Origin: Alistipes indistinctus YIT 12060
GTDB taxonomy: Bacteria > Bacteroidota > Bacteroidia > Bacteroidales > Rikenellaceae
Length of the DNA stretch: 64,000 nucleotides
Direction: 5' to 3'
Assembly (NCBI RefSeq): GCF_025144995.1
Contig: NZ_CP102250.1
Span: 992,001 to 1,056,000 of the forward strand
Shown piece after piece: positions 1 to 64,000 of this stretch (positions within the stretch are counted from its first letter, which is position 1; the number at the start of each line of letters is the position of its first letter). The position numbers were made by a program, and so were the translations under genes. A model generated the notes under the pieces. That model saw nothing but the letters and a program-made list of their open reading frames with translations, was not told the DNA's origin and ran no database searches.

Positions 1-1979
1 TGGCGCAAATTTTCGATTTTGCCATGCTCGAAGGAGATACCACCGCCCTGCGCACTCCGGATCAGGTCCTCATTCCCCAAAGCATGGCCCGCAGGATGTT
101 CGGCCACCGACCGGCCTATGGAGCGCAAATTACTTACGGATCGGAGCGCCTGACCGTCGGGGGCGTCTACCGGGATTTCCCGCGCAACACCCAAATCCAC
201 AATGCGCTGTACCGCAACATGGGCAAGCGGTTCGCCAACCAGCGGGGCATGTGGGCATTCAAGGGATACATCCTGCTCGACAGGGCCGCAAACAAGCAGC
301 AAGTTGTGGACAACTACATGAAGAACTATGTGGCACCCCATCCCGACCAACGGCAAAAAGACTACCGGTTAACGCTGCTCTCCGACGTTTATTACACGAA
401 CGACTCCGAAGACATGACCCCGCAAACGCATGGGGACAAAGCGCAGACACGCCTGCTGCTGATCGTGGCGTTCCTGGTAATCGCCATCGCAGCGATCAAC
501 TTCATCAACTTCACCACGGCACTCGCTCCGATGCGCATCAAGAGCATCAACACACAAAAGGTGTTGGGCTGTTCCACGGGAATCCTGCGTGCCGGACTTA
601 TTTTCGAAGCCGTCGGGCTGAGCCTGATCGCTTATCTGGTCGCACTGGTTATCGTCCATGTGCTGTCATTGACCTCTTATGCCGACCTGATCTCGGCGGA
701 CATGGCCCTCACGGCCAACCTGCCGCTGGCAGCTTATGTCGCCGCAGGCGCATTGCTGGCGGGCCTGATCGCCGGACTCTATCCGGCCTGGTACATTACT
801 TCCTTTCCGCCGGCCCTGGTACTGAAAGGTTCTTTCGGGCTTTCGCCAAAAGGGAAACGATTGCGAACCGTTTTGATTTCCATCCAGTTCATCGTATCGA
901 TCGTCCTGATTATCTCACTGCTGTTCGTCAAGATACAAACCCGTTACATGCAAACCACCCCGCTGGGATTCGACAAAGACAACATCGCCATCACGGAAAT
1001 CAGCCCCGATATTTACCGCAACCACCGCGAGGCACTGACCGACAGGCTCGAATCGTTCCCGGGCATTACACATGTCAGTTACGCAAACAAAAAGTTGTGC
1101 AATTCGGACGATTACGGTGTTCAAGGCATTATGGATCAAGGGATAAACATCCATTTCGGCATTATGGCCGTCTCCCATAACTTCCTGACGACGATGAGCA
1201 TCCCGATCATCGACGGCCGGAATTTCACCGATGTCGACGCCCGCAAGCAGGATGCGGCCACCCTGATCTGCAATCAAAAAATGGTCCTGGGGAATCCCCA
1301 ACTTATCCCCGGGAAGCGCCTTGCAGACGGATTTGTCGCGGACATCGTAGGAACCTCTGCCGACATGCATTTCACCTCGCTGAGGAAACCGGTCGATCCG
1401 TTTGCCCTGATGCTGGTCTCAACAAAAAGTTCCCAGGTATTGAATTTCTGTTATGTGAAAATCAAAGCCGGCACCGACCTTAAGGCTGCGGTCGGACACA
1501 TCAACCAGTCGATCCACGCCATCGACCCGGCCTACCCGGTGAACGTGGAGTTCTTCGACAATGTGTTGAATGCACTGTACCAGGGTGAAATCAAACTGAA
1601 CCGACAAATTACCCTATTCAGCCTGCTGGCGATTCTCATTTCGATGATTGGCGTTTTCGGGCTCGTCATCTTCGACACGCAATACCGCCGCAAGGAGATC
1701 GGGATCCGCAAGGTATTCGGCGCGACAGTCGGAGAAATCCTCACGATGTTCAACAGGACTTATCTCTACATTGTTGCCGTCTGCTTCGTAATCGCCGTAC
1801 CGGTAGCGTGGTACGAAATAAAACTCTGGCTGCAAAATTTCGCCTACCAACCCCCCATCCGCATCTGGGTTTTTGCCGTAGCGCTGCTGGTCGTACTGGC
1901 TGTCACTATCCTCACCGTCACGCTGCAAAGCTATAAAGCTGCGACCGAAAACCCCGCTCAATCCATCAAAACAGACTAA
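1..1979 (+). CDS. ABC transporter permease, FtsX/MacB type (5' end outside window)
   Basis: Integral membrane permease of the MacB/FtsX superfamily, whose members drive mechanical work on periplasmic substrates rather than classical import. The frame is open from base 3, and the residues before the first Met (AQIFDFAM) align with QIFDFKM inside the next gene, so the true start lies upstream. Visible parts: the end of a periplasmic MacB core domain, a first FtsX membrane block (RLLLIVAFLVIAIAAINFIN onward), a second periplasmic domain, and a C-terminal FtsX block ending ENPAQSIKTD. The conserved RKVFGAT loop that contacts the ATPase is present. It is a close paralogue of the next gene, 50 bases downstream, and is probably in one operon with it and the ATPase at 6848. 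The substrate cannot be read from sequence. Confidence 0.9.
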   Translation, partial: AQIFDFAMLEGDTTALRTPDQVLIPQSMARRMFGHRPAYGAQITYGSERLTVGGVYRDFPRNTQIHNALYRNMGKRFANQRGMWAFKGYILLDRAANKQQVVDNYMKNYVAPHPDQRQKDYRLTLLSDVYYTNDSEDMTPQTHGDKAQTRLLLIVAFLVIAIAAINFINFTTALAPMRIKSINTQKVLGCSTGILRAGLIFEAVGLSLIAYLVALVIVHVLSLTSYADLISADMALTANLPLAAYVAAGALLAGLIAGLYPAWYITSFPPALVLKGSFGLSPKGKRLRTVLISIQFIVSIVLIISLLFVKIQTRYMQTTPLGFDKDNIAITEISPDIYRNHREALTDRLESFPGITHVSYANKKLCNSDDYGVQGIMDQGINIHFGIMAVSHNFLTTMSIPIIDGRNFTDVDARKQDAATLICNQKMVLGNPQLIPGKRLADGFVADIVGTSADMHFTSLRKPVDPFALMLVSTKSSQVLNFCYVKIKAGTDLKAAVGHINQSIHAIDPAYPVNVEFFDNVLNALYQGEIKLNRQITLFSLLAILISMIGVFGLVIFDTQYRRKEIGIRKVFGATVGEILTMFNRTYLYIVAVCFVIAVPVAWYEIKLWLQNFAYQPPIRIWVFAVALLVVLAVTILTVTLQSYKAATENPAQSIKTD

Positions 1980-2029
1980 ATATAAAACAATCCGGGAATA
2001 TTCCTATCTTCAAATACCATCGCAAGGAC

Positions 2030-4390
2030 ATGAAACTGATTATTCGCAACTTTTCAACACTGCTCAAACGTTTTCGCCTGGCCAGTACGCTCAACATCCT
2101 GGGTTTGGCAGTCGCTTTCGCCGCATTCACCGTTATCCTGATGCAGGTGAACTACGAACGGGGATTCGACAAATTCCACTCGAAGGCCGACCGCATTTAC
2201 CGGCTCGAAGGACTCGACACCGACCATGAACGGGCTTACTTCGCAAGCACGCATTCCCGCCCCGTGATCGACGAATTCATCCGTTCCTCGCCACACATCC
2301 GAACCGGCACACTGGTTTCCGATTGGGGACAGCAATACATCACGGTAGAACGCAACGGGGCGAAAACAGGTTTCTTCGAATATTCACTGCCCTGCTTCCC
2401 CGAGATCGTGCAGATTTTCGACTTCAAAATGATCGAAGGGGATACTTCGGTACTGCGCAAACCCGCCTATGCACTTATATCCAGCAGTATGGCGGAACGG
2501 TTGTACGGTACGGAACCGGCCCTCGACAAACAATTCACCTACGCCGGAACGACCTTCACGGTCGGAGGTGTTTACCGGGACTTTCCCCGGAACAGCCAAC
2601 TCAAAAATGGTTTTTATTACAATTTCGGACCAGGAGCTACGAACGATTGGGGCAACTGGAGTTACAAGGCCTATATCCTGCTGGACGATCCGGCCAACAA
2701 AGAGGCGGTCGTGGAGAACCACCGGCAAAATTATGTCCGCAAACAGGACAATCCCGACCACTACGCTACCGACTACCGCCTGAACTTGCTCTCGGATGTT
2801 TTCTACTCGAACGACGTGGACGGCATGAGCCCGGAAACGAACGGTGACCGGAGCCAGACTCGGCTGTTGCTGATCGTGGCCTTCCTGGTAATCGCCATCG
2901 CAGCGATCAATTTCGTCAATTTCGCCACGGCACTGACCCCGATGCGGATCAAGAGCATCAATACGCAAAAAGTGCTGGGCAGCCCCAACAGTCATCTGCG
3001 CTGGGGATTGATCCTCGAGGCGGTCGGGATCAGCCTGATCGCATACCTGATCGCCCTGATTATTGTTTACCTGCTCTCCGTCTCCTCGTTCGCTACGCTC
3101 ATTACGGCCGATATGACCCTACAGGCCAATGGGCACCTGCTGTTACTGACGGCCGGCGTCGCGCTGGCGATCGGTTTCATTGCAGGCTCCTACCCGGCCT
3201 GGTACATCACTTCGTTCCCGCCCGCGCTGGTGCTGAAAGGCTCTTTCGGCCTCTCCCCCAAAGGGCGAAAACTTCGCACCGTTCTGATTTCGATCCAGTT
3301 CATCGTTTCGATCATCCTGATTATCTCGCTGCTGTTCGTCAAGTTACAGACCCGTTACATGAAAACCACACCGGCCGGATACGACCGCGACAACATAGCC
3401 GTCGTAGGGCTAAGCCCGGAAATAGCCAAAACACAAACCGAAGTACTGTCCAACCGGCTCAAAGAATATGCGGCTGTGGAGGATGTAACGTTCGCTCACC
3501 AACTATTGGGCGGCTCCGACGACTACATGGGCTGGGGAAGAGGGTATAAAGACGGAGACGTCCACTTTAACGCATTCCCCGTTTCGCCCGATTTTCTGAA
3601 ATTCATGCGCATCCATATCGCCGAAGGCCGGGACTTCAGCGAATCCGATCTGCTCAAACCGGACTCGGAAGGCACGCTGGTCATCAACCGCACGATGCAG
3701 CAGGAATACGGCCTGGAACTCGGAGACATTATACGACGGAACATGGAAGTGGTCGGGATCATCGACGATATCAACTACACTTCGATGCGCAAACCGATCG
3801 AAGCGCAGGTATTCGTGCTCCAACCCGATATATTCAAATACAAAATGCCGCTCTACGTCTGTTATGTCCGGCTCCGGCCCGGGACCGACCTGCCGGTAGC
3901 CGTCGAACAGATCAAAAAAACGGTCGCGTCACTCGACCCGGCCTACCCGACCGACGTGCGGTTTTTCGACAACGTACTCGACACGCTCTACAAAAACGAA
4001 CTGCGCCTCGACCGTCAGATCACGCTGTTCAGTCTGCTGGCCATCATCATCTCGATTATCGGAGTCTTCGGGCTGGTCATTTTCGACACGCAGTACCGAC
4101 GGGGAGAAATCGGGGTGCGCAAAGTGTTCGGCGCGACGGTCGGCGAAATCCTCGCGATGTTCAACAAGACCTATGTACGCATCATTGCCGTCTGCTTCGT
4201 AATCGCCGCACCGATAGCCTATTATGAGGTATCACTCTGGCTCAAGAATTTCGCATCCCGTACCCCCGTCCACATCTGGGTGTTCGCAGCGGCCTTGCTG
4301 ATCGTGCTGTCGATTACGCTGCTGACCGTCACGCTGCAAAGTTATAAGGCCGCAACAGAAAACCCGGCAAACGCCGTTAAAAGCGAATAG
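2030..4390 (+). CDS. ABC transporter permease, FtsX/MacB type
   Basis: Full-length permease of 786 residues, probably eight membrane spans. The order is an N-terminal span (about residues 20-40), a MacB-type periplasmic core domain, an FtsX block of three spans (about 280-400), a second single span and periplasmic domain (from about 420), and a C-terminal FtsX block (about 665-780) with the RKVFGATVGEIL coupling motif. This double-FtsX layout is the common Bacteroidota form. The ATG at 2030 follows the previous gene by 50 bases and gives a normal N-terminal membrane anchor. It shares long stretches with the truncated gene before it, including nucleotide-level identity, so the two look like a tandem duplication. 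Substrate unknown; no membrane fusion protein or TolC-like gene is visible nearby. Confidence 0.92.
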   Translation: MKLIIRNFSTLLKRFRLASTLNILGLAVAFAAFTVILMQVNYERGFDKFHSKADRIYRLEGLDTDHERAYFASTHSRPVIDEFIRSSPHIRTGTLVSDWGQQYITVERNGAKTGFFEYSLPCFPEIVQIFDFKMIEGDTSVLRKPAYALISSSMAERLYGTEPALDKQFTYAGTTFTVGGVYRDFPRNSQLKNGFYYNFGPGATNDWGNWSYKAYILLDDPANKEAVVENHRQNYVRKQDNPDHYATDYRLNLLSDVFYSNDVDGMSPETNGDRSQTRLLLIVAFLVIAIAAINFVNFATALTPMRIKSINTQKVLGSPNSHLRWGLILEAVGISLIAYLIALIIVYLLSVSSFATLITADMTLQANGHLLLLTAGVALAIGFIAGSYPAWYITSFPPALVLKGSFGLSPKGRKLRTVLISIQFIVSIILIISLLFVKLQTRYMKTTPAGYDRDNIAVVGLSPEIAKTQTEVLSNRLKEYAAVEDVTFAHQLLGGSDDYMGWGRGYKDGDVHFNAFPVSPDFLKFMRIHIAEGRDFSESDLLKPDSEGTLVINRTMQQEYGLELGDIIRRNMEVVGIIDDINYTSMRKPIEAQVFVLQPDIFKYKMPLYVCYVRLRPGTDLPVAVEQIKKTVASLDPAYPTDVRFFDNVLDTLYKNELRLDRQITLFSLLAIIISIIGVFGLVIFDTQYRRGEIGVRKVFGATVGEILAMFNKTYVRIIAVCFVIAAPIAYYEVSLWLKNFASRTPVHIWVFAAALLIVLSITLLTVTLQSYKAATENPANAVKSE

Positions 4391-4478
4391 GCTGCCGGCG
4401 AACTTACACCGAACACGCACTAAACACGCCCCCGCATTAACTAAAACGAATACACTACGGCCTAAACTACCCAAGACC

Positions 4479-6797
4479 ATGAAAACCATCTTCGATTTCC
4501 GGGCATTTCTCAACTTTCTGGGCCGCAACAAGCTCTATACGGCGATCAATATCTTCGGATTTTCCATCTCGCTGATGTTCGTGATCCTGCTGGTCACCTA
4601 TACCCGTCAGGAATACGCCGTGGATCAGTTCCACTCCAACAAAGAGCGGATATTCCGGCTGTGCGACGAAACGGACGCCTGTTTCGCCCCGTTGATCGGC
4701 CGGGACCTGAAAGCGCGTTACCCGGAGATCGAAACCTACGTCCGCTTGTTTGAGACGGATGAGGTCGCAACAACTGGAGAACGCCACTTGAAAGCAAAGA
4801 TACTGTTGAGCGACCCCGATTTCTTCAGGATGTTCTCGTTCCGACTCGCAGAAGGCGATACCGCCCAAGTCCTGCGGTCGAAAAACGGGGCGCTCCTTTC
4901 CGAATCGTTCGCGCGCAACCTGTTCCCCGAAGGGGATTACCTCGACAAAACCGTTACGATCAAAGGCGAAAGCGTCCCGGTGACGGGAATTCTCCGGCCG
5001 TTCGGCAACAGCCAGTTCGTCACTCCGGACGTGATGCTCTCTTTTGAAGAATGGGCACCCTTAGTTTACGGGTGGGACGGTGTCCTGAAACGCGGATACG
5101 CCAGTGCTTCGTTCCCGCTGTACCTGATGCTGAAACCGCATGCCGACCTGTCGGCCAAGATGCCGGATATGCTCTCGCACCTCAAAACCTACTACTGGCC
5201 CTACAAAGACGACCATGCCCGTGAATTGACAATCATTCCCCTAACCGAAGTTTACCTATCCAATCCGTTATACGCGAGCGAACAGATCCGGATCGGCAGC
5301 AAAACGCTGATCAACACGTTTTTCAGCGTAGCCATGCTGATCCTGCTGTTCGCCGTAATCAACTACATCAATCTCTCGACAGCCCAATCCGAATCCCGGG
5401 CCCGGGAGATGGCCGTCCGGCGCCTGCTGGGCTGCTCACGCAAAGCGCTTTTCACCCGGCTGATCGTCGAATCCGTTCTGCTGTGCATCCTTTCGTTGCT
5501 GATCGCACTACTGCTGGCCGGCATAGCCGAACCTATTTTCAACCGTATCCTTCAAACCCATATTTCGGTAAGCAATCTTTTCTCGGCAAGCAACTTGGGA
5601 ATCGGGGTAGTAGCCATCATTCTGCTGGGCCTGCTGACGGGAGTAATCCCGGCCTCTGTCATCACACGGGCCCGCCCGATAGACGTGGTCCGCGGGAGTT
5701 TCCGGCACAAGACCAAAATGGTTTACAACAAAATTCTGATCGGGTTCCAATACCTGATCACGATCGTTTTGCTGGGCTGCACGCTGACCATGTCCCGCCA
5801 GATCGACATGATGCTGCATGCCGACCTGGGTTTCGACACCGCAAACAAACTTTACCTCTCTATCCAGAATATGAACGGCTATCAAGCCTCAGGATTAAAA
5901 AACCGATTGCTGCAAATCGCCGGAGTGGAAAATATCTCCCGGGTACGCGGGGTTCCTATGTTCGCCAACAACAATTCATCAGGCGTATGGCACAACAAAC
6001 CAATTCATTTGGAAATATTCGAAGGAGATAGTACCTATGTCGGTCTCATGGGCTTCAGAAAGATACAAGACAACCGGAATTTTGCACAGAATGCAATATG
6101 GCTCAACCGAACGGCTATGCGAGAATTGGAACTCCCCGACAATGCGTCTTACTGCGAATACCTTAAGAGTCCAATTGCCGGAGTTATCTATGATTTCCTG
6201 TATCAAGACCTTACCCATCACCCCCAGCCCTGCGTCATCAAACCATTGCCTGAAAAAGAATGGTGCTGGGCCTTCGTCATCCAATTGACAGACGAATATT
6301 CGATTACAACACTCCAGAAGATCAAACAGGCGTATAACGAATATACGGGAGGAATGCCAATTGATTACAAAACATTCGACGACGTTATGCACCAACAATA
6401 CGCCGCCCAGCAGCGGATGTCCGATATCCTGTTCGGTTTCACGCTGGTAGCCATCCTCATTTCGGCATTGGGTATCCTCGCCATGGCGACCTATTTCATC
6501 CGGCAGCGTTCGATGGAGATCGCCGTCCGCAAGGTCTTCGGATCGACGAACCGGGAAGTGCTGCAACGGTTGGTCCTTCACTTCGTCCGCTATGTATTGG
6601 CCGCTTTCGTCATCGCCGTACCGGTCATCTGGTACCTGATGCACGACTGGCTCTCGCAGTACGTCCTGCGCATCCCGCTCAGCTGGACGATCTTCGCGCT
6701 GGCCGGACTGACCGCGCTGGCCATCGCAGTGGCGACCGTCTTCGGCCAAAGCTGGCGGGCCGCCAACAGCAATCCGGTGGATGCCATCAAACGGTAA
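4479..6797 (+). CDS. ABC transporter permease, FtsX/MacB type (divergent third copy)
   Basis: Permease of 772 residues with the same architecture as its upstream neighbours: N-terminal span, MacB-like periplasmic domain, FtsX block (about 275-405, with NYINLSTAQSESRAREMAVR), a middle span and second periplasmic domain, and a C-terminal FtsX block with RKVFGSTNREVL. The RxxEMAVRR and MEIAVRKVFGS coupling loops are intact. It is clearly more divergent from the first two permeases than they are from each other. It begins 88 bases after the previous stop and lies 50 bases before the ATPase gene. Three permeases with one ATPase suggest either alternative complexes sharing the ATPase or heteromers; this is inference. 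Confidence 0.92.
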   Translation: MKTIFDFRAFLNFLGRNKLYTAINIFGFSISLMFVILLVTYTRQEYAVDQFHSNKERIFRLCDETDACFAPLIGRDLKARYPEIETYVRLFETDEVATTGERHLKAKILLSDPDFFRMFSFRLAEGDTAQVLRSKNGALLSESFARNLFPEGDYLDKTVTIKGESVPVTGILRPFGNSQFVTPDVMLSFEEWAPLVYGWDGVLKRGYASASFPLYLMLKPHADLSAKMPDMLSHLKTYYWPYKDDHARELTIIPLTEVYLSNPLYASEQIRIGSKTLINTFFSVAMLILLFAVINYINLSTAQSESRAREMAVRRLLGCSRKALFTRLIVESVLLCILSLLIALLLAGIAEPIFNRILQTHISVSNLFSASNLGIGVVAIILLGLLTGVIPASVITRARPIDVVRGSFRHKTKMVYNKILIGFQYLITIVLLGCTLTMSRQIDMMLHADLGFDTANKLYLSIQNMNGYQASGLKNRLLQIAGVENISRVRGVPMFANNNSSGVWHNKPIHLEIFEGDSTYVGLMGFRKIQDNRNFAQNAIWLNRTAMRELELPDNASYCEYLKSPIAGVIYDFLYQDLTHHPQPCVIKPLPEKEWCWAFVIQLTDEYSITTLQKIKQAYNEYTGGMPIDYKTFDDVMHQQYAAQQRMSDILFGFTLVAILISALGILAMATYFIRQRSMEIAVRKVFGSTNREVLQRLVLHFVRYVLAAFVIAVPVIWYLMHDWLSQYVLRIPLSWTIFALAGLTALAIAVATVFGQSWRAANSNPVDAIKR

Positions 6798-6847
6798 CAT
6801 TTGCAAACAAACGATATTGAATCCATAACCATTTAAAACCAAACATC

Positions 6848-7531
6848 ATGTTAAAGATCGAAAACCTGAGCAAAACCTTCCGCACGGAAGAGATCGAGAC
6901 GATCGCGTTGAACAACGTTTCGATGGAAGTGAAAGAGGGTGAATTCGTCGCCATTATGGGGCCGTCGGGCTGCGGCAAATCGACGCTGCTGAATATCCTC
7001 GGCCTACTGGACAACCCCACCGCAGGCAAATATTACCTGCTGGACAAAGAGGTCGGCGGGCTGAAAGAAAAAGAGCGTACCCTGTTCCGCAAGGGCAACA
7101 TCGGATTCGTCTTCCAGAGCTTCAACCTGATCGACGAACTGAATGTCTATGAAAACGTAGAACTGCCGTTGATCTACCTGAAAGTGAAAGCGGCCAAACG
7201 CAAAGAGATGGTACACGAAATTCTCAGCCGCATGAACATCAGCCATCGTGCCGGACACTTCCCGCAGCAGCTTTCCGGCGGTCAGCAACAGCGCGTAGCG
7301 ATCGCCCGCGCCGTGGTGGCAGGTCCCAAACTGATCCTCGCCGATGAGCCCACCGGTAACCTGGACTCGAAAAACGGCAAAGAGGTGATGGACCTGCTCA
7401 CAGACCTGAACCGCAACAGCGGTGCGACGATCGTGATGGTGACCCACTCGCAGCACGACGCGTCGTTCGCGCACCGCGTGGTCAACCTCTTCGACGGCGA
7501 GATCGTAACCGACATCAAGAACCGGCTGTAG
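6848..7531 (+). CDS. ABC transporter ATP-binding protein (LolD/MacB family)
   Basis: Cytoplasmic ATPase of 227 residues that would power the permeases encoded upstream. Walker A is GPSGCGKST near residue 38, followed by the Q-loop (FVFQSFNLIDELNVYENVEL), the signature LSGGQQQRVAIARA near residue 143, Walker B LILADEPTGNLD, and the switch histidine in MVTHSQ. The IDELNVYENVELPL segment is typical of the LolD/MacB/FtsE group that pairs with FtsX-type permeases. The ATG follows the last permease by 50 bases with no terminator between, and a strong hairpin terminator follows the stop, so this is the last gene of the operon. Confidence 0.95.
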   Translation: MLKIENLSKTFRTEEIETIALNNVSMEVKEGEFVAIMGPSGCGKSTLLNILGLLDNPTAGKYYLLDKEVGGLKEKERTLFRKGNIGFVFQSFNLIDELNVYENVELPLIYLKVKAAKRKEMVHEILSRMNISHRAGHFPQQLSGGQQQRVAIARAVVAGPKLILADEPTGNLDSKNGKEVMDLLTDLNRNSGATIVMVTHSQHDASFAHRVVNLFDGEIVTDIKNRL

Positions 7532-7581
7532 CCTGCGGGTCGTAATTCCGGCCGCAAGGCCGGTCCGCGGTAAACCGCCCC

Positions 7582-7624
7582 CGCCCCGGAAAGTGATTTT
7601 TTCTTCACTTTTCGGGGCGGTTTG
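7582..7624 (+). terminator. Intrinsic terminator of the ABC transporter operon
   Basis: A 16-base arm (CCGCCCCGGAAAGTGA) pairs with TCACTTTTCGGGGCGG across an eight-base T-rich loop, with one G-U pair, followed by TTTGCTTGTT. It lies 50 bases past the ATPase stop. Confidence 0.85.
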
Positions 7625-7656
7625 CTTGTTAAAACAAGTTGTTTCGGTTACATTTG
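7625..7656 (+). promoter_or_regulatory. Candidate Bacteroidota promoter for fucP
   Basis: CTTG at 7625-7628, a 20-base spacer, then TACATTTG at 7649-7656 matching TAnnTTTG. Transcription would start near 7663, about 40 bases before the fucP ATG. It sits directly after the previous terminator, as expected for a new transcription unit. Confidence 0.65.
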
Positions 7657-7701
7657 CTTTCGCCAAAAAACTTTTAACCGAACCTTTAACGTCCAATTTG
7701 C

Positions 7702-9027
7702 ATGAACCCGAAACCTAAACTGGTATCCCGTGCGGTCTTGGTGCCGTTTATTCTGGTCACCTCCCTCTTTTTCGCCTGGGGCTTCGCCAACGACATCACC
7801 AACCCGATGGTGAAGGCCTTTTCCAAAATTTTCCGCATGAGCACCACTGACGGCGCACTCGTGCAATTGGCTTTTTACGGCGGTTATTTCGCAATGGCCT
7901 TCCCAGCGGCGCTGTTCATCAGGAAATTCTCATACAAATCGGGAATCCTGGTCGGTCTCGCCCTTTATGCATGCGGTGCACTGATGTTTATCCCGGCCAG
8001 CAAAACCGGCCTCTACTTTCCATTTCTGATCGCCTACTTCATCCTCACCTGCGGACTCTCGTTCCTCGAAACCAGTTCGAATCCCTATATCCTCAGCATG
8101 GGCGACGAATCGACCGCTACCCGCAGGCTGAACCTCTCGCAGGCGTTCAACCCGATCGGATCGCTGCTGGGCATGTTCTGCGCGATGCAATTCATCCAGG
8201 CGCGAATGAGCCCGCTCGACACGGCGGAACGGGCACAACTCTCGGACGCAGAATTCGAAGCGGTCAAAGCCGCCGACCTGAATGTCCTGATCACTCCTTA
8301 TGTGATTGTAGGATTGGTTATTTTGGCTCTTTTCTTCCTGATATTTTTCACCAAAATGCCGAAAAACGGCGATAAAGACCACTCGATGAACCTCGGGCGC
8401 GTGCTCAAGCGCATTTGGGCCATCCCGCGCTACCGCGAAGGAGTGATCGCACAGTTCTTCTACGTCGGGGCACAGATCATGTGCTGGACATTCATCATCC
8501 AGTACGGAACGCGGGTTTTCACCCAAACGGGCATGGAAGAACAAGCCGCAGAGGTGCTTTCGCAGCGTTATAACATCGTGGCGATGGCAATCTTCTGCGT
8601 AAGCCGCTTCATATGTACGTTCCTGATGAAATACTTTTCGCCGGGGGCCTTGTTGATGACATTCGCCATCGCAGGCTCCGCACTGACCGCAGGCGTAATC
8701 GGATTTCAGAACATTAACGGGATGTACTGCCTGGTAGGCGTATCGGCATGTATGTCGCTGATGTTCCCGACAATCTACGGCATTGCGCTCGAAGGGCTGG
8801 GCGACGATGCCAAATTCGGAGCTGCGGGCCTGATCATGGCTATCCTCGGCGGTTCGATCATGCCTCCTGCACAGGCTGCGATCATCGACCAGGGGATGCT
8901 GTTCGGCCTCCCGGCCGTAAACGTATCGTTTATCCTGCCCCTGATCTGTTTCCTGGTTATCATCGTGTACGGCTACCGGAGCCATACGATCCACCACCGC
9001 GATAGAAGAACGGCAGCTAAGGCATAG
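7702..9027 (+). CDS. fucP: Sugar:H+ symporter of the FucP family (likely L-fucose permease)
   Basis: Inner-membrane major facilitator protein of 441 residues with about twelve hydrophobic spans. It resembles E. coli FucP: GFANDITNPMV aligns with the NNLNDILLP stretch that holds Asp46, and GLSFLETSSNPYI aligns with GLGCLETAANPF holding Glu135, so the two acidic residues used in proton-coupled fucose transport are present here as Asp31 and Glu123. FucP relatives also carry galactose or glucose, so the substrate is likely but not certain to be L-fucose. No fucose isomerase, kinase or aldolase gene is in the window. The next gene, 32 bases downstream, encodes a lipoprotein resembling the RbsD/FucU mutarotase family, which supports a sugar-uptake role. 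Confidence 0.85.
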   Translation: MNPKPKLVSRAVLVPFILVTSLFFAWGFANDITNPMVKAFSKIFRMSTTDGALVQLAFYGGYFAMAFPAALFIRKFSYKSGILVGLALYACGALMFIPASKTGLYFPFLIAYFILTCGLSFLETSSNPYILSMGDESTATRRLNLSQAFNPIGSLLGMFCAMQFIQARMSPLDTAERAQLSDAEFEAVKAADLNVLITPYVIVGLVILALFFLIFFTKMPKNGDKDHSMNLGRVLKRIWAIPRYREGVIAQFFYVGAQIMCWTFIIQYGTRVFTQTGMEEQAAEVLSQRYNIVAMAIFCVSRFICTFLMKYFSPGALLMTFAIAGSALTAGVIGFQNINGMYCLVGVSACMSLMFPTIYGIALEGLGDDAKFGAAGLIMAILGGSIMPPAQAAIIDQGMLFGLPAVNVSFILPLICFLVIIVYGYRSHTIHHRDRRTAAKA

Positions 9028-9059
9028 CGCTCCGGTTCCACCTTACTGCCGCCTGCCAT

Positions 9060-9650
9060 ATGAAAAGTTTAATTATTTGCGCGCTGGGTTCGCTCTTTTT
9101 CGGCTGCCATCATCAACCGAAAGAAGCGTCTGTTCCCCCCGCAATCACGAATACACAAGCCGCCGATACTATGTGGAAAAAAGAATTTGAACAACTGCTG
9201 CCCAAACTGGGCCACCGCAATTGGATTCTGGTCGTGGACAAAGCTTTCCCGTTACAAAGCGCGCCGGGCATCGTCACGATCAACACCGGCGAGCCGATGC
9301 GTCCCGTACTCGGCGAGCTCGTCCGGATGCTTGAAAAAGCTTCGCACGTCAAGCCGGTTTATTACACCGATCTCGAGTTAAATTCGCTTTCGGACGACCT
9401 TTGCCCGGGAGCGGAACAGGCCCGTACCGAGATTTTCCAGGCCCTGCAGGACGCCCAGGTCAACACGATCCTGCACGAAGAGGTTTTCTCGAAGATCGAC
9501 ACGGCATCGAAACTCTTTACCACCGTGGTACTGAAAACCGAATCAACCATTCCCTATTCGTCGGTATTCATCGAACTGGACTGCGGGTACTGGAGCGCTG
9601 CCGCAGAAAAAGCATTGCGGACAAAAATGAAATCGCGCCCGAAACGGTAA
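9060..9650 (+). CDS. Lipoprotein with an RbsD/FucU-like (sugar mutarotase) domain
   Basis: Protein of 196 residues. The first 15 residues are a short hydrophobic signal ending LFFGC, with Cys16 as a plausible lipidation site, so the product is probably exported. From about residue 44 on I see a remote resemblance to the RbsD/FucU family: LPKLGHRNWILVVDKAFP matches the family opening LGHxDxxVVxDAxxP, keeping the histidine (His52) and aspartate (Asp60), and near the end ESTIPYSSVFIELDCG recalls the E(C/x)xPYANIIL strand. RbsD and FucU are cytoplasmic enzymes that interconvert sugar anomers, so an exported form would be unusual. The gene lies 32 bases after fucP and is probably co-transcribed. 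The family assignment is by eye and moderate; the lipoprotein call is fairly secure. Confidence 0.6.
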   Translation: MKSLIICALGSLFFGCHHQPKEASVPPAITNTQAADTMWKKEFEQLLPKLGHRNWILVVDKAFPLQSAPGIVTINTGEPMRPVLGELVRMLEKASHVKPVYYTDLELNSLSDDLCPGAEQARTEIFQALQDAQVNTILHEEVFSKIDTASKLFTTVVLKTESTIPYSSVFIELDCGYWSAAAEKALRTKMKSRPKR

Positions 9651-9700
9651 ATATCGAATTCGGACATTGCCGCATGCGTGGTTCCGTCCGGCATAGCCAT

Positions 9701-9739
9701 AAAGCAAAAAGCGATCCCGGGGGGGATCGCTTTTGCTTT
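9701..9739 (+). terminator. Terminator between the fucP operon and ddh
   Basis: AAAGCAAAAAGCGATCCC and GGGGGATCGCTTTTGCTTT form a long stem with a very short loop, flanked by T-rich sequence on the plus strand and A-rich on the other. It probably works in both directions between these convergent genes. The remaining 190 bases up to 9927 hold no credible gene. Confidence 0.8.
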
Positions 9740-9927
9740 TATCGTTTTTGTCGTTCCTATTATTGTCCTGAAGCAGTGCTACGAAACGCACATACCGGAC
9801 CTGGTCATATTCTGTTCCGGTACGTTCCTCATGCGCACCTCCCAATATCAAGGATACCCCGAGAAATATCCAGCAATACTCAGGAACATCCGCAGACATC
9901 CCGATCAGGAGATGCGCACGAAGCAGG

Positions 9928-10824
9928 TTACACCAACCGCCGGATCAGCGCTTCACGTTCGCCGTACAGGTAGTCGATCGGCGGAATTTCGATCATCGTA
10001 TAGACGCCGGGCTGCTGCACCAGTGACGCCCGGGCCGCAGAAACGAGAATCTGCCCGGTCAGCGCAGGATTGTTGATCGACATGTTGAACTCGAAACGCT
10101 GGTTCTGCGTCTTGCCCGAAACCCCTTTGCGGGTCAGGTTCACGCCGTGTCCCATGTCGAGAAGGTCATCGACGCACTCTACCTGCATCACATGTGTCTC
10201 GTCATGCACGAAATAGTCGTCGGATTTGATCGCCTGGGCCACTTTCGAAAAATCGTATCCCTCCTTCAATTCGACATAGACCATCCGGCGGTGGATACCC
10301 GTCCCGGTCGGAATCGTCATCGACAAAGCCGCTTTCACGCCGTCGACCGCTTTTACCGCCACGGTATGGCCCATACTCATGCCGGGGCCGAAATTCGTAT
10401 AAGTCAACCCTTTCGGAGCACAGGCCTCGAGCAGTGCACGCACGACCGAATCGCTGCCGGGATCCCAGCCTGCCGAAATGACAGCCACGGCACCGTGTTC
10501 CTTAGCGACAGGCGTCAGTCGGCTGCGCAGGCCGGCAATGTCGGTGTGGATATCAAAACTGTCGACCGTATTGATCCCCTGCGCGAGGATCTTCCCGGCC
10601 TGCTCCTCGACGCTGCGCGACGGTGTGCACAGCACAGCCACATCGACCCCTTCGAGTTTCTCGACCGAATCGACCACACGGTACCCTCTCAATTCGTCGG
10701 GCACATTCGACGCATCACGGCGCACGACGCCCGCCACTTCAAAATCGGGCGCTGCATCCAACGCTTCCAGCACATACCGGCCGATATTGCCGTAACCCAC
10801 TACGGCTGCTTTGATCTTTTTCAT
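9928..10824 (-). CDS. ddh: meso-diaminopimelate D-dehydrogenase
   Basis: Cytoplasmic NADPH-dependent enzyme of 298 residues that makes meso-2,6-diaminopimelate from tetrahydrodipicolinate in one step, supplying lysine and peptidoglycan synthesis. The N-terminal Rossmann fold has AVVGYGNIGRYVLEAL (residues 7-22). The family-specific stretches ISAGWDPGSDSVVRAL (near 117) and NFGPGMSMGHTVAVKAVDGV (near 145) are intact, and the length matches the family. The gene is monocistronic or follows the adenosylhomocysteinase-like gene upstream, 191 bases away. The gap between them has an extended imperfect inverted repeat (around AGCCGAGGG at 10880 and CTCTCGGCT near 10945) but no motif I can name. Confidence 0.93.
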   Translation of the reverse strand: MKKIKAAVVGYGNIGRYVLEALDAAPDFEVAGVVRRDASNVPDELRGYRVVDSVEKLEGVDVAVLCTPSRSVEEQAGKILAQGINTVDSFDIHTDIAGLRSRLTPVAKEHGAVAVISAGWDPGSDSVVRALLEACAPKGLTYTNFGPGMSMGHTVAVKAVDGVKAALSMTIPTGTGIHRRMVYVELKEGYDFSKVAQAIKSDDYFVHDETHVMQVECVDDLLDMGHGVNLTRKGVSGKTQNQRFEFNMSINNPALTGQILVSAARASLVQQPGVYTMIEIPPIDYLYGEREALIRRLV

Positions 10825-11015
10825 CGTTCGTATTTTATCTGTTTAGTATCGGTTTTATCGTTTCAACATCGTCATGTCCAGCCGAGGGAATTTAGCCCCG
10901 AACCCCGACGACCGGTTGCGCCCCGGGAGGGATCCTCATCGGGAAACTCTCGGCTATAAAAATCTCCACCGGATGCAAACCTAGCCCGCTCCTCCCGGAA
11001 AGCAGTCCACCCGGT

Positions 11016-12071
11016 TCAGAGCCCGATCAGCCGCAACTCCCCGGCAATGCCCCCCTCCCGGCGCACGATCTCCAGCAACGACTCCTGCATCGGTTCCGGC
11101 GGTACCACGATTCCCCGCGCTTCAGGATGGTTCAAGATCCACTCCAGTCCCGCATTTTGCAACGCGAAAGTGGTTTCGATATAACGCAGATGCGTCGGCT
11201 CCTCCAGCGCAAAATTCACCGCCACCTTGCGGTTCAGCACGCTCTGCTCCGGGAACAGGGGGCCGTATTCATCCTCGGCGCCGATATTGACCAACACCTG
11301 CCCCTCCAGAAACGGCTCCACAGGATACCGGCGGCCGATCACACCCGCAACCGAGGTGGCCGTCACGATATGCGTCGCACGGCGAACCGCCGCCACGACC
11401 GCATCGGGATCTTCCATATCCACGAAGGGGAAATCCCCCTCCGGAGTGTTCTCCAGCCGCCCGCGCACCGCAACGGCCTCGACCACTTCGACCGGAACAC
11501 CCGCCGCCCTGAGCCGCATGCCCACACCGCTGCCGATCTTTCCGAAACCGAACAGCAGCCAACGCTGGGACGGTTCCACCCCCAGACCGAACGCCTGCAG
11601 GCCACGGATCAGGCCGTCGCCCGTTCCGAGCGCACCTTCGATCCGTTTGATCCGGCTGCCGTCGGTATTGAAACAGGGTTTATCGCAATCGGCATAGTAA
11701 CCGATCCCCGAATGGGTCAGTTCGGCGAAACCGTATTTGGGGCGCAGGTCGCTGTGCAGGCCGATGCAGTCGGAAACCAGATCGAAACCCTCTTCCTTGT
11801 TCGTCGCGATTCGAATTCCCTGAGCTTCGGCCCATCCGATGAATGCCGGGTCGTACGGCACCCCGCCGATATGCGACAAGGTCACCTCCGCCCCGCCCGC
11901 CATCAGCGGCAGGAATTTGGCGATCGTATTAAAAAACAACGGGGTAGCCTCCAATATCCTCAATCCGGCAAACGGTCGGCGGCCCTGGAAATCGTTGTAT
12001 TGCGCGCGAATCACGGGGTAATCCTGCGGCGCATAATGGGATTCGAGATATTGCAGCAATTTTTCGGTCAT
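11016..12071 (-). CDS. Adenosylhomocysteinase-like NAD-binding protein, function unknown
   Basis: Protein of 351 residues. The Rossmann motif LLFGFGKIGSGVGMRL (172-187) and the preceding CFNTDGSRIKRIEGALGTGDG (133-153) align with the SKFDNLYGCRESL plus NAD-binding region of S-adenosylhomocysteine hydrolase. The segment FLPLMAGGAEVTLSHIGGVPYD resembles the LKALGAEVRWASCN part. The true hydrolase is about 430-470 residues, and the hallmark catalytic stretches such as the HMTxQTA and STQDHAAAA motifs are not visible, so this is probably a relative with another reaction. The ATG at 12071 is preferred over an upstream GTG at 12131 because a -7 element at 12143-12150 would give a 65-base leader. 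Substrate unknown. Confidence 0.7.
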   Translation of the reverse strand: MTEKLLQYLESHYAPQDYPVIRAQYNDFQGRRPFAGLRILEATPLFFNTIAKFLPLMAGGAEVTLSHIGGVPYDPAFIGWAEAQGIRIATNKEEGFDLVSDCIGLHSDLRPKYGFAELTHSGIGYYADCDKPCFNTDGSRIKRIEGALGTGDGLIRGLQAFGLGVEPSQRWLLFGFGKIGSGVGMRLRAAGVPVEVVEAVAVRGRLENTPEGDFPFVDMEDPDAVVAAVRRATHIVTATSVAGVIGRRYPVEPFLEGQVLVNIGAEDEYGPLFPEQSVLNRKVAVNFALEEPTHLRYIETTFALQNAGLEWILNHPEARGIVVPPEPMQESLLEIVRREGGIAGELRLIGL

Positions 12072-12142
12072 CGACAACCTGTGTGGCGGGTTCAAAACCG
12101 GTGTTTCCAGTGCAAAACCGAAACTTTGCACAAAGAATCGAA

Positions 12143-12150
12143 CAAAGATA
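12143..12150 (-). promoter_or_regulatory. Candidate -7 element for the adenosylhomocysteinase-like gene
   Basis: CAAAGATA on the plus strand reads TATCTTTG on the minus strand, an exact TAnnTTTG match. I see no TTTG at the usual -33 distance, so only the -7 box supports it. Confidence 0.45.
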
Positions 12151-12232
12151 CATTTTTTTTGACATTTCCCATTTGTCCGGCCAATTTACCCACCGTCCCG
12201 GACATGCCGTACCGGACAGGATATGTTATAAA

Positions 12233-12269
12233 ACAGGCCGGCCCGGGCAATTTACCCGGGCCGGCCTGT
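12233..12269 (-). terminator. Strong GC-rich terminator after msrB-msrA
   Basis: A perfect 15-bp stem (ACAGGCCGGCCCGGG with CCCGGGCCGGCCTGT) around a seven-base loop, followed in the minus-strand direction by TTTTATAAC. It lies 52 bases past the fusion gene's stop. Confidence 0.8.
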
Positions 12270-12320
12270 CCCATTCCTGATTATCGGACCATACCATATC
12301 CCGGCATGGCCCGCAACCAG

Positions 12321-13352
12321 CTAAAACCGCCGCGTATACTTGTGGCAATAGGGAAGCGTGCCTTTGCGCTCGTAGTAATCCTGATGATACGCCTCAGCCG
12401 GATAGAAAACCGATGCAGGCGTAAGCCGCGTGACCACGCTATAGCCTTTTGCGCGCAAGGTGTCGAGCAACCGTTCTGCCACGGCCCGCTGTCCGGGCGA
12501 CGCATAATAGATTTCAGAACGGTACTGGTCACCCACATCGGGCCCCTGGCCACCGGCCTGCGTCGGATCGTGTATCTCCAAAAACAGCTTCGCCAGCGTC
12601 TCATAATCCGTTTTTGCCGGATCGAACACGATCCGCACCGCTTCGGCATGGCCGGTTCGCCCGGTACATACCTGTTGGTAGGTGGGATTGGGAACGTGGC
12701 CTCCCGTGTAGCCCGACTCGACAGAAATCACGCCCGGCACCTGTTGCATCATGTATTCGACTCCCCAAAAACACCCTCCGGCAAAGATTGCGGTTTCGGC
12801 ACGTTTCTCCCCCTGTTCTTTCGCGCCTGCAGGCCCGGAAGGCAACTCCACGCCGCCTCCCGCGGCACCGGATCCGGCTGGAACTGCAGCCGTACCGCCG
12901 ACCGGAACGATCTCCGAAACCAGTGCGACAGGCTGTTCCGCAGGAGCAAAGTCGAGCGAAATGGAATTCACGCAATGGCGCGTATTCTTCGGTGTGAACC
13001 GTTCGCCCTCGAACACATGGCCCAGATGGCCGCCACAACGGGCACAGACGATCTCGGTCCGCCGGCCGTCGGCATCGGGCACCCGTTTAACAGCGCCGGG
13101 AATCTCATCGTCGAAACTGGGCCAGCCACAACCGGAATCGAACTTGTCCGACGAACGGTACAACGGCGCACCGCACCGGCGACAATGATACGTCCCCGAT
13201 TCATGGTGGTTTTCGTATTTACCGGAGAAAGGGCGCTCCGTCCCCTTGTGCAGGATTACCCGCTGCTCTTCCGGGGTCAATGGTTTCATAATCTTCGCAT
13301 TTACGGGACCCAACGGTCCCAAAACGAATAACAATACCAGAATAAACCGCAT
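12321..13352 (-). CDS. msrAB: Exported methionine sulfoxide reductase, MsrB-MsrA fusion
   Basis: Bifunctional repair enzyme of 343 residues reducing both methionine sulfoxide diastereomers. Residues 1-19 form a signal peptide ([19 protein letters not shown]), so it acts in the cell envelope. The MsrB domain (about 22-135) has the zinc pairs CRRCG and CARCG and the catalytic Cys in RHCVNS. A Pro/Ala/Gly-rich linker (about 136-175) follows. The MsrA domain (about 178-340) starts with the catalytic GGCFWG motif and ends [10 protein letters not shown]. The B-then-A order is opposite to some other fusions. The start is 9 bases after the gpmA stop, so the pair is one operon, and a strong terminator follows. 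Confidence 0.95.
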
Positions 13353-13361
13353 ACGGTATAA

Positions 13362-14111
13362 TTATGCTTTCTTACCTTGCGATGCCACTGCATTCATCTT
13401 GCGCCTGATCTCTTCGGGATCGCCAAGGAAGTAATCTTTCTCCAGCCTGAGGTGACGGTCGTCGAACTCGAACACATAGGGAACCCCGGTAGGCAGGTTC
13501 AACTTCACGATCTCATCGTCCGGAATATGCTTCAGGTGTTTGATAATCCCGCGCAGGCTGTTGCCGTGGGCCACCACAAGCAGTTGGTCGTGATGTTTCA
13601 GCGAAGGGAAAATCACATCGTTCCAATAGGGCAAAATCCGTTTGACCGTATCTTTCAAAGATTCGGTTCGCGGCAATTCGGCGGCAGGTACGTCACGATA
13701 GCGGATGTCGAAGCGCGGATTGCGCGGATCGTCCTCACCCAGCGGCGCCGGCGCGATATCGTAGCTGCGGCGCCAGATAAGCACCTGCTCTTCGCCGTAT
13801 TTCTGGGCCGTCTCGCTTTTATTCAGCCCCTGCAACTGGCCGTAGTGCTTCTCGTTCAACCGCCAGCTCTTCTCCACCGGAATCCACTCCTGATCCAACC
13901 GGTCGAGCACACAATTTAATGTACGTACCGCCCGTTTCAAATAAGAAGTATAAGCTTTGTCGAAATGGAAATCATCGGCGAGCAACTGCTCCCCCGCCGT
14001 ATAAGCCTCGGCTTCGCCTTTGGCAGTCAAATCGACATCGGTCCATCCGGTAAACCGGTTTTCCATGTTCCACAGGCTTTCGCCGTGACGCAGTAAGACG
14101 ATTTTTTTCAT
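13362..14111 (-). CDS. gpmA: 2,3-bisphosphoglycerate-dependent phosphoglycerate mutase
   Basis: Glycolytic enzyme of 249 residues interconverting 3- and 2-phosphoglycerate. It has the phosphohistidine motif [10 protein letters not shown] (phosphoacceptor His9), [12 protein letters not shown], the [14 protein letters not shown] segment, [14 protein letters not shown], and the second active-site histidine in [11 protein letters not shown]. The length is the usual one for dPGM. It is first in a two-gene operon with the msrB-msrA fusion. The leader upstream is AT-rich but I could not pick a convincing promoter. Confidence 0.96.
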
Positions 14112-14236
14112 AAGGCACTCTTTATTTTGTAGAATATCTGCTATAATAAGTAAACGTTAACATCTATCATTTATGATGCCACAGGCTTGCCGAGACTAAC
14201 GTTAAATTAAAAAAACATTGTCCAAACAACCCGTGG

Positions 14237-14269
14237 ATTGTGTTTTTTCAAAAAAAAGAATTACTTTTG
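14237..14269 (+). promoter_or_regulatory. Promoter of the exbB-exbD-tonB operon, in the 339-bp gap 14112-14450
   Basis: ATTG at 14237-14240, a 21-base spacer and TACTTTTG at 14262-14269 give a good Bacteroidota promoter. It implies transcription from about 14276 and a leader near 175 bases. Positions 14401-14440 of the leader consist only of A and C, an unstructured tract just before the exbB start. The rest of the gap belongs to the divergent gpmA leader, and no small gene is visible. Confidence 0.7.
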
Positions 14270-14450
14270 GCTCGGTTAAAGTTAAACCCGGGGCATATTG
14301 TGCGATTTTCACTAGAAGAGCGAACAGATTGTATGTTTTTTTAACATAAAACCGCCCGCCCGGCCTCGGGGAAAACGGATGAACCTGAACTTCCGAATTC
14401 AACAAACAAAAAACCAAACAACCAAACCAAACCAAAACAATACTTAAAAC

Positions 14451-15269
14451 ATGAAAACAACATCTTCAAAACCTGCAAAGAATTCTGTTGGCGGCGTACG
14501 TTCTGCCGGTATCGTTCTGCTGATCTGCTTCATCATCGCAGTGTGCCTGTTCAACTTCGTTTTCGGTAACCCCGCAAACTTCATGAACAACGACCCCAAC
14601 AACCATCCGCTGCCGGGCAACATGCTGGGTACTATCTATAAAGGAGGTGTCATCGTACCGGTTCTGCAGACCCTGTTCCTCACCGTACTCGTATTGAGCG
14701 TTGAGCGCTGGTTCGCCATCCGCAAAGCCAACGGTAGCGGTAACCTGACCAAGTTCGTCCGCAACGTGAAAGACTGCCTCGAGAAAAACGACCTGGAAGG
14801 CGCCCGTGCACTCTGCGCAAAACAGCGCGGTTCGGTTGCCAACGTAGTTCTGTCGGCTCTTGAGACCTATTCTCAGGTAGAGAAAGACGAAACCCTGAAC
14901 AAAGAACAGAGCGTAGCTGCGATCCAGAAACGTCTCGAAGAGGCTACCGCACTGGAGCTGCCCACCCTGGAGCAGAACCTGCCGGTTATCGCTACGATGA
15001 CCACGCTGGGTACCCTGGTCGGTCTGCTCGGTACCGTTATCGGTATGATCCGTGCATTCGCCGCTCTGGCCAACGCAGGTGCTCCTGACTCGATCGCCCT
15101 GTCGACCGGTATCTCCGAGGCCCTTATCAATACCGCCTTCGGTATCGCAACCGGTGCCTGCGCCGTTATCTCTTACAACTACTACACCAGCAAAATCGAC
15201 AAACTCACTTATAGCATCGACGAAGTAGGTTTCACGATCGTTTCGGCTTACGCTGTAGCACATAAATAA
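14451..15269 (+). CDS. exbB: ExbB/MotA/TolQ-family proton channel protein
   Basis: Inner-membrane subunit of 272 residues of the proton-driven motor that energises TonB. There is an extra N-terminal span (about 20-42), a second span (about 65-85), a cytoplasmic region, and the conserved pair of spans near 175-205 and 220-245 containing LPVIATMTTLGTLVGLLGTV and the small-residue helix GISEALINTAFGIATGACAV typical of ExbB/TolQ. It leads a tightly spaced cluster: the first exbD starts 23 bases later. Its codon use (many GGT, CTG, CGT codons) looks typical of a well expressed gene. It could instead serve a Tol-like role, but the TonB gene in the same operon favours ExbB. Confidence 0.93.
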   Translation: MKTTSSKPAKNSVGGVRSAGIVLLICFIIAVCLFNFVFGNPANFMNNDPNNHPLPGNMLGTIYKGGVIVPVLQTLFLTVLVLSVERWFAIRKANGSGNLTKFVRNVKDCLEKNDLEGARALCAKQRGSVANVVLSALETYSQVEKDETLNKEQSVAAIQKRLEEATALELPTLEQNLPVIATMTTLGTLVGLLGTVIGMIRAFAALANAGAPDSIALSTGISEALINTAFGIATGACAVISYNYYTSKIDKLTYSIDEVGFTIVSAYAVAHK

Positions 15270-15292
15270 CCCATCGACCAATACGTTTAGCT

Positions 15293-15901
15293 ATGCCTAA
15301 AGTAAAAGTAAAAAGAAAAAGTACGTTCATCGACATGACCGCCATGAGCGATGTGACTGTACTTTTGCTTACATTCTTCATGCTGACGTCGACCTTCATC
15401 CAGAAGGAGCCGGTCCAGGTGAGTACGCCGGGTTCGGTATCGGAGATCAAGATCCCCGATACGAACATCCTGCAGATCCTGGTCGATTCCAAAGGCAAGG
15501 TCTTCATGAGCCTCGACAGACAGGAGGATCGTGCGGCAGTGCTGGAGAAGATGGGTGAACAGTACGGCGTATCCTTCACGGCAGCGGAAGTCGGCAAATT
15601 CAAACTGGCCAACTCTTTTGGTGTGCCCATCAAAAAGATGAAGGACTTTTTGGCGTTGCCTTCCGATAAGCAGGATGCTGTCCTGCCCTCGCTGGGTATT
15701 CCCACGGACAGCACGGACAACCAGTTTAAGGAATGGGTGAAGGTGGCCCGCGAACAAAACCGCGACCTGCGGATCGCCATCAAGGCCGACCAGACCACTC
15801 CTTACGCTCAGATCAAAAACATCATGAAGTCTCTGCAGGATATCCGGGAGAACCGTTATAACCTGATCACTTCCCTGAAAGTCGTGTCGGAAGACATGTA
15901 A
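15293..15901 (+). CDS. exbD: ExbD/TolR-family protein, first copy
   Basis: Protein of 202 residues with a basic N-terminus (KVKVKRKSTF), one membrane span (about 20-40) carrying the essential aspartate in TAMSDVTVLLLTFFMLT, and a periplasmic domain. ExbD forms the stator with ExbB and couples proton flow to TonB. It is longer than the roughly 140-residue enterobacterial form because of a large insertion (about 90-150) in the periplasmic part, a layout seen in Bacteroidota. The next gene is a second, different ExbD 29 bases on. Confidence 0.92.
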   Translation: MPKVKVKRKSTFIDMTAMSDVTVLLLTFFMLTSTFIQKEPVQVSTPGSVSEIKIPDTNILQILVDSKGKVFMSLDRQEDRAAVLEKMGEQYGVSFTAAEVGKFKLANSFGVPIKKMKDFLALPSDKQDAVLPSLGIPTDSTDNQFKEWVKVAREQNRDLRIAIKADQTTPYAQIKNIMKSLQDIRENRYNLITSLKVVSEDM

Positions 15902-15930
15902 ACGTTAATCGATTAAAAGTAAGAAAAGCT

Positions 15931-16587
15931 ATGGCTGAAGTACAAGCAAAAGATAACGGAGGGAAGGAGAAAGGCAAACAGAAGAAAATGACCATCCGCG
16001 TGGACTTTACCCCGATGGTGGATATGAACATGCTGCTGATCACTTTCTTCATGTTGTGTACCTCCCTCAGCAAGCCGCAGACCATGGAAATCAGTATGCC
16101 CTCCAACGACAAAGTCACCGAAGAGGAGCAGAACAAAGTACAGGCTTCGCGTGCAATCACCGTCATCCTGGGCGGAGATAACCAATTGTTCTATTATACT
16201 GGCGAACCGAACTACGAGGACTACAACTCCCTCAAGGAGACCTCATACGAGGCGGACGGGCTGCGTGAACTGCTGCTCAACCGCAACCGCGAGGTGGTCA
16301 CCGAGATGAACCAGTTGAAAAAGGATAAGGCAGAACACAAGTTGACCGAAGAGCAGTACGACGAAAAAGTCAAAGAACTGCGCAAGAACGAGAAAACCTC
16401 TCCGATCGTGATGATCAAGGCCTCGGACGACGCCAGTTACAAGAACCTGATCGACGTACTCGACGAAATGCAGATTTGCAACATCAGCAAGTATGCGATC
16501 GTCGATATGACCGAAGGCGACACGTTCCTGTTGGACAACCTGGCAAGCAAAGGCGAGCTGACCAAGAACATTGACCGATCCAAATAA
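15931..16587 (+). CDS. exbD: ExbD/TolR-family protein, second copy
   Basis: Protein of 218 residues with a Lys-rich cytoplasmic N-terminus, one span (about 28-50) with the catalytic aspartate in FTPMVDMNMLLITFFML, and a charged periplasmic region that includes a probable coiled segment rich in Lys and Glu (about 105-150). It is not a recent copy of the first exbD: only the membrane segment is clearly alike. Paired different ExbD proteins in one operon are common in Bacteroidota and suggest a heterodimeric stator. The tonB gene follows 32 bases later. Confidence 0.92.
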   Translation: MAEVQAKDNGGKEKGKQKKMTIRVDFTPMVDMNMLLITFFMLCTSLSKPQTMEISMPSNDKVTEEEQNKVQASRAITVILGGDNQLFYYTGEPNYEDYNSLKETSYEADGLRELLLNRNREVVTEMNQLKKDKAEHKLTEEQYDEKVKELRKNEKTSPIVMIKASDDASYKNLIDVLDEMQICNISKYAIVDMTEGDTFLLDNLASKGELTKNIDRSK

Positions 16588-16619
16588 CCAACTAACGACA
16601 CACATTTAAACCGAAAGAA

Positions 16620-17438
16620 ATGGCTAAAATAGATTTAACTTCGAGGGAATGGTGCGAGTTGGTTTTTGAAGGCAAAAACAAAGCCTACGGTGCTTACGAG
16701 ATGCGTCAAACGTCTCCGTCACGGCACAACAAGGCTACGATTATCGTAATGATTTTCGTTCTGATCGCATTCTCGCTTCCCGCTTTGCTCAAGATCGTCG
16801 TTCCGAAGCAAGAAAAGGAAGTCATGACCGAAGTTACCGAATTGACCAACCTCGAAGCTCCGGAAGAAAAGACCGAAGAGATCAAGAAACCGGATCTTCC
16901 TCCTCCTCCTCCCCTCAAAAGCTCCATCAAGTTCACCCCGCCGGTGATCAAGAAGGACGAAGAGGTACGCGAAGAGGATGAAATGAAGACCCAGGAAGAC
17001 CTGAACCTCAACAAAACCGCAATCTCCATCGCCGATATCAAAGGTACCGACGATATCCACGGTAAGGACATCGCAGACATCCGCGAGGTGGTTAAGGAAC
17101 CTGTAAAAGAAGTAAAACAGGAGATTTACCACTCGGTAGAACAGATGCCGCAGTTCCCCGGCGGAGACAAGGAATTGATGAAATACCTGCGCGACAACAT
17201 GCAATATCCGCAGGCCGCCCTTGAAAACAATATTCAGGGCCGTGTTATCGTTCAGTTCGTAGTAGGTAAGGACGGTTCAGTCAGCGACGTGCAGGTCCTG
17301 GCCGGTCTCGACCGCCTTTGCGACCGCGAAGCCGTACGCGTGGTGGAATCCATGCCCAAATGGATTCCCGGCAAGCACAACGGCGTATCGGTCCCCGTAT
17401 ACTACCGCGTTCCGGTAACGTTTAAGATCCTGCAATAA
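16620..17438 (+). CDS. tonB: TonB-family energy transducer
   Basis: Protein of 272 residues that spans the periplasm and transmits energy to outer-membrane receptors. The cytoplasmic start MAKIDLTSREWCELVFEGKNKAYGAYEMR is typical of Bacteroidota TonB, followed by one span (about 40-60), a charged and proline-rich linker (PDLPPPPP near 91), and a C-terminal TonB domain (about 180-272) with YPQAALENNIQGRVIVQFVV and the terminal strand VPVYYRVPVTFKI. The N-terminus is longer than in E. coli TonB. It is the last gene before a hairpin terminator, so the core motor operon is exbB-exbD-exbD-tonB. Confidence 0.95.
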   Translation: MAKIDLTSREWCELVFEGKNKAYGAYEMRQTSPSRHNKATIIVMIFVLIAFSLPALLKIVVPKQEKEVMTEVTELTNLEAPEEKTEEIKKPDLPPPPPLKSSIKFTPPVIKKDEEVREEDEMKTQEDLNLNKTAISIADIKGTDDIHGKDIADIREVVKEPVKEVKQEIYHSVEQMPQFPGGDKELMKYLRDNMQYPQAALENNIQGRVIVQFVVGKDGSVSDVQVLAGLDRLCDREAVRVVESMPKWIPGKHNGVSVPVYYRVPVTFKILQ

Positions 17439-17458
17439 GAAACAACGCTTATTTATTA

Positions 17459-17512
17459 TACCGGGCATCCTTTTTTGTGGCTTTCCACACAAAGGATTCC
17501 CGGTATTTTTTT
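17459..17512 (+). terminator. Terminator after tonB
   Basis: TACCGGGCATCCTTTTTTGTGG can pair, with small bulges, with CCACACAAAGGATTCCCGGTA, and is followed by a run of seven T. It separates the tonB operon from the genes starting at 17538, although partial read-through is possible. Confidence 0.8.
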
Positions 17513-17519
17513 AACTTTG
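17512..17519 (+). promoter_or_regulatory. Candidate -7 element for the 17538-20394 genes
   Basis: TAACTTTG fits TAnnTTTG and lies 18 bases before the ATG at 17538, directly in the T-run of the preceding terminator. No TTTG-like -33 box is at the right distance, so support is partial. Confidence 0.45.
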
Positions 17520-17537
17520 CAAACAGAGGCACAAAGT

Positions 17538-17771
17538 ATGGAAAACGGAAACAACAGGACAGCCCGCTCACGGGGAGCTTTGATGATGTACATCTTCGGG
17601 ATATTCATGCTCGTATTTTATCTGGGAATGGCCTATATGTTCCTTTTTTCCAGGGTGCTCGCCGAGAGAATGTCACCCACGGTACGTTACGTCATGGGAG
17701 GCGTATTCCTGCTTTACGGAGTCTACAGGCTTTACCGGCAGGTAAAAGCCACTGACCGGGATAACGAATAA
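17538..17771 (+). CDS. Small membrane protein, function unknown
   Basis: Hypothetical protein of 77 residues starting MENGNNRTARSRG, with two hydrophobic spans (about 16-38 and 47-65) and a basic end. A longer reading from 17475 would run through the terminator, so I chose the ATG at 17538. It lies 12 bases before the PstS-like gene. I do not recognise the family; position suggests an accessory membrane protein for that gene set. Confidence 0.65.
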   Translation: MENGNNRTARSRGALMMYIFGIFMLVFYLGMAYMFLFSRVLAERMSPTVRYVMGGVFLLYGVYRLYRQVKATDRDNE

Positions 17772-17783
17772 AACAGCAATGCC

Positions 17784-18728
17784 ATGTCAAGGAATGCCGC
17801 AATCGTTTTGATGCTGTGTGTCGCTGTGGCGGTTTCATCGTGCCGCAACCGCAGCAAACAGCCTACCGATACCGTATCGAGCGGTGTCATCAAAATCAGT
17901 GCTGACGAAAGTTTTCGTCCGCTCATCCAGCAGGAGATCGACGTTTTCGAAGGGCTCTACCCCGCCGCCGGGATCATTCCCGAATATACCAGCGAGGTCG
18001 AAGCGATCAACCTGCTGATCAAAGACAGCGTGCGACTGGCCGTCAGCACCCGCAAACTGACCCAGCCCGAGATCAACACGCTCAATGAGAAAAAACTTTT
18101 TCCCAAAGAGATCAAGATCGCGACGGACGGTATCGCGCTGATCACGAACAAACAGAATACGGATTCAATGCTTTCGCTGCCGAATCTGACAAAAATCCTT
18201 ACCGGCAAGATTACCAAATGGAAGGAACTCGACCCGCAAAGCAAACTGGGCGACATTCAGGTGGTATTCGACAATGCCAACTCCAGTACGGTCCGCTACG
18301 CGATCGATTCGCTCTGCGGCGGCGCGCCCCTCTACGAAGGTCTCAGCGCCCAGGGCAACAACCCGCAGGTAATCGACTATGTCGCCAAAACCCCGAATGC
18401 ACTGGGAGTGATCGGCGTCAGTTGGATCGGCAACAAGGGCGACTCGACGAACCTGTCGTTCTCGGACCGAATCAACGTCATGCGTCTCAGCCGCGAAGAT
18501 CCGGCGATGGTCGCCAACAGTTGCAAACCGTTCCAAGCTTATCTGGCATTGGGGCGCTATCCGCTTACGCGCGATGTATACATCCTGCTGACAGATCCCA
18601 AAAGCGGACTGGCCTCCGGCTTCACCACTTTCATAAGCTCGGACCGCGGACAGCGTATCATCTTAAAATCAGGCATCGTTCCCGCCACCCAGTCGATCCG
18701 GCTGGTGAACGTCCGTGAAAATCTCTAA
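17784..18728 (+). CDS. PstS-like solute-binding lipoprotein
   Basis: Protein of 314 residues with a lipoprotein signal (MLCVAVAVSSC, Cys20) and a type II periplasmic binding-protein fold resembling phosphate-binding PstS: ISADESFRPLIQQEIDVFEGLYP at the start, the ITGKI-like LTKILTGKITKWKEL, the PNALGVIGVSWIG segment and the terminal SGFTTFISSDRGQRIILKSGIVPA. The usual PstS phosphate-loop residues are not obvious, so the ligand is uncertain. No pstC, pstA or pstB gene is near. It lies behind the TonB motor genes and 34 bases before a TPR protein gene, so it may act with that outer-membrane energy system. It is probably not part of a classical phosphate importer. Confidence 0.8.
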   Translation: MSRNAAIVLMLCVAVAVSSCRNRSKQPTDTVSSGVIKISADESFRPLIQQEIDVFEGLYPAAGIIPEYTSEVEAINLLIKDSVRLAVSTRKLTQPEINTLNEKKLFPKEIKIATDGIALITNKQNTDSMLSLPNLTKILTGKITKWKELDPQSKLGDIQVVFDNANSSTVRYAIDSLCGGAPLYEGLSAQGNNPQVIDYVAKTPNALGVIGVSWIGNKGDSTNLSFSDRINVMRLSREDPAMVANSCKPFQAYLALGRYPLTRDVYILLTDPKSGLASGFTTFISSDRGQRIILKSGIVPATQSIRLVNVRENL

Positions 18729-18762
18729 AACATCTAAAACTCAAATAATCAATCATTCTGTT

Positions 18763-20394
18763 ATGAACATCCGGAAAACATTACTGACCACCACCCTGTT
18801 CTTCGCAGGAACCGCCACCGCCCTGCTCGCAGACAACGGTAAAGCGATCGAATTCTACAAAACGGGCCGTATCGAACCGGCAAAAGCCATGTTGCTGCAA
18901 AATCTCGCCACCGGTGCCGGAGACAAAGCCGAAGCCGCCTATTACCTCGGCGAAATCTATAAGGATGCCAACCAACTCGACTCCGCAGCCTATTACTACG
19001 GCGTCGGCAAAGCCGCTGATCCGGCCAACCTGATGAACTCGATCGGCGAACTTTCACTGCTGAAACTGAAGAACCCCACGGCAGCCGACCAGCAATTCGA
19101 AGCCCTGCTGAGCAATAAACTCAACCGGAAGAATCCCGACCTGCCCAGCCTGTACGTGGCTGCCGCTGCCGCTTACAAAGACCGCCCCATCAAAGCCGAA
19201 GAGTTCCTCAACAAAGCCAAGGCGATGGACAAGAAGTTAGCCAGCATCTACGTGCTGGAAGCCGACATGCAGGCTGCCAACAAAGACTACAACGGCGCCG
19301 CCGCCAACTACGAGCAGGCCATCACCTTCGACCCGAACTGCAAAGAGGCTTACGTGAAATATGCGCGCATTTACGCCCCGATCAACTCGGAAGTCGCTGC
19401 GGAAGTGCTGAACCGCCTGCTGGCTCACGACCCCTCGTCGGCAGTCGCACACCGCGAGCTGGCCGAAATCTATTACAAGGACGGCAAACTGCTCAAAGCC
19501 GCTGAAGCGTATGCGGAATACATCAACGATGCCCACGTTTCGACCAGCGACTACGCCCGTTACGCAACGATCCTCTTCTTCAAGGGCGACTACGCTAAAT
19601 CGAAAGAGATCGTGGAGCAGGCCCTGCCGAAAACCCCGAGAGATCTGGTCCTGAACCGTCTGATGTTCTACAACGATTTCGAGCTGGGTAACAAGGAGGC
19701 TGCACGCAGCGAAGCCGACAAGTTCTTCAATGCCGGTTACGAAGCGGCCGATTTCATCGGCCAGGACTACCTGTACTACGGTCGCCTGCTGATTCAGGAC
19801 AAACAGTTCCAGCAGGGTATCGCCCAGTTGCAGAAGGCACTCGAGCTGGATCCGGGCAAAATAGAGCTCTACCAGGAGATCGGTTCTGCATACGAGGGTA
19901 TGAACGACTATGACAATGCCATCGCCAATTTCAGCCTTTACATCCAGAAAGCTCCCGAAGATCAGGTACAGGTTGCCGATTATTTCAACCTCGGCAAAGC
20001 CGCCTACTATGCCGGCAGTGAAATGGACACCACCGCTGCCGATTACCAAGCCAAGAAAGCGGCTTACTTTGCCAAAGCGGACAGTATGTTCAGCTTCGTG
20101 GCCGAGAAGGTGCCCGACAGTTACCTGGGCCACTTTTGGCGCGCACGCGTGAACTCCGCGCTCGACCCCGAAACAGACAAGGGGCTCGCCAAACCGTTCT
20201 ACGAAAAGACGATCGAAGTACTGGACGCCAAAGGCGACGGCGATCCCCGCATCTATATCGAGTGCTACAGCTACCTGGGCTACTATTATTATGTCAAGGA
20301 AGACATCGAAAACTCGAAGATTTACTGGGAGAAGATTCTCGCGATCGATCCGACCAACGAAATCGCTAACCGCGCGATGAGCGGCCTGAAATAA
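18763..20394 (+). CDS. Exported tetratricopeptide-repeat protein
   Basis: Protein of 543 residues. The ATG at 18763 gives a good signal peptide (MNIRKTLLTTTLFFAGTATALLA); the longer reading from 18715 has no signal and overlaps the previous gene. The mature part is mostly TPR helix pairs, for example AEAAYYLGEIYKDANQLDSA, AHRELAEIYYKDGKLLKAAE and GIAQLQKALELDPGKIELYQ. Such proteins scaffold complexes, here probably in the periplasm. It starts 34 bases after the PstS-like gene and is followed by a terminator, so the three genes 17538-20394 form a unit attached to the TonB cluster. Confidence 0.85.
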   Translation: MNIRKTLLTTTLFFAGTATALLADNGKAIEFYKTGRIEPAKAMLLQNLATGAGDKAEAAYYLGEIYKDANQLDSAAYYYGVGKAADPANLMNSIGELSLLKLKNPTAADQQFEALLSNKLNRKNPDLPSLYVAAAAAYKDRPIKAEEFLNKAKAMDKKLASIYVLEADMQAANKDYNGAAANYEQAITFDPNCKEAYVKYARIYAPINSEVAAEVLNRLLAHDPSSAVAHRELAEIYYKDGKLLKAAEAYAEYINDAHVSTSDYARYATILFFKGDYAKSKEIVEQALPKTPRDLVLNRLMFYNDFELGNKEAARSEADKFFNAGYEAADFIGQDYLYYGRLLIQDKQFQQGIAQLQKALELDPGKIELYQEIGSAYEGMNDYDNAIANFSLYIQKAPEDQVQVADYFNLGKAAYYAGSEMDTTAADYQAKKAAYFAKADSMFSFVAEKVPDSYLGHFWRARVNSALDPETDKGLAKPFYEKTIEVLDAKGDGDPRIYIECYSYLGYYYYVKEDIENSKIYWEKILAIDPTNEIANRAMSGLK

Positions 20395-20416
20395 TCCCGT
20401 TCGACAGACTATGCCG

Positions 20417-20448
20417 CAAGCCCCCGTACCTTAGGATACGGGGGCTTG
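20417..20448 (+). terminator. Terminator after the TPR gene
   Basis: A perfect 12-bp stem, CAAGCCCCCGTA with TACGGGGGCTTG, around CCTTAGGA. The following T-run is poor (TATATTGGG), so efficiency is uncertain. Confidence 0.65.
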
Positions 20449-20460
20449 TATATTGGGTGG

Positions 20461-20492
20461 GTTGCATATCTGCAAACAATTCATTATCTTTA
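20461..20492 (+). promoter_or_regulatory. Candidate promoter of the GH36 gene
   Basis: GTTG at 20461-20464, a 20-base spacer and TATCTTTA at 20485-20492, one base off TAnnTTTG. The start would be about 25 bases before the ATG at 20524. Confidence 0.5.
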
Positions 20493-20523
20493 GAATTACT
20501 ACTTTCCCAAGAACCCATCCGCT

Positions 20524-23020
20524 ATGAAACGTTTGAGACTCTGCGTGTGCGTACTGACATGCTGTTTGGCAACCTACGCCGCACCCGTATCGGGCAGTAA
20601 TCCGCCCGGTCCTCACAACCAACACGGGAATGAACCCGTCTGGGAGCACAACCTTTTCTCCGCCGGATACGATCCGATCTCCTTCAACGGCGGCACAGTT
20701 TCGGCAATCATCCTCGAGGACGGTACCGAACGCAAAATCACACCGCAGGGAGAACCGCAGGTCGAAATGACGGAACGCCCCACCCCGCTCGGACCGGCCG
20801 TGCAACGGACATACAGCTGGACGACGGTGCAGGGATACCGCCTTGAATACAGGATTACCCGGATCGGCAACGATGCTTTCACATTGTCGGCCGCCCTGAC
20901 CAACGGTTCGCTGAACCCGATCCGTCTGAAACGTTTCTGGTTGCTGAAAACCCCGGAAAACGGGATGACGGTTACCGGAGAACCTTCGGATTGGATGCTC
21001 TCCTCGACCGACCCCGAAGCGCGCCGCTGGGGCACACTCGACCGGCGCCTGCCCACCGAAAGGGAATTGTTGCAGGAAGGCGCTTTCTGCCGCAACTACC
21101 TCATATCCGGTGGAGACGAAACCAAAATCAACGACCCGGCATGGCGAGGATTCGGCGACAATATGAGCCTTTACCACCGTTCGGGCAGGGGGGGTAACGT
21201 TCGCCGCCGTCGATACCGTCGCGGACGTCAACTTCGATATCCGGGTGGAGGGTACGCAGATGCGGCTCGACATCTGGTGCGACATGACCGGAGTCCTCGT
21301 GGAATCGGGTGAAACGCGGCCCTCCGACGAAGTACTCGTGGCAATACGGCCGTGGGGCGCGGCTATGCAGGCCCGTAGCCGCTGGATAGCCGACGTCGCC
21401 GGGGTCCGGAATACGAAAAAGCCTGTTTTCGGCTGGTGCAGCTGGTACCGGAGCAAAACGGACGTAACGGCCGAAGAGGTGTGTTCGCTGGCCGACTATG
21501 TGGGAAAAAACCGCGACCGGATTCCGATGGAAGTGGTACAGATCGATGAAGGGTGGCACCGTTCGCGCTACGACTGGCGGGAAAACGGTAAATTCTCCAT
21601 GGGTATGGACAGCATTGCGCGCTGTATCCGGAAAGCGGGTATGGTGCCGGGCGTTTGGCTCTGCCCCGTCAATCCCGAAGTAATGCCGTTCGAGGCAGGA
21701 TCCCCGCGCCGGGTTTTCCCGGCCGAGTGGTATATCAATTACGGCACCGGCGAACCGTCGATGACCCGGCTCGACCCCACCCAACCCGAGGCACGGGCCC
21801 ATATGCGCAAGGTGCTGCAAACACTCTACGACCAAGGCTACCGCTATTTCAAACTTGACTTCTCATACATCCCCAACGACAGCCGCAGTTTTTACAACCC
21901 GAAAGTGACACGCCTACAGGCGCAGCGGGCGCTTTTCCGGCTGTACCGCGAAGCGATCGGCGAGGAGAGCTACCTTATGGCATGCTGCTACCAGCAGCGC
22001 ACGATCGTCCCGTATGCCGACGCCAACCGCATCGGAACCGACTGCTGTGCGGAAGAGGGTTTCTGCCGCCCGCTGGCAAGCGACGGGCTGCCGGGCAACT
22101 TATGGAGTCCCTATTTCCCGATCCTGTCGATGGCGAGCAGCTGCTATGAAAACGGCATCCTCGGCAACAGCGATCCGGACGTCACCTACCTGGCTTATAC
22201 GCACAAAACCAAACCGGCACAGCTGCTCACCTTCCACAGTTTCATCGGAACGCTGGGCGGCGCGGTGCTGACCTCCGACCTGCTCTACCTGCCGGAGTTC
22301 GACCAGCCGCAGAATATCCGCCTATTCGAAATACTCAACCCGTCCGCGCGGGAAAAGGGGGTATCATTCAGCGGGGGATTCGACCCCTACGGACGCGAAT
22401 TCGGCTGCGTGGTCGAACGTTCGTACGGAAATTCGGTCAACCTGCTGCTGTGGAACCCGGAACACAAACAGGCCGCCGACCTGACCATGACCCATGTTCC
22501 GCTGGAGAAGATCGGAAAGCGGTTCCACGTCTGGTCGCTGTGGGACGAGGCTTACCTGGGTATCCACGGCAACGATTTCCACGTGCCGCAGGTGGCTCCC
22601 TACGAACACAAATTGCTGCGCCTGACCGCACTTTCAGAGGGTCCCAGCCTGATCGGATCCAATCTGCACATCAGCATGGGCGCCACCGAGGTGCTCTCGT
22701 TAGAACGGCAGCAGGACAAACTGCAGATTACCCTCGATCCCGACGCCGGCGCACGCAACGGCAAACTCTTCATCTATTCGGAAGAGCCGCTTTCGCAGGC
22801 CGTTTCGACGAACTCGGATGTTTTCGTATGCAAACAGCAGGGAACAGACCACGTCTATGTGGTCACGCTGACCGGCCGGGTCCGGGAGCGGCCCGAAACA
22901 GTCACCCTCCGGATCGGAGCCGGAGAGGCCCCCGGACAACAAACCGTACTGAAAGACAAAGCCCGTGCGGCGAAATGGGATAAAGCCTCGTTTTCGCAGG
23001 GGTGGCTGACCGCCTGGTAA
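20524..23020 (+). pseudogene. Exported GH36-type alpha-galactosidase, frameshifted in a G7 tract
   Basis: Two overlapping frames make one glycosidase of about 831 residues. The first frame (from 20524) has a signal peptide (MKRLRLCVCVLTCCLATYAA) and the N-terminal beta domain, then leaves register at seven Gs, 21188-21194. Removing one G restores the reading SGRG-VTFAAVDTVADVN into the second frame, open to 23020. The second part has FGWCSWY, VVQIDEGWH, the nucleophile motif YFKLDFSYI (about residue 443) and the acid/base region RIGTDCCAEEG (about 505), all as in melibiase-like GH36 enzymes. Both halves keep good coding quality, so the lesion is recent, switchable, or a sequencing error. Without a shift the product is a catalytically empty 262-residue fragment. 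It would release alpha-linked galactose in the periplasm or outside. Confidence 0.8.
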
Positions 23021-23092
23021 AACAGGAGATACAAAGTTCTGCCAACCGGAGCCATTAGCGGAAGACCCGCCCAAAAACGGCACAATATTAAG

Positions 23093-23121
23093 AAATGAAG
23101 CCTCGTGCTGAGGCTTCATTT
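23093..23121 (+). terminator. Terminator after the GH36 gene
   Basis: AAATGAAGCCTC pairs perfectly with GAGGCTTCATTT around GTGCT, followed by TT. The same stem sequence recurs at 26782-26811. Confidence 0.75.
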
Positions 23122-23143
23122 TTCATATGCGCTCTATCCACTC

Positions 23144-23212
23144 GATACCTGCCGGATACCTACCCTCGGATGCCTGCTCCGATTATCCGTTCCGATACCT
23201 GCCCGGATGCCT
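23144..23212. repeat. Array of five GATRCCT repeats before the DUF4396 gene
   Basis: GATACCT or GATGCCT occurs at 23144, 23155, 23169, 23194 and 23206, several within the longer unit GATACCTGCCCGGATGCCTG. Spacings are 11, 14, 25 and 12 bases. It lies in the 226 bases between the GH36 terminator and the ATG at 23348, where no gene is credible. It could be a regulator-binding array. Confidence 0.55.
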
Positions 23213-23347
23213 GTCAACCATTTAACCGCTAAAAAACACTGCATTTCACAAAACAACAGTTGTTCATTCCTATTGTTTGCCCGGCACATAACCCGATACG
23301 GTATAAAGTTTGTTTCAACACAACACAAATACCGAAACCGAAAGACG

Positions 23348-24052
23348 ATGAGTTATTTTCCCCTCCTCGCAGCGACCACCGTATTGGCCGGGCTGCTTTC
23401 AGCGATCTTTATCGCGATTGACCTTTCGAAGCATCCGCAACGGATGAAAGTGATGAATGCCGTGTGGGTATTGACCGGTTTGTGGGCCGGACTGCTGGGT
23501 CTGGGGGCTTATATCCTCTTCGGGCGGCAGGACGATCCGGCTGAAAACCGAAACGCAAACGGCTCGAACCCTGTTGCGCCCGGCAAACCCATGGCCATGG
23601 AGCGTCCCCGGTGGCAGGCAATCGCCCTCTCGACACTGCACTGCGGAGCGGGATGCACGCTGGCCGACCTGACCGGAGAGTGGTTTACGGCCGTTGTGCC
23701 CATATCCGTCGGCGGCAGCCTGATCGCCGGCAGCTGGATATTCAACTACCTGCTCGCACTAGTGTTCGGTTTTTGGTTTCAATACCTGGCCATCCGCAGC
23801 ATGGGCGGTCTCTCGGCCGGGCGCGCACTGAACCGGGCCGTCAAGGCGGATTTTCTCTCGCTCACCGCATGGCAGGCGGGTATGTACGGCTGGATGGCCC
23901 TCGTCTATTTCGTTTTCTTTGCCGCAACGCCTCTACCCAAAAGTTCATGGACCTTTTGGTTCATGATGCAGCTCGCCATGTGCGCCGGTTTCCTGCTCGC
24001 CTACCCGGTAAACGGATGGCTGATTCGCCTCGGCATCAAAAAAGCGATGTAA
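23348..24052 (+). CDS. DUF4396 membrane protein
   Basis: Inner-membrane protein of 234 residues with about six hydrophobic spans. It carries the DUF4396 hallmark STLHCGAGCTLADLTGEW near residue 100, with two cysteines and a histidine that could bind a metal or haem; the family function is not established as far as I know. I chose the ATG at 23348 (MSYFPLLAATTVLAGLL) because the upstream extension is not membrane-like and reads through the repeat array and terminator. It stands alone between terminator-bounded neighbours. Confidence 0.8.
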   Translation: MSYFPLLAATTVLAGLLSAIFIAIDLSKHPQRMKVMNAVWVLTGLWAGLLGLGAYILFGRQDDPAENRNANGSNPVAPGKPMAMERPRWQAIALSTLHCGAGCTLADLTGEWFTAVVPISVGGSLIAGSWIFNYLLALVFGFWFQYLAIRSMGGLSAGRALNRAVKADFLSLTAWQAGMYGWMALVYFVFFAATPLPKSSWTFWFMMQLAMCAGFLLAYPVNGWLIRLGIKKAM

Positions 24053-24150
24053 AAAAGTTTTGAGACAAAACTTCGGAAAACTGAAAATCGAAAAACAGCA
24101 AACAGGAAGACCGCAAACCAAGAAGCCGCATATCGGAACGAAGGAAATCG

Positions 24151-24158
24151 TATCTTTG
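24151..24158 (+). promoter_or_regulatory. Candidate -7 element for the DUF5131 gene
   Basis: TATCTTTG is an exact TAnnTTTG match ending 16 bases before the ATG at 24175. No clear -33 box. A very short leader would result. Confidence 0.5.
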
Positions 24159-24174
24159 TTCAAAACCTGCGATT

Positions 24175-24888
24175 ATGCCCCTGTGGAATCCCTGGCACGG
24201 TTGCCACAAACTGAGCGCCGGGTGTCGGCATTGTTACGTGTACCGGATCGACGAAAAGCACGGTCGCGACAGTTCCGTCGTCACCAAAACGCGCAATTTC
24301 GGTTTTCCGGTGCGGCGCACACGTACCGGCACCTATAAAATTCCGGCCGGCAGCACGGTTTTCACCTGTTTCAGTTCCGACTTTTTCGTCGAGGAGGCCG
24401 ATCCTTGGCGGCCCGAAGCGTGGGAGATGATCCGGGAACGCAGCGACCTTCATTTCTTCATGATTACCAAACGGATCGACCGGCTCGAAGCGAACCTGCC
24501 GCCGGACTGGGAAGCGGGATACCCTCACGTCACGATCTGCTGCACGGTCGAAAACCAGGAGCGGGCCGACTACCGGCTGCCGATCTACCGGAATGCACCG
24601 ATCAGACACAAAATAATCATCTGTGAACCGCTGCTCGGACCGATCGACCTTTCGCCGTGGCCCGGCCCGTGGTTCGAACAACTGGTCGCCGGAGGCGAAT
24701 CGGGCCTCGAAGCGCGTACCTGTTCTTTCGAATGGGTGCTCGATCTGCGCAGGCAATGTGTCGAACGCGGCGTATCGTTCCGTTTCCGGCAAACCGGAGC
24801 CCGGCTGCTCAAAGACGGAACGCTCTACCGCATCCGCCGCCAATTCCAGCACTCACAAGCCCGCAAATCGGGCCTCGACTACAAATAA
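24175..24888 (+). CDS. DUF5131 (phage Gp37/Gp68-like) family protein
   Basis: Cytoplasmic protein of 237 residues. The N-terminus WNPWHGCHKLSAGCRHCYVYRID has the family's three-cysteine cluster (CxxxxxxCxxC), which resembles but is not the CxxxCxxC of radical SAM enzymes. Later family landmarks are FTCFSSDFFVEEAD, MITKRIDR, HVTICCTVENQERADYRLP and LVAGGESG. Related proteins occur in phages and bacterial chromosomes; the activity is not known to me. No other phage gene is near, so I treat it as a resident gene. It precedes the yjdJ-yjdI-like pair by 69 bases. Confidence 0.85.
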   Translation: MPLWNPWHGCHKLSAGCRHCYVYRIDEKHGRDSSVVTKTRNFGFPVRRTRTGTYKIPAGSTVFTCFSSDFFVEEADPWRPEAWEMIRERSDLHFFMITKRIDRLEANLPPDWEAGYPHVTICCTVENQERADYRLPIYRNAPIRHKIIICEPLLGPIDLSPWPGPWFEQLVAGGESGLEARTCSFEWVLDLRRQCVERGVSFRFRQTGARLLKDGTLYRIRRQFQHSQARKSGLDYK

Positions 24889-24957
24889 TCCTCCGTTCGT
24901 CTGGGTTGGCAAGCATATTGCTTGAATATTGGCAAACCAAGCCTTAACACCCGGATT

Positions 24958-25257
24958 ATGGAAACATACCCATTCACCGATAACACCGAAAAAAAGCAGT
25001 ATGAACTGCATGTCGGCAACCTGACCCCGAAAATCGAATACATCAAGAACAAAAACGGGGAGATATACCTGACGCATACCGAGGTGCCGTCCGCACTCGA
25101 AGGCAAGGGCATCGGCAGCCAGCTCGTCGAACAGGCTTTGAAAGATATCGAGCGGCAGGGACTCCGGCTTGTCCCGCTATGTCCTTTCGTGGCCGGTTAT
25201 ATCCAAAAACATCCGGACTGGAAACGTATTGTGATGCAAGGCATCAATATCGGCTGA
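24958..25257 (+). CDS. yjdJ: YjdJ-like small GNAT-fold acetyltransferase
   Basis: Protein of 99 residues of the small GCN5-related N-acetyltransferase group. It has the acetyl-CoA loop VPSALEGKGIGSQLVEQAL and the terminal LVPLCPFVAGYIQKHPDW, characteristic of the YjdJ/YidJ-type proteins. The start METYPFTDN at 24958 is preferred over an upstream GTG-like extension. E. coli yjdJ sits beside yjdI, and the same pairing occurs here, 29 bases apart. The substrate is unknown. Confidence 0.85.
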   Translation: METYPFTDNTEKKQYELHVGNLTPKIEYIKNKNGEIYLTHTEVPSALEGKGIGSQLVEQALKDIERQGLRLVPLCPFVAGYIQKHPDWKRIVMQGINIG

Positions 25258-25286
25258 CCCGCAACGGCTTTAAACAAGACATCCTC

Positions 25287-25505
25287 ATGGGAAAGAAAAT
25301 CGAATATTCAAACGACGAACTGACCATCATCTGGCAGCCCGAGGTCTGCCAGCATGCAGGGATCTGCGTCAAAATGCTGCCTCAGGTATACCGTCCCAAA
25401 GAACGCCCCTGGCTCAGGATCGAAAACGCTCCGACAGACCGGCTGATCGCGCAGATCAACTGCTGTCCGTCCGGCGCACTGAGCTACCGGATGAATACAA
25501 AATAG
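25287..25505 (+). CDS. yjdI: YjdI-like (Fer4_19) iron-sulfur protein
   Basis: Protein of 72 residues. It has CQHAGICVKMLPQVYRPKERPW and INCCPSGALSY, the divergent ferredoxin-like Fer4_19 arrangement in which four cysteines (CxxxxxC plus CC) could bind one cluster. The ATG at 25287 begins MGKKIEYSNDE; a longer reading overlaps the preceding gene in another frame. It is the second gene of the yjdJ-yjdI pair. Its TAG stop is the first triplet of a 24-bp tandem duplication. Confidence 0.85.
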   Translation: MGKKIEYSNDELTIIWQPEVCQHAGICVKMLPQVYRPKERPWLRIENAPTDRLIAQINCCPSGALSYRMNTK

Positions 25506-25550
25506 TATCTCAATCATAATAGTATATAGTATCTCAATCATAATAGTATT
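25503..25550. repeat. 24-bp tandem duplication before the choloylglycine hydrolase gene
   Basis: Unit 25503-25526 is repeated at 25527-25550 with only the last base different. The core is TAGTATCTCAATCATAATAG. It starts at the yjdI stop codon and ends 20 bases before the next ATG, so it occupies the likely promoter of that gene. Confidence 0.85.
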
Positions 25551-25570
25551 TCACTCACACCTTGCATTTT

Positions 25571-26548
25571 ATGTGTACCAGAGTCGTTTATCAAGGAACT
25601 AACGCAACGATCCTCACCGGAAGGTCGATGGACTGGAAAGAGGAGTGCCGGAGCAATTTGTGGATTTTCCCGCGCGGCATGGACCGTAGCGGTGAAGCCG
25701 GCAATAATCCGGTACTGTGGAAGTCGAAATACGGCAGCGTGATCGCTTCGGCCTACGACATATGCAGCACGGACGGCATGAATGAACGGGGATTGGTCGC
25801 CAACCTGCTTTGGCTGGCCGAATCCTCCTATCCGAAATGGAGCGGCACCAAACCGGGACTGACCATCGCGGCGTGGGTGCAATATGTCCTCGACAATTAT
25901 GCGACGGTTTCCGAAGCAGTCGACGACCTCTCCCAGGAGAAATTCGAAGTGGTCTCGAGCCTGATGCCCGACGGATCGCGGTTTGCGACGCTGCACCTGG
26001 CCATCTCGGATGCTACCGGCGACAGCGCCATATTCGAATACCTCGGCGGCAAACTGACCGTTCACCACGACCGCAGCTACCAGGTTATGACCAATTCACC
26101 GGTATTCGACCAGCAACTCGCGCTGAACGAATACTGGAAAAACATCGGGGGCACCACCTTCCTGCCGGGTACCAACCGGGCCGCAGACAGGTTCGTCCGG
26201 GCCTCGTTTTACGTGAACGCCGTTCCGAAAACCGACGACCAGCGAATCGCCACCGCAAGCGTATTCAGCGTTATCCGTAACACTTCCGTCCCCTATGGTA
26301 TCAGCACGCCTGACGAGCCGAACATTTCATCGACCCGCTGGAGGACGGTCTCCGACCAGAAAAACCTGATTTACTTCTTTGAATCCACTCTTTACCCCAA
26401 TGTATTCTGGGTCGATTTTAAAGAGGTTGACTTTTCGGAAGGAGCTCCGACCCAAATGCTGGACCTCGTCGGAGGAACGACCTACGCCGGGAACGCCACC
26501 GACCGGTTCACGGAAGCACAGCCGTTCAAATTCCTCGGGGTAAAATAA
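25571..26548 (+). CDS. Choloylglycine hydrolase family enzyme (bile salt hydrolase or penicillin V acylase)
   Basis: N-terminal nucleophile amidohydrolase of 325 residues. Starting at 25571, Met1 is followed by Cys2, which becomes the catalytic N-terminus. Canonical residues fall at their expected numbers: Cys2, Arg18 and Asp21 in TGRSMDW, Asn78 in LVANLLW, Asn175 in YQVMTNSP, and an arginine pair in RAADRFVRASFY. With this start there is no signal peptide, so the enzyme should be cytoplasmic, unlike many Gram-negative relatives. An ATG three codons upstream of it would hide the cysteine and is unlikely. Substrate could be conjugated bile acids, penicillin V or acyl-homoserine lactones. A tandem repeat lies just upstream and a terminator downstream. 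Confidence 0.88.
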   Translation: MCTRVVYQGTNATILTGRSMDWKEECRSNLWIFPRGMDRSGEAGNNPVLWKSKYGSVIASAYDICSTDGMNERGLVANLLWLAESSYPKWSGTKPGLTIAAWVQYVLDNYATVSEAVDDLSQEKFEVVSSLMPDGSRFATLHLAISDATGDSAIFEYLGGKLTVHHDRSYQVMTNSPVFDQQLALNEYWKNIGGTTFLPGTNRAADRFVRASFYVNAVPKTDDQRIATASVFSVIRNTSVPYGISTPDEPNISSTRWRTVSDQKNLIYFFESTLYPNVFWVDFKEVDFSEGAPTQMLDLVGGTTYAGNATDRFTEAQPFKFLGVK

Positions 26549-26589
26549 TTTATAGCACTGAACAGCCGGAAATATTCCGGTTTTCTATC

Positions 26590-26619
26590 GGCCGAATCAT
26601 TCCCTTTGATGATTCGGCC
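26590..26619 (+). terminator. Terminator after the choloylglycine hydrolase gene
   Basis: GGCCGAATCAT pairs perfectly with ATGATTCGGCC, followed by TTGTTTGTT. The 160 bases after it (26620-26781) hold nothing I can identify. Confidence 0.85.
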
Positions 26620-26781
26620 TTGTTTGTTCCATTCTGTTCTGCCTGATGTTCCCGGCATACGGACAGGCTGGCGATGACGCTGCTCTCAGGGAGTGGTGGA
26701 CCCGAATGAATGCAACCAAAAAGGAAGTATTGGCTACACAGTTCAAATGATTTTCAGTACAATAACCCCAATCTACACAAT

Positions 26782-26811
26782 AAATGAAGCCTCTTTCCAG
26801 AGGCTTCATTT
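26782..26811 (-). terminator. Hairpin downstream of tRNA-Lys
   Basis: AAATGAAGCCTCT and AGAGGCTTCATTT pair perfectly around a TTCC loop (as read on the plus strand), 30 bases past the tRNA 3' end in the minus direction. It probably terminates the tRNA transcript. Twelve bases of each arm are identical to the terminator at 23093-23121. Confidence 0.65.
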
Positions 26812-26841
26812 GAATTCTGTGCTCCCTCAGGAGCTTGAAAG

Positions 26842-26914
26842 TGATCCGTCTGGGGCTCGAACCCAGGACCCCAACATTAAAAGTGTTGTGCTCTACCAGC
26901 TGAGCTAACGAATC
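26842..26914 (-). tRNA. tRNA-Lys (anticodon UUU)
   Basis: The minus strand folds into a complete 73-base tRNA: acceptor GATTCGT with ACGGATC plus discriminator A, D arm GCTCAGCTGGTAGAGC, anticodon arm CAACA-CTTTTAA-TGTTG with anticodon TTT, variable loop GGGTC, and T arm CTGGG-TTCGAGC-CCCAG. The 3' CCA is not encoded. A reading frame that crosses it on the plus strand is not a gene. Confidence 0.97.
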
Positions 26915-26930
26915 TCCGTTTTTCGTGGTG

Positions 26931-26961
26931 CAAAGATAATCAGTTTTTTCTTTATCCCAAA
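26931..26961 (-). promoter_or_regulatory. Consensus promoter of tRNA-Lys
   Basis: On the minus strand TTTG (26961-26958), a 19-base spacer and TATCTTTG (26938-26931) match the Bacteroidota promoter exactly. Transcription would begin a few bases before the mature tRNA end. This is the best promoter match in the window. Confidence 0.85.
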
Positions 26962-27044
26962 AAAATCAAACGTTTTACACAAAGTAAAAGATTCATTTCG
27001 TCTCTCATGCACACATACGGCACGCTTGGAAACGAAAAATTCAT

Positions 27045-27052
27045 TAATTTTG
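27045..27052 (+). promoter_or_regulatory. Candidate -7 element for the sialidase-family gene
   Basis: TAATTTTG matches TAnnTTTG. Its position, 23 bases before the GTG at 27075, supports that start. No good -33 box is visible. Confidence 0.45.
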
Positions 27053-27074
27053 AATACAAATAAAATTTCAGACC

Positions 27075-28292
27075 GTGTTTCTTTCCAACCGTAAAAATTC
27101 CACATTTTGTCCGGGTACCGGAGTCATGCTCATCGGTTTTCTGCTTATTCTTGCTACCGCCGTAGGATGCGGCAGCGACAGGCCGCCGGGCACCGTAATC
27201 TGCCACTACAATCAACAGGACAGTATCTACGTCGGCTCCCCCAGCCTTTGTATCCTGCCGGACGGCACCTACATCGCTTCGCACGATGAATTCGGCCCCG
27301 GTTCCTCGTCCACGACAGCAGCCGTCACCCGGATCTACCGCTCCGAAGACCGGGGCGAACACTGGCGCCCGGTCACACGCCTCGACGGACAGTTCTGGTC
27401 GAATCTTTTCGTGCACAGGGGAATACTCTTCCTGATGGGAACGGACAAAGAGCACGGCAACCTCATCATCCGGCGCTCCGAGGACCGGGGTAATACATGG
27501 AGCTCCCCGATCGACAGCATCACGGGCCTGTTACGGATGGGTGAATATCACACCGCTCCCATGCCGGTAATATCCTACCGGGGACGAATATGGCGGGCCG
27601 TAGAGTGCGCACGTTCCAACACGGATATTTGGGGAAAGCGTTACAGCGCGATGATAATCTCGGCACCGGACAGTGCAGACTTGTTACAAGCCGCCAGTTG
27701 GAGTGTCACAGACAGTTTGCCGTACGATTCGACCTATCTGGACGGGAAATTCGGTGCATGGCTCGAGGGAAATGCTGTCGTCACACCCGACGGGAATGTC
27801 GCCGACCTGCTGCGCGTAGATTATGCTCCGGGACCCGAATACGCCGCCCTGATCCGGTTGCGCGATTCGGTATCATTCGACCCGTTCGACCCTGAAAAAG
27901 ATTTCGTCCGGATGCCGGGAGGAGCCAAAAAGTTTACAGTGCGGTACGACTCTCTCTCCGGCCGCTACTGGTCGTTGGTCAACTATGTCACACAGGAGTG
28001 GGCCGGCAAACAAAATCCCGCATGGGTCAGAAATACCCTGGCGCTATCCAGTTCGCCGAACCTGCAGGAATGGACCGTGCACCGCACCGTGCTGCACCAT
28101 CCCGACATTGCCAAGCACGGTTTCCAATATGCAGACTGGCTGTTCGACGGAAACGATATCGTATTGCTGTCCCGTACGGCTTATGACGATAACGGAACCG
28201 GTGCGCACAACTGCCACGACGCGAATTACATGACCTTCCACCGCATTAAGGACTTCCGTAAGGCCTTGACCGAACAAGCCGGCAACCGGTAA
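27075..28292 (+). CDS. Sialidase-family (BNR/Asp-box) lipoprotein
   Basis: Exported protein of 405 residues. A GTG start at 27075 gives a basic N-region (SNRKN), a hydrophobic stretch and the lipobox TAVGC (Cys32); starting at the ATG at 27126 would leave a signal with no positive charge. The mature protein looks like a six-bladed propeller with Asp-box repeats RSEDRGEHW and RSEDRGNTWSS and the blade motif PSLCILPDGTYIASHDEFG. I do not see a clear FRIP motif or the full arginine triad, so sialidase activity is likely from family but not proven; other propeller glycosidases are possible. It precedes the DUF4886 gene by 29 bases, probably in one operon. Confidence 0.8.
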   Translation: MFLSNRKNSTFCPGTGVMLIGFLLILATAVGCGSDRPPGTVICHYNQQDSIYVGSPSLCILPDGTYIASHDEFGPGSSSTTAAVTRIYRSEDRGEHWRPVTRLDGQFWSNLFVHRGILFLMGTDKEHGNLIIRRSEDRGNTWSSPIDSITGLLRMGEYHTAPMPVISYRGRIWRAVECARSNTDIWGKRYSAMIISAPDSADLLQAASWSVTDSLPYDSTYLDGKFGAWLEGNAVVTPDGNVADLLRVDYAPGPEYAALIRLRDSVSFDPFDPEKDFVRMPGGAKKFTVRYDSLSGRYWSLVNYVTQEWAGKQNPAWVRNTLALSSSPNLQEWTVHRTVLHHPDIAKHGFQYADWLFDGNDIVLLSRTAYDDNGTGAHNCHDANYMTFHRIKDFRKALTEQAGNR

Positions 28293-28321
28293 CCAACCCC
28301 GACGACAAAACTTTTACATTC

Positions 28322-29185
28322 ATGAAGCCCAATCGTTTAAACAGATTTTCGTTATTGTGCAGCCTGATCTGCTACCTGATCGTCTGCTGCCCGCCTACCC
28401 TGACTGCCCAACAGCAACCGCGCGAGGTCGTCCGCATTCTCGCCGTCGGCAACAGCTTCTCCGACGACGGGGTGGAATACCTGGACGAACTGGCCAAAGC
28501 CGCCGGCATCCGGCTGATCGTCGGGAACCTCTACATCGGGGGCTGCTCGCTGGAGCGCCACTGGGAGAACGTCAGCAAGGGACTTCCCGCATACGATTAC
28601 CGCAAGAACTGCGAAGGCGTGCAGTCCAACACCCCCAAGACCTCCCTCCTGTCGGCATTGCAGGACGAACCGTGGGACTACATTACGGTTCAGCAGGTCA
28701 GCCAGAATTCCGGCCTATACGACACCTACTACCCCTTCATGCCCTCCCTGCTGCAATACCTGCGCACACACGCAACCAATCCCGGGGTGCGCTTCGCCAT
28801 CCATCAGGTCTGGGCTTATGCCTGCGATTCCAACCATTCGGGATTTGCGAATTACGACAACGACCAATCCCGAATGTATCGGGAAATCGTCAAAACGGTC
28901 AACCGGGTCTCCCGCAAAGAGCACATTCCGATCGTGATACCGTCCGGCACGGCGATCCAGACCGGGCGCAACCTGATGGGAGATCGGATGACCCGGGACG
29001 GATTCCACCTCGATTACGGACTGGGCCGCTACATCGCAGCCTGCACCTGGTATGAAACTTTTTTCGGGCCGGTCGAAGGCAATCCGTTCCACCCCGAAAG
29101 CGTATCGCCCCGGGAAGCCGCATTGGGCCAACGTATCGCACACACGGCCCTGCAACATCCCGACGAGCCGGGTGTCCTGAAATGA
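28322..29185 (+). CDS. DUF4886 SGNH-hydrolase-like exported protein
   Basis: Protein of 287 residues with a signal peptide (about 1-29, ending TLTAQQ). ILAVGNSFSDDG holds the SGNH-type nucleophile serine, and DGFHLDYGLGRYIAACTWYE carries a DxxH catalytic pair, as in DUF4886 proteins. Members of this group are thought to be esterases acting on glycans. Being 29 bases after a sialidase-family gene, it may be a sialate or glycan O-acetylesterase; that is inference. Between its stop and rnhA (29186-29327) I see a G7 tract but no gene or clear terminator. Confidence 0.85.
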   Translation: MKPNRLNRFSLLCSLICYLIVCCPPTLTAQQQPREVVRILAVGNSFSDDGVEYLDELAKAAGIRLIVGNLYIGGCSLERHWENVSKGLPAYDYRKNCEGVQSNTPKTSLLSALQDEPWDYITVQQVSQNSGLYDTYYPFMPSLLQYLRTHATNPGVRFAIHQVWAYACDSNHSGFANYDNDQSRMYREIVKTVNRVSRKEHIPIVIPSGTAIQTGRNLMGDRMTRDGFHLDYGLGRYIAACTWYETFFGPVEGNPFHPESVSPREAALGQRIAHTALQHPDEPGVLK

Positions 29186-29327
29186 CACAAGCCTCCCAAG
29201 CATCTCCGGACAAAGGAGGGAACACTGCCGCAGGCAAGGGCCCGGACACAAAAAGAAAAGCGTTTCCCTGACAGAACCAAGGGGGGGAGAACGCTCCGGA
29301 TGCCAGAAGAAAAAAGGTAGCGCCCGC

Positions 29328-29801
29328 TCAAAGCAGGCTGCCGGCCTCACCGGCCCGGTACCCCGTATCTTCGATCAGGTCGCCCGACGACGAAGCAGCC
29401 ACGGCCAGCCGGTCGCATCGCTCGTTTTCAGGAATTTCGGCGTGCCCCTTAACCCAGACGAAACGCACGTTATGCCGCCGGTACAGGGCGAGAAACCTCC
29501 GCCACAGGTCGGGATTTTTCTTGTCTTTGAATCCTTTGCGCTCCCAGCCGAAGACCCATCCCTTCGCAACGGCATCGACCACATATTTCGAGTCCGAATA
29601 AACCGTTACGTCGCAGCCGTCGTTTTTGAGCGCTTCGAGCCCGGCGATGACCGCCATCAGCTCCATCCGGTTATTGGTCGTATGCGCATAGCCGCAGCTG
29701 AGTTCCTTGCGGTAAGGGCCGCTCATCAATACGACGCCGTAACCGCCCGGGCCGGGATTCCCCAGCGCCGAACCGTCGGTATACATAGTAATTGTCGCCA
29801 C
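29328..29801 (-). CDS. rnhA: Ribonuclease HI
   Basis: Cytoplasmic nuclease of 157 residues that removes RNA from RNA-DNA hybrids. The four catalytic acidic positions are in [16 protein letters not shown] (Asp), [10 protein letters not shown] (Glu), [11 protein letters not shown] (Asp) and ERCDRLAV (Asp), and the [12 protein letters not shown] loop is intact. The start appears to be GTG at 29801 ([11 protein letters not shown]); the next ATG is only five codons in and would trim the first strand. It lies downstream of the TraR/DksA gene, separated by a terminator. Confidence 0.95.
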
Positions 29802-29849
29802 TGTCCGTTTTCTTCTCTTTATGAATGTTACCGTGCCGCAGGCACGAAA

Positions 29850-29872
29850 AAAGAGGGCATACCACCCTCTTT
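29850..29872 (-). terminator. Terminator between the TraR/DksA gene and rnhA
   Basis: AAAGAGGG and CCCTCTTT pair around CATACCA, with a run of A on the plus strand (T on the transcribed strand) at 29846-29851. Confidence 0.7.
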
Positions 29873-29969
29873 ACCGTTTTACTCCGGCATCGCCCGCCTC
29901 GTTTCCCCGGCGCCCGTCCTTCGGCTCCTCACCGGACCGGGCGTATGTCCGGAGACACCGCAGCACCGG

Positions 29970-30353
29970 CTAACGGCGCTCGCCTTTGGCTTCGATGCAC
30001 AACGTTGCGTGCGGTACGATCCGCAGCCGCTCTTTGGGGATCAACTTACCCGTCTCGCGGCAAATACCGTAAGACTTGTTCTCGATGCGCACCAATGCCG
30101 CCTCGAGGTGCTGGATGAACTTCAGCTGCCGCTGGGCCAACCGGCCCGACTCCTCTTTGGAAAGCGTCGCAGCACCCTCTTCCAGCACTTTGAACGTCGG
30201 AGAGGTATCTTCGATGTCGTTGCTCGAAGTGTGGGTGATCGTAGAACGCAACAGGTCGTAATCGGCCTTGGCCTTCTCCAGCTTATCCAGTATTATCTTC
30301 TTGAATTCGAGTAGCTCCTCATCTGAGTACCGAGTCTTTTCATGCTCTGACAT
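29970..30353 (-). CDS. TraR/DksA-family protein with a reduced zinc site
   Basis: Protein of 127 residues. It has a coiled-coil N-terminal half (SDEELLEFKKIILDKLEKAK and the leucine-rich AATLSKEESGRLAQRQLKFI) and the C-terminal DksA fold YGICRETGKLIPKERLRIVPHATLC. Canonical DksA has four cysteines in two CxxC pairs; here only the first of each remains (CRET and CIEA), as in TraR/DksA relatives of Bacteroidota. Such proteins bind the RNA polymerase secondary channel and modulate transcription. It lies 116 bases after ileS in the same direction; TAAAGATA at 30401-30408 could be its own -7 element. Confidence 0.9.
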   Translation of the reverse strand: MSEHEKTRYSDEELLEFKKIILDKLEKAKADYDLLRSTITHTSSNDIEDTSPTFKVLEEGAATLSKEESGRLAQRQLKFIQHLEAALVRIENKSYGICRETGKLIPKERLRIVPHATLCIEAKGERR

Positions 30354-30469
30354 GGCTCAAAAATTTAAATATTCCAGACCATCCTGCGACGATCTTTTTA
30401 TAAAGATAAAATTAATTTCGGAATATACCAACATTTTCGCGCCCGGTCCGGATGAAATTCACCCGGGTG

Positions 30470-33400
30470 TCAGACGCGCTCCACTTTCATTCTCACGGTC
30501 AGTTCATCCAGCTCTACCGGGACGCTTCCCGCCTCATCGAGGGAATCCGCCAGTGCGACGCTCAGGGCCAGCGTCTGTGCAGCGATGTAATCGCCGAACG
30601 ACTCGACGGCTCCTGTCAGCGCTTCATGCCGCTCGATCACCACGCGGATACGGTCGGTCACTTCGAAACCGCTCTCCTTACGGAGATTCTGGATCCGGTT
30701 GACCAGCTCCCGGGCGATACCTTCGCGACGCAGCTCCTCCGTCACAGTAATGTCGAGCGCGACGGTCAGCTTGCCCTCCGTAGCGACCAGCCACCCCGGC
30801 ATGTCTTCCGACACGATATCGAAATCGGCTGCAGTAGCTTCGATCCGCACGCCGTCGATTTCGGCCGTCCAGCGGTCCTCCCGCTCGATCTGCGCGATGT
30901 CCCCCTGCGAAAAAGCGGCCACCAGTGCCGATATCTGCTTCATCTGCTTGCCGTAGCGCGGCCCGAGCGTCTTGAAGTTCGGCTTGATCCGCTTGGTAAT
31001 TACGCCGGTGGTATCCTCGATAAATTCCAGCTCCTTGACGTTTACCTCGCCGAGGATCAATCCCCGAACCGCTTCGATTTCGGCTTTAATAGCCGGGGCA
31101 AGCACCGGGATCACGATCTTCGTCAACGGCTGGCGCACCTTGATATTGACCTTACGCCTCAAGGCCAGCACCATCGACGACACTTTTTGTGCCAAAGCCA
31201 TCATCTGTTCCAAACGAGCGTCCACCAATTCGGCCCGGAAAGCCGGAAAATCGGCCAGGTGCACAGAGGTGTCACCGTGGCGTCCGCTCACCGCATTCAG
31301 GTCGGTGAAGATCCTGTCGGTAATGAACGGTGCGAACGGTGCGGCCAACTGCGAAACGGTCTCCAGACAGGTGTACAGGGTTTGGTAGGCCGCCAGTTTG
31401 TCGGGAGTCATGCCGCCGCCCCAAAAGCGTTTGCGGTTCAGGCGCACATACCAGTTCGACAGGTTTTCATTCACGAAATCCTGGATCGCACGGGCGGCCG
31501 GGGTCGGATCGTAATTTTCGAGCGACTCGGTTACCTCTTTGACCAGCGTATTGAGCAGCGAGATGATCCAACGGTCGATCTCCGGGCGTTCCACCACGGG
31601 AATTTCCGCCTCGCGGCCCGTAAAGCCGTCGACATTGGCGTACAGCGCGAAGAAGCTGTAGGTGTTGTACAGCGTTCCGAAGAACTTGCGCCGCACTTCG
31701 TCCACGCCGTCCACGTCGAACTTGAGGTTGTCCCACGGCTGCGAGTTCGAGATCATGTACCAGCGCACCGCATCGGTACCGTATTTTTCAAGCACCTCGA
31801 ACGGGTCGACCGCATTGCCCAAACGCTTGCTCATCTTATTGCCATTCTTGTCGAGCACCAAACCGTTCGAAATGATATTCTTGAACGCCACGCTGTCGAA
31901 AAGCATCGTCGCCAGCGCATGCAGCGTGAAGAACCAGCCGCGCGTCTGGTCGACGCCCTCGGCGATGAAATCCGCCGGATAAACTTTCCGGAACTTCTCC
32001 CCGCTGAGTTCGAACGGATAGTGCACCTGGGCATAAGGCATCGCCCCCGAGTCGAACCAGACGTCGATCAGGTCGCTCTCGCGCACCATGCGTTCGCCTT
32101 TCGACGAGACGAGCACGATGTTGTCCACATAGGGACGGTGCAGGTCGAACTTATTGTAATTCTCCTTCGAAAAATCTCCTTCGGTAAAGGCCGCGAACGG
32201 ATTTTCGGCCATAAAGCCAGCAGCGACCGACTTGTCGATCTCCGCCTTCAGTTCGGCGACAGAACCGATGCATTTCAGTTCGCTATGGTCTTCGGTCGCC
32301 CAGATCGGCAGCGGGGTACCCCAGTAGCGCGAACGGGACAGGTTCCAGTCCACAAGGTTTTCGAGCCATTTGCCGAAACGGCCGCTACCGGTCGAAGCCG
32401 GTTTCCAGTTGATCGTTTCGTTGAGTGCGATCAGGCGCTCTTTCACGGCTGTCGTCTTGATGAACCACGAGTCGAGCGGATAGTAGAGCACCGGTTTGTC
32501 GGTACGCCAGCAATGCGGATAGTTGTGGGTATGCTTCTCTATTTTGAACACCTTGCCTTCCGCTTTCAGCATCATGCAGATCGAGACGTCGAGCGTCTCG
32601 TCGGCATCGGTCAGCTTCGGATCGTAGGCGTTCTTGACAAAGCGGCCTTCGTACTCGCGGTACGCCTCCGCATCGACATTCGATGCGACGAACGCCGGGT
32701 CCATATCCGCCATCAGGAAGAACTTGCCCGTGCGATCGACCATCGGCTGGCGTTTGCCCGCTTTGTCCACCACCACCAGCGGCGCGATATTCTGCTGCTT
32801 GGCCACCCGGTCGTCGTCGGCACCGAACGTCGGCGCGATATGCACGATCCCGGTACCGTCCTCGGTGGTCACATAGTCACCGGAGATCACCCGGAACGCA
32901 TCGCCCATCGGTTTGATCCACGGAATCAGCGGCTCGTACTCGATCCCGGGCAGCTCTTTGCCGAGGAATTCGCCCGTCACCCGGTACGGAATGTTCTTCC
33001 CGTCGCCGTTGTAGCCGTCCAGATCGAGTTCCTCGTTCTTTTTCGGAAAATAGTTGTGAAACAGGTCACGGGCCAGCACCACTGTAACGGGCTCCCCCGT
33101 ATACGGATTGTAGGTCCGCACCCGTACGTAATGGATACCGGGACCGACAGCCAGCGCGGTATTCGACGGCAGCGTCCAAGGTGTGGTCGTCCAGGCCATG
33201 AAATAGAGGTCGCCCTCCACACCCTCGAACAGCTTTTCGCTCTTTTCGTTGCGGATCACCTTAAATTGTGCGGTACAGGTGGTATCCTTCACATCGCGGT
33301 AACACCCCGGCTGGTTCAACTCGTGGTTGCTGAGGCCCGTCCCGGCCGCAGGCGAATAGGGCTGGATCGTATAGCCTTTGTAGAGCAGTCCTTTTTTATA

Positions 33401-33907
33401 GAGCTCGCTCAGCAGGTACCACAGCGTCTCGATGTATTTGTTGTCGTAGGTGATATAGGGATCCTGCATGTTGACCCAGTACCCCATCTCGCGCGTGAGG
33501 CTCTCCCACTGGTCGGTATAGGTCATCACCTCGCGGCGGCAGGTATCGTTGTACTCTTCGATCGAGATTTTCGTCCCGATATCCTCTTTGGTGATTCCGA
33601 GTTTCTTCTCGACGCCCAGTTCCACGGGCAGGCCGTGGGTATCCCAGCCAGCCTTGCGGTGCACAAGGAAACCGCGCTGCGTCTTGTAACGGCAGATAAT
33701 ATCCTTGATCGTGCGGGCCATCACGTGGTGGATGCCCGGACGGCCGTTGGCCGAGGGCGGCCCCTCGTAAAACACGAACGTGGGGTGTCCCTCGCGCGTG
33801 GATATGCTTTTGCGGAACGTATCCTCAGCGTCCCACTGTTTCAAAACCTCCTGTGTGATCCGGGGCAGGTCCAGCCCCTTGTACTCGTTGAATTTCGAAC
33901 GGCCCAT
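30470..33907 (-). CDS. ileS: Isoleucyl-tRNA synthetase
   Basis: Class I aminoacyl-tRNA synthetase of 1145 residues that charges tRNA-Ile. The HIGH-type signature appears as PSANGRPGIHHVMART (GIHH at 58-61), the CP1 editing region contains WTTTPWTLPSNTALAV, and the KMSKS loop is NKMSKRLGNAVDPFEVL near residue 690. Its length and the lack of a C-terminal zinc finger point to the eukaryote-like clade 2 form, which in other bacteria is tied to low mupirocin sensitivity. I chose ATG 33907 (MGRSKFNEYKGLDLPRITQE); a longer frame to 34057 has no family similarity and would include the promoter. Confidence 0.97.
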   Translation of the reverse strand: MGRSKFNEYKGLDLPRITQEVLKQWDAEDTFRKSISTREGHPTFVFYEGPPSANGRPGIHHVMARTIKDIICRYKTQRGFLVHRKAGWDTHGLPVELGVEKKLGITKEDIGTKISIEEYNDTCRREVMTYTDQWESLTREMGYWVNMQDPYITYDNKYIETLWYLLSELYKKGLLYKGYTIQPYSPAAGTGLSNHELNQPGCYRDVKDTTCTAQFKVIRNEKSEKLFEGVEGDLYFMAWTTTPWTLPSNTALAVGPGIHYVRVRTYNPYTGEPVTVVLARDLFHNYFPKKNEELDLDGYNGDGKNIPYRVTGEFLGKELPGIEYEPLIPWIKPMGDAFRVISGDYVTTEDGTGIVHIAPTFGADDDRVAKQQNIAPLVVVDKAGKRQPMVDRTGKFFLMADMDPAFVASNVDAEAYREYEGRFVKNAYDPKLTDADETLDVSICMMLKAEGKVFKIEKHTHNYPHCWRTDKPVLYYPLDSWFIKTTAVKERLIALNETINWKPASTGSGRFGKWLENLVDWNLSRSRYWGTPLPIWATEDHSELKCIGSVAELKAEIDKSVAAGFMAENPFAAFTEGDFSKENYNKFDLHRPYVDNIVLVSSKGERMVRESDLIDVWFDSGAMPYAQVHYPFELSGEKFRKVYPADFIAEGVDQTRGWFFTLHALATMLFDSVAFKNIISNGLVLDKNGNKMSKRLGNAVDPFEVLEKYGTDAVRWYMISNSQPWDNLKFDVDGVDEVRRKFFGTLYNTYSFFALYANVDGFTGREAEIPVVERPEIDRWIISLLNTLVKEVTESLENYDPTPAARAIQDFVNENLSNWYVRLNRKRFWGGGMTPDKLAAYQTLYTCLETVSQLAAPFAPFITDRIFTDLNAVSGRHGDTSVHLADFPAFRAELVDARLEQMMALAQKVSSMVLALRRKVNIKVRQPLTKIVIPVLAPAIKAEIEAVRGLILGEVNVKELEFIEDTTGVITKRIKPNFKTLGPRYGKQMKQISALVAAFSQGDIAQIEREDRWTAEIDGVRIEATAADFDIVSEDMPGWLVATEGKLTVALDITVTEELRREGIARELVNRIQNLRKESGFEVTDRIRVVIERHEALTGAVESFGDYIAAQTLALSVALADSLDEAGSVPVELDELTVRMKVERV

Positions 33908-33962
33908 AACTATTTTCGGATTCTCGTTGCGTTTGCCGGGAATGCGCCCCGGCGGTAACGGG

Positions 33963-33994
33963 CAAAAATAGGTATTTCCGGGCAGAATATCAAG
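33963..33994 (-). promoter_or_regulatory. Candidate promoter of ileS
   Basis: On the minus strand CTTG (33994-33991), a 20-base spacer and TATTTTTG (33970-33963). Start near 33956 leaves a leader of about 50 bases with a small GCCGGG/CCCGGC hairpin. No T-box features. Confidence 0.6.
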
Positions 33995-34132
33995 AGTAAA
34001 CACAATTCCGGCAACAATAGCCGGGCGTGTTCGAGTGAAAGCAGTGTATCGAATCACTTGTCCTCGATCCGTCAGGAGATCATCGGCCCCAAATGGCGTA
34101 CCGGAGATACTCCTTCGATCCGCCGGGAACTC

Positions 34133-35059
34133 TTACCCGTCCAATTGGTGCATGGGTGAAGAGATCGTGGATTTGTACGAACGTACGACGAAGAAAACGC
34201 CCGCGAAGACGACGAGCGCCCCTACGACCCGTTCCCAGGTCAAATGATCCATATGCAACGCCACCGAGAGGATTGCGGCTCCCACCGGCTGCAGGTAGAA
34301 AAAGACGCTGCTGATCGTCGGTTTGACATAATGCAGGCTGAATATCAACAGGTAATTAGGGCCGAAGGTGGGAATCAGGATCACATAGAAGAACATCCAC
34401 AGCGCTTCGGCGGGCATCGCGGCGAAATCGGTATGGATCATCGAATCGAACCCGAACGGCAACAACATCACCGCAGCCATCGGATAGTACACCCTCAGCA
34501 CCGTGATCGGCCTGTATTTCATGATCAGCCCTTTGAGCCACACCATCGAGAACGACGACGCAGCGATGGCGCCCACGACAAACAGGTTACCCATCAGCTT
34601 CTCGCCCGAAGTGACGGCACCGCCGCCGCTGAGGATGACCAGCAGCGCACCGCCCATTCCCAACACCATGCCAAAAACCTTCATCGGCGTAAACCGGTCG
34701 ATCCCGAAAAAGAAAGAAAAAACCAGCACGAGGATCGGGCCGAGCGTCGCAATGATCGACGCTTCGATGGGACTCGTATGCTGCATACCGATCATCAGCA
34801 GCAGTTTTTTGGCGATGCCCATCAACAGCGCCGCCCCGATGAATTTATAGATGTCGTTCCGGTCGATTTTTTCGATGCCGCCCCAAAAAAGCGAGACCAA
34901 ACCGAGCAGTCCCGCTACTGTAACGGCAAACGTCGCCAGCGCGACAGGCGTGATGTAATGGGGCATCAGTACCTTGTAAAAAGGATAGTTGACCGCCCAC
35001 ACCAGATTGGCCAGCAACAGGCCGAGATGGGCCCGGGTCACGTTCTGTAATTTCACCAT
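34133..35059 (-). CDS. DMT-superfamily (EamA) transporter
   Basis: Inner-membrane protein of 308 residues with ten hydrophobic spans in two EamA repeats (about 8-140 and 155-295). Landmarks are NLVWAVNYPFYKVLM at the start, MQHTSPIEASIIATLGPILV at the end of the first repeat, and LHYVKPTISSVFFYLQPVGAAI in the second. EamA carriers export metabolites such as amino acids; the substrate here is unknown. The ATG at 35059 is used; the triplet before it is a TTG. It is transcribed away from ileS in the same direction, with a 225-base gap (33908-34132) that contains the ileS promoter. Confidence 0.92.
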   Translation of the reverse strand: MVKLQNVTRAHLGLLLANLVWAVNYPFYKVLMPHYITPVALATFAVTVAGLLGLVSLFWGGIEKIDRNDIYKFIGAALLMGIAKKLLLMIGMQHTSPIEASIIATLGPILVLVFSFFFGIDRFTPMKVFGMVLGMGGALLVILSGGGAVTSGEKLMGNLFVVGAIAASSFSMVWLKGLIMKYRPITVLRVYYPMAAVMLLPFGFDSMIHTDFAAMPAEALWMFFYVILIPTFGPNYLLIFSLHYVKPTISSVFFYLQPVGAAILSVALHMDHLTWERVVGALVVFAGVFFVVRSYKSTISSPMHQLDG

Positions 35060-35238
35060 CAAGAGTCTTTTCCGGAAGACCGGTACAAGAAACGCGCCAG
35101 CTCCTGTTTAGAGGTTTGCGGATCCGGACCTTTGGCCGCATGCGGGCATACCCGGACGACCGGGCCTGCCGGCTTTCTCCTGCATCTTTTGTCCCCATAG
35201 CGGACCGACCGGTTTTCCTCACATCCGCCGGACAGGGA

Positions 35239-36024
35239 CTAAGCTCCCGACCGGCGGCCGAGATGCAGGTCGGCTTTGCTCCGCATGCGGGCTGCCCGCC
35301 ACGCGCTGTCGGGATGAGTCGAAAAGAGTTGCATCACCTCGTCCGCTTCGCTGCCACCCTGGCGTGAGATTTGCGTGATCTTCTCCAGTGCGGAAGCCAT
35401 CGCATAGGGATCGTAACCGTTCCGGATCAGGAATCCGAAACTGAAATCGTCGGCCAGCGTCTCCTGTCCCTGCGAAAACTGCGCCGAGGCGTACTGTTCG
35501 GCTATCGAACCGAGTTGGGAGGCGCTCAGCGCACCGAGTGCGCCGCCCACGGCGCCCAGCGCATTGCGGGCCGCCGAAGCGAGGTAGGCTTTGCGCATCG
35601 CACCGATCGTATCGTGATTACGCACATGCCCCATCTCGTGGCCGACGATGGCCATCAGTTCGTCGTCACCGAGGCGGTCCATCAGGCCCGAAAAAACGCG
35701 TATGCTGCCGTCGGCCGTGGCGAACGCATTGACTGCAGAGGTTTTGTACACTTTGAAATTGAGCGGAATGCCGTTGACCGCCACATAGCGCCCGGTCAGC
35801 CGCGCCAGCCGTTCGGCGTACGGATCGCCGGCAGGGGCTACCCGGTTCTGTGCGTCGCAATACCGGACATACTGCGCGGCCATCCGTTGCACCTCGTCAT
35901 CGCTCAGGTCGGCCGCCTTGAGCACATCGACCGTGGCCTGCAGGCCCGGATGCGGCAGGCGTATCCGGGCGCGCGTCACCACGAGCAGGTAGATCACCAA
36001 TGCTATGATAAGGATTTTAATCAT
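35239..36024 (-). CDS. M48-family membrane-anchored metallopeptidase
   Basis: Zinc peptidase of 261 residues. An N-terminal span ([17 protein letters not shown]) anchors it, and the catalytic HExxH is in [16 protein letters not shown] near residue 128, with the third ligand likely the Glu in [14 protein letters not shown]. Relatives such as BepA/LoiP or HtpX control outer- or inner-membrane protein quality. The ATG at 36024 is preferred because the upstream extension overlaps the gcvT leader and lacks family features. It is divergent from gcvT. The 179 bases to the DMT gene hold nothing identifiable. Confidence 0.9.
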
Positions 36025-36133
36025 CGTCCTTTCGGATGTTTTTCTTTCGGTAAAGGCTATAAAATTAAACGAAAATAGCGTAACTTCGCAAGCAAACCGA
36101 AAAAACGAACCCACAAAACAAACACCCCGTAAC

Positions 36134-37240
36134 ATGAAAACAACCCCGTTTACGAAGTATCATATTGAGAATGGCGCACGTATGGCCGAATTTGCCGGAT
36201 TCAACATGCCGATCGAATTCTCCGGCATCAACGACGAACACCACACCGTACGCGAGAAGGCCGGCGTATTCGACGTCAGCCACATGGGCGAAATCTGGGT
36301 CAAAGGGCCCCGGGCGATCGACTTCCTGCAGCATGTCACCTCGAACAACGTAGCCACGCTGTACGACGGGAAGATCCAGTATTCGTGCCTGCCCAATGGA
36401 CGGGGGGGCATCGTGGACGACATCCTCGTCTACCGCATCGACGCCGAGACTTTCCTGCTGGTGGTCAACGCTTCCAACACCGAAAAGGACTGGAAACACC
36501 TCTGCAAAGAGGGTGAGGCCTTTGGCCTGACGCCGGGCAAAGAGCTCTACAACGCATCGGACGAAATCGCCCAGCTGGCCGTACAGGGCCCCCTGGCGAT
36601 GCAGATCGTCCAGCGGCTCTGCCCGAATGCCGATGTCGAGCACCTCGAATACTACACCTTCATCAAAACCGAGGTGGCGGGCATCCAAGACGCCATCGTG
36701 TCGGCCACCGGCTACACCGGATCGGGCGGATGCGAAATTTATGTAGCCAACGAAGACGCCGACAGGTTGTGGACGGCCCTCTGGAAGGCGGGTGCGGAAC
36801 TGGGGCTGAAGAATATCGGGCTCGGCGCACGGGACACGCTGCGCCTCGAGATGGGCTTCTGCCTCTACGGCAACGACATCGACGACACCACCTCGCCGAT
36901 CGAAGCCGGACTGGGCTGGATCACCAAATTCGTCGACGGCAAGGATTTTATTGACCGGGAGGCCAATGCAAAGATCAAGGCAGAGGGGCCGAAACGGCGT
37001 CTGGTCGGCTTCGAACTGACCGAGCGGGGGATTCCGCGCCACGGTTACAAACTCGCCGACAACGGCGGCGGCATCATCGGCGAGGTGACTTCCGGGACGA
37101 TGTCGCCCTGCCTGAAAAAAGGCATCGGGATGGGTTATGTAGCCGCTTCCCACGCCGCTCCGGGCAGCGAAATCAACGTAATCATCCGTGAAAAACCGAT
37201 CAAGGCGGTGGTAGTCAAACTGCCGTTCATCAAAAAATAG
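36134..37240 (+). CDS. gcvT: Aminomethyltransferase (glycine cleavage T protein)
   Basis: Folate-dependent enzyme of 368 residues that takes the methylamine group from the H protein and forms methylene-tetrahydrofolate and ammonia. Family landmarks: [33 protein letters not shown], the folate-binding aspartate in [33 protein letters not shown] and [20 protein letters not shown]. The start is ATG 36134 ([14 protein letters not shown]), following an A-rich leader; an upstream frame to 36005 lacks similarity. gcvH and gcvP are not in the window. Confidence 0.96.
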
Positions 37241-37349
37241 GGGCCTGCCGTTTTTACCGGCCGTCAACGGCCAATCCCGCGACAAGCCATAGCAGAGCCG
37301 CGGGCAGGATCGTACAGACCGGTAATATCCGATTTTCCAAGATTCGATC

Positions 37350-38195
37350 ATGCCAGACACACCCCATAACAGACCGGATAGGCGGCCCTCCGAGGCCGCC
37401 TATTGGTTTCTCTTCGACCGAGACCGCCTGCTGCTGCGGCACAATACGGACGGATGGTACATTCCGCTGGCTGCGGAACCGCCCGTAGAAGCCGCAGCAG
37501 CAATGGAGATTACCGGACAGGTCGCCCGGACGACTCCAGGCCCGGAACCCGCTTCCAATACAATCAGGTACTTTGCCTCGTCGGTCGAGGTTCCGCAGGC
37601 AGCCCCGGCCGGAATGGAATGGGTCGCACTGAGGGCCTCTTACGACCTGCTCGGCGAACGGGTGTACGCCTTGGCCGGAAAAGCCTTCGAACTGGTACAC
37701 TGGGAACGCAACAGCCGCTTTTGCCCGGCCTGCGGTACGGGGATGGAGCCCCACTCCGAGATTTCGAGGCGCTGTCCGACCTGCGGCAAAGAGCTGTTTC
37801 CGGCTATCTCTCCGGCAATCATCGTACTGATCTGCAAAGGGGATTCGATCCTGCTGGCCCGCACCTGTTATTCCCGGTCACCTTTCATGGGACTCGTGGC
37901 GGGATTCCTCGAGACGGGCGAATCGCTGGAAGCATGCGTACACCGGGAAGTGTTCGAAGAGACGGGACTGCAAATCCGGAACCTCCGCTACTTCGGAAAC
38001 CAACCGTGGCCCTATCCCAGCGGCCTGATGGTGGGTTTCATCGCCGACTACGCGGCCGGGGAGATCCGCCTGCAAAAGGAAGAGTTGAGCGAAGCGGCAT
38101 TTTTCGACCGCAACCGCCTGCCTCCGTTGCCACCACCGCTCAGCCTGGCCCGCCGCATGATCGACTGGTGGTTGGATTGCCCCTCATCCCGCTAA
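37350..38195 (+). CDS. nudC: NAD+ diphosphatase (NudC-like Nudix hydrolase)
   Basis: Protein of 281 residues that cleaves NAD(H) to mononucleotides and, in E. coli, removes NAD caps from RNA. It has a poorly conserved N-terminal domain, a zinc ribbon (FCPACGTGMEPH...RRCPTCGKE, about 119-146), and the Nudix box GFLETGESLEACVHREVFEETGL (about 184-206) followed by the NADH-pyrophosphatase tag NQPWPYPSGLMVGF (canonically SQPWPFP). It lies 109 bases after gcvT and may share its transcript. The gap 38196-38475 holds a hairpin and no gene. Confidence 0.95.
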   Translation: MPDTPHNRPDRRPSEAAYWFLFDRDRLLLRHNTDGWYIPLAAEPPVEAAAAMEITGQVARTTPGPEPASNTIRYFASSVEVPQAAPAGMEWVALRASYDLLGERVYALAGKAFELVHWERNSRFCPACGTGMEPHSEISRRCPTCGKELFPAISPAIIVLICKGDSILLARTCYSRSPFMGLVAGFLETGESLEACVHREVFEETGLQIRNLRYFGNQPWPYPSGLMVGFIADYAAGEIRLQKEELSEAAFFDRNRLPPLPPPLSLARRMIDWWLDCPSSR

Positions 38196-38337
38196 CCCCT
38201 CGAATTTTCCATTTACCCCTGCCCTCCATTATCCCTTGCACTCGGATGATTCATAAGCCGTCAGGCAGACACTGTGCGGTTAATCCTGGCCGGGAAAGCC
38301 CTTCTTCACAGAAAAACCCAGACAGCCCCTGACACAC

Positions 38338-38363
38338 TGAAGGCCGCCTCCCGACGGCCTTCA
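38338..38363. terminator. Hairpin between convergent nudC and the beta-barrel gene
   Basis: TGAAGGCCG and CGGCCTTCA pair around CCTCCCGA. T-runs on both sides are weak, so it is only a probable bidirectional terminator. Confidence 0.5.
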
Positions 38364-38475
38364 ATCATATCATTTATACCCTTTCCTTTGACACTCCTGC
38401 ACATACCCGGCACTCTCCCGCATGTACTGTTCCGGAACCGCCCGCTCCCCGCATCGGGAACAGCCGGAGAGCGGC

Positions 38476-40284
38476 TTAAAACACAAGTTTCACACCGGCC
38501 AGTACGTTGATGCCCAGCCCGCGGTAGAAATAATACGGATAGAGTTTCTGGTTAGCCAGGTTGTTTCCCTGCAGGAACACCCCGACAGCCTTCGAGATGC
38601 GGTATTCGGCGCCGAAATGGACATCGACCGTCGTACCTACCTGCTGCCAGATCAGTTCCGGCAAGGACATCATGATCTCCCTACCCGACAGCGCGAACCA
38701 GCGGCTCGACTGCAGCGTAGCCCCGGCGGTAAGGATCATTTTGTCGCGGATGCTGTAACGCAGGTCCAGACGACCCGTAAAATTGGGGACTCCCGATACG
38801 TGGTCAAAACGTTTTTTAGAGAAGCCTTTGTACTGCACCGACGCTTCTATCCCGAAAGCCCCTGAAATACGTCCCTCCAGATCGGCACCCACCGTCCACA
38901 TCGTCACGGTGTCGTTCAATACGTCGAACAGGTTTCCGTAAGATTGCCGCTCAGGAACGAACAAATTGGCAAACGTTGCCATATCCTGGGCGTGCGTCAG
39001 ACCGCCGTAGACTTTGTACGAAAAAGCCGACGAGAAGCTGCCCGTAATGCCGACACGTCCGTTATACTCCGAAGTATTCGGGGCCCACGCCGATCCGACA
39101 TAGGGATTCATCGAAGCCAGCGTCCGGTAGTCGTTGCTTTTCAGCCTGCCGTCGATCTCCACGAACGGGACGAAGTAGCCGTTGGTTCCGTCATAGCGCA
39201 GCGTAAAACGGGGATAGAAATAGCATTTGGATTTCTCCGTCTCACCCCTGAGATCCCTATCGAAATTGCGGCTGTTGAACGTGAAATCCACACCGAGCGA
39301 GAAGTCGAATTTACCCGCTTTCAAGTGATAGAGCGGCGCCACCGTCACCAAGTGGTTATCCTGCCCTCCCAGCTCGTCCATTCCGAAATAGCCTTCGTAC
39401 TGCGTATGCAATGTCACTTCGTGCATGCCGCCGAAACGCTTGCCGAGATCGAGGTAAGCGTTCATTCCGGTCTGCGCCCGGTCGAAACGGTCGTTGAAAT
39501 AGGCAGCGTCCACCCCGACCCTGAAATTAAAGAGGGAAAGGTCTTCGAACGTATCGCCGAAACCGACTTTGCCCCGGACGGTCGTAAAGTGCTGCCGCAA
39601 ACCCGAAGCGGTCGTATCGAACGAGGCCGGGAGCGGCATATCCGGATTCGGATTGGCATACCCGTAACGAGTGACCATGTCATAGTCCACGCCGATCTCG
39701 CCGTTGAGGACGTAGCGTGTCCACCGCCGCTCGCCCAAAACACCGATCTTGTTGAATGTCTGCGATGCCGGGGTCTCGATCCCGTCGCCGTTCTCGAGCT
39801 TGCTCCAACTGCCGTAATGGTTCAGGTAGGCGCCGAACATCCCCTTCGATTTGCCCGTCGTGTTGAAATAGACATCGGCGAGGCTCTGCATCGGATAGCC
39901 CAGTGCGACCTTGGCATACAGCGGATTCAGCCGTTTGTAGAGGTCGATATCCACCGTTGCGGCCTTGATCGGGGTCACTTCGAAACCGTAAGCAATCGGA
40001 GAAGGGGTAATACCGTAGCTGAATTCGGGCCTCAACTTGACCGTATCGACCAGGTTCGGCTTCACATTGAGTTTGTTCGCCTCGCTCACGGTCGGTTCGT
40101 ACGCACGGGTCACCTCCATCTCTCGGTTCAGGTCGCCGGCTTTGGTCTCCTTGGTCTCCGCAGCCTTTTCGGTCTTGGGTTTGGAGGCGCTTTTGCCGCC
40201 GCGCTTTTGCGCCGAAACCGACAGGCCGCAAGAGAGCAGCAGTACCGCCAATATCACTTTTTTGTTTATCATCGCCGTATCCAT
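38476..40284 (-). CDS. Outer-membrane beta-barrel protein (TonB-receptor-like C-terminus)
   Basis: Protein of 602 residues (598 if it starts at the second Met, MINKKVILAV). There is a signal peptide ending SVSAQ, then a Lys-rich low-complexity stretch (about 27-50), then EVTRAYEPTVSEANKLNVKP. The rest alternates short amphipathic strands, with many Tyr and Phe girdle residues (for example GRVGITGSFSSAFSYKVYGG) and ends with the C-terminal aromatic LAGVKLVF expected of an outer-membrane barrel. No plug domain or TonB box is seen, so it is not a standard TonB receptor. It starts 28 bases after the giant TPR gene, so the two products probably work together. Confidence 0.8.
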   Translation of the reverse strand: MDTAMINKKVILAVLLLSCGLSVSAQKRGGKSASKPKTEKAAETKETKAGDLNREMEVTRAYEPTVSEANKLNVKPNLVDTVKLRPEFSYGITPSPIAYGFEVTPIKAATVDIDLYKRLNPLYAKVALGYPMQSLADVYFNTTGKSKGMFGAYLNHYGSWSKLENGDGIETPASQTFNKIGVLGERRWTRYVLNGEIGVDYDMVTRYGYANPNPDMPLPASFDTTASGLRQHFTTVRGKVGFGDTFEDLSLFNFRVGVDAAYFNDRFDRAQTGMNAYLDLGKRFGGMHEVTLHTQYEGYFGMDELGGQDNHLVTVAPLYHLKAGKFDFSLGVDFTFNSRNFDRDLRGETEKSKCYFYPRFTLRYDGTNGYFVPFVEIDGRLKSNDYRTLASMNPYVGSAWAPNTSEYNGRVGITGSFSSAFSYKVYGGLTHAQDMATFANLFVPERQSYGNLFDVLNDTVTMWTVGADLEGRISGAFGIEASVQYKGFSKKRFDHVSGVPNFTGRLDLRYSIRDKMILTAGATLQSSRWFALSGREIMMSLPELIWQQVGTTVDVHFGAEYRISKAVGVFLQGNNLANQKLYPYYFYRGLGINVLAGVKLVF

Positions 40285-40312
40285 ATAAAACTCGTTATCC
40301 GGTTCAATCTCG

Positions 40313-43297
40313 CTATTTCAGTTCATTCATCTTGCGCCGGGCCTCCTCTACCACGCCGTCGGTCTTGTCGGTGTAGCCGTCCACGATGCTCTGGTAAGTC
40401 GCCTTCGCCTGGAACGCGTCGTTCTGCTGCACGTAAATATCGCCCAGAATCAGGAACGCCTTACCGGTCCAGTATTGATAGGGCGAGTTTTGCTCGGCCA
40501 GCGCGAACACTTCGGCCTCGGCCTCCTTAAGCTTGCCCTGTTTGTACAGGATCGACACGATCCGGTAGCGGCTCTCGGCCCCTTCCCGCGTCCGCTCTAC
40601 TGCCACCTGGCGGTAGAGTTTCAGTGCTTCGTCGTCGTGTCCGTCGGCCTGCAGCGCGCGGGCCTTCGCAAAGTTGGCCTCACGGGTCAGGTCGGCCGTC
40701 ACGTACGGCGAGGCGAGCACCTCGTCGGCAGCCCGGCCCATCTCGGCGACATTACCCGTCGCGATCACCGCACTGAGGTAACCGCCCAATGCCGAAGCGA
40801 TATCGGCGGACTTGATCGCCACCGTCGAAAGGGTTTTGTACAAAGCCGCCGCCTGTGGATAATGTTTGTCCTCGACCTGCATTTTGGCAGCCTGTTGCAG
40901 TGCGGGAACTTTGTATTCGCTCATCGGCATCGAGCCCACCTCCTCGAAGGCGGCCAGCGCACCGGCCCGGTTCCCCTCGCGCAGCGAACAATCGCCCAAC
41001 GCATAAAGCGCCTCGATACGGAACGAGCCCTTGGGATACTGGCGCAGGTAGTTATCCATCAACGTCAGCGCCCGGGCATAGTCGCCGTTCTGGTAAACAC
41101 GGTTGGCCGCAGTGTACGACAGCGAATCGCGCTCGACCATCGTCACATTCGTTTCGACCCCGCTCTCCCGGGCAAACGCCACATAGCTGTCCACATCATT
41201 ATTGTCCACGTAGATATTCCGGATGCTCAGCATCGCATCTTTCGCCTGGCGTGACGACGGGAACTCGGCAACGATCTGTTTGTAATAGCGCAGCGCCTCG
41301 TTCCCGTTGCCGAGGTTCTGGTAGGTAAGTCCCAACTGCGAAAGAGCCGGCAGATAATAGGGCGATTCGGGATAGGTCGCCGTCAGCCGCTTGAGCACCG
41401 CCGCACCGTCGTTGAAACGTTCGGTCTGCACGTAGGTGCGGCCCAGTTCGTACATCGCATCGTCCACATAATCCCCCTTGCCCGACGAGATGATATCCCT
41501 GAGCGACTCGATCTTGCGGTCGCGCTGATCCAGCAGGCCCAGCATCACCGCGCGCTGGAACTGCGCGTAGTCGGTCGCCGGCGCATTCAGGCGGATCGCC
41601 TGGTCGTAGTTATTGACCGCCTCGCGGTAATCGCGCTGGGCAAATGCCGCATCGCCGAGCCGGTTGTAAGCATCGGCCCGCAGGTTGTCGCGCGTGGGAT
41701 AGACCGACAGGAACTTGTGGAAACTGGCCGCCGCATCGCCCCAGCGCTGGGTATTGAAGTAGCAATACCCCAAATTGTAATGAGCCACCTTGTTCTCATA
41801 CTCGGTGCCGGGCGAAAGCTGGATATAGTCCCTGTACAGCGGAATGGCACGCGCATAGTTGCCCTGCCGCGCGTAAGTTTCGGCCCGCCAAAACTTCGTC
41901 AGTGCGGAATATTTCGCATTGAACCGGTTTGCATCGGCCACATCGAACATCCTGAGCGCCTCGGGATACTCCTCTTTCTGGAACTGCTCCAACGCCCGGA
42001 AATAGGCGATTTTCTGCATCGCGGCCTTCACATTGTTGTCCGGGTCGCGCACCTGTTTAATGGCTTCATAGGCCGCCTCATAGTTGCGCGAATTGAAGTA
42101 CGCGGCCAACAGCAGCTCACGCGCCTCGTCGATGCGCGGCGAATCGGGGTACGCCTGCACATAGCCGGCCAGCGTCGTAATCGCTTCGTTGAATGCGCCG
42201 CCGCCCAGCTCGTATTGCAGTTTGCCGGCGTTGAGCATCGCCTCGCGCTTGATTTCGAGACTGTAATCGGATGCCGAAGCCAACACGAACGCGCGCAGTG
42301 CCTTCTGCTTATCGCCGAGTTTGAGGTAGCAGTCGCCCAGGTGGAACGCCGCATTCTGCCCCAGTTCGCCCCCCCCGGAAGCCACGTCCGTCAACTGAGT
42401 GCTGGCCTTGGTGTAGTACAGCTGGTTGTAGTTGCTGTATCCGGCCAGGTAAAGCTCCTCAGGGCCCATCTCTCCGCCGAGCTTTTCGTAATTCTCGATC
42501 TGGGCGAGTGCATCGGCGTACTGCCCCTGGCGGAAATAAGCTTCGCTCAGGATGCGGGCGATTTCGATCTCACGGGCTCCGGTCGCCTTGTTCAGCAACG
42601 GCACGCCATGCTCGACCACATAGGCGTAATTTCCCTGCCGGAATTCGATCTGCAACAGGTAGAACGGAATGATCGGCTCATAGGCGGGCAGCTCCGCTAT
42701 CGAGGCGAAACCGCTTTTGGCAGCGTCCAGATCGCCGCGCGTATAATCTATATAGGCCTTGTAGTAGGTCGCATGGGGCGCATAAGCGGGATCGGTCGTA
42801 CAATTCTGGAAATAAGAATAGGCTTTATCCTCGTCGCCGTTCTGGTAGGCGGCATGCCCCGTACGGTAATAATACTCCCCGATGCGCGAATAGGGCAGTT
42901 CGTGGGGATTGACGGTCAGCAAATGTTCGTAGGCCCGTTGGTAGTCGCCCTCCTTCTCCAGGATCGTGCCGAGAGCGAAATGGACATCGTTCAGGTAGAT
43001 CGAATTGGGATAGTCCTCGACAAACCGTTCGAGCATTTCGCGGGCGCCCGTCTGCTGGCGTTCGGCGGCACAGAGCGCAGCATAATAGCGGGCTCGCATC
43101 CGGTAACCGGCATCATCGACGGACATCGCCCCGAGGGCCTTCTTGAATTCGGCGAGCGCCGAACCGTACTGCTGGCGCTCGTAGAGTTCCACGCCCTTAT
43201 CGTAATGGTACTGCGGCCCGCGTTCGAGAGCCGATGCGGGATTCGCGCACACGGCCGAGAAAAGCACCGCCGCCGACAACAACCATCTGTTTTTCAT
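40313..43297 (-). CDS. Very large exported tetratricopeptide-repeat protein
   Basis: Protein of 994 residues built almost wholly of TPR units after a signal peptide (MKNRWLLSAAVLFSAVCANPASA). Examples: YDKGVELYERQQYGSALAEF, YHLGYCYFNT-like NLGYCYFNTQRWGDAAASFH, AYNRLGDAAFAQRDYREAVN and LSQLGLTYQNLGNGNEALRY. I estimate more than twenty repeats, partly of the BamD/YbgF sort. ATG 43297 gives the signal; the longer frame to 43369 does not. It is followed after 28 bases by the beta-barrel gene, so a periplasmic TPR scaffold plus an outer-membrane partner is likely. The function is unknown. rsmH lies upstream in the same direction after 165 bases. Confidence 0.85.
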   Translation of the reverse strand: MKNRWLLSAAVLFSAVCANPASALERGPQYHYDKGVELYERQQYGSALAEFKKALGAMSVDDAGYRMRARYYAALCAAERQQTGAREMLERFVEDYPNSIYLNDVHFALGTILEKEGDYQRAYEHLLTVNPHELPYSRIGEYYYRTGHAAYQNGDEDKAYSYFQNCTTDPAYAPHATYYKAYIDYTRGDLDAAKSGFASIAELPAYEPIIPFYLLQIEFRQGNYAYVVEHGVPLLNKATGAREIEIARILSEAYFRQGQYADALAQIENYEKLGGEMGPEELYLAGYSNYNQLYYTKASTQLTDVASGGGELGQNAAFHLGDCYLKLGDKQKALRAFVLASASDYSLEIKREAMLNAGKLQYELGGGAFNEAITTLAGYVQAYPDSPRIDEARELLLAAYFNSRNYEAAYEAIKQVRDPDNNVKAAMQKIAYFRALEQFQKEEYPEALRMFDVADANRFNAKYSALTKFWRAETYARQGNYARAIPLYRDYIQLSPGTEYENKVAHYNLGYCYFNTQRWGDAAASFHKFLSVYPTRDNLRADAYNRLGDAAFAQRDYREAVNNYDQAIRLNAPATDYAQFQRAVMLGLLDQRDRKIESLRDIISSGKGDYVDDAMYELGRTYVQTERFNDGAAVLKRLTATYPESPYYLPALSQLGLTYQNLGNGNEALRYYKQIVAEFPSSRQAKDAMLSIRNIYVDNNDVDSYVAFARESGVETNVTMVERDSLSYTAANRVYQNGDYARALTLMDNYLRQYPKGSFRIEALYALGDCSLREGNRAGALAAFEEVGSMPMSEYKVPALQQAAKMQVEDKHYPQAAALYKTLSTVAIKSADIASALGGYLSAVIATGNVAEMGRAADEVLASPYVTADLTREANFAKARALQADGHDDEALKLYRQVAVERTREGAESRYRIVSILYKQGKLKEAEAEVFALAEQNSPYQYWTGKAFLILGDIYVQQNDAFQAKATYQSIVDGYTDKTDGVVEEARRKMNELK

Positions 43298-43462
43298 ATC
43301 GACAAAAATTAACGCTGTATCTGTATAGTTTTCCTCATTCGGTTCACAATGGTACACCTGCCCGGTCACCGGGAGACCTGTGCGTCCGGCACAGTTTCAC
43401 CACTGTCCCCCCGCCGCCGGGACGAATGTTCCTTTGCAGCAATTTCCTTCCGCGGCTACCCG

Positions 43463-44386
43463 TCACGACTCCTGCCGCAGCGGCCCGCTCAGTTCAGCTA
43501 TCCGCAGTTTCGCACTCCGCGAACGGGGATTGCGTTCGATCTCCTCCGGAGTCGGGACAACCGCCTTGCGGGTAACGACCTCGAAAGGCGTCTGCACCCG
43601 GCCGTAAAAATCTTTTTCGACCTTTCCCCCGAAGTTGCCGCTGCGCATAAAATTCTTCACCAGCCGGTCTTCGAGCGAATGATAGGTAATCACCGCCAGC
43701 CGCCCTCCCGGAGCCAGCGAGCGGACGGTCTGTTCGAGCATCATCTTCAGCGCCTCCATTTCGCCGTTCACTTCGATCCGGAGCGCTTGGAACAGTTTGG
43801 CAAGGAATTTACTCTCGCCGCCGCGCGGGGTAACCGGCGCTACCGCTGCGATCAGCTCATCGATCATCGCCAGCGGCCGTTCCGCCCGGCTACGTTCGAT
43901 ACACTGCGTGATGCGGTGCGGGGAATCCAGCTCGCCGTAATCGCGCAAAAGCGTCGTCAACCGGACATGGTCGTAACCGTTCACCACGTCGGCCGCCGTC
44001 AGGTGGGCCCGCTGGTTCATCCGCATGTCGAGCGGCGCATCGTAGCGAAACGAAAAACCGCGCTGCCGCGTATCGAAATGGTGCGACGAAACGCCCAGAT
44101 CGGCCAGGATGCCGTCCACCCGTTCAATCCCGTAATAGCGCAGCCACGTGTGCATGAAGCGGAAATTGCTTTCGACGAATGTCAACCGGGGATCTTCGGG
44201 CAGGTTCGCCCGTGCATCGCGGTCCTGGTCGAACGCAAAAAGGCGCCCCTGCGGGCCGAGCCGGTGGAGAATCCCGCGCGAATGACCGCCGCCGCCGAAA
44301 GTCAGGTCGACATAAATCCCTGCGGGCCGAATGGCAAGACCCTCAAGGCTTTCATCGAACAGAACCGGCACATGGTAGACACTCAT
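43463..44386 (-). CDS. rsmH: 16S rRNA (cytosine1402-N4)-methyltransferase
   Basis: Cytoplasmic S-adenosylmethionine-dependent enzyme of 307 residues that methylates C1402 in the ribosomal P site. It shows YHVPVLFDESLEGL at the start, the AdoMet motif YVDLTFGGGGHSRGIL (about 27-42), FAFDQDRDA, DGILADLGVSSHHFD and ITYHSLEDRLVKNFMR. It often heads the mur/fts cell-division cluster, but here no mur or fts gene follows; the TPR gene does. TAAAGGTA at 44412-44419 reads TACCTTTA on the minus strand and may be its -7 element. Confidence 0.97.
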   Translation of the reverse strand: MSVYHVPVLFDESLEGLAIRPAGIYVDLTFGGGGHSRGILHRLGPQGRLFAFDQDRDARANLPEDPRLTFVESNFRFMHTWLRYYGIERVDGILADLGVSSHHFDTRQRGFSFRYDAPLDMRMNQRAHLTAADVVNGYDHVRLTTLLRDYGELDSPHRITQCIERSRAERPLAMIDELIAAVAPVTPRGGESKFLAKLFQALRIEVNGEMEALKMMLEQTVRSLAPGGRLAVITYHSLEDRLVKNFMRSGNFGGKVEKDFYGRVQTPFEVVTRKAVVPTPEEIERNPRSRSAKLRIAELSGPLRQES

Positions 44387-44435
44387 ACGGGACAGCTTGA
44401 AAAATCCGTCGTAAAGGTATAAAAATTACCCGATT

Positions 44436-44467
44436 TTTGCGGATAAAACGGCAATATTCTACCTTTG
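44436..44467 (+). promoter_or_regulatory. Promoter of the glsA-like gene
   Basis: TTTG at 44436-44439, a 20-base spacer and TACCTTTG at 44460-44467 match the consensus exactly. Transcription from about 44474 rules out starts upstream of that point and supports a GTG start at 44488. Confidence 0.75.
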
Positions 44468-44487
44468 CAGGAACAAGTGTCACAAGA

Positions 44488-45318
44488 GTGGAAACGAACG
44501 ATACCCTGCAAGTGGATGTGGACAAGGTGCTCGCAGACAAAAATCCAGGTCTGGCGCGCCTGTTGCCCCGTTTTGTCAAGGCCTACCTCAAGAGGATCGT
44601 GCATCAGGACGAAGTCAATTACGTGCTGAGGAGTTTCTCGCACCAGCCGCCTGTCGGATTCGTCCGTTCGACGCTCGACTACATGGAGATCACCCACCGC
44701 GCCGTGGGCCTCGAACGCCTTTCCCTCGACGGGCGCTACCTTTTCGCCTCGAACCATCCCTTCGGCGGCATGGACGGCATGATGCTCTGCGACGAACTGG
44801 ACAACTATTTCGGTTCGAGCCGCATCATCGTCAACGACATCCTGATGAACCTCAAACCGCTGGCTCCGCTGTTCATTCCCGTGAACAAGCACGGCAGGCA
44901 AAACAGCGACTATGCGCAGCGGTTCCGCGCAACGCTTGCCGGCAACGAGCAGATCGCCACCTTCCCCGCCGGCCTTTGCTCGCGGCGCATCAAAGGCTCG
45001 GTATGCGACTTGCCCTGGAAACCGAGTTTCGTCAAAAACGCCATCGAAAGCCGGCGCGATATCGTTCCGGTCTACTTCGAAGGGAAGTTGTCGAACTTCT
45101 TCTACAACCTCTCGTCGATTCGCACCGCACTGGGTATCAAGGCCAATATCGAGATGCTCTACCTGGCCGACGAAATGTTCTCCCAACGCGGCCGCCACTT
45201 CGACATCTATTTCGGCGAACCGGTCCCGTGGCAGCGGCTTGCCACCGGAGAACCGCCCGTCCGGCTGGCACAGCAAATCCGCGAACAGGCCTATGCGCTG
45301 CGTCCGGCACACCGATAG
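44488..45318 (+). CDS. glsA: Acyltransferase, GlsA-like (glycine lipid O-acyltransferase)
   Basis: Membrane-associated lysophospholipid-type acyltransferase of about 276 residues. The catalytic motif is FASNHPFGGMDGMML (NHxxxxxD, one residue longer than the usual HX4D), and the second motif is ATFPAGLCSR. A start at 44437 would lie inside the promoter, so I use GTG 44488. The GNAT-like gene 211 bases downstream completes the pair that in Bacteroides thetaiotaomicron (GlsB N-acyltransferase, GlsA O-acyltransferase) makes glycine lipids and, through them, flavolipin-type serine-glycine lipids. The assignment is by motif and pairing. 45319-45501 has no gene. Confidence 0.8.
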   Translation: METNDTLQVDVDKVLADKNPGLARLLPRFVKAYLKRIVHQDEVNYVLRSFSHQPPVGFVRSTLDYMEITHRAVGLERLSLDGRYLFASNHPFGGMDGMMLCDELDNYFGSSRIIVNDILMNLKPLAPLFIPVNKHGRQNSDYAQRFRATLAGNEQIATFPAGLCSRRIKGSVCDLPWKPSFVKNAIESRRDIVPVYFEGKLSNFFYNLSSIRTALGIKANIEMLYLADEMFSQRGRHFDIYFGEPVPWQRLATGEPPVRLAQQIREQAYALRPAHR

Positions 45319-45501
45319 AACCCGGCCCGGCACGTCACCACAGCCCCGCACCGTCTCCGTCCTCTCTCCAAACATCTTGATCCGATCCCAAAGTACTCTC
45401 CCGGGAAAGGGTGCAATGCTCCGCATGCAGTCAGGGTGTTAACAAATCGTTCAGTTCAGCCAAAAAAAAGCGGGACAGCGCGGTTATTCTCAGGATTTGT
45501 G

Positions 45502-45509
45502 TAAATTTG
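45502..45509 (+). promoter_or_regulatory. Candidate -7 element for the glsB-like gene
   Basis: TAAATTTG matches TAnnTTTG and ends 20 bases before ATG 45530. No TTTG at -33. It suggests that glsB has its own promoter despite lying behind glsA. Confidence 0.5.
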
Positions 45510-45529
45510 TCAATGCTAAACCGCTTTTT

Positions 45530-46438
45530 ATGATACCCATCATAGACCCTGTGGATCGCACCCTGATCCTGAAGGAACTCACAGCAGACAAACTACTGCG
45601 CAAGACCAACAACGGAGGCAACGAAATCTACGTCGTCACGGCCCGCAACAGCCCGAACATCATGCAGGAACTGGGACGCCTGCGCGAACTGTCGTTCCGC
45701 GACGCAGGCGGCGGCACCGGCGCAGCGGTCGACATCGATGCAGAGGACACGGCGGAAGAGGGCTACCAACAACTGTTCGTCTGGGATCCCAAAGCGCAGG
45801 AGATCGTCGGCGGGTACCGCTTCATCGTCTCGCGCACGCCGCATCCGAAGCACATGTCCACCGAACACTACTTCCGCTTCAGCGACAAATTCCGCAACGA
45901 ATTCCTGCCCTACACCATCGAACTGGGCCGTTCGTTCGTACAGCCGCTCTACCAGGGGATCCGCCAAAATCCCAAAGGGCTCTACTCGCTCGACAACCTG
46001 TGGGACGGCCTCGGCGCACTGGTCGTCACCAACCCCGACATGAAATATTTTTTCGGCAAGGTGACCATGTACGGCGACTACAACAAAGAGGCGCGCGACC
46101 TGCTGATCTATTTCCTGAAGAAATACTTTCCGGACCGCGACAAGCTGGTCGATCCGATCTACCCGATCGAGCTCGACATCGACAACGAAGCGATGGGAGC
46201 CGTCTTCTGCGGAGAAAGCTACGCCGAGGATTACAAAATCCTGACCCGCGAAATCCGCAAATGCCGCGAGAACATTCCGCCGCTGATCAACTCCTACATG
46301 AACATCTCACCGTCGATGCGGGTGTTCGGCACCGTCAAAAACCCCGATTTCGGCGAGGTCGAAGAGACCGGCATCCTGATCACGATCAGCGACATCTACC
46401 CGGTCAAGTCGGAACGGCATTTCAAAATAATGGATTAA
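45530..46438 (+). CDS. glsB: GNAT-fold N-acyltransferase, GlsB-like (glycine lipid synthesis)
   Basis: Protein of 302 residues of the OlsB/hemolysin-like acyltransferase group that moves a 3-hydroxy acyl chain from acyl carrier protein to an amino acid. It has ELGRLRELSFRDAGGGTG near residue 45, the core VWDPKAQEIVGGYRFIV, LPYTIELGRSFVQPLYQ, and the late SLDNLWDGLGALVVTNPDMKYFFGKVTM. A hypothetical upstream start at 45497 overlaps the -7 box, so ATG 45530 is used. With the acyltransferase before it, this should provide monoacyl glycine and then diacyl glycine lipid. Confidence 0.85.
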   Translation: MIPIIDPVDRTLILKELTADKLLRKTNNGGNEIYVVTARNSPNIMQELGRLRELSFRDAGGGTGAAVDIDAEDTAEEGYQQLFVWDPKAQEIVGGYRFIVSRTPHPKHMSTEHYFRFSDKFRNEFLPYTIELGRSFVQPLYQGIRQNPKGLYSLDNLWDGLGALVVTNPDMKYFFGKVTMYGDYNKEARDLLIYFLKKYFPDRDKLVDPIYPIELDIDNEAMGAVFCGESYAEDYKILTREIRKCRENIPPLINSYMNISPSMRVFGTVKNPDFGEVEETGILITISDIYPVKSERHFKIMD

Positions 46439-46591
46439 ATACACGGGGCGAGCGCAAAATAAACTGGCCGCAGAAAACGGGATAACCGTCCCGTCCCGAT
46501 TGTCCGGGAGCTCCGTACAGGGCAGCGCCTTTCCATACATCCGGCGACAGTTCCGATACCCGTGGTGAAGTATCCCCGCCACAAATAGAAA

Positions 46592-46618
46592 AAACGCACG
46601 GTCGACGACCGTGCGTTT
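46592..46618. terminator. Bidirectional terminator between glsB and the Fpg-like gene
   Basis: A perfect 12-bp stem, AAACGCACGGTC and GACCGTGCGTTT, around GAC. A-rich on the left and T on the right, suited to both convergent genes. The rest of 46439-46686 shows no gene. Confidence 0.8.
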
Positions 46619-46686
46619 AGCATGATTCCGCAGCCCGTCGCTGCATTCCCGTATCGTCATATCACCGTATTTACCCTCTCGCCGTA

Positions 46687-47520
46687 TCATCGCGGCTGGC
46701 AACCGGGACAATAATAGATACTGCCCCCCAGGTAGTTTTCCTTGCAGATCAGGGAACCGCAACGGGGACACGGCTCCCCTGCCGTATTTTTGGACAAACG
46801 GGGACGGTATCCGCCGGGACGGCCGAACAGATCGGTTTCCGAGTCGCGGCCTCCCAGACGCAGCATCTCCCGGAGCGTCTCCCGGACGGACCGGAACAGT
46901 CGCTCTTTTTGCTGCCGGGTCAATCCGGAAATTTTGGTTTTGGGATGCATGCCCGCCCAATAAAGTATATCCTGCAACCCCCCGTTACCGAGACCGGGAA
47001 TCGTCTGCCCGGTGGCCAGGAACGCCTTGGCGCTCTTTTTCTGCACGGACGGTTCATCCAGCAACGACATGAAATAGGAGAGGTCAAAAGCGTCGGACAG
47101 CACCTGAGGTTTCTCCTTCGCACTGCGGTAGTAAGGCTCCAGCGGACCGGGAAACTCACCCTGTGAAAAACACCACACCCCGCCGTACATCCTCACCGAC
47201 ACCACCAGACAACTCTCGTCCCCGAACCCGATGAGCAACTGGTGCTTGTCCGGCAAATCGGCACCGGGTTCGAGATAGGTAAGGTTCGCTCCGTCGCTGA
47301 ACAGCAGCGCCCGTTCTCCGACTGCCAGTTCCACCATGCCGCCCCGCGCACGGGCCTTCCCGACCCGCTTACCCAAAAGCACGCCTTCGTAATCGATTCC
47401 GGGTGAAATAAAGGTAAATTTGTGAGGCGAATGGAACACCACCACCTCGCTGATATACTTGCCGCACACAGCATCATTGAGCTGCCGGGAGAGGCAAACG
47501 GCTTCGGGAGCTTCGATCAT
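46687..47520 (-). CDS. Formamidopyrimidine-DNA glycosylase-like protein without the N-terminal proline
   Basis: Protein of 277 residues. MIEAPEAVCLSRQLNDAV aligns with MPELPEVETVRRGL of Fpg, keeping the glutamate but with Ile where the catalytic N-terminal proline should be. The helix-two-turn-helix region IPGLGNGGLQDILYWAGMHPK (about 167-187) and the C-terminal zinc finger CPRCGSLICKENYLGGSIYYCPGC (from about 250) are intact. DNA binding is therefore likely, while standard lyase chemistry is doubtful. ATG 47520 is used; a TTG three codons earlier is less likely. Downstream of tatC in the same direction. Confidence 0.85.
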   Translation of the reverse strand: MIEAPEAVCLSRQLNDAVCGKYISEVVVFHSPHKFTFISPGIDYEGVLLGKRVGKARARGGMVELAVGERALLFSDGANLTYLEPGADLPDKHQLLIGFGDESCLVVSVRMYGGVWCFSQGEFPGPLEPYYRSAKEKPQVLSDAFDLSYFMSLLDEPSVQKKSAKAFLATGQTIPGLGNGGLQDILYWAGMHPKTKISGLTRQQKERLFRSVRETLREMLRLGGRDSETDLFGRPGGYRPRLSKNTAGEPCPRCGSLICKENYLGGSIYYCPGCQPR

Positions 47521-47606
47521 AGCGGACAAGACGGTTTATGAAACGATCAGCCGTAAACAATATCGCAGCAGACCGGCAAGACGATTAACAGGTAACCGGC
47601 AGGAAT

Positions 47607-48461
47607 TTACGCGGCCGGACCGGCAACATTTTCAGCGGCTTCTTCACGCGCCTTTTGCCGCTCGACACGCCCTGCCAGCAAAATACTGCATTCGTACAGG
47701 CCGTAGAGCGGAATCACTACCAGCAACAGGCTGAAAATATCCGGCGGGGTAATGATCGCGGAGATGATACACAGCAGAATCAGCGCATGACGGCGGTAGC
47801 GCCTCAGGAACGAAGCGGTGATCAATCCCATCCGCGCCAGGAAATAGACCAGCAGCGGAAGCTGGAACACCACCGCGCAGGCGATCGACACGCTCAGCAC
47901 CGTGGAGAGGTACGAACGCACGTCGATCATGTTGGTGATTTCGGGGCTCGCCTGGTATCCGGCGAAGAAACTGACCGACAACGGAGCGATCAGGAAATAG
48001 CCAAAACAGAGCCCTGCAAAAAAGCAAAGCGACACATACAGCACGAACATCCTGCTTTTGCGGCGTTCGTGTTCGGTCAGCGCCGGCACGACAAAACGCC
48101 ATATCTCCCACAACAGGTACGGTACCGCCACGGCAATGGCGGTCGCCAACGCCACCTGCATGTGCAGATTGAACTGGCCGGCCAGCGCCGTGTTGACCAT
48201 ATTGAACTTCATCTGATTGATGCAAACCCGGTTATCGCCGAAAACGGCGTACGAGAAGTCGCACAGCCACCGGTTCGTCGGGAAATCAGGCGACTGGGGC
48301 CCCATCAGGATGGTATCGATGATGAATTTCTTACCGATGAAAGCGGCGATCATCACGACGATCAGCGCCATCACGCCCCGCACCAAATGGGGACGCAGCG
48401 CCTCGATATGTTCAAAAAAAGTCATCTCGTTGTCGGATGACTTTTCCCGTTTATCGGACAT
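47607..48461 (-). CDS. tatC: Sec-independent protein translocase TatC
   Basis: Inner-membrane receptor of the twin-arginine pathway, 284 residues with six spans. It opens with MTFFEHIEALRPHLVRGVMA (the FxxHLxELRxR signature) and contains LYVSLCFFAGLCFGYFLIAP, FQLPLLVYFLARMGLI and the terminal IISAIITPPDIFSLLLVVIP. It binds folded cargo with RR signals together with TatA, encoded 28 bases upstream. A tatB gene is absent, which is common in minimal TatAC systems. Confidence 0.96.
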   Translation of the reverse strand: MSDKREKSSDNEMTFFEHIEALRPHLVRGVMALIVVMIAAFIGKKFIIDTILMGPQSPDFPTNRWLCDFSYAVFGDNRVCINQMKFNMVNTALAGQFNLHMQVALATAIAVAVPYLLWEIWRFVVPALTEHERRKSRMFVLYVSLCFFAGLCFGYFLIAPLSVSFFAGYQASPEITNMIDVRSYLSTVLSVSIACAVVFQLPLLVYFLARMGLITASFLRRYRRHALILLCIISAIITPPDIFSLLLVVIPLYGLYECSILLAGRVERQKAREEAAENVAGPAA

Positions 48462-48489
48462 AACTTTCGTGTGGATTTATCCGCAAGGT

Positions 48490-48738
48490 TTATTTGGCGG
48501 CGTCGTCTTTGGTAGTTTCGTTCCGGGGAGCCTGAGGAGCGGTCGGGGCAGTCGTTTCGTTGGTATTCTCAGCCGTGTAATCTTTGTTGACCGCGTCTTT
48601 GAACTCTTTCACGCCGCGTCCCATGCCGCGCATCAGTTCAGGAATTTTCTTCCCGCCGAACAGCACGATAATCAGGATGACGATGACCAGTATCTGAGTC
48701 GGGCCGATGACCCCCAGAGGCAACATGAATGCTAACAT
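48490..48738 (-). CDS. tatA: Twin-arginine translocase pore subunit TatA
   Basis: Protein of 82 residues. One N-terminal span (about 8-26, ILVIVILIIVLFGG) is followed by the amphipathic helix KKIPELMRGMGRGVKEFKDAV and a Thr/Ala/Pro/Asn-rich charged tail. The FGGKKIPEL hinge is typical of TatA. It is the first gene of the tatA-tatC operon and probably does the work of both TatA and TatB. Confidence 0.95.
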   Translation of the reverse strand: MLAFMLPLGVIGPTQILVIVILIIVLFGGKKIPELMRGMGRGVKEFKDAVNKDYTAENTNETTAPTAPQAPRNETTKDDAAK

Positions 48739-48776
48739 AAGATTTAGGTTTTAGTTAATTCTTCAGGATGTGTTTG

Positions 48777-48784
48777 CAAATATA
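48777..48784 (-). promoter_or_regulatory. Candidate -7 element of tatA-tatC
   Basis: CAAATATA reads TATATTTG on the minus strand, an exact TAnnTTTG match, 38 bases before the tatA ATG. No clear -33 box. Confidence 0.5.
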
Positions 48785-48825
48785 ACATAAAAAACGATCA
48801 TTTTATTTTTTGCAGGCAGAAAAAA

Positions 48826-48856
48826 CGCCCGGCCCGATTGTATTCGGAGCCGGGCG
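48826..48856 (-). terminator. Terminator of the glycosidase operon
   Basis: CGCCCGGC and GCCGGGCG pair around a 15-base loop. On the minus strand a run of five T follows the stem. It lies 26 bases past the alpha-rhamnosidase stop. Confidence 0.75.
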
Positions 48857-48882
48857 CTGTCATTACTCAGCAGATCAGGCGG

Positions 48883-51687
48883 CTATTTCTTGAGGATCAT
48901 TTCGTACTCGCCCGAGCAGAGGTTCATCGTCGTGGCTCCGTCGGCGGTCTTAATCTCCGAAGCTCCCGCGTCCTTCTTGAAGTCGACTCCCGAGATACCG
49001 GCGAGTTTGACCGTAGCCGACGTATTGGCCGGGATCGTCACCTTCCACTCGATATTGCCGTCCTCACGTTTCCAGTGGCTCTTGATCTCACCCGAAACCG
49101 ACTTGTAAGAGGCCTTCACATAGTCGAGGCCGTCGATGAATACGGGCTCCATCTGGATTTTTTTGAAACCGGCCGACTGCGGATCGTTGCGGATACCGGC
49201 CAGGTCTTCGTAGAACCAGATCACCAAGTCGCCCAACAGCATAACATGGTTGCCCGAATTCATATTCGGCGCACCGGTATCGCCGTTCCACAGCTCCCAG
49301 ATCGTCGTAGCGCCCTTCTTGGCCATATACCCCCAGCTGGGATAGGTTTCGTTGGTCGCGATCTTGTAGGCGAGGTCCTGCGCACCGTGCTCGGTCAGAC
49401 CGCGCATCAGGTGCTGGATCCCCAGTACGCCCACGCTGACGTGGCCGTCGAACTCGCCCACTGTTTTATCAACGATATTCTGGAATACCTTGCCTTCATA
49501 TCCTTCGGGAACCAGGCCGAGACGCAGCGAGAGAATGTTACCCGTCACGGTGTTATCGCCGAATTGGGGGGTCAGCACCGGAGCGAGTCCTTTACCGCTC
49601 GATTTCATGCCGTTATTACCATACTGAGCCGTCTCATAATTAAAGAACTTCTTGTTGTAGGACTCCTTCATTTTGGCTGCCAGCGCTTGGTACTCGGCTA
49701 CATCGGCCTCGTTGCCGGTTAACTGGGCGAACTGGCTCATCATCTGGAGCAGGCTGTAATAAACGGTCGTTCCCAGAATTTCAGGCCGGGTTTTGCGGGA
49801 CGGATCTTTCGAATGGATCAATTCCGGACTTTCGGGCGGCATGCACCAATCACCGTAGCGGTCCGTAATGATCACATTGTCTTCCATACAGTTCTGCTGC
49901 ATATAGTGCATCCACTTGCGCATCGCCTGGTAGTGGGTCTCGATGCCGCTCTTGTCGCCGAACTGACGGTAGAGCATATCGGCTACGTAGAAGTAGGCTG
50001 CCGGCCAGGTCACGTCGTCTCCGTAAACAGTCCACGTACGAGGAGATACGTCGGAAATACGGCCCTGGGCATCGCGCGAATCGTAAATGTCCTGCAGCCA
50101 TTTCTTATACAGCAGCGCATTGTCGAAAATAAAGCTCTCACCCAGTGCGCCGGTCGTGCGGTCGCCCAGCCAGCCGAGGCGTTCGTCGCGCTGCGGGCAG
50201 TCGGTCGGCATGCCGCGGTAGTTGCCGCGAATACCCCAGTAAGCGTTCTTGTAAATCTGGTTGATCACCGGATTCGAGGTTTCGAACTCGCCGGTCGTCT
50301 CCATCTTGTCGTAAATCACCTTACCGGTGAATACGTGAAGCGCAGGTTTGTAGCTCAGGCCCGATATCTCGACGTAACGGAAGCCGTGGTAGGTAAAGTT
50401 GGGTTCCCATTCGAACTCGGCATCCCAGGCAGGGATATAGGTATCGGTGGCTTTGGCCGAACGCAGGTTGGCCGTAAACAGCGAACCGTCGGGCTGGAGC
50501 GTCTCGGCGAAGCGGAAGGTGATGGGCTTCTTGATCTGCCCTTTGAGCTTCACATGCAGCCACCCCACCATGTTCTGTCCCATATCGAGGATATAGTTAC
50601 CGTTGGGCCGCTCCATGATCGCCACGGGTTTGATCTCCTCCATGATACGGATGTTCTCGTTGGGCTGTGCCACCAACTTGCCGCCCGGTGCGGGCAGTTT
50701 CTGAGCCGCCATCCATTTGTAGTTGGTCTCATATCCGGTTTTGTTCCACCCAGGCAGTTCGTTGAAGGCATTGTATTCCTCACCGTCGAACTCGTTGTTC
50801 GCGACGATCGGCCCCCGTGCCGTGGCCTGCCACGTCGTGTCGGTCACGACCAACTCCTTGGTTCCGTCCTTGTACTCGATCTCCAACTGCGCCAGCAGGC
50901 GGGGCACGCCGAAACCGCGGATACCCGGGTTGCGCATCGGGAAGAACCGCCCGTTGCCGAGGATTACGCCGATCGTGTTGTTCCCCAATCCGAGCAATTT
51001 GGTTACGTCATACGAGTTGTAGTACATCGTCGCCGGGGCATGTGTCGGCATCGACTCGAAGACATCCTCGGTAATCTGCTCGCCGTTCAGGTAGCTCTTG
51101 GCCGACCCACCGGGACAAATGTAAAGTACAGCACGTTTCACACCCTCCTTTACAGGAAATTCTTTGCGCAGGTAACGAGCTGCCAAACGGGTGAGTATCC
51201 CCTTTTTGGAAGTCGAATCGCCAAGTTCCTCGCCGGGATTCGTGGCTCCCGCAATACCGATCCACTCGGCCTTCCAGGCGGCGGAATCAAGCAGTGCGGT
51301 CGCAAAATTCTCGGTCTCGCTCCAGGCCGTGCGCCCTTTGTTGGTCTTCACACGCACGCGCCAGAAATATTCGGTAGCGGACTGCAACGGAGATCCGCCG
51401 TAAGCAATGAACAGCGAAGTGTCCGAATTGACAAAACCCGAATCCCACAGCAGGTTCTTTCCTTTTTCCAATTCCTGGGCCGAGGCCGCCACCTGAATCT
51501 GGTAGGCGACCTGGTTCACATTGGATTTCTCGGATTCGATCTGCCACATAAACCGCGGATGGGCCGTTCCCACCCCGACCGGATTTTCACGCAGTTCGAC
51601 CCGCAACTCATCCACCTTCACTTTCGAGGTAGAGCAGGCGAATCCGAGCCACGCCGCACAAACGGCGACAAACAGCACTTTTTTCAT
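48883..51687 (-). CDS. GH78 alpha-L-rhamnosidase (lipoprotein)
   Basis: Exported glycosidase of 934 residues releasing terminal alpha-L-rhamnose. The signal MKKVLFVAVCAAWLGFAC has a lipobox (LGFAC, Cys18). The domain order is an N-terminal beta-sandwich with fibronectin-like features (VDELRVELRENPVGVG), the Bac_rhamnosid_N region, a concanavalin-like domain, the (alpha/alpha)6 barrel with the catalytic stretch TDCPQRDERLGWLGDR (about 494-509), and a C-terminal sandwich. ATG 51687 is preferred over one two codons upstream. It begins 31 bases after the GH2 gene, so the two enzymes share an operon and perhaps act on the same plant or microbial glycan. Confidence 0.95.
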   Translation of the reverse strand: MKKVLFVAVCAAWLGFACSTSKVKVDELRVELRENPVGVGTAHPRFMWQIESEKSNVNQVAYQIQVAASAQELEKGKNLLWDSGFVNSDTSLFIAYGGSPLQSATEYFWRVRVKTNKGRTAWSETENFATALLDSAAWKAEWIGIAGATNPGEELGDSTSKKGILTRLAARYLRKEFPVKEGVKRAVLYICPGGSAKSYLNGEQITEDVFESMPTHAPATMYYNSYDVTKLLGLGNNTIGVILGNGRFFPMRNPGIRGFGVPRLLAQLEIEYKDGTKELVVTDTTWQATARGPIVANNEFDGEEYNAFNELPGWNKTGYETNYKWMAAQKLPAPGGKLVAQPNENIRIMEEIKPVAIMERPNGNYILDMGQNMVGWLHVKLKGQIKKPITFRFAETLQPDGSLFTANLRSAKATDTYIPAWDAEFEWEPNFTYHGFRYVEISGLSYKPALHVFTGKVIYDKMETTGEFETSNPVINQIYKNAYWGIRGNYRGMPTDCPQRDERLGWLGDRTTGALGESFIFDNALLYKKWLQDIYDSRDAQGRISDVSPRTWTVYGDDVTWPAAYFYVADMLYRQFGDKSGIETHYQAMRKWMHYMQQNCMEDNVIITDRYGDWCMPPESPELIHSKDPSRKTRPEILGTTVYYSLLQMMSQFAQLTGNEADVAEYQALAAKMKESYNKKFFNYETAQYGNNGMKSSGKGLAPVLTPQFGDNTVTGNILSLRLGLVPEGYEGKVFQNIVDKTVGEFDGHVSVGVLGIQHLMRGLTEHGAQDLAYKIATNETYPSWGYMAKKGATTIWELWNGDTGAPNMNSGNHVMLLGDLVIWFYEDLAGIRNDPQSAGFKKIQMEPVFIDGLDYVKASYKSVSGEIKSHWKREDGNIEWKVTIPANTSATVKLAGISGVDFKKDAGASEIKTADGATTMNLCSGEYEMILKK

Positions 51688-51718
51688 AAGCAATCAGGTA
51701 TCAATTAAGGTTAATAAT

Positions 51719-54943
<3,225 letters not shown>

Positions 54944-54991
54944 TCAGAAGTTAGGCTCGGGATCCTTTCCGAAGCGGAAACCCGGACAGAA

Positions 54992-54999
54992 CAAATATA
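54992..54999 (-). promoter_or_regulatory. Candidate -7 element of the glycosidase operon
   Basis: CAAATATA reads TATATTTG on the minus strand, 51 bases before the GH2 ATG. A TTTC lies near -33 but the spacing is short, so support is partial. Confidence 0.5.
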
Positions 55000-55035
55000 A
55001 TGATAAATACCGAAACTGAAAGCACAAAAAAATGA

Positions 55036-55059
55036 CCCGCAGGGCCGCATCCCTGCGGG
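55036..55059 (-). terminator. Terminator downstream of the SGNH pseudogene
   Basis: CCCGCAGGG and CCCTGCGGG pair around CCGCAT; outer bases ATGA/TCAT extend it. In the minus direction it is followed by a T7 run. Confidence 0.75.
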
Positions 55060-55152
55060 ACGCGTCATATCAACGACGACACAGCAGCAGTCGAACACAC
55101 GCTTTCACATACCCTGTAACCTATGACCCGTAACAACAGAGCATCCGACATC

Positions 55153-55819
55153 TTATCGCTTGCCCCGTACAGCGGTCGCTGAATCCTGCGGCCCGTATTG
55201 CGGCGGAATCAGTTCGTGCCGGATCAGGATATCGCAGAAGCGGGCCGCGATTTTCCGGTTTCCCCGCCGGCTGGGGTGGGCATCGTGCCGAAAAAAATCA
55301 CCCTGCTCCCGGTCCAACTCCGCCTTTAAATTTATGAGACCGATATCAAATCGGGCTGCAACGGCGCTATTTTGCATGGGATCATCTTAAAAATATCATA
55401 GTCCCGGGCGCCGCCATCCACACCGCAATTGAGGACTTCCACCCGATACCCCGCACTGTCGAGCATCTTTTGCAACACCTCCACGAATGCGGTATAATAG
55501 GGCATTGTCAGCGTACCGGATACGAAAGAGTCCCCGGTCACAGCGATGCGGAACCGGCCGGAGGATTTGTCCGGAAAATCCCTGCCCAGGAATCCCTGTT
55601 CCATTGACATGAAACCGATTGCCGCTTACTTCGAAAATCCAGATTCGGGAGGTATAAGGTAATTCACTACCGAATCAGGTCGGTAGGCCAATGGTTTAAG
55701 CGTGTCGCTGGAGAGGGGCTCCCAAAAGAAAATCCGGCAAGCCGCCTCGATCAGCAGCAGGACGGAAACCGCCAGAATCGCTCCGTATCCTATACGTTGT
55801 CCTATCTTTTATTCCCCAT
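55153..55819 (-). pseudogene. Decayed SGNH/GDSL hydrolase gene
   Basis: Remains of one membrane-anchored SGNH hydrolase. Reading on the minus strand, ATG 55819 (MGNKR) stops at once; one frame over, IGQRIGYGAILAVSVLLLIE forms the membrane anchor and continues to PPESGFSK. There an in-frame TAA near 55632 interrupts, after which the same frame resumes with AAIGFMSMEQGFLGRDF, the nucleophile block RIAVTGDSFVSG and LNCGVDGGARDYD. It ends early at PDLISVS. The C-terminal block DAHPSRRGNRKIAARFCDIL, with the expected D..H pair, lies in another frame, and the middle of the protein (probably over 100 residues) is missing. At least three lesions make it non-functional. A terminator still follows it. 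Confidence 0.75.
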
Positions 55820-56013
55820 ATTCGGTAAAATAATTTACTCTTCTGTACAAGCCTGTCGTTCGGGTGTGCCCCGACATTCAACCCTCCCGCCTTCGCCGGT
55901 CCCGGTATTTTGCCCTGCGCCTGAAATATTCCGTTCCCAACCGATAACTAAACTACAATTTTTTATTGAAACAACCGCATAAAACAACTACATTATGGAA
56001 TAACGACACAATA

Positions 56014-56050
56014 CAGTAAAGCCCGGATGAAAATCATCCGGGCTTTACTG
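56014..56050 (-). terminator. Terminator of greA
   Basis: CAGTAAAGCCCGGATGA and TCATCCGGGCTTTACTG form a perfect 17-bp stem with an AAA loop, 29 bases past the greA stop. The interval 55820-56013 shows no gene. Confidence 0.8.
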
Positions 56051-56078
56051 CAATACCGTTAACCGCCAACGGCCGACG

Positions 56079-56564
56079 TTACATATCCGCGACCGCGATA
56101 TCGAGAATTTCGAAGGGAATCATCCCCGAAGGAACCTGGACGTCGACCTTGTCGCCTTTTTTGTGGCCGAGCAGCGCCTGGGCGATCGGCGTACCGATCG
56201 CGAGCTTGCCCTCTTTGAGGTTCGCTTCGCTCTCGGAAACAAGCGTATACTCGACGGTTTTGCCGGTTTTCATATTCTTGAGCGTGACACGGTTCAGGAT
56301 TTGTACGGAGCTGGTGTCAATGCGCGACTCATCGAGTACCCGGGCATTGGCCACCATCTCCTCGAGTTTGGCGATACGCATCTCGAGCATCCCCTGGGCC
56401 TCTTTGGCCGCATCGTACTCCGCATTCTCGGACAGGTCGCCCTTGTCACGAGCCTCCGCAATCGCAGCCGAAATGGCAGGACGCTCCACAGAGCGCAGGT
56501 GCTCCAACTCGCTCTTGATTTTTTGCAAGCCGGCTTCTGTCAAATGAACTACTTTTGATGCCAT
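56079..56564 (-). CDS. greA: Transcription elongation factor GreA
   Basis: RNA-polymerase cleavage factor of 161 residues that rescues backtracked complexes. The N-terminal coiled coil carries ARDKGDLSENAEYDAAKEAQ, with the acidic tip residues Asp and Glu that enter the secondary channel, and the C-terminal FKBP-like domain has GKLAIGTPIAQALLGHKKGD. ATG 56564 (MASKVVHLTEAGLQ) is certain; the extension to 56672 runs across the leader hairpin. The leader contains a terminator-like structure, described separately. Confidence 0.96.
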   Translation of the reverse strand: MASKVVHLTEAGLQKIKSELEHLRSVERPAISAAIAEARDKGDLSENAEYDAAKEAQGMLEMRIAKLEEMVANARVLDESRIDTSSVQILNRVTLKNMKTGKTVEYTLVSESEANLKEGKLAIGTPIAQALLGHKKGDKVDVQVPSGMIPFEILDIAVADM

Positions 56565-56617
56565 AGTGAAGAGATATTTAAATAGGTAAAATAAAACGCA
56601 AAAAAAGAAAAAATCCC

Positions 56618-56641
56618 GACTCCCCGCCTGAGAGGGGAGCC
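56618..56641 (-). promoter_or_regulatory. Terminator-like hairpin in the greA leader
   Basis: On the minus strand GGCTCCCC pairs with GGGGAGTC (one G-U) around TCTCAGGC, then GGGA and a T-rich tract at 56613-56601 (TTTTTTCTTTTTTT). It lies between the likely promoter and the greA ATG, 54 bases before the ATG. It could act as an attenuator or release a short leader RNA. Confidence 0.6.
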
Positions 56642-56659
56642 AGAACTCTTCCGATAAGG

Positions 56660-56691
56660 CAAACTTAAACATTTAATTTCGATTTTCCAAC
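56660..56691 (-). promoter_or_regulatory. Candidate greA promoter
   Basis: On the minus strand GTTG (56691-56688), a 20-base spacer and TAAGTTTG (56667-56660). Start near 56653 places the leader hairpin about 12 bases downstream. Confidence 0.6.
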
Positions 56692-56794
56692 TCCCCTCAT
56701 TTTTTCGAAAAATAATTCTCCTCCTTTCCCCATTGCCATCGTGGCATCAGCCTCTGGGAATGGTCCCCTTCGCAAAATAGTTGGCACAGGAAAT

Positions 56795-56826
56795 GTTGAC
56801 TATATCGCCGGGGTTTATTATCTTTG
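56795..56826 (+). promoter_or_regulatory. Promoter of cls
   Basis: GTTG at 56795-56798, a 20-base spacer and TATCTTTG at 56819-56826. Start near 56833 gives a leader of about 27 bases before ATG 56860, and excludes the upstream TTG at 56824. Confidence 0.65.
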
Positions 56827-56859
56827 TTTAAAACACCCTTTCAACGCACCCGACCCGCA

Positions 56860-58335
56860 ATGCAGCAAACCGTCATCCTCACCCTCCTCGACCTGATCAG
56901 CCTGAAAGGCATTTTTAGTTTCGGCTACGTGCTTTTCGTGCTCATCACCATCGGCGTAATCATTCACGACAAACGCGACCCGGTCAAAGCACTCTCGTGG
57001 ATCGTCGTGCTGATCCTGCTGCCCGTCGCGGGTTTCCTGCTCTATATCGTTTTCGGACGCAACCACCGCAAGGAGAAGCTGTTCAACCGCAAAGAGCTGC
57101 ACGACCTGGAACAGATCGACGAGATGAGCCGCGAGCAGGTCTACGCGATCAACAACGCGGCGTTGCTGCTGCGCAGCGAAATCACCGAAAACCGCGACAT
57201 CATCACGCTGTTGCTCAACAGCAACAAAGCCCTGCTGACCAACCACAACCGCATCCGCGTACTGAACAACGGCACCGTTACCTTCGACGAGATCAAAGCA
57301 GCCCTGCGCGGCGCCCGTTCGTCGATCCACCTTGAATATTATATTATCGAAGACGATCCGCTGGGCCGGGAGATCGCGGAGATCCTGATCGGGAAAGCCC
57401 GGGAAGGGGTCGAAGTGCGCCTGATTTACGACGACGTAGGCAGCTGGGGCCTGAGCAGGCGCTATATCCGACACCTGCGCAATGCGGGCGTGGAAGTGCA
57501 ATGCTTTATGCGCGTCGTTTTCCCGTGGCTGACCAGCAAAGTCAACTACCGCAACCACCGCAAAATTCTGGTCGTAGACGGCCACATCGGCTTTACGGGC
57601 GGCATCAACATCGCCCAGCGCTACCTGACCGGCACGAAGATGGGCCCGTGGCGCGACACGCACCTCAAACTCGAAGGCGAAGCGGTACGGATGCTGCAGA
57701 TCGTTTTTATGACCGACTGGTACTTCGTCAGCAAACAGCAGCTTACCGACCACGCCAAATACCTGCCCCCGACGACGGTTCGCGACGAATGCCTCGTCCA
57801 GATCGCCACTTCGGGCCCCGATTCGGACTGGGCCTCTATCATGCAGGCTTTTTTCGCCGCCATCACGCGCGCCCAGCACCACATCTATATATCATCGCCC
57901 TACTTCACCCCGAACGAGGCAGTGCTGACGGCGATCAAAGTGGCAGCCCTCAGCGGTATCGACGTACGGATCATGATCCCGAGCCGTTCGGACTCCAAAA
58001 TCGTCTACTGGGCATCCCGTTCGTATATCGGGGAACTGATCGACGCAAACGTGAAAGTATACCTCTACCGGAAGGGATTCAACCACTCAAAACTGATCAT
58101 GATCGACGGAGTGTTCGCATCGGTGGGTACGGCCAATATGGATATGCGCAGTTTCGAAGACAATTTCGAGGTGTCGGCCATCATCTACGACCGCCGCATC
58201 ACCGAAGAGCTGGAGGAACAATTCCTCGAAGACCTTTCGCGTTGCCGGCTCGTCACGCGCGAGTATTGGGAAACGCGCCCGGTCCTGCACAACATTTACG
58301 AAGCCGTGGCCCGGTTGTTCAGTCCGTTGCTTTAA
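56860..58335 (+). CDS. cls: Cardiolipin synthase
   Basis: Membrane phospholipase-D family enzyme of 491 residues that joins two phosphatidylglycerols, or a related pair, to make cardiolipin. Two N-terminal spans (about 15-65, FGYVLFVLITIGVIIHD and LSWIVVLILLPVAGFLLYIVFG) precede two PLD domains with complete HKD motifs: NHRKILVVDGHIGFTGG (about 232) and NHSKLIMIDGVFASVGTANMD (about 408). It is monocistronic, preceded by its own promoter. After its stop, 323 bases (58336-58658) hold no gene I can recognise and no clear terminator. Confidence 0.96.
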   Translation: MQQTVILTLLDLISLKGIFSFGYVLFVLITIGVIIHDKRDPVKALSWIVVLILLPVAGFLLYIVFGRNHRKEKLFNRKELHDLEQIDEMSREQVYAINNAALLLRSEITENRDIITLLLNSNKALLTNHNRIRVLNNGTVTFDEIKAALRGARSSIHLEYYIIEDDPLGREIAEILIGKAREGVEVRLIYDDVGSWGLSRRYIRHLRNAGVEVQCFMRVVFPWLTSKVNYRNHRKILVVDGHIGFTGGINIAQRYLTGTKMGPWRDTHLKLEGEAVRMLQIVFMTDWYFVSKQQLTDHAKYLPPTTVRDECLVQIATSGPDSDWASIMQAFFAAITRAQHHIYISSPYFTPNEAVLTAIKVAALSGIDVRIMIPSRSDSKIVYWASRSYIGELIDANVKVYLYRKGFNHSKLIMIDGVFASVGTANMDMRSFEDNFEVSAIIYDRRITEELEEQFLEDLSRCRLVTREYWETRPVLHNIYEAVARLFSPLL

Positions 58336-58618
58336 CATCCATCGGCCGGAAACATTTGCCGTCACCTGAGTATCGGCTCCGATTCAACCCAAACCATAGA
58401 GGATATTTATTCCCAACAGAAGTACAGTCCTTGACATCCCGGCGTATTTTTTGCGCTGGATAATACCGCCGTGCGGAAGAGTACAACCGTATCAAGACAC
58501 GAGACAGGCGTAAGGCAGGGCGAAACTGGTGTGGAACGACCTAAGAGCCGGGCGGGAACCCCATCCGGCACCGGGAAGAGCAACAGCATGAAATGATCCG
58601 AGTTATTACTATTTTTAC

Positions 58619-58626
58619 TACCTTTG
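58619..58626 (+). promoter_or_regulatory. Candidate -7 element of the 58659 barrel gene
   Basis: TACCTTTG matches TAnnTTTG, 32 bases before the ATG. No TTTG at -33. It is the only signal seen in the 58336-58658 gap. Confidence 0.5.
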
Positions 58627-58658
58627 AAACGTTGAATTTCCATTAAGTATTGAACGAT

Positions 58659-59306
58659 ATGATAAAAAAGAGCCTCCTGATCGGTTCGGCCCTGTTACTA
58701 CTGGCTGTTCTGGCCGCACCCGATGCCCAAGCCCTGAGTCCTATCCGCTTCGGCGTCAAAGCCGGTATCCAGACCCAATCGCTGAAAATGCAGGGCATGA
58801 ACTGGAACGAACTCTCGAAAAGCAATAACTTCGGCTACCAGTTGGGCGTCATGGCACAGGTGCCGCTGGGGCCGGTCTACCTGCAACCGGAAATCTTTTA
58901 CAGTTCGGCCCGATTCAAGTTGCAGGGCGACCTGCTGAATCCGGACGGCACCATGGCAGAGAGCGATGTTTCGGCCAAATACTCGGTCAATACCGTACAG
59001 CTCCCGGTACTGGTCGGCATCAAACTGCTGTTCCTGCGCGTATTCGCCGGTCCGTCGTTCAACCTGCTGACCGACACATCCAACAAATCGGGCAAAGAGG
59101 GGGTATCGTTCAACTCGAGCGTCACGAAGTCGGCCGTCGCATTCCAAGTCGGAGCCGGCGTCGAAATCGGCAAGTTCAATATCGATATCCGTTACGACGG
59201 ACAATTCAAGAAACCGGTGCAGACTTTTACCTTCGGCAAAAACTACACCGAGACGGTCAAAACCAAAATGAACAGCTGGCAGCTCAACTTGGGCTACTTC
59301 TTTTAA
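58659..59306 (+). CDS. Outer-membrane beta-barrel (porin-like) protein
   Basis: Protein of 215 residues with a signal peptide (MIKKSLLIGSALLLLAVLAAPDAQA) and an eight-stranded barrel pattern of the OMP_b-brl_2 type: RFGVKAGIQTQSL, FGYQLGVMAQVPLGPVYLQPEIFYSS, VQLPVLVGIKLLFLRVFAGPSFN, VAFQVGAGVEIGKFNIDIRYDG, and a terminal aromatic (LNLGYFF). ATG 58659 is used; the TTG at 58650 adds only three residues. Function unknown. phoH starts 21 bases after its stop, so they may share a transcript. Confidence 0.88.
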   Translation: MIKKSLLIGSALLLLAVLAAPDAQALSPIRFGVKAGIQTQSLKMQGMNWNELSKSNNFGYQLGVMAQVPLGPVYLQPEIFYSSARFKLQGDLLNPDGTMAESDVSAKYSVNTVQLPVLVGIKLLFLRVFAGPSFNLLTDTSNKSGKEGVSFNSSVTKSAVAFQVGAGVEIGKFNIDIRYDGQFKKPVQTFTFGKNYTETVKTKMNSWQLNLGYFF

Positions 59307-59327
59307 CCGGAGCGCCACCAAGATTAC

Positions 59328-60320
59328 ATGACAGAAAAAGTTATCCTGCTCGAAGGCGTCGACCCCGTTGAACTCTACGGTGCCGGCAACAGCAACATCG
59401 AAAAGATCAGCGCCAAATTTCCGAAGCTGAAAATCATCGCACGCGGTTCGTCGGTCAAGGTGATGGGCGAAGCCTCGGAGATCGGCCGTTTCGAGCAAAA
59501 GCTGACCGACCTGATCGATTATTACGGTCGCTACGGGCACCTTTCGGGCGAGGTGATCGACCAGGTTTACGACGGGGGAATGCCCAAGCGCGACGAAACG
59601 GCCGACAAGGATGCGATCGTATTCGGCAACAACGGCGTGATCGTCCGCGCCCGCACGGTGAACCAGCAAAAGCTGGTGCAGCTTTACGAACACAACGACC
59701 AGCTTTTCGCCGTCGGCCCCGCCGGTTCGGGCAAGACCTATACGGCCATCGCACTGGCCGTACGCGCATTGAAAAACAAAGAGGTCAAGCGCATTATCCT
59801 CACCCGGCCGGCCGTGGAAGCGGGTGAAAAGCTCGGCTTCCTGCCCGGCGACATGAAAGAGAAGCTCGACCCTTACCTGCAACCGCTTTACGATGCGCTC
59901 GACGACATGATCCCGGCAGCCAAGCTCAACAAATACATGGAAGAGGGCACCGTGCAAATCGCGCCGCTCGCCTTTATGCGCGGGCGCACGCTCGACAATG
60001 CGTTCGTCATCCTCGACGAGGCGCAGAACACCACCCTTTCCCAAATCAAGATGTTTCTCACCCGCATGGGCCGCAGCGCGCGTTTCATCGTCACGGGCGA
60101 CCTGACCCAAATCGACCTGGCCCGCAAAGCCGATTCGGGACTGAGCACCGTGATGAAACTGCTGCAAGGCATCGACGGCATCGGCATGGTCGAATTCGAC
60201 AACCGCGACATCATCCGCCACAGGCTGGTCAAATACATCGTCGAAGCGTTCGACAACCAGTCGAAGGCCTCCGAACCGGAATTATTCGCACAGGACAACA
60301 ACCCCGAGCGTTCAAATTAA
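59328..60320 (+). CDS. PhoH-family ATPase
   Basis: Cytoplasmic P-loop protein of 330 residues. An N-terminal KH-like part (about 1-100) precedes Walker [20 protein letters not shown] (about 129-147), the PhoH stretch [21 protein letters not shown], Walker [12 protein letters not shown] and SRFIVTGD-like [14 protein letters not shown]. PhoH proteins are linked to RNA metabolism, often near ybeY, which is not in this window. purC begins 13 bases after the stop, suggesting one operon. Confidence 0.95.
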
Positions 60321-60333
60321 AAAACATACAATC

Positions 60334-61287
60334 ATGGCAAAAGCAATCCTCAAGACAGATTTCCATTTCGACGGACAGAAAGACCTCTATGTCGGCAAAG
60401 TGCGCGACGTTTACAATATCGACGACAACTACCTGGTGATGGTGGTGAGCGACCGGATCTCGGCCTTCGACGTAGTGCTCCCCAAAGGCATCCCCTACAA
60501 AGGACAGGTCCTGAACCAGATCGCATCGAAATTCCTGGACGCGACTGCCGACATCTGTCCGAACTGGAAGATTGCTTCGCCCGACCCGATGGTCACCGTC
60601 GGCCACCGTTGCAAAGGCTTCCCGGTCGAGATGATCGTACGCGCCTACCTCACCGGCAGTTCGTGGCGCGATTACAAGGCCGGCGCCCGTGAAATCTGCG
60701 GCGTGCCCATTCCCGACGGCATGAAGGAGCACCAGAAATTCCCGCACCCGATCGTCACCCCGACCACGAAGGCCGAGATCGGCGAACACGACCAGAATAT
60801 CTCCAAAGAGGAGATTATTCGCAGCGGACTAGTGAGCAAAGAAGATTACGAAAAACTGGAAAAATACGCACTGGAACTTTTCGCACGCGGTACCGAGATC
60901 GCCGCGAAGCAGGGCCTGATCCTAGTCGACACGAAATACGAATTCGGCAAGAAGGACGGTGAGATCCTGCTGATGGACGAGATCCACACGCCCGACAGCT
61001 CGCGTTATTTCTATGCGGACGGCTATCAGGAGCGCTTCGACAAAGGCGAAGCGCAGCGCCAGCTTTCGAAGGAATTCGTACGCGAATGGCTGATGGAGCA
61101 CGGCTTCCAGGGGCGTCCGGGCGAACAAGTACCCGAAATGACCGACGAGTTCGTGACCAGCGTCAGCGACCGCTACATCGAACTGTACGAACACATAACC
61201 GGCGAAAAATTCGTCAAGGACGACACCGACGACATCCTCGACCGGATCGAAAACAATACGAAAAACATGCTTGCCCGGCTGAAATAG
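60334..61287 (+). CDS. purC: SAICAR synthase (phosphoribosylaminoimidazole-succinocarboxamide synthase)
   Basis: Purine-pathway enzyme of 317 residues that couples aspartate to CAIR with ATP. It shows [60 protein letters not shown] and the late [18 protein letters not shown]. The length is that of the longer Bacteroidota/yeast-type enzyme rather than the roughly 240-residue E. coli form. Other pur genes are not nearby. The 222 bases to pepD hold a weak 70-codon frame that I do not accept as a gene. Confidence 0.97.
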
Positions 61288-61509
61288 CCGCCGGATGATC
61301 GTCGGCAGAGGGGCCCGGGACTACCGGATCATCGTTGCATTCCGGCTCGGAATATCCGGCACCGGAGTTCAGGCCCGGACCGCACGCAGTTTCGGAACAT
61401 CAGCATTCAAAGGATTCGACGCGCTCGAAAACCGCATTCCGACAAATTCCGGGCTCGCATCGCAAGGCGACGTTTTGACAATTACTGACACGGATAAAAC
61501 CAGATAATC

Positions 61510-62970
61510 ATGGATAAAAACATAGCAGCACTCGCACCGCATGAGGTGTGGAAACAATTTGCCGCCCTGTGCGCGATTCCCCGTCCGTCGGGCCACGAAA
61601 CCGCCGTTCGCGACTATCTGATCGCCCAGGGCAACTCTTTCGGGATCGAATGCTTCGCCGACGAGGCGGGCAATGTGATCATGCGCAAACCGGCCACTCC
61701 CGGCATGGAGGACCGCAAGGGCATCATCCTGCAAGCGCACATGGATATGGTGCCGCAGAAAAACAACGACAAAACGTTCGATTTCACCAAAGATCCGATC
61801 GAAGCCTATATCGACGGCGAATGGGTAACGGCCAACGGCACGACCCTCGGCGCCGACAACGGAATGGGTCTGGCAGCGATACTCGCCGTGATGGGATCGA
61901 AGACACTGAAGCACGGACCGCTCGAAGCGCTGATCACCGCATCGGAAGAGACCGGCATGGACGGCGCATTCGGCCTGAAACCCGGCGTACTGCAAGGGGA
62001 CATCCTGCTGAACCTCGACTCGGAGGCGGAAGGCGAATTGTATGTCGGCTGCGCCGGAGGACTCGACCTGAACGTCTCGCTCACCTATAAGGAAGAGGCG
62101 GTTCCGGCAGGGCTCAAGCCGGTGAAAATCGAGGTGAAAGGGCTGCTCGGAGGTCACTCAGGCATCGAGATCATCCTCGAACGCGGCAACGCGAATAAAA
62201 TCATGGCCCGGCTTCTGTTGCATGCACAAAAAGAGTTCGGCCTGCGCCTCGCATCAATCGACGGAGGCGGGTTGCGCAATGCGATCCCGCGCGAAGCGAC
62301 AGCCGTGGCGCTGATCCCGCAAGAAAAACTCCAGACCTTCGGGGAGATGGTTAAAACGTTCGACACGCTGATCCGCGCCGAGCTCAAAGGGGTCGATGAC
62401 GGCGTTACGGTCACAGCCGGGGATACCTCTATGCCCGCATCGGTCATGGACACAGAAAGCCAGAACAGGTTGCTGAATGCCGTACAGGGCTGCCCCAACG
62501 GGGTGATCCGCATGAGCCCCTCGATGCCCGGGCTGGTACAAACCTCGACCAACCTCGCACGCGTCGTATCGGAGAACGGTACGGTACGAATGCAGGCGTT
62601 GCTTCGCAGTTCGGTAGACAGCGAGAAGGAGTACCTTGCTGAGACGATGACTTCGGTTTTCACGCTGGCCGGGGCAGTCGTCACGCCGAGCGGCGGTTAC
62701 TCGGGCTGGAATCCCAATATGGATTCGCCGATCCTGAAAACGATGACAGAATCTTACGAGGCGCTTTACGGCCGCAAGCCGGCTGTCATGGCGATCCACG
62801 CCGGACTGGAGTGCGGTATCCTGGGCGGCAAGTACCCGAACCTCGACATGATCTCGTTCGGACCTACGATCCGCTATCCGCACTCGCCGGATGAAAAGAC
62901 CGAAATCGCATCGGTCGGCAAGTTCTGGGATTACCTGTTGCATACGCTCTCGCACGTACCGCAGCGCTAA
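61510..62970 (+). CDS. pepD: Aminoacyl-histidine dipeptidase (M20C, PepD)
   Basis: Cytoplasmic di-zinc peptidase of 486 residues. Metal ligands and catalytic residues are visible in ILQAHMDMVPQ, TLGADNGMGLA, SEETGMDGAFGL, LNLDSEAEGELYVG and AIHAGLECGILGG, with the dimer-domain signature KGLLGGHSGIEI. The whole set and length match PepD, which hydrolyses Xaa-His and other dipeptides. It lies 18 bases before the lipid-kinase gene, so they may be co-transcribed. Confidence 0.96.
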   Translation: MDKNIAALAPHEVWKQFAALCAIPRPSGHETAVRDYLIAQGNSFGIECFADEAGNVIMRKPATPGMEDRKGIILQAHMDMVPQKNNDKTFDFTKDPIEAYIDGEWVTANGTTLGADNGMGLAAILAVMGSKTLKHGPLEALITASEETGMDGAFGLKPGVLQGDILLNLDSEAEGELYVGCAGGLDLNVSLTYKEEAVPAGLKPVKIEVKGLLGGHSGIEIILERGNANKIMARLLLHAQKEFGLRLASIDGGGLRNAIPREATAVALIPQEKLQTFGEMVKTFDTLIRAELKGVDDGVTVTAGDTSMPASVMDTESQNRLLNAVQGCPNGVIRMSPSMPGLVQTSTNLARVVSENGTVRMQALLRSSVDSEKEYLAETMTSVFTLAGAVVTPSGGYSGWNPNMDSPILKTMTESYEALYGRKPAVMAIHAGLECGILGGKYPNLDMISFGPTIRYPHSPDEKTEIASVGKFWDYLLHTLSHVPQR

Positions 62971-62988
62971 ACACAACTTCACAGGAAG

Positions 62989-64000
62989 ATGGAGAACGCC
63001 GACAAATGGTTTGCCATCGTCAACCCGGTCGCAGGCAGCGGCCGGGGACTGGCGGACTGGCCCCAAATCAGCAAACTGCTGCGCGACAACCATATCGTTC
63101 CGGAGTATGCCTTCACCGAGCGCAAGTACCATGCGATCGAACTGGCAGTCGAAGCGGTCAACAACGGTTTCCGCAAACTGATCGTCGTAGGCGGCGACGG
63201 CACGATCCACGAGGCCGTCAACGGCCTGTTCATCCAGAAAGCGGTGCCGACGCAGGACGTATTGCTGAGCGTAATCGCCGTAGGTACCGGCAACGACTGG
63301 ATCCGGATGTTCGGTATTCCGCGCAAATATTCCGAAGCGATCCGCGCGATCGTCGAGGGACACTCGTTCCTGCAGGACGTGGGAATGATCTCCTACTACC
63401 AGTCTTCCTACCGGCAAACCCGCTACATGGCCAACGTGGCGGGGGTGGGATTCGACGCAGCGGTCAACCGGCGCTACAACCACCTCAAGGAAGAGGGCAA
63501 ACGGGGTAAATGGCTCTACCTGTGGAGTACCCTCAAAGCGATCATGCGGTACAACTCCACCGGCGTAAAAGTTTACGTCGACGACCAACTGGTGGTTAAC
63601 GACCTGGTATACAGTGCCACGATCGGTATCGGCAAATACAACGGCGGCGGCATGCTGCAAACGCCGGACGCCGTGGCCGACGACGGACTGTTCGACCTGA
63701 CGGTGATCCGCCGGATGAACCCCTTGCAGGTGCTGTACAATTTCAAGGTCCTGTTCAACGGCCGCATCTACCGCCTGCACTCGACGAGCCTCAACCGGGG
63801 GCGTAAGATACACATCGAATCGTCACCCGAAATCGCCATAGAGGTGGACGGCGAAGCGCTCGGCTACTCACCTTTCGAGTTCGAGGTGATCGACCGGGCC
63901 GTACGGGTGGTCGTCTCCGAAAAGTTCATGCGCGAAGAGGCTGCCCGCCTGCAAGCCGTCTCCGCCGCCGGAACGGAAACGTCCCTGCAAACAGGAAATA
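62989..64000 (+). CDS. Diacylglycerol/sphingoid lipid kinase-like protein (3' end outside window)
   Basis: Lipid kinase of the DagK/YegS/BmrU family, 337 residues visible, frame open to the window end. The nucleotide-binding motif is KLIVVGGDGTIHEAVNGL (about 61-78), with NPVAGSGRG at the start and AVGTGNDWIRMF near 99. The C-terminal sandwich shows GIGKYNGGGMLQTPDAVADDGLFDL. The Ala/Thr-rich end suggests the stop is close. ATG 62989 follows pepD by 18 bases. Substrate may be diacylglycerol or a sphingoid base. Confidence 0.93.
   Translation, partial: MENADKWFAIVNPVAGSGRGLADWPQISKLLRDNHIVPEYAFTERKYHAIELAVEAVNNGFRKLIVVGGDGTIHEAVNGLFIQKAVPTQDVLLSVIAVGTGNDWIRMFGIPRKYSEAIRAIVEGHSFLQDVGMISYYQSSYRQTRYMANVAGVGFDAAVNRRYNHLKEEGKRGKWLYLWSTLKAIMRYNSTGVKVYVDDQLVVNDLVYSATIGIGKYNGGGMLQTPDAVADDGLFDLTVIRRMNPLQVLYNFKVLFNGRIYRLHSTSLNRGRKIHIESSPEIAIEVDGEALGYSPFEFEVIDRAVRVVVSEKFMREEAARLQAVSAAGTETSLQTGN

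Follow-up and report, generated by a model that had tools for sequence, protein, structure and literature searches.

A promoter-proximal, terminator-like hairpin in the greA leader of Alistipes indistinctus and its recurrence in Bacteroidota

The greA locus and its leader

GreA is a factor that rescues stalled or backtracked RNA polymerase. The control of its level is best understood in Escherichia coli, and incompletely even there. We analyzed the greA locus of Alistipes indistinctus YIT 12060 in a stretch of 64,000 nucleotides (the window, to which all coordinates refer). The predicted product of 161 amino acids scores 179 bits against the greA model TIGR01462 (cut-off 139), the start codon is the ATG at 56564 on the reverse strand, and the neighboring upstream gene is transcribed divergently. 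The features of the locus are as follows.

56012–56052, reverse strand: terminator-like hairpin 3' of greA
56079–56564, reverse strand: greA, transcription elongation factor GreA, 161 amino acids and stop (NCBIfam and Pfam matches)
56565–56599, reverse strand: A/T-rich spacer from the T tract to greA, lacking a Shine-Dalgarno-like motif
56600–56613, reverse strand: T tract TTTTTTCTTTTTTT, overlapping the lower stem; predicted 3' end of the leader RNA
56607–56652, reverse strand: leader hairpin of 19 pairs, including a GC-rich eight-pair stem at 56641–56618 (folding; match to covariance model R2)
56655, reverse strand: predicted transcription start, an A, 5 nt past the -7 box (box position and purine preference)
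56660–56667, reverse strand: -7 box TAAGTTTG, fitting TAnnTTTG
56688–56690, reverse strand: -33 element TTG of a Bacteroidota primary-sigma promoter (exact TTG-N20-TAnnTTTG match)
56796–56826, forward strand: promoter of the cardiolipin synthase gene, TTG-N20-TATCTTTG (consensus match)
56860–58335, forward strand: divergent neighbor, cardiolipin synthase (TIGR04265)

The greA promoter (TTG-N20-TAAGTTTG, 56690–56660, reverse strand) fits the consensus for the primary sigma factor of Bacteroidota exactly; the available part of PMC7366714 gives this consensus as TTG or TTTG near -33 and TAnnTTTG at -7. Five exact TTG-N20-TAnnTTTG matches are present in the window compared to 0.4 expected from shuffling. 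With spacers of 18–22 nt seven such promoters are found, and the one of greA alone has a strong and compact hairpin after it; the hairpins after two others are long and weak (-13.6 and -8.7 kcal/mol). From the position of the box we infer that transcription of greA starts at A56655. An open frame of 197 amino acids that contains greA runs from the ATG at 56672 to 56079 on the same strand. Since this ATG lies upstream of the -7 box, the start of the longer frame falls outside the predicted transcript, and it is probably not transcribed. The stretch between the two divergent promoters (56697–56800) is richer in GC. It was considered as a second RNA and dropped, having no match in eight congeners and a fold z-score of +0.91.

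A first-pass annotation had described an eight-pair hairpin followed by a T-rich tract between the promoter and the ATG of greA. Both were confirmed, and the hairpin proved to be longer: A-U and G-U pairs extend the eight-pair core to 19 pairs (56652–56607), beginning 7 nt past the -7 box. In its lower half the stem includes part of the T tract as a pairing partner. The tract ends 36 nt upstream of the start codon of greA, and another T-rich stretch follows at 56596–56588 on the same strand. A GC-rich hairpin with a T tract directly after it is the sequence criterion for an intrinsic terminator, and the greA leader has both in this order. The best hairpin plus T tract past the box has a folding energy of -28.2 kcal/mol, and none of 300 shuffled sequences was as stable (shuffle minimum -19.3). 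The fold of the leader as a whole has a z-score of -3.97 (0/200 shuffles as stable). R2 matches the window at 56651–56598 with 38.4 bits, on the greA strand only. Neither the minimum-energy nor the centroid fold of 56660–56563 contains an antiterminator; both consist of the hairpin and a two-pair closing helix only. Counted from the predicted start at A56655 to the T tract, a released leader RNA would be about 50–60 nt long, in agreement with the roughly 50 bases estimated in the first-pass annotation. The hairpin is not the terminator of the upstream gene, since the cardiolipin synthase gene is divergent and has its own promoter.

Bacteroidota are said to make little use of Shine-Dalgarno sites. 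A Shine-Dalgarno-like GGAGG or AGGAG was observed before greA in 17 of 80 loci (L031–L110) and in 6 of 138 leaders sampled across the class, and before 1 of 186 other ORFs of the same 80 loci, the starts of which were not curated.

Conservation and covariation of the leader hairpin

Conservation of the hairpin in close relatives, with compensatory changes in the stem, had been set beforehand as a test, and the hairpin withstood it. R2 found it upstream of greA in all nine congeneric genomes, in eight of them with 37–48 bits and in G004 (locus L007) with 25.3 bits; the covariation, described below, was found in the main form of the leader. In five of the nine congeners (L002, L003, L004, L007, and L008) an ORF of 62–64 codons encoding a hydrophobic protein lies between the hairpin and greA. 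A first impression that these five had lost the hairpin was rejected, as R2 finds it farther upstream, before the small ORF, at 239–260 nt from greA in four and at about 370 nt in L007, where the match is weak (25.3 bits). In L002, L003, L004, and L008 the box still accompanies the hairpin, ahead of both the small ORF and greA; in L007 no exact TAnnTTTG box was found in 420 nt of sequence. The small ORF is conserved in the five congeners, with a product that begins MKPKTRF, and its proteins gave no family match over the cut-off.

In a draw of 200 genomes from the family, searched with stricter filters meant for large sets, R2 gave a match at E ≤ 0.01 in 146. Among the matches listed, 79 score at least 39.4 bits, and the position of greA was available for 69 of these. 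All but one (G014:C10) of the 69 sit 3–260 nt upstream of greA on the same strand.

greA was present in all 139 genomes of a class-wide draw, and the leaders of 138 were analyzed (G000 was left out). A TAnnTTTG box was found in 99 of the 138, and in 87 of these 99 a hairpin with a T tract follows the box, compared to 58 of 990 (5.9%) when the leader sequence past the box was shuffled. Allowing looser boxes, the order box, hairpin, T tract is found in 102 of 138 leaders. In a count of 102 leaders, the box precedes the hairpin by 1–49 nt (median 15) in 93. When the box was ignored, a hairpin with a T tract no more than 160 nt from the start codon was present in 121 of 138 leaders and missing from 17. 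Twelve of the 99 boxed leaders failed the hairpin test. In four of the leaders that fail one or the other of these tests (L241, L253, L258, and L261) a hairpin is visible by eye and the tail is poor in T. Measured without any T requirement in 90 class leaders, the frequency of T falls from 0.78–0.87 at the two positions directly past the core stem to 0.21 at position 16. Between families the sequence of the hairpin turns over, and hairpin and T tract remain at the same place.

Seven class leaders (L240, L243, L246, L272, L274, L275, and L278) have no recognizable hairpin with T tract before greA. In some of them the upstream coding sequence seems to reach greA, and the genome of L278 is 0.5 Mb in size.

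The arrangement also recurs in the rest of the phylum, where a hairpin with T tract was found in 38 of 40 leaders (sampled from 46 listed), counted there without a control set from these genomes. Some of these hairpins may belong to the preceding gene, since in one large group they lie about 80 nt from the start.

The stem was analyzed in an alignment (A1) that began with 110 leaders. The 3'-arm test was passed by 86, manual removal of 11 that were near-identical, off-motif or mis-anchored left 75, and nine similar or odd rows (L027, L030, L031, L032, L039, L051, L071, L097, and L101) were left out of the final 66, which represent the main form. In these, 94.4% of 887 cells are paired and 9 of 14 pairs have changed on both sides, counts that lean towards structure because the rows were selected for the motif. 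Double changes occupy 91 cells of the stem compared to 22.7 in shuffles, and pairing falls to 64% when the partner is shifted by one column. The arms of the main form read GRGUUCY and RGRAUUCUU, separated by 7–24 nt; positions T7, G36, T39, and T40 of A1 are invariant, and the stem sequence is kept across Bacteroidales and Flavobacteriales. Pair 6 is G-U in 59 of 66 leaders and A-U in 7, and never G-C. The stem sequence of the main form is thus more constrained than a terminator requires, which hints at a second constraint.

Association of the hairpin with greA

Specificity was assessed in the 80 loci L031–L110 together with the window, in which all ORFs of 90 or more codons preceded by a gap of at least 60 nt were scored alike. 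As the loci had been chosen by GreA similarity, this set samples Bacteroidota unevenly. It contained 71 greA genes, 61 of them with a box, and the hairpin was present in 55 of these 61; among 182 other genes 75 had a box, and the hairpin was present in one of the 75. Ignoring the box, greA carried the hairpin in 13 of 17 cases with a divergent upstream gene compared to 14 of 94 for other genes, and in 43 of 55 cases compared to 30 of 87 where the upstream gene is not divergent.

Both stem arms are present in 24 of 182 sites where a hairpin with a T tract follows a gene, and on inspection all 24 proved to be the greA leader viewed from the upstream gene. R2 also matches places other than greA in other genomes of the class, with 33–43 bits and some on both strands.

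Proposed function and relation to known greA leaders

We propose that RNA polymerase starts at about 56655, would form the hairpin within the first ~45 nt and would then reach the T tract, where a fraction of the polymerases would release the leader RNA of about 50–60 nt and the remainder would read through to give greA mRNA. The element would act as a constitutive partial terminator, with read-through depending on the elongation complex. With transcription beginning at the predicted site, about 3 nt would precede the hairpin, too few for an antiterminator upstream of it, and the proportion of polymerases that read through is therefore most likely determined by the elongation complex itself. 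Since GreA acts on that complex, feedback by the level of GreA, as described for GraL of E. coli, would be the likeliest purpose. We infer premature termination, RNA release and autoregulation from the anatomy of the leader and from the work on E. coli in the available part of PMC6829880. Taken as a whole, a promoter-proximal intrinsic terminator that releases such an RNA, with GreA feedback as its likeliest purpose, is the reading that we hold with reasonable confidence. Of its parts, termination by the leader element is very probable from this anatomy and release of a detectable leader RNA is likely, while feedback of GreA on the terminator is a tentative possibility.

A hairpin at the 5' end might instead shield the greA mRNA from 5'-end-dependent decay, with a T tract that is incidental or provides a ribosome standby site. 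In many genomes the hairpin does lie within a few nt of the predicted start (the gaps of 1–49 nt given above), but the run of T keeps to the end of the hairpin and fades within 16 nt, whereas the distance to the ATG varies, and the tails stay terminator-like where the stem sequence changes. We therefore regard protection from decay as improbable. The stem sequence kept across Bacteroidales and Flavobacteriales, together with the almost fixed G-U pair, would suit a site recognized by a protein or by an RNA acting in trans, be it on the mRNA or on a released leader, with termination secondary. Many families of the class, however, have hairpins unrelated in sequence at the same place, so that no single stem sequence is needed class-wide, and this account of the stem is quite improbable.

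It is very improbable that the hairpin serves the preceding gene as an ordinary terminator and that the true greA promoter lies downstream of it. The upstream ORF is codirectional in 55 of 72 greA cases, but the neighbor is divergent in the window and 13 of 17 divergent cases still carry the hairpin; moreover, of 102 leaders 93 have TAnnTTTG upstream of the hairpin and only 7 have it between the hairpin and the start codon. An inverted repeat directly downstream of a promoter could also be a DNA operator for a repressor beside the start site, which we find hardly credible given that the arms lie anywhere from 7 to 24 nt apart and that the halves pair as RNA, with G-U pairs, and not as a DNA palindrome. 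The combined evidence fits a terminator on the greA transcript better than a stabilizer, an operator or an upstream-gene terminator.

The first-pass annotation had likened the arrangement to that of E. coli. The likeness holds for the layout, as promoter, short leader, hairpin and T run were also seen on inspection of the E. coli sequence, but not for kinship in sequence to GraL: in the region of E. coli greA (NC_000913.3, 3325000–3329500), R2 matched nothing at E values up to 10. GraL (Potrykus 2010, as cited in the available parts of PMC6829880 and PMC2965389) depends on an intrinsic terminator in the greA 5' UTR, between promoter and start codon, which is also the place of the putative terminator of Alistipes. 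According to the part of PMC6829880 at hand, about two thirds of E. coli transcripts end in the leader, as RNAs of 49–59 and 37–47 nt, and about one third pass the terminator; the 3' ends are imprecise, termination in cis is GreA-dependent, and autoregulation requires the leader and catalytically active GreA, by a route still unknown. The size predicted here from sequence for the Alistipes RNA, about 50–60 nt, resembles the 49–59 nt of GraL, whereas the hairpin would begin at about +4 compared to +19 in GraL. Premature terminators before greA have also been described by Naville and Gautheret (2010) as greA- and rnk-leaders in Proteobacteria, Bacilli and Clostridia (PMC2965389, as far as available). 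The leaders in the available part of that paper each have a clear antiterminator; the Alistipes leader is predicted to fold into a single hairpin, with about 3 nt before it when counted from the predicted start.

The word "Bacteroid" is absent from the PMC2965389 text, and no report of an attenuator in a Bacteroidota greA leader was found in the main texts of open papers. Lists of structured leaders from the Flavobacterium psychrophilum and Bacteroides thetaiotaomicron transcriptomes (PMC9723704, PMC7366714, and PMC10994844, each available in part) may hold the greA leader, and the portion covered of a microbiome-wide RNA prediction (PMC8040213) does not name it. Rfam contains structured RNA motifs of the same phylum, some of them in leaders, such as Bacteroidales-1, Bacteroid-trp and 6S-flavo (PMC2864571), none of which matches the greA leader. 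No Rfam 15 family exceeded its gathering cut-off at the leader in the window, and a search of ten loci at E values up to 5 gave nothing at the hairpin on the strand of the leader. Since there is no Rfam match and no Bacteroidota report was found, we judge the leader to be a new form of the known greA attenuators. As judged by sequence, what is new is the putative terminator that has the place and layout of GraL, a different sequence and no antiterminator, in most sampled Bacteroidota greA leaders.

A more far-reaching version of the proposal is that the leader terminator of the whole phylum senses GreA activity directly, without antiterminator, sRNA cofactor or ligand, is tuned by the elongation complex and arose independently of GraL, that such terminators form a GreA homeostat across phyla, and that the ~50 nt RNA has a second job in trans in Bacteroidales and Flavobacteriales. 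As a whole this is speculative and rather unlikely.

Bacteroidota also gain a leader-RNA family that is absent from Rfam, together with a working covariance model. A putative terminator that is present in most Bacteroidota greA leaders, differs from GraL in sequence and has no antiterminator points to a repeated origin of the same control, and makes the question of GreA control testable in a genetically tractable gut bacterium.
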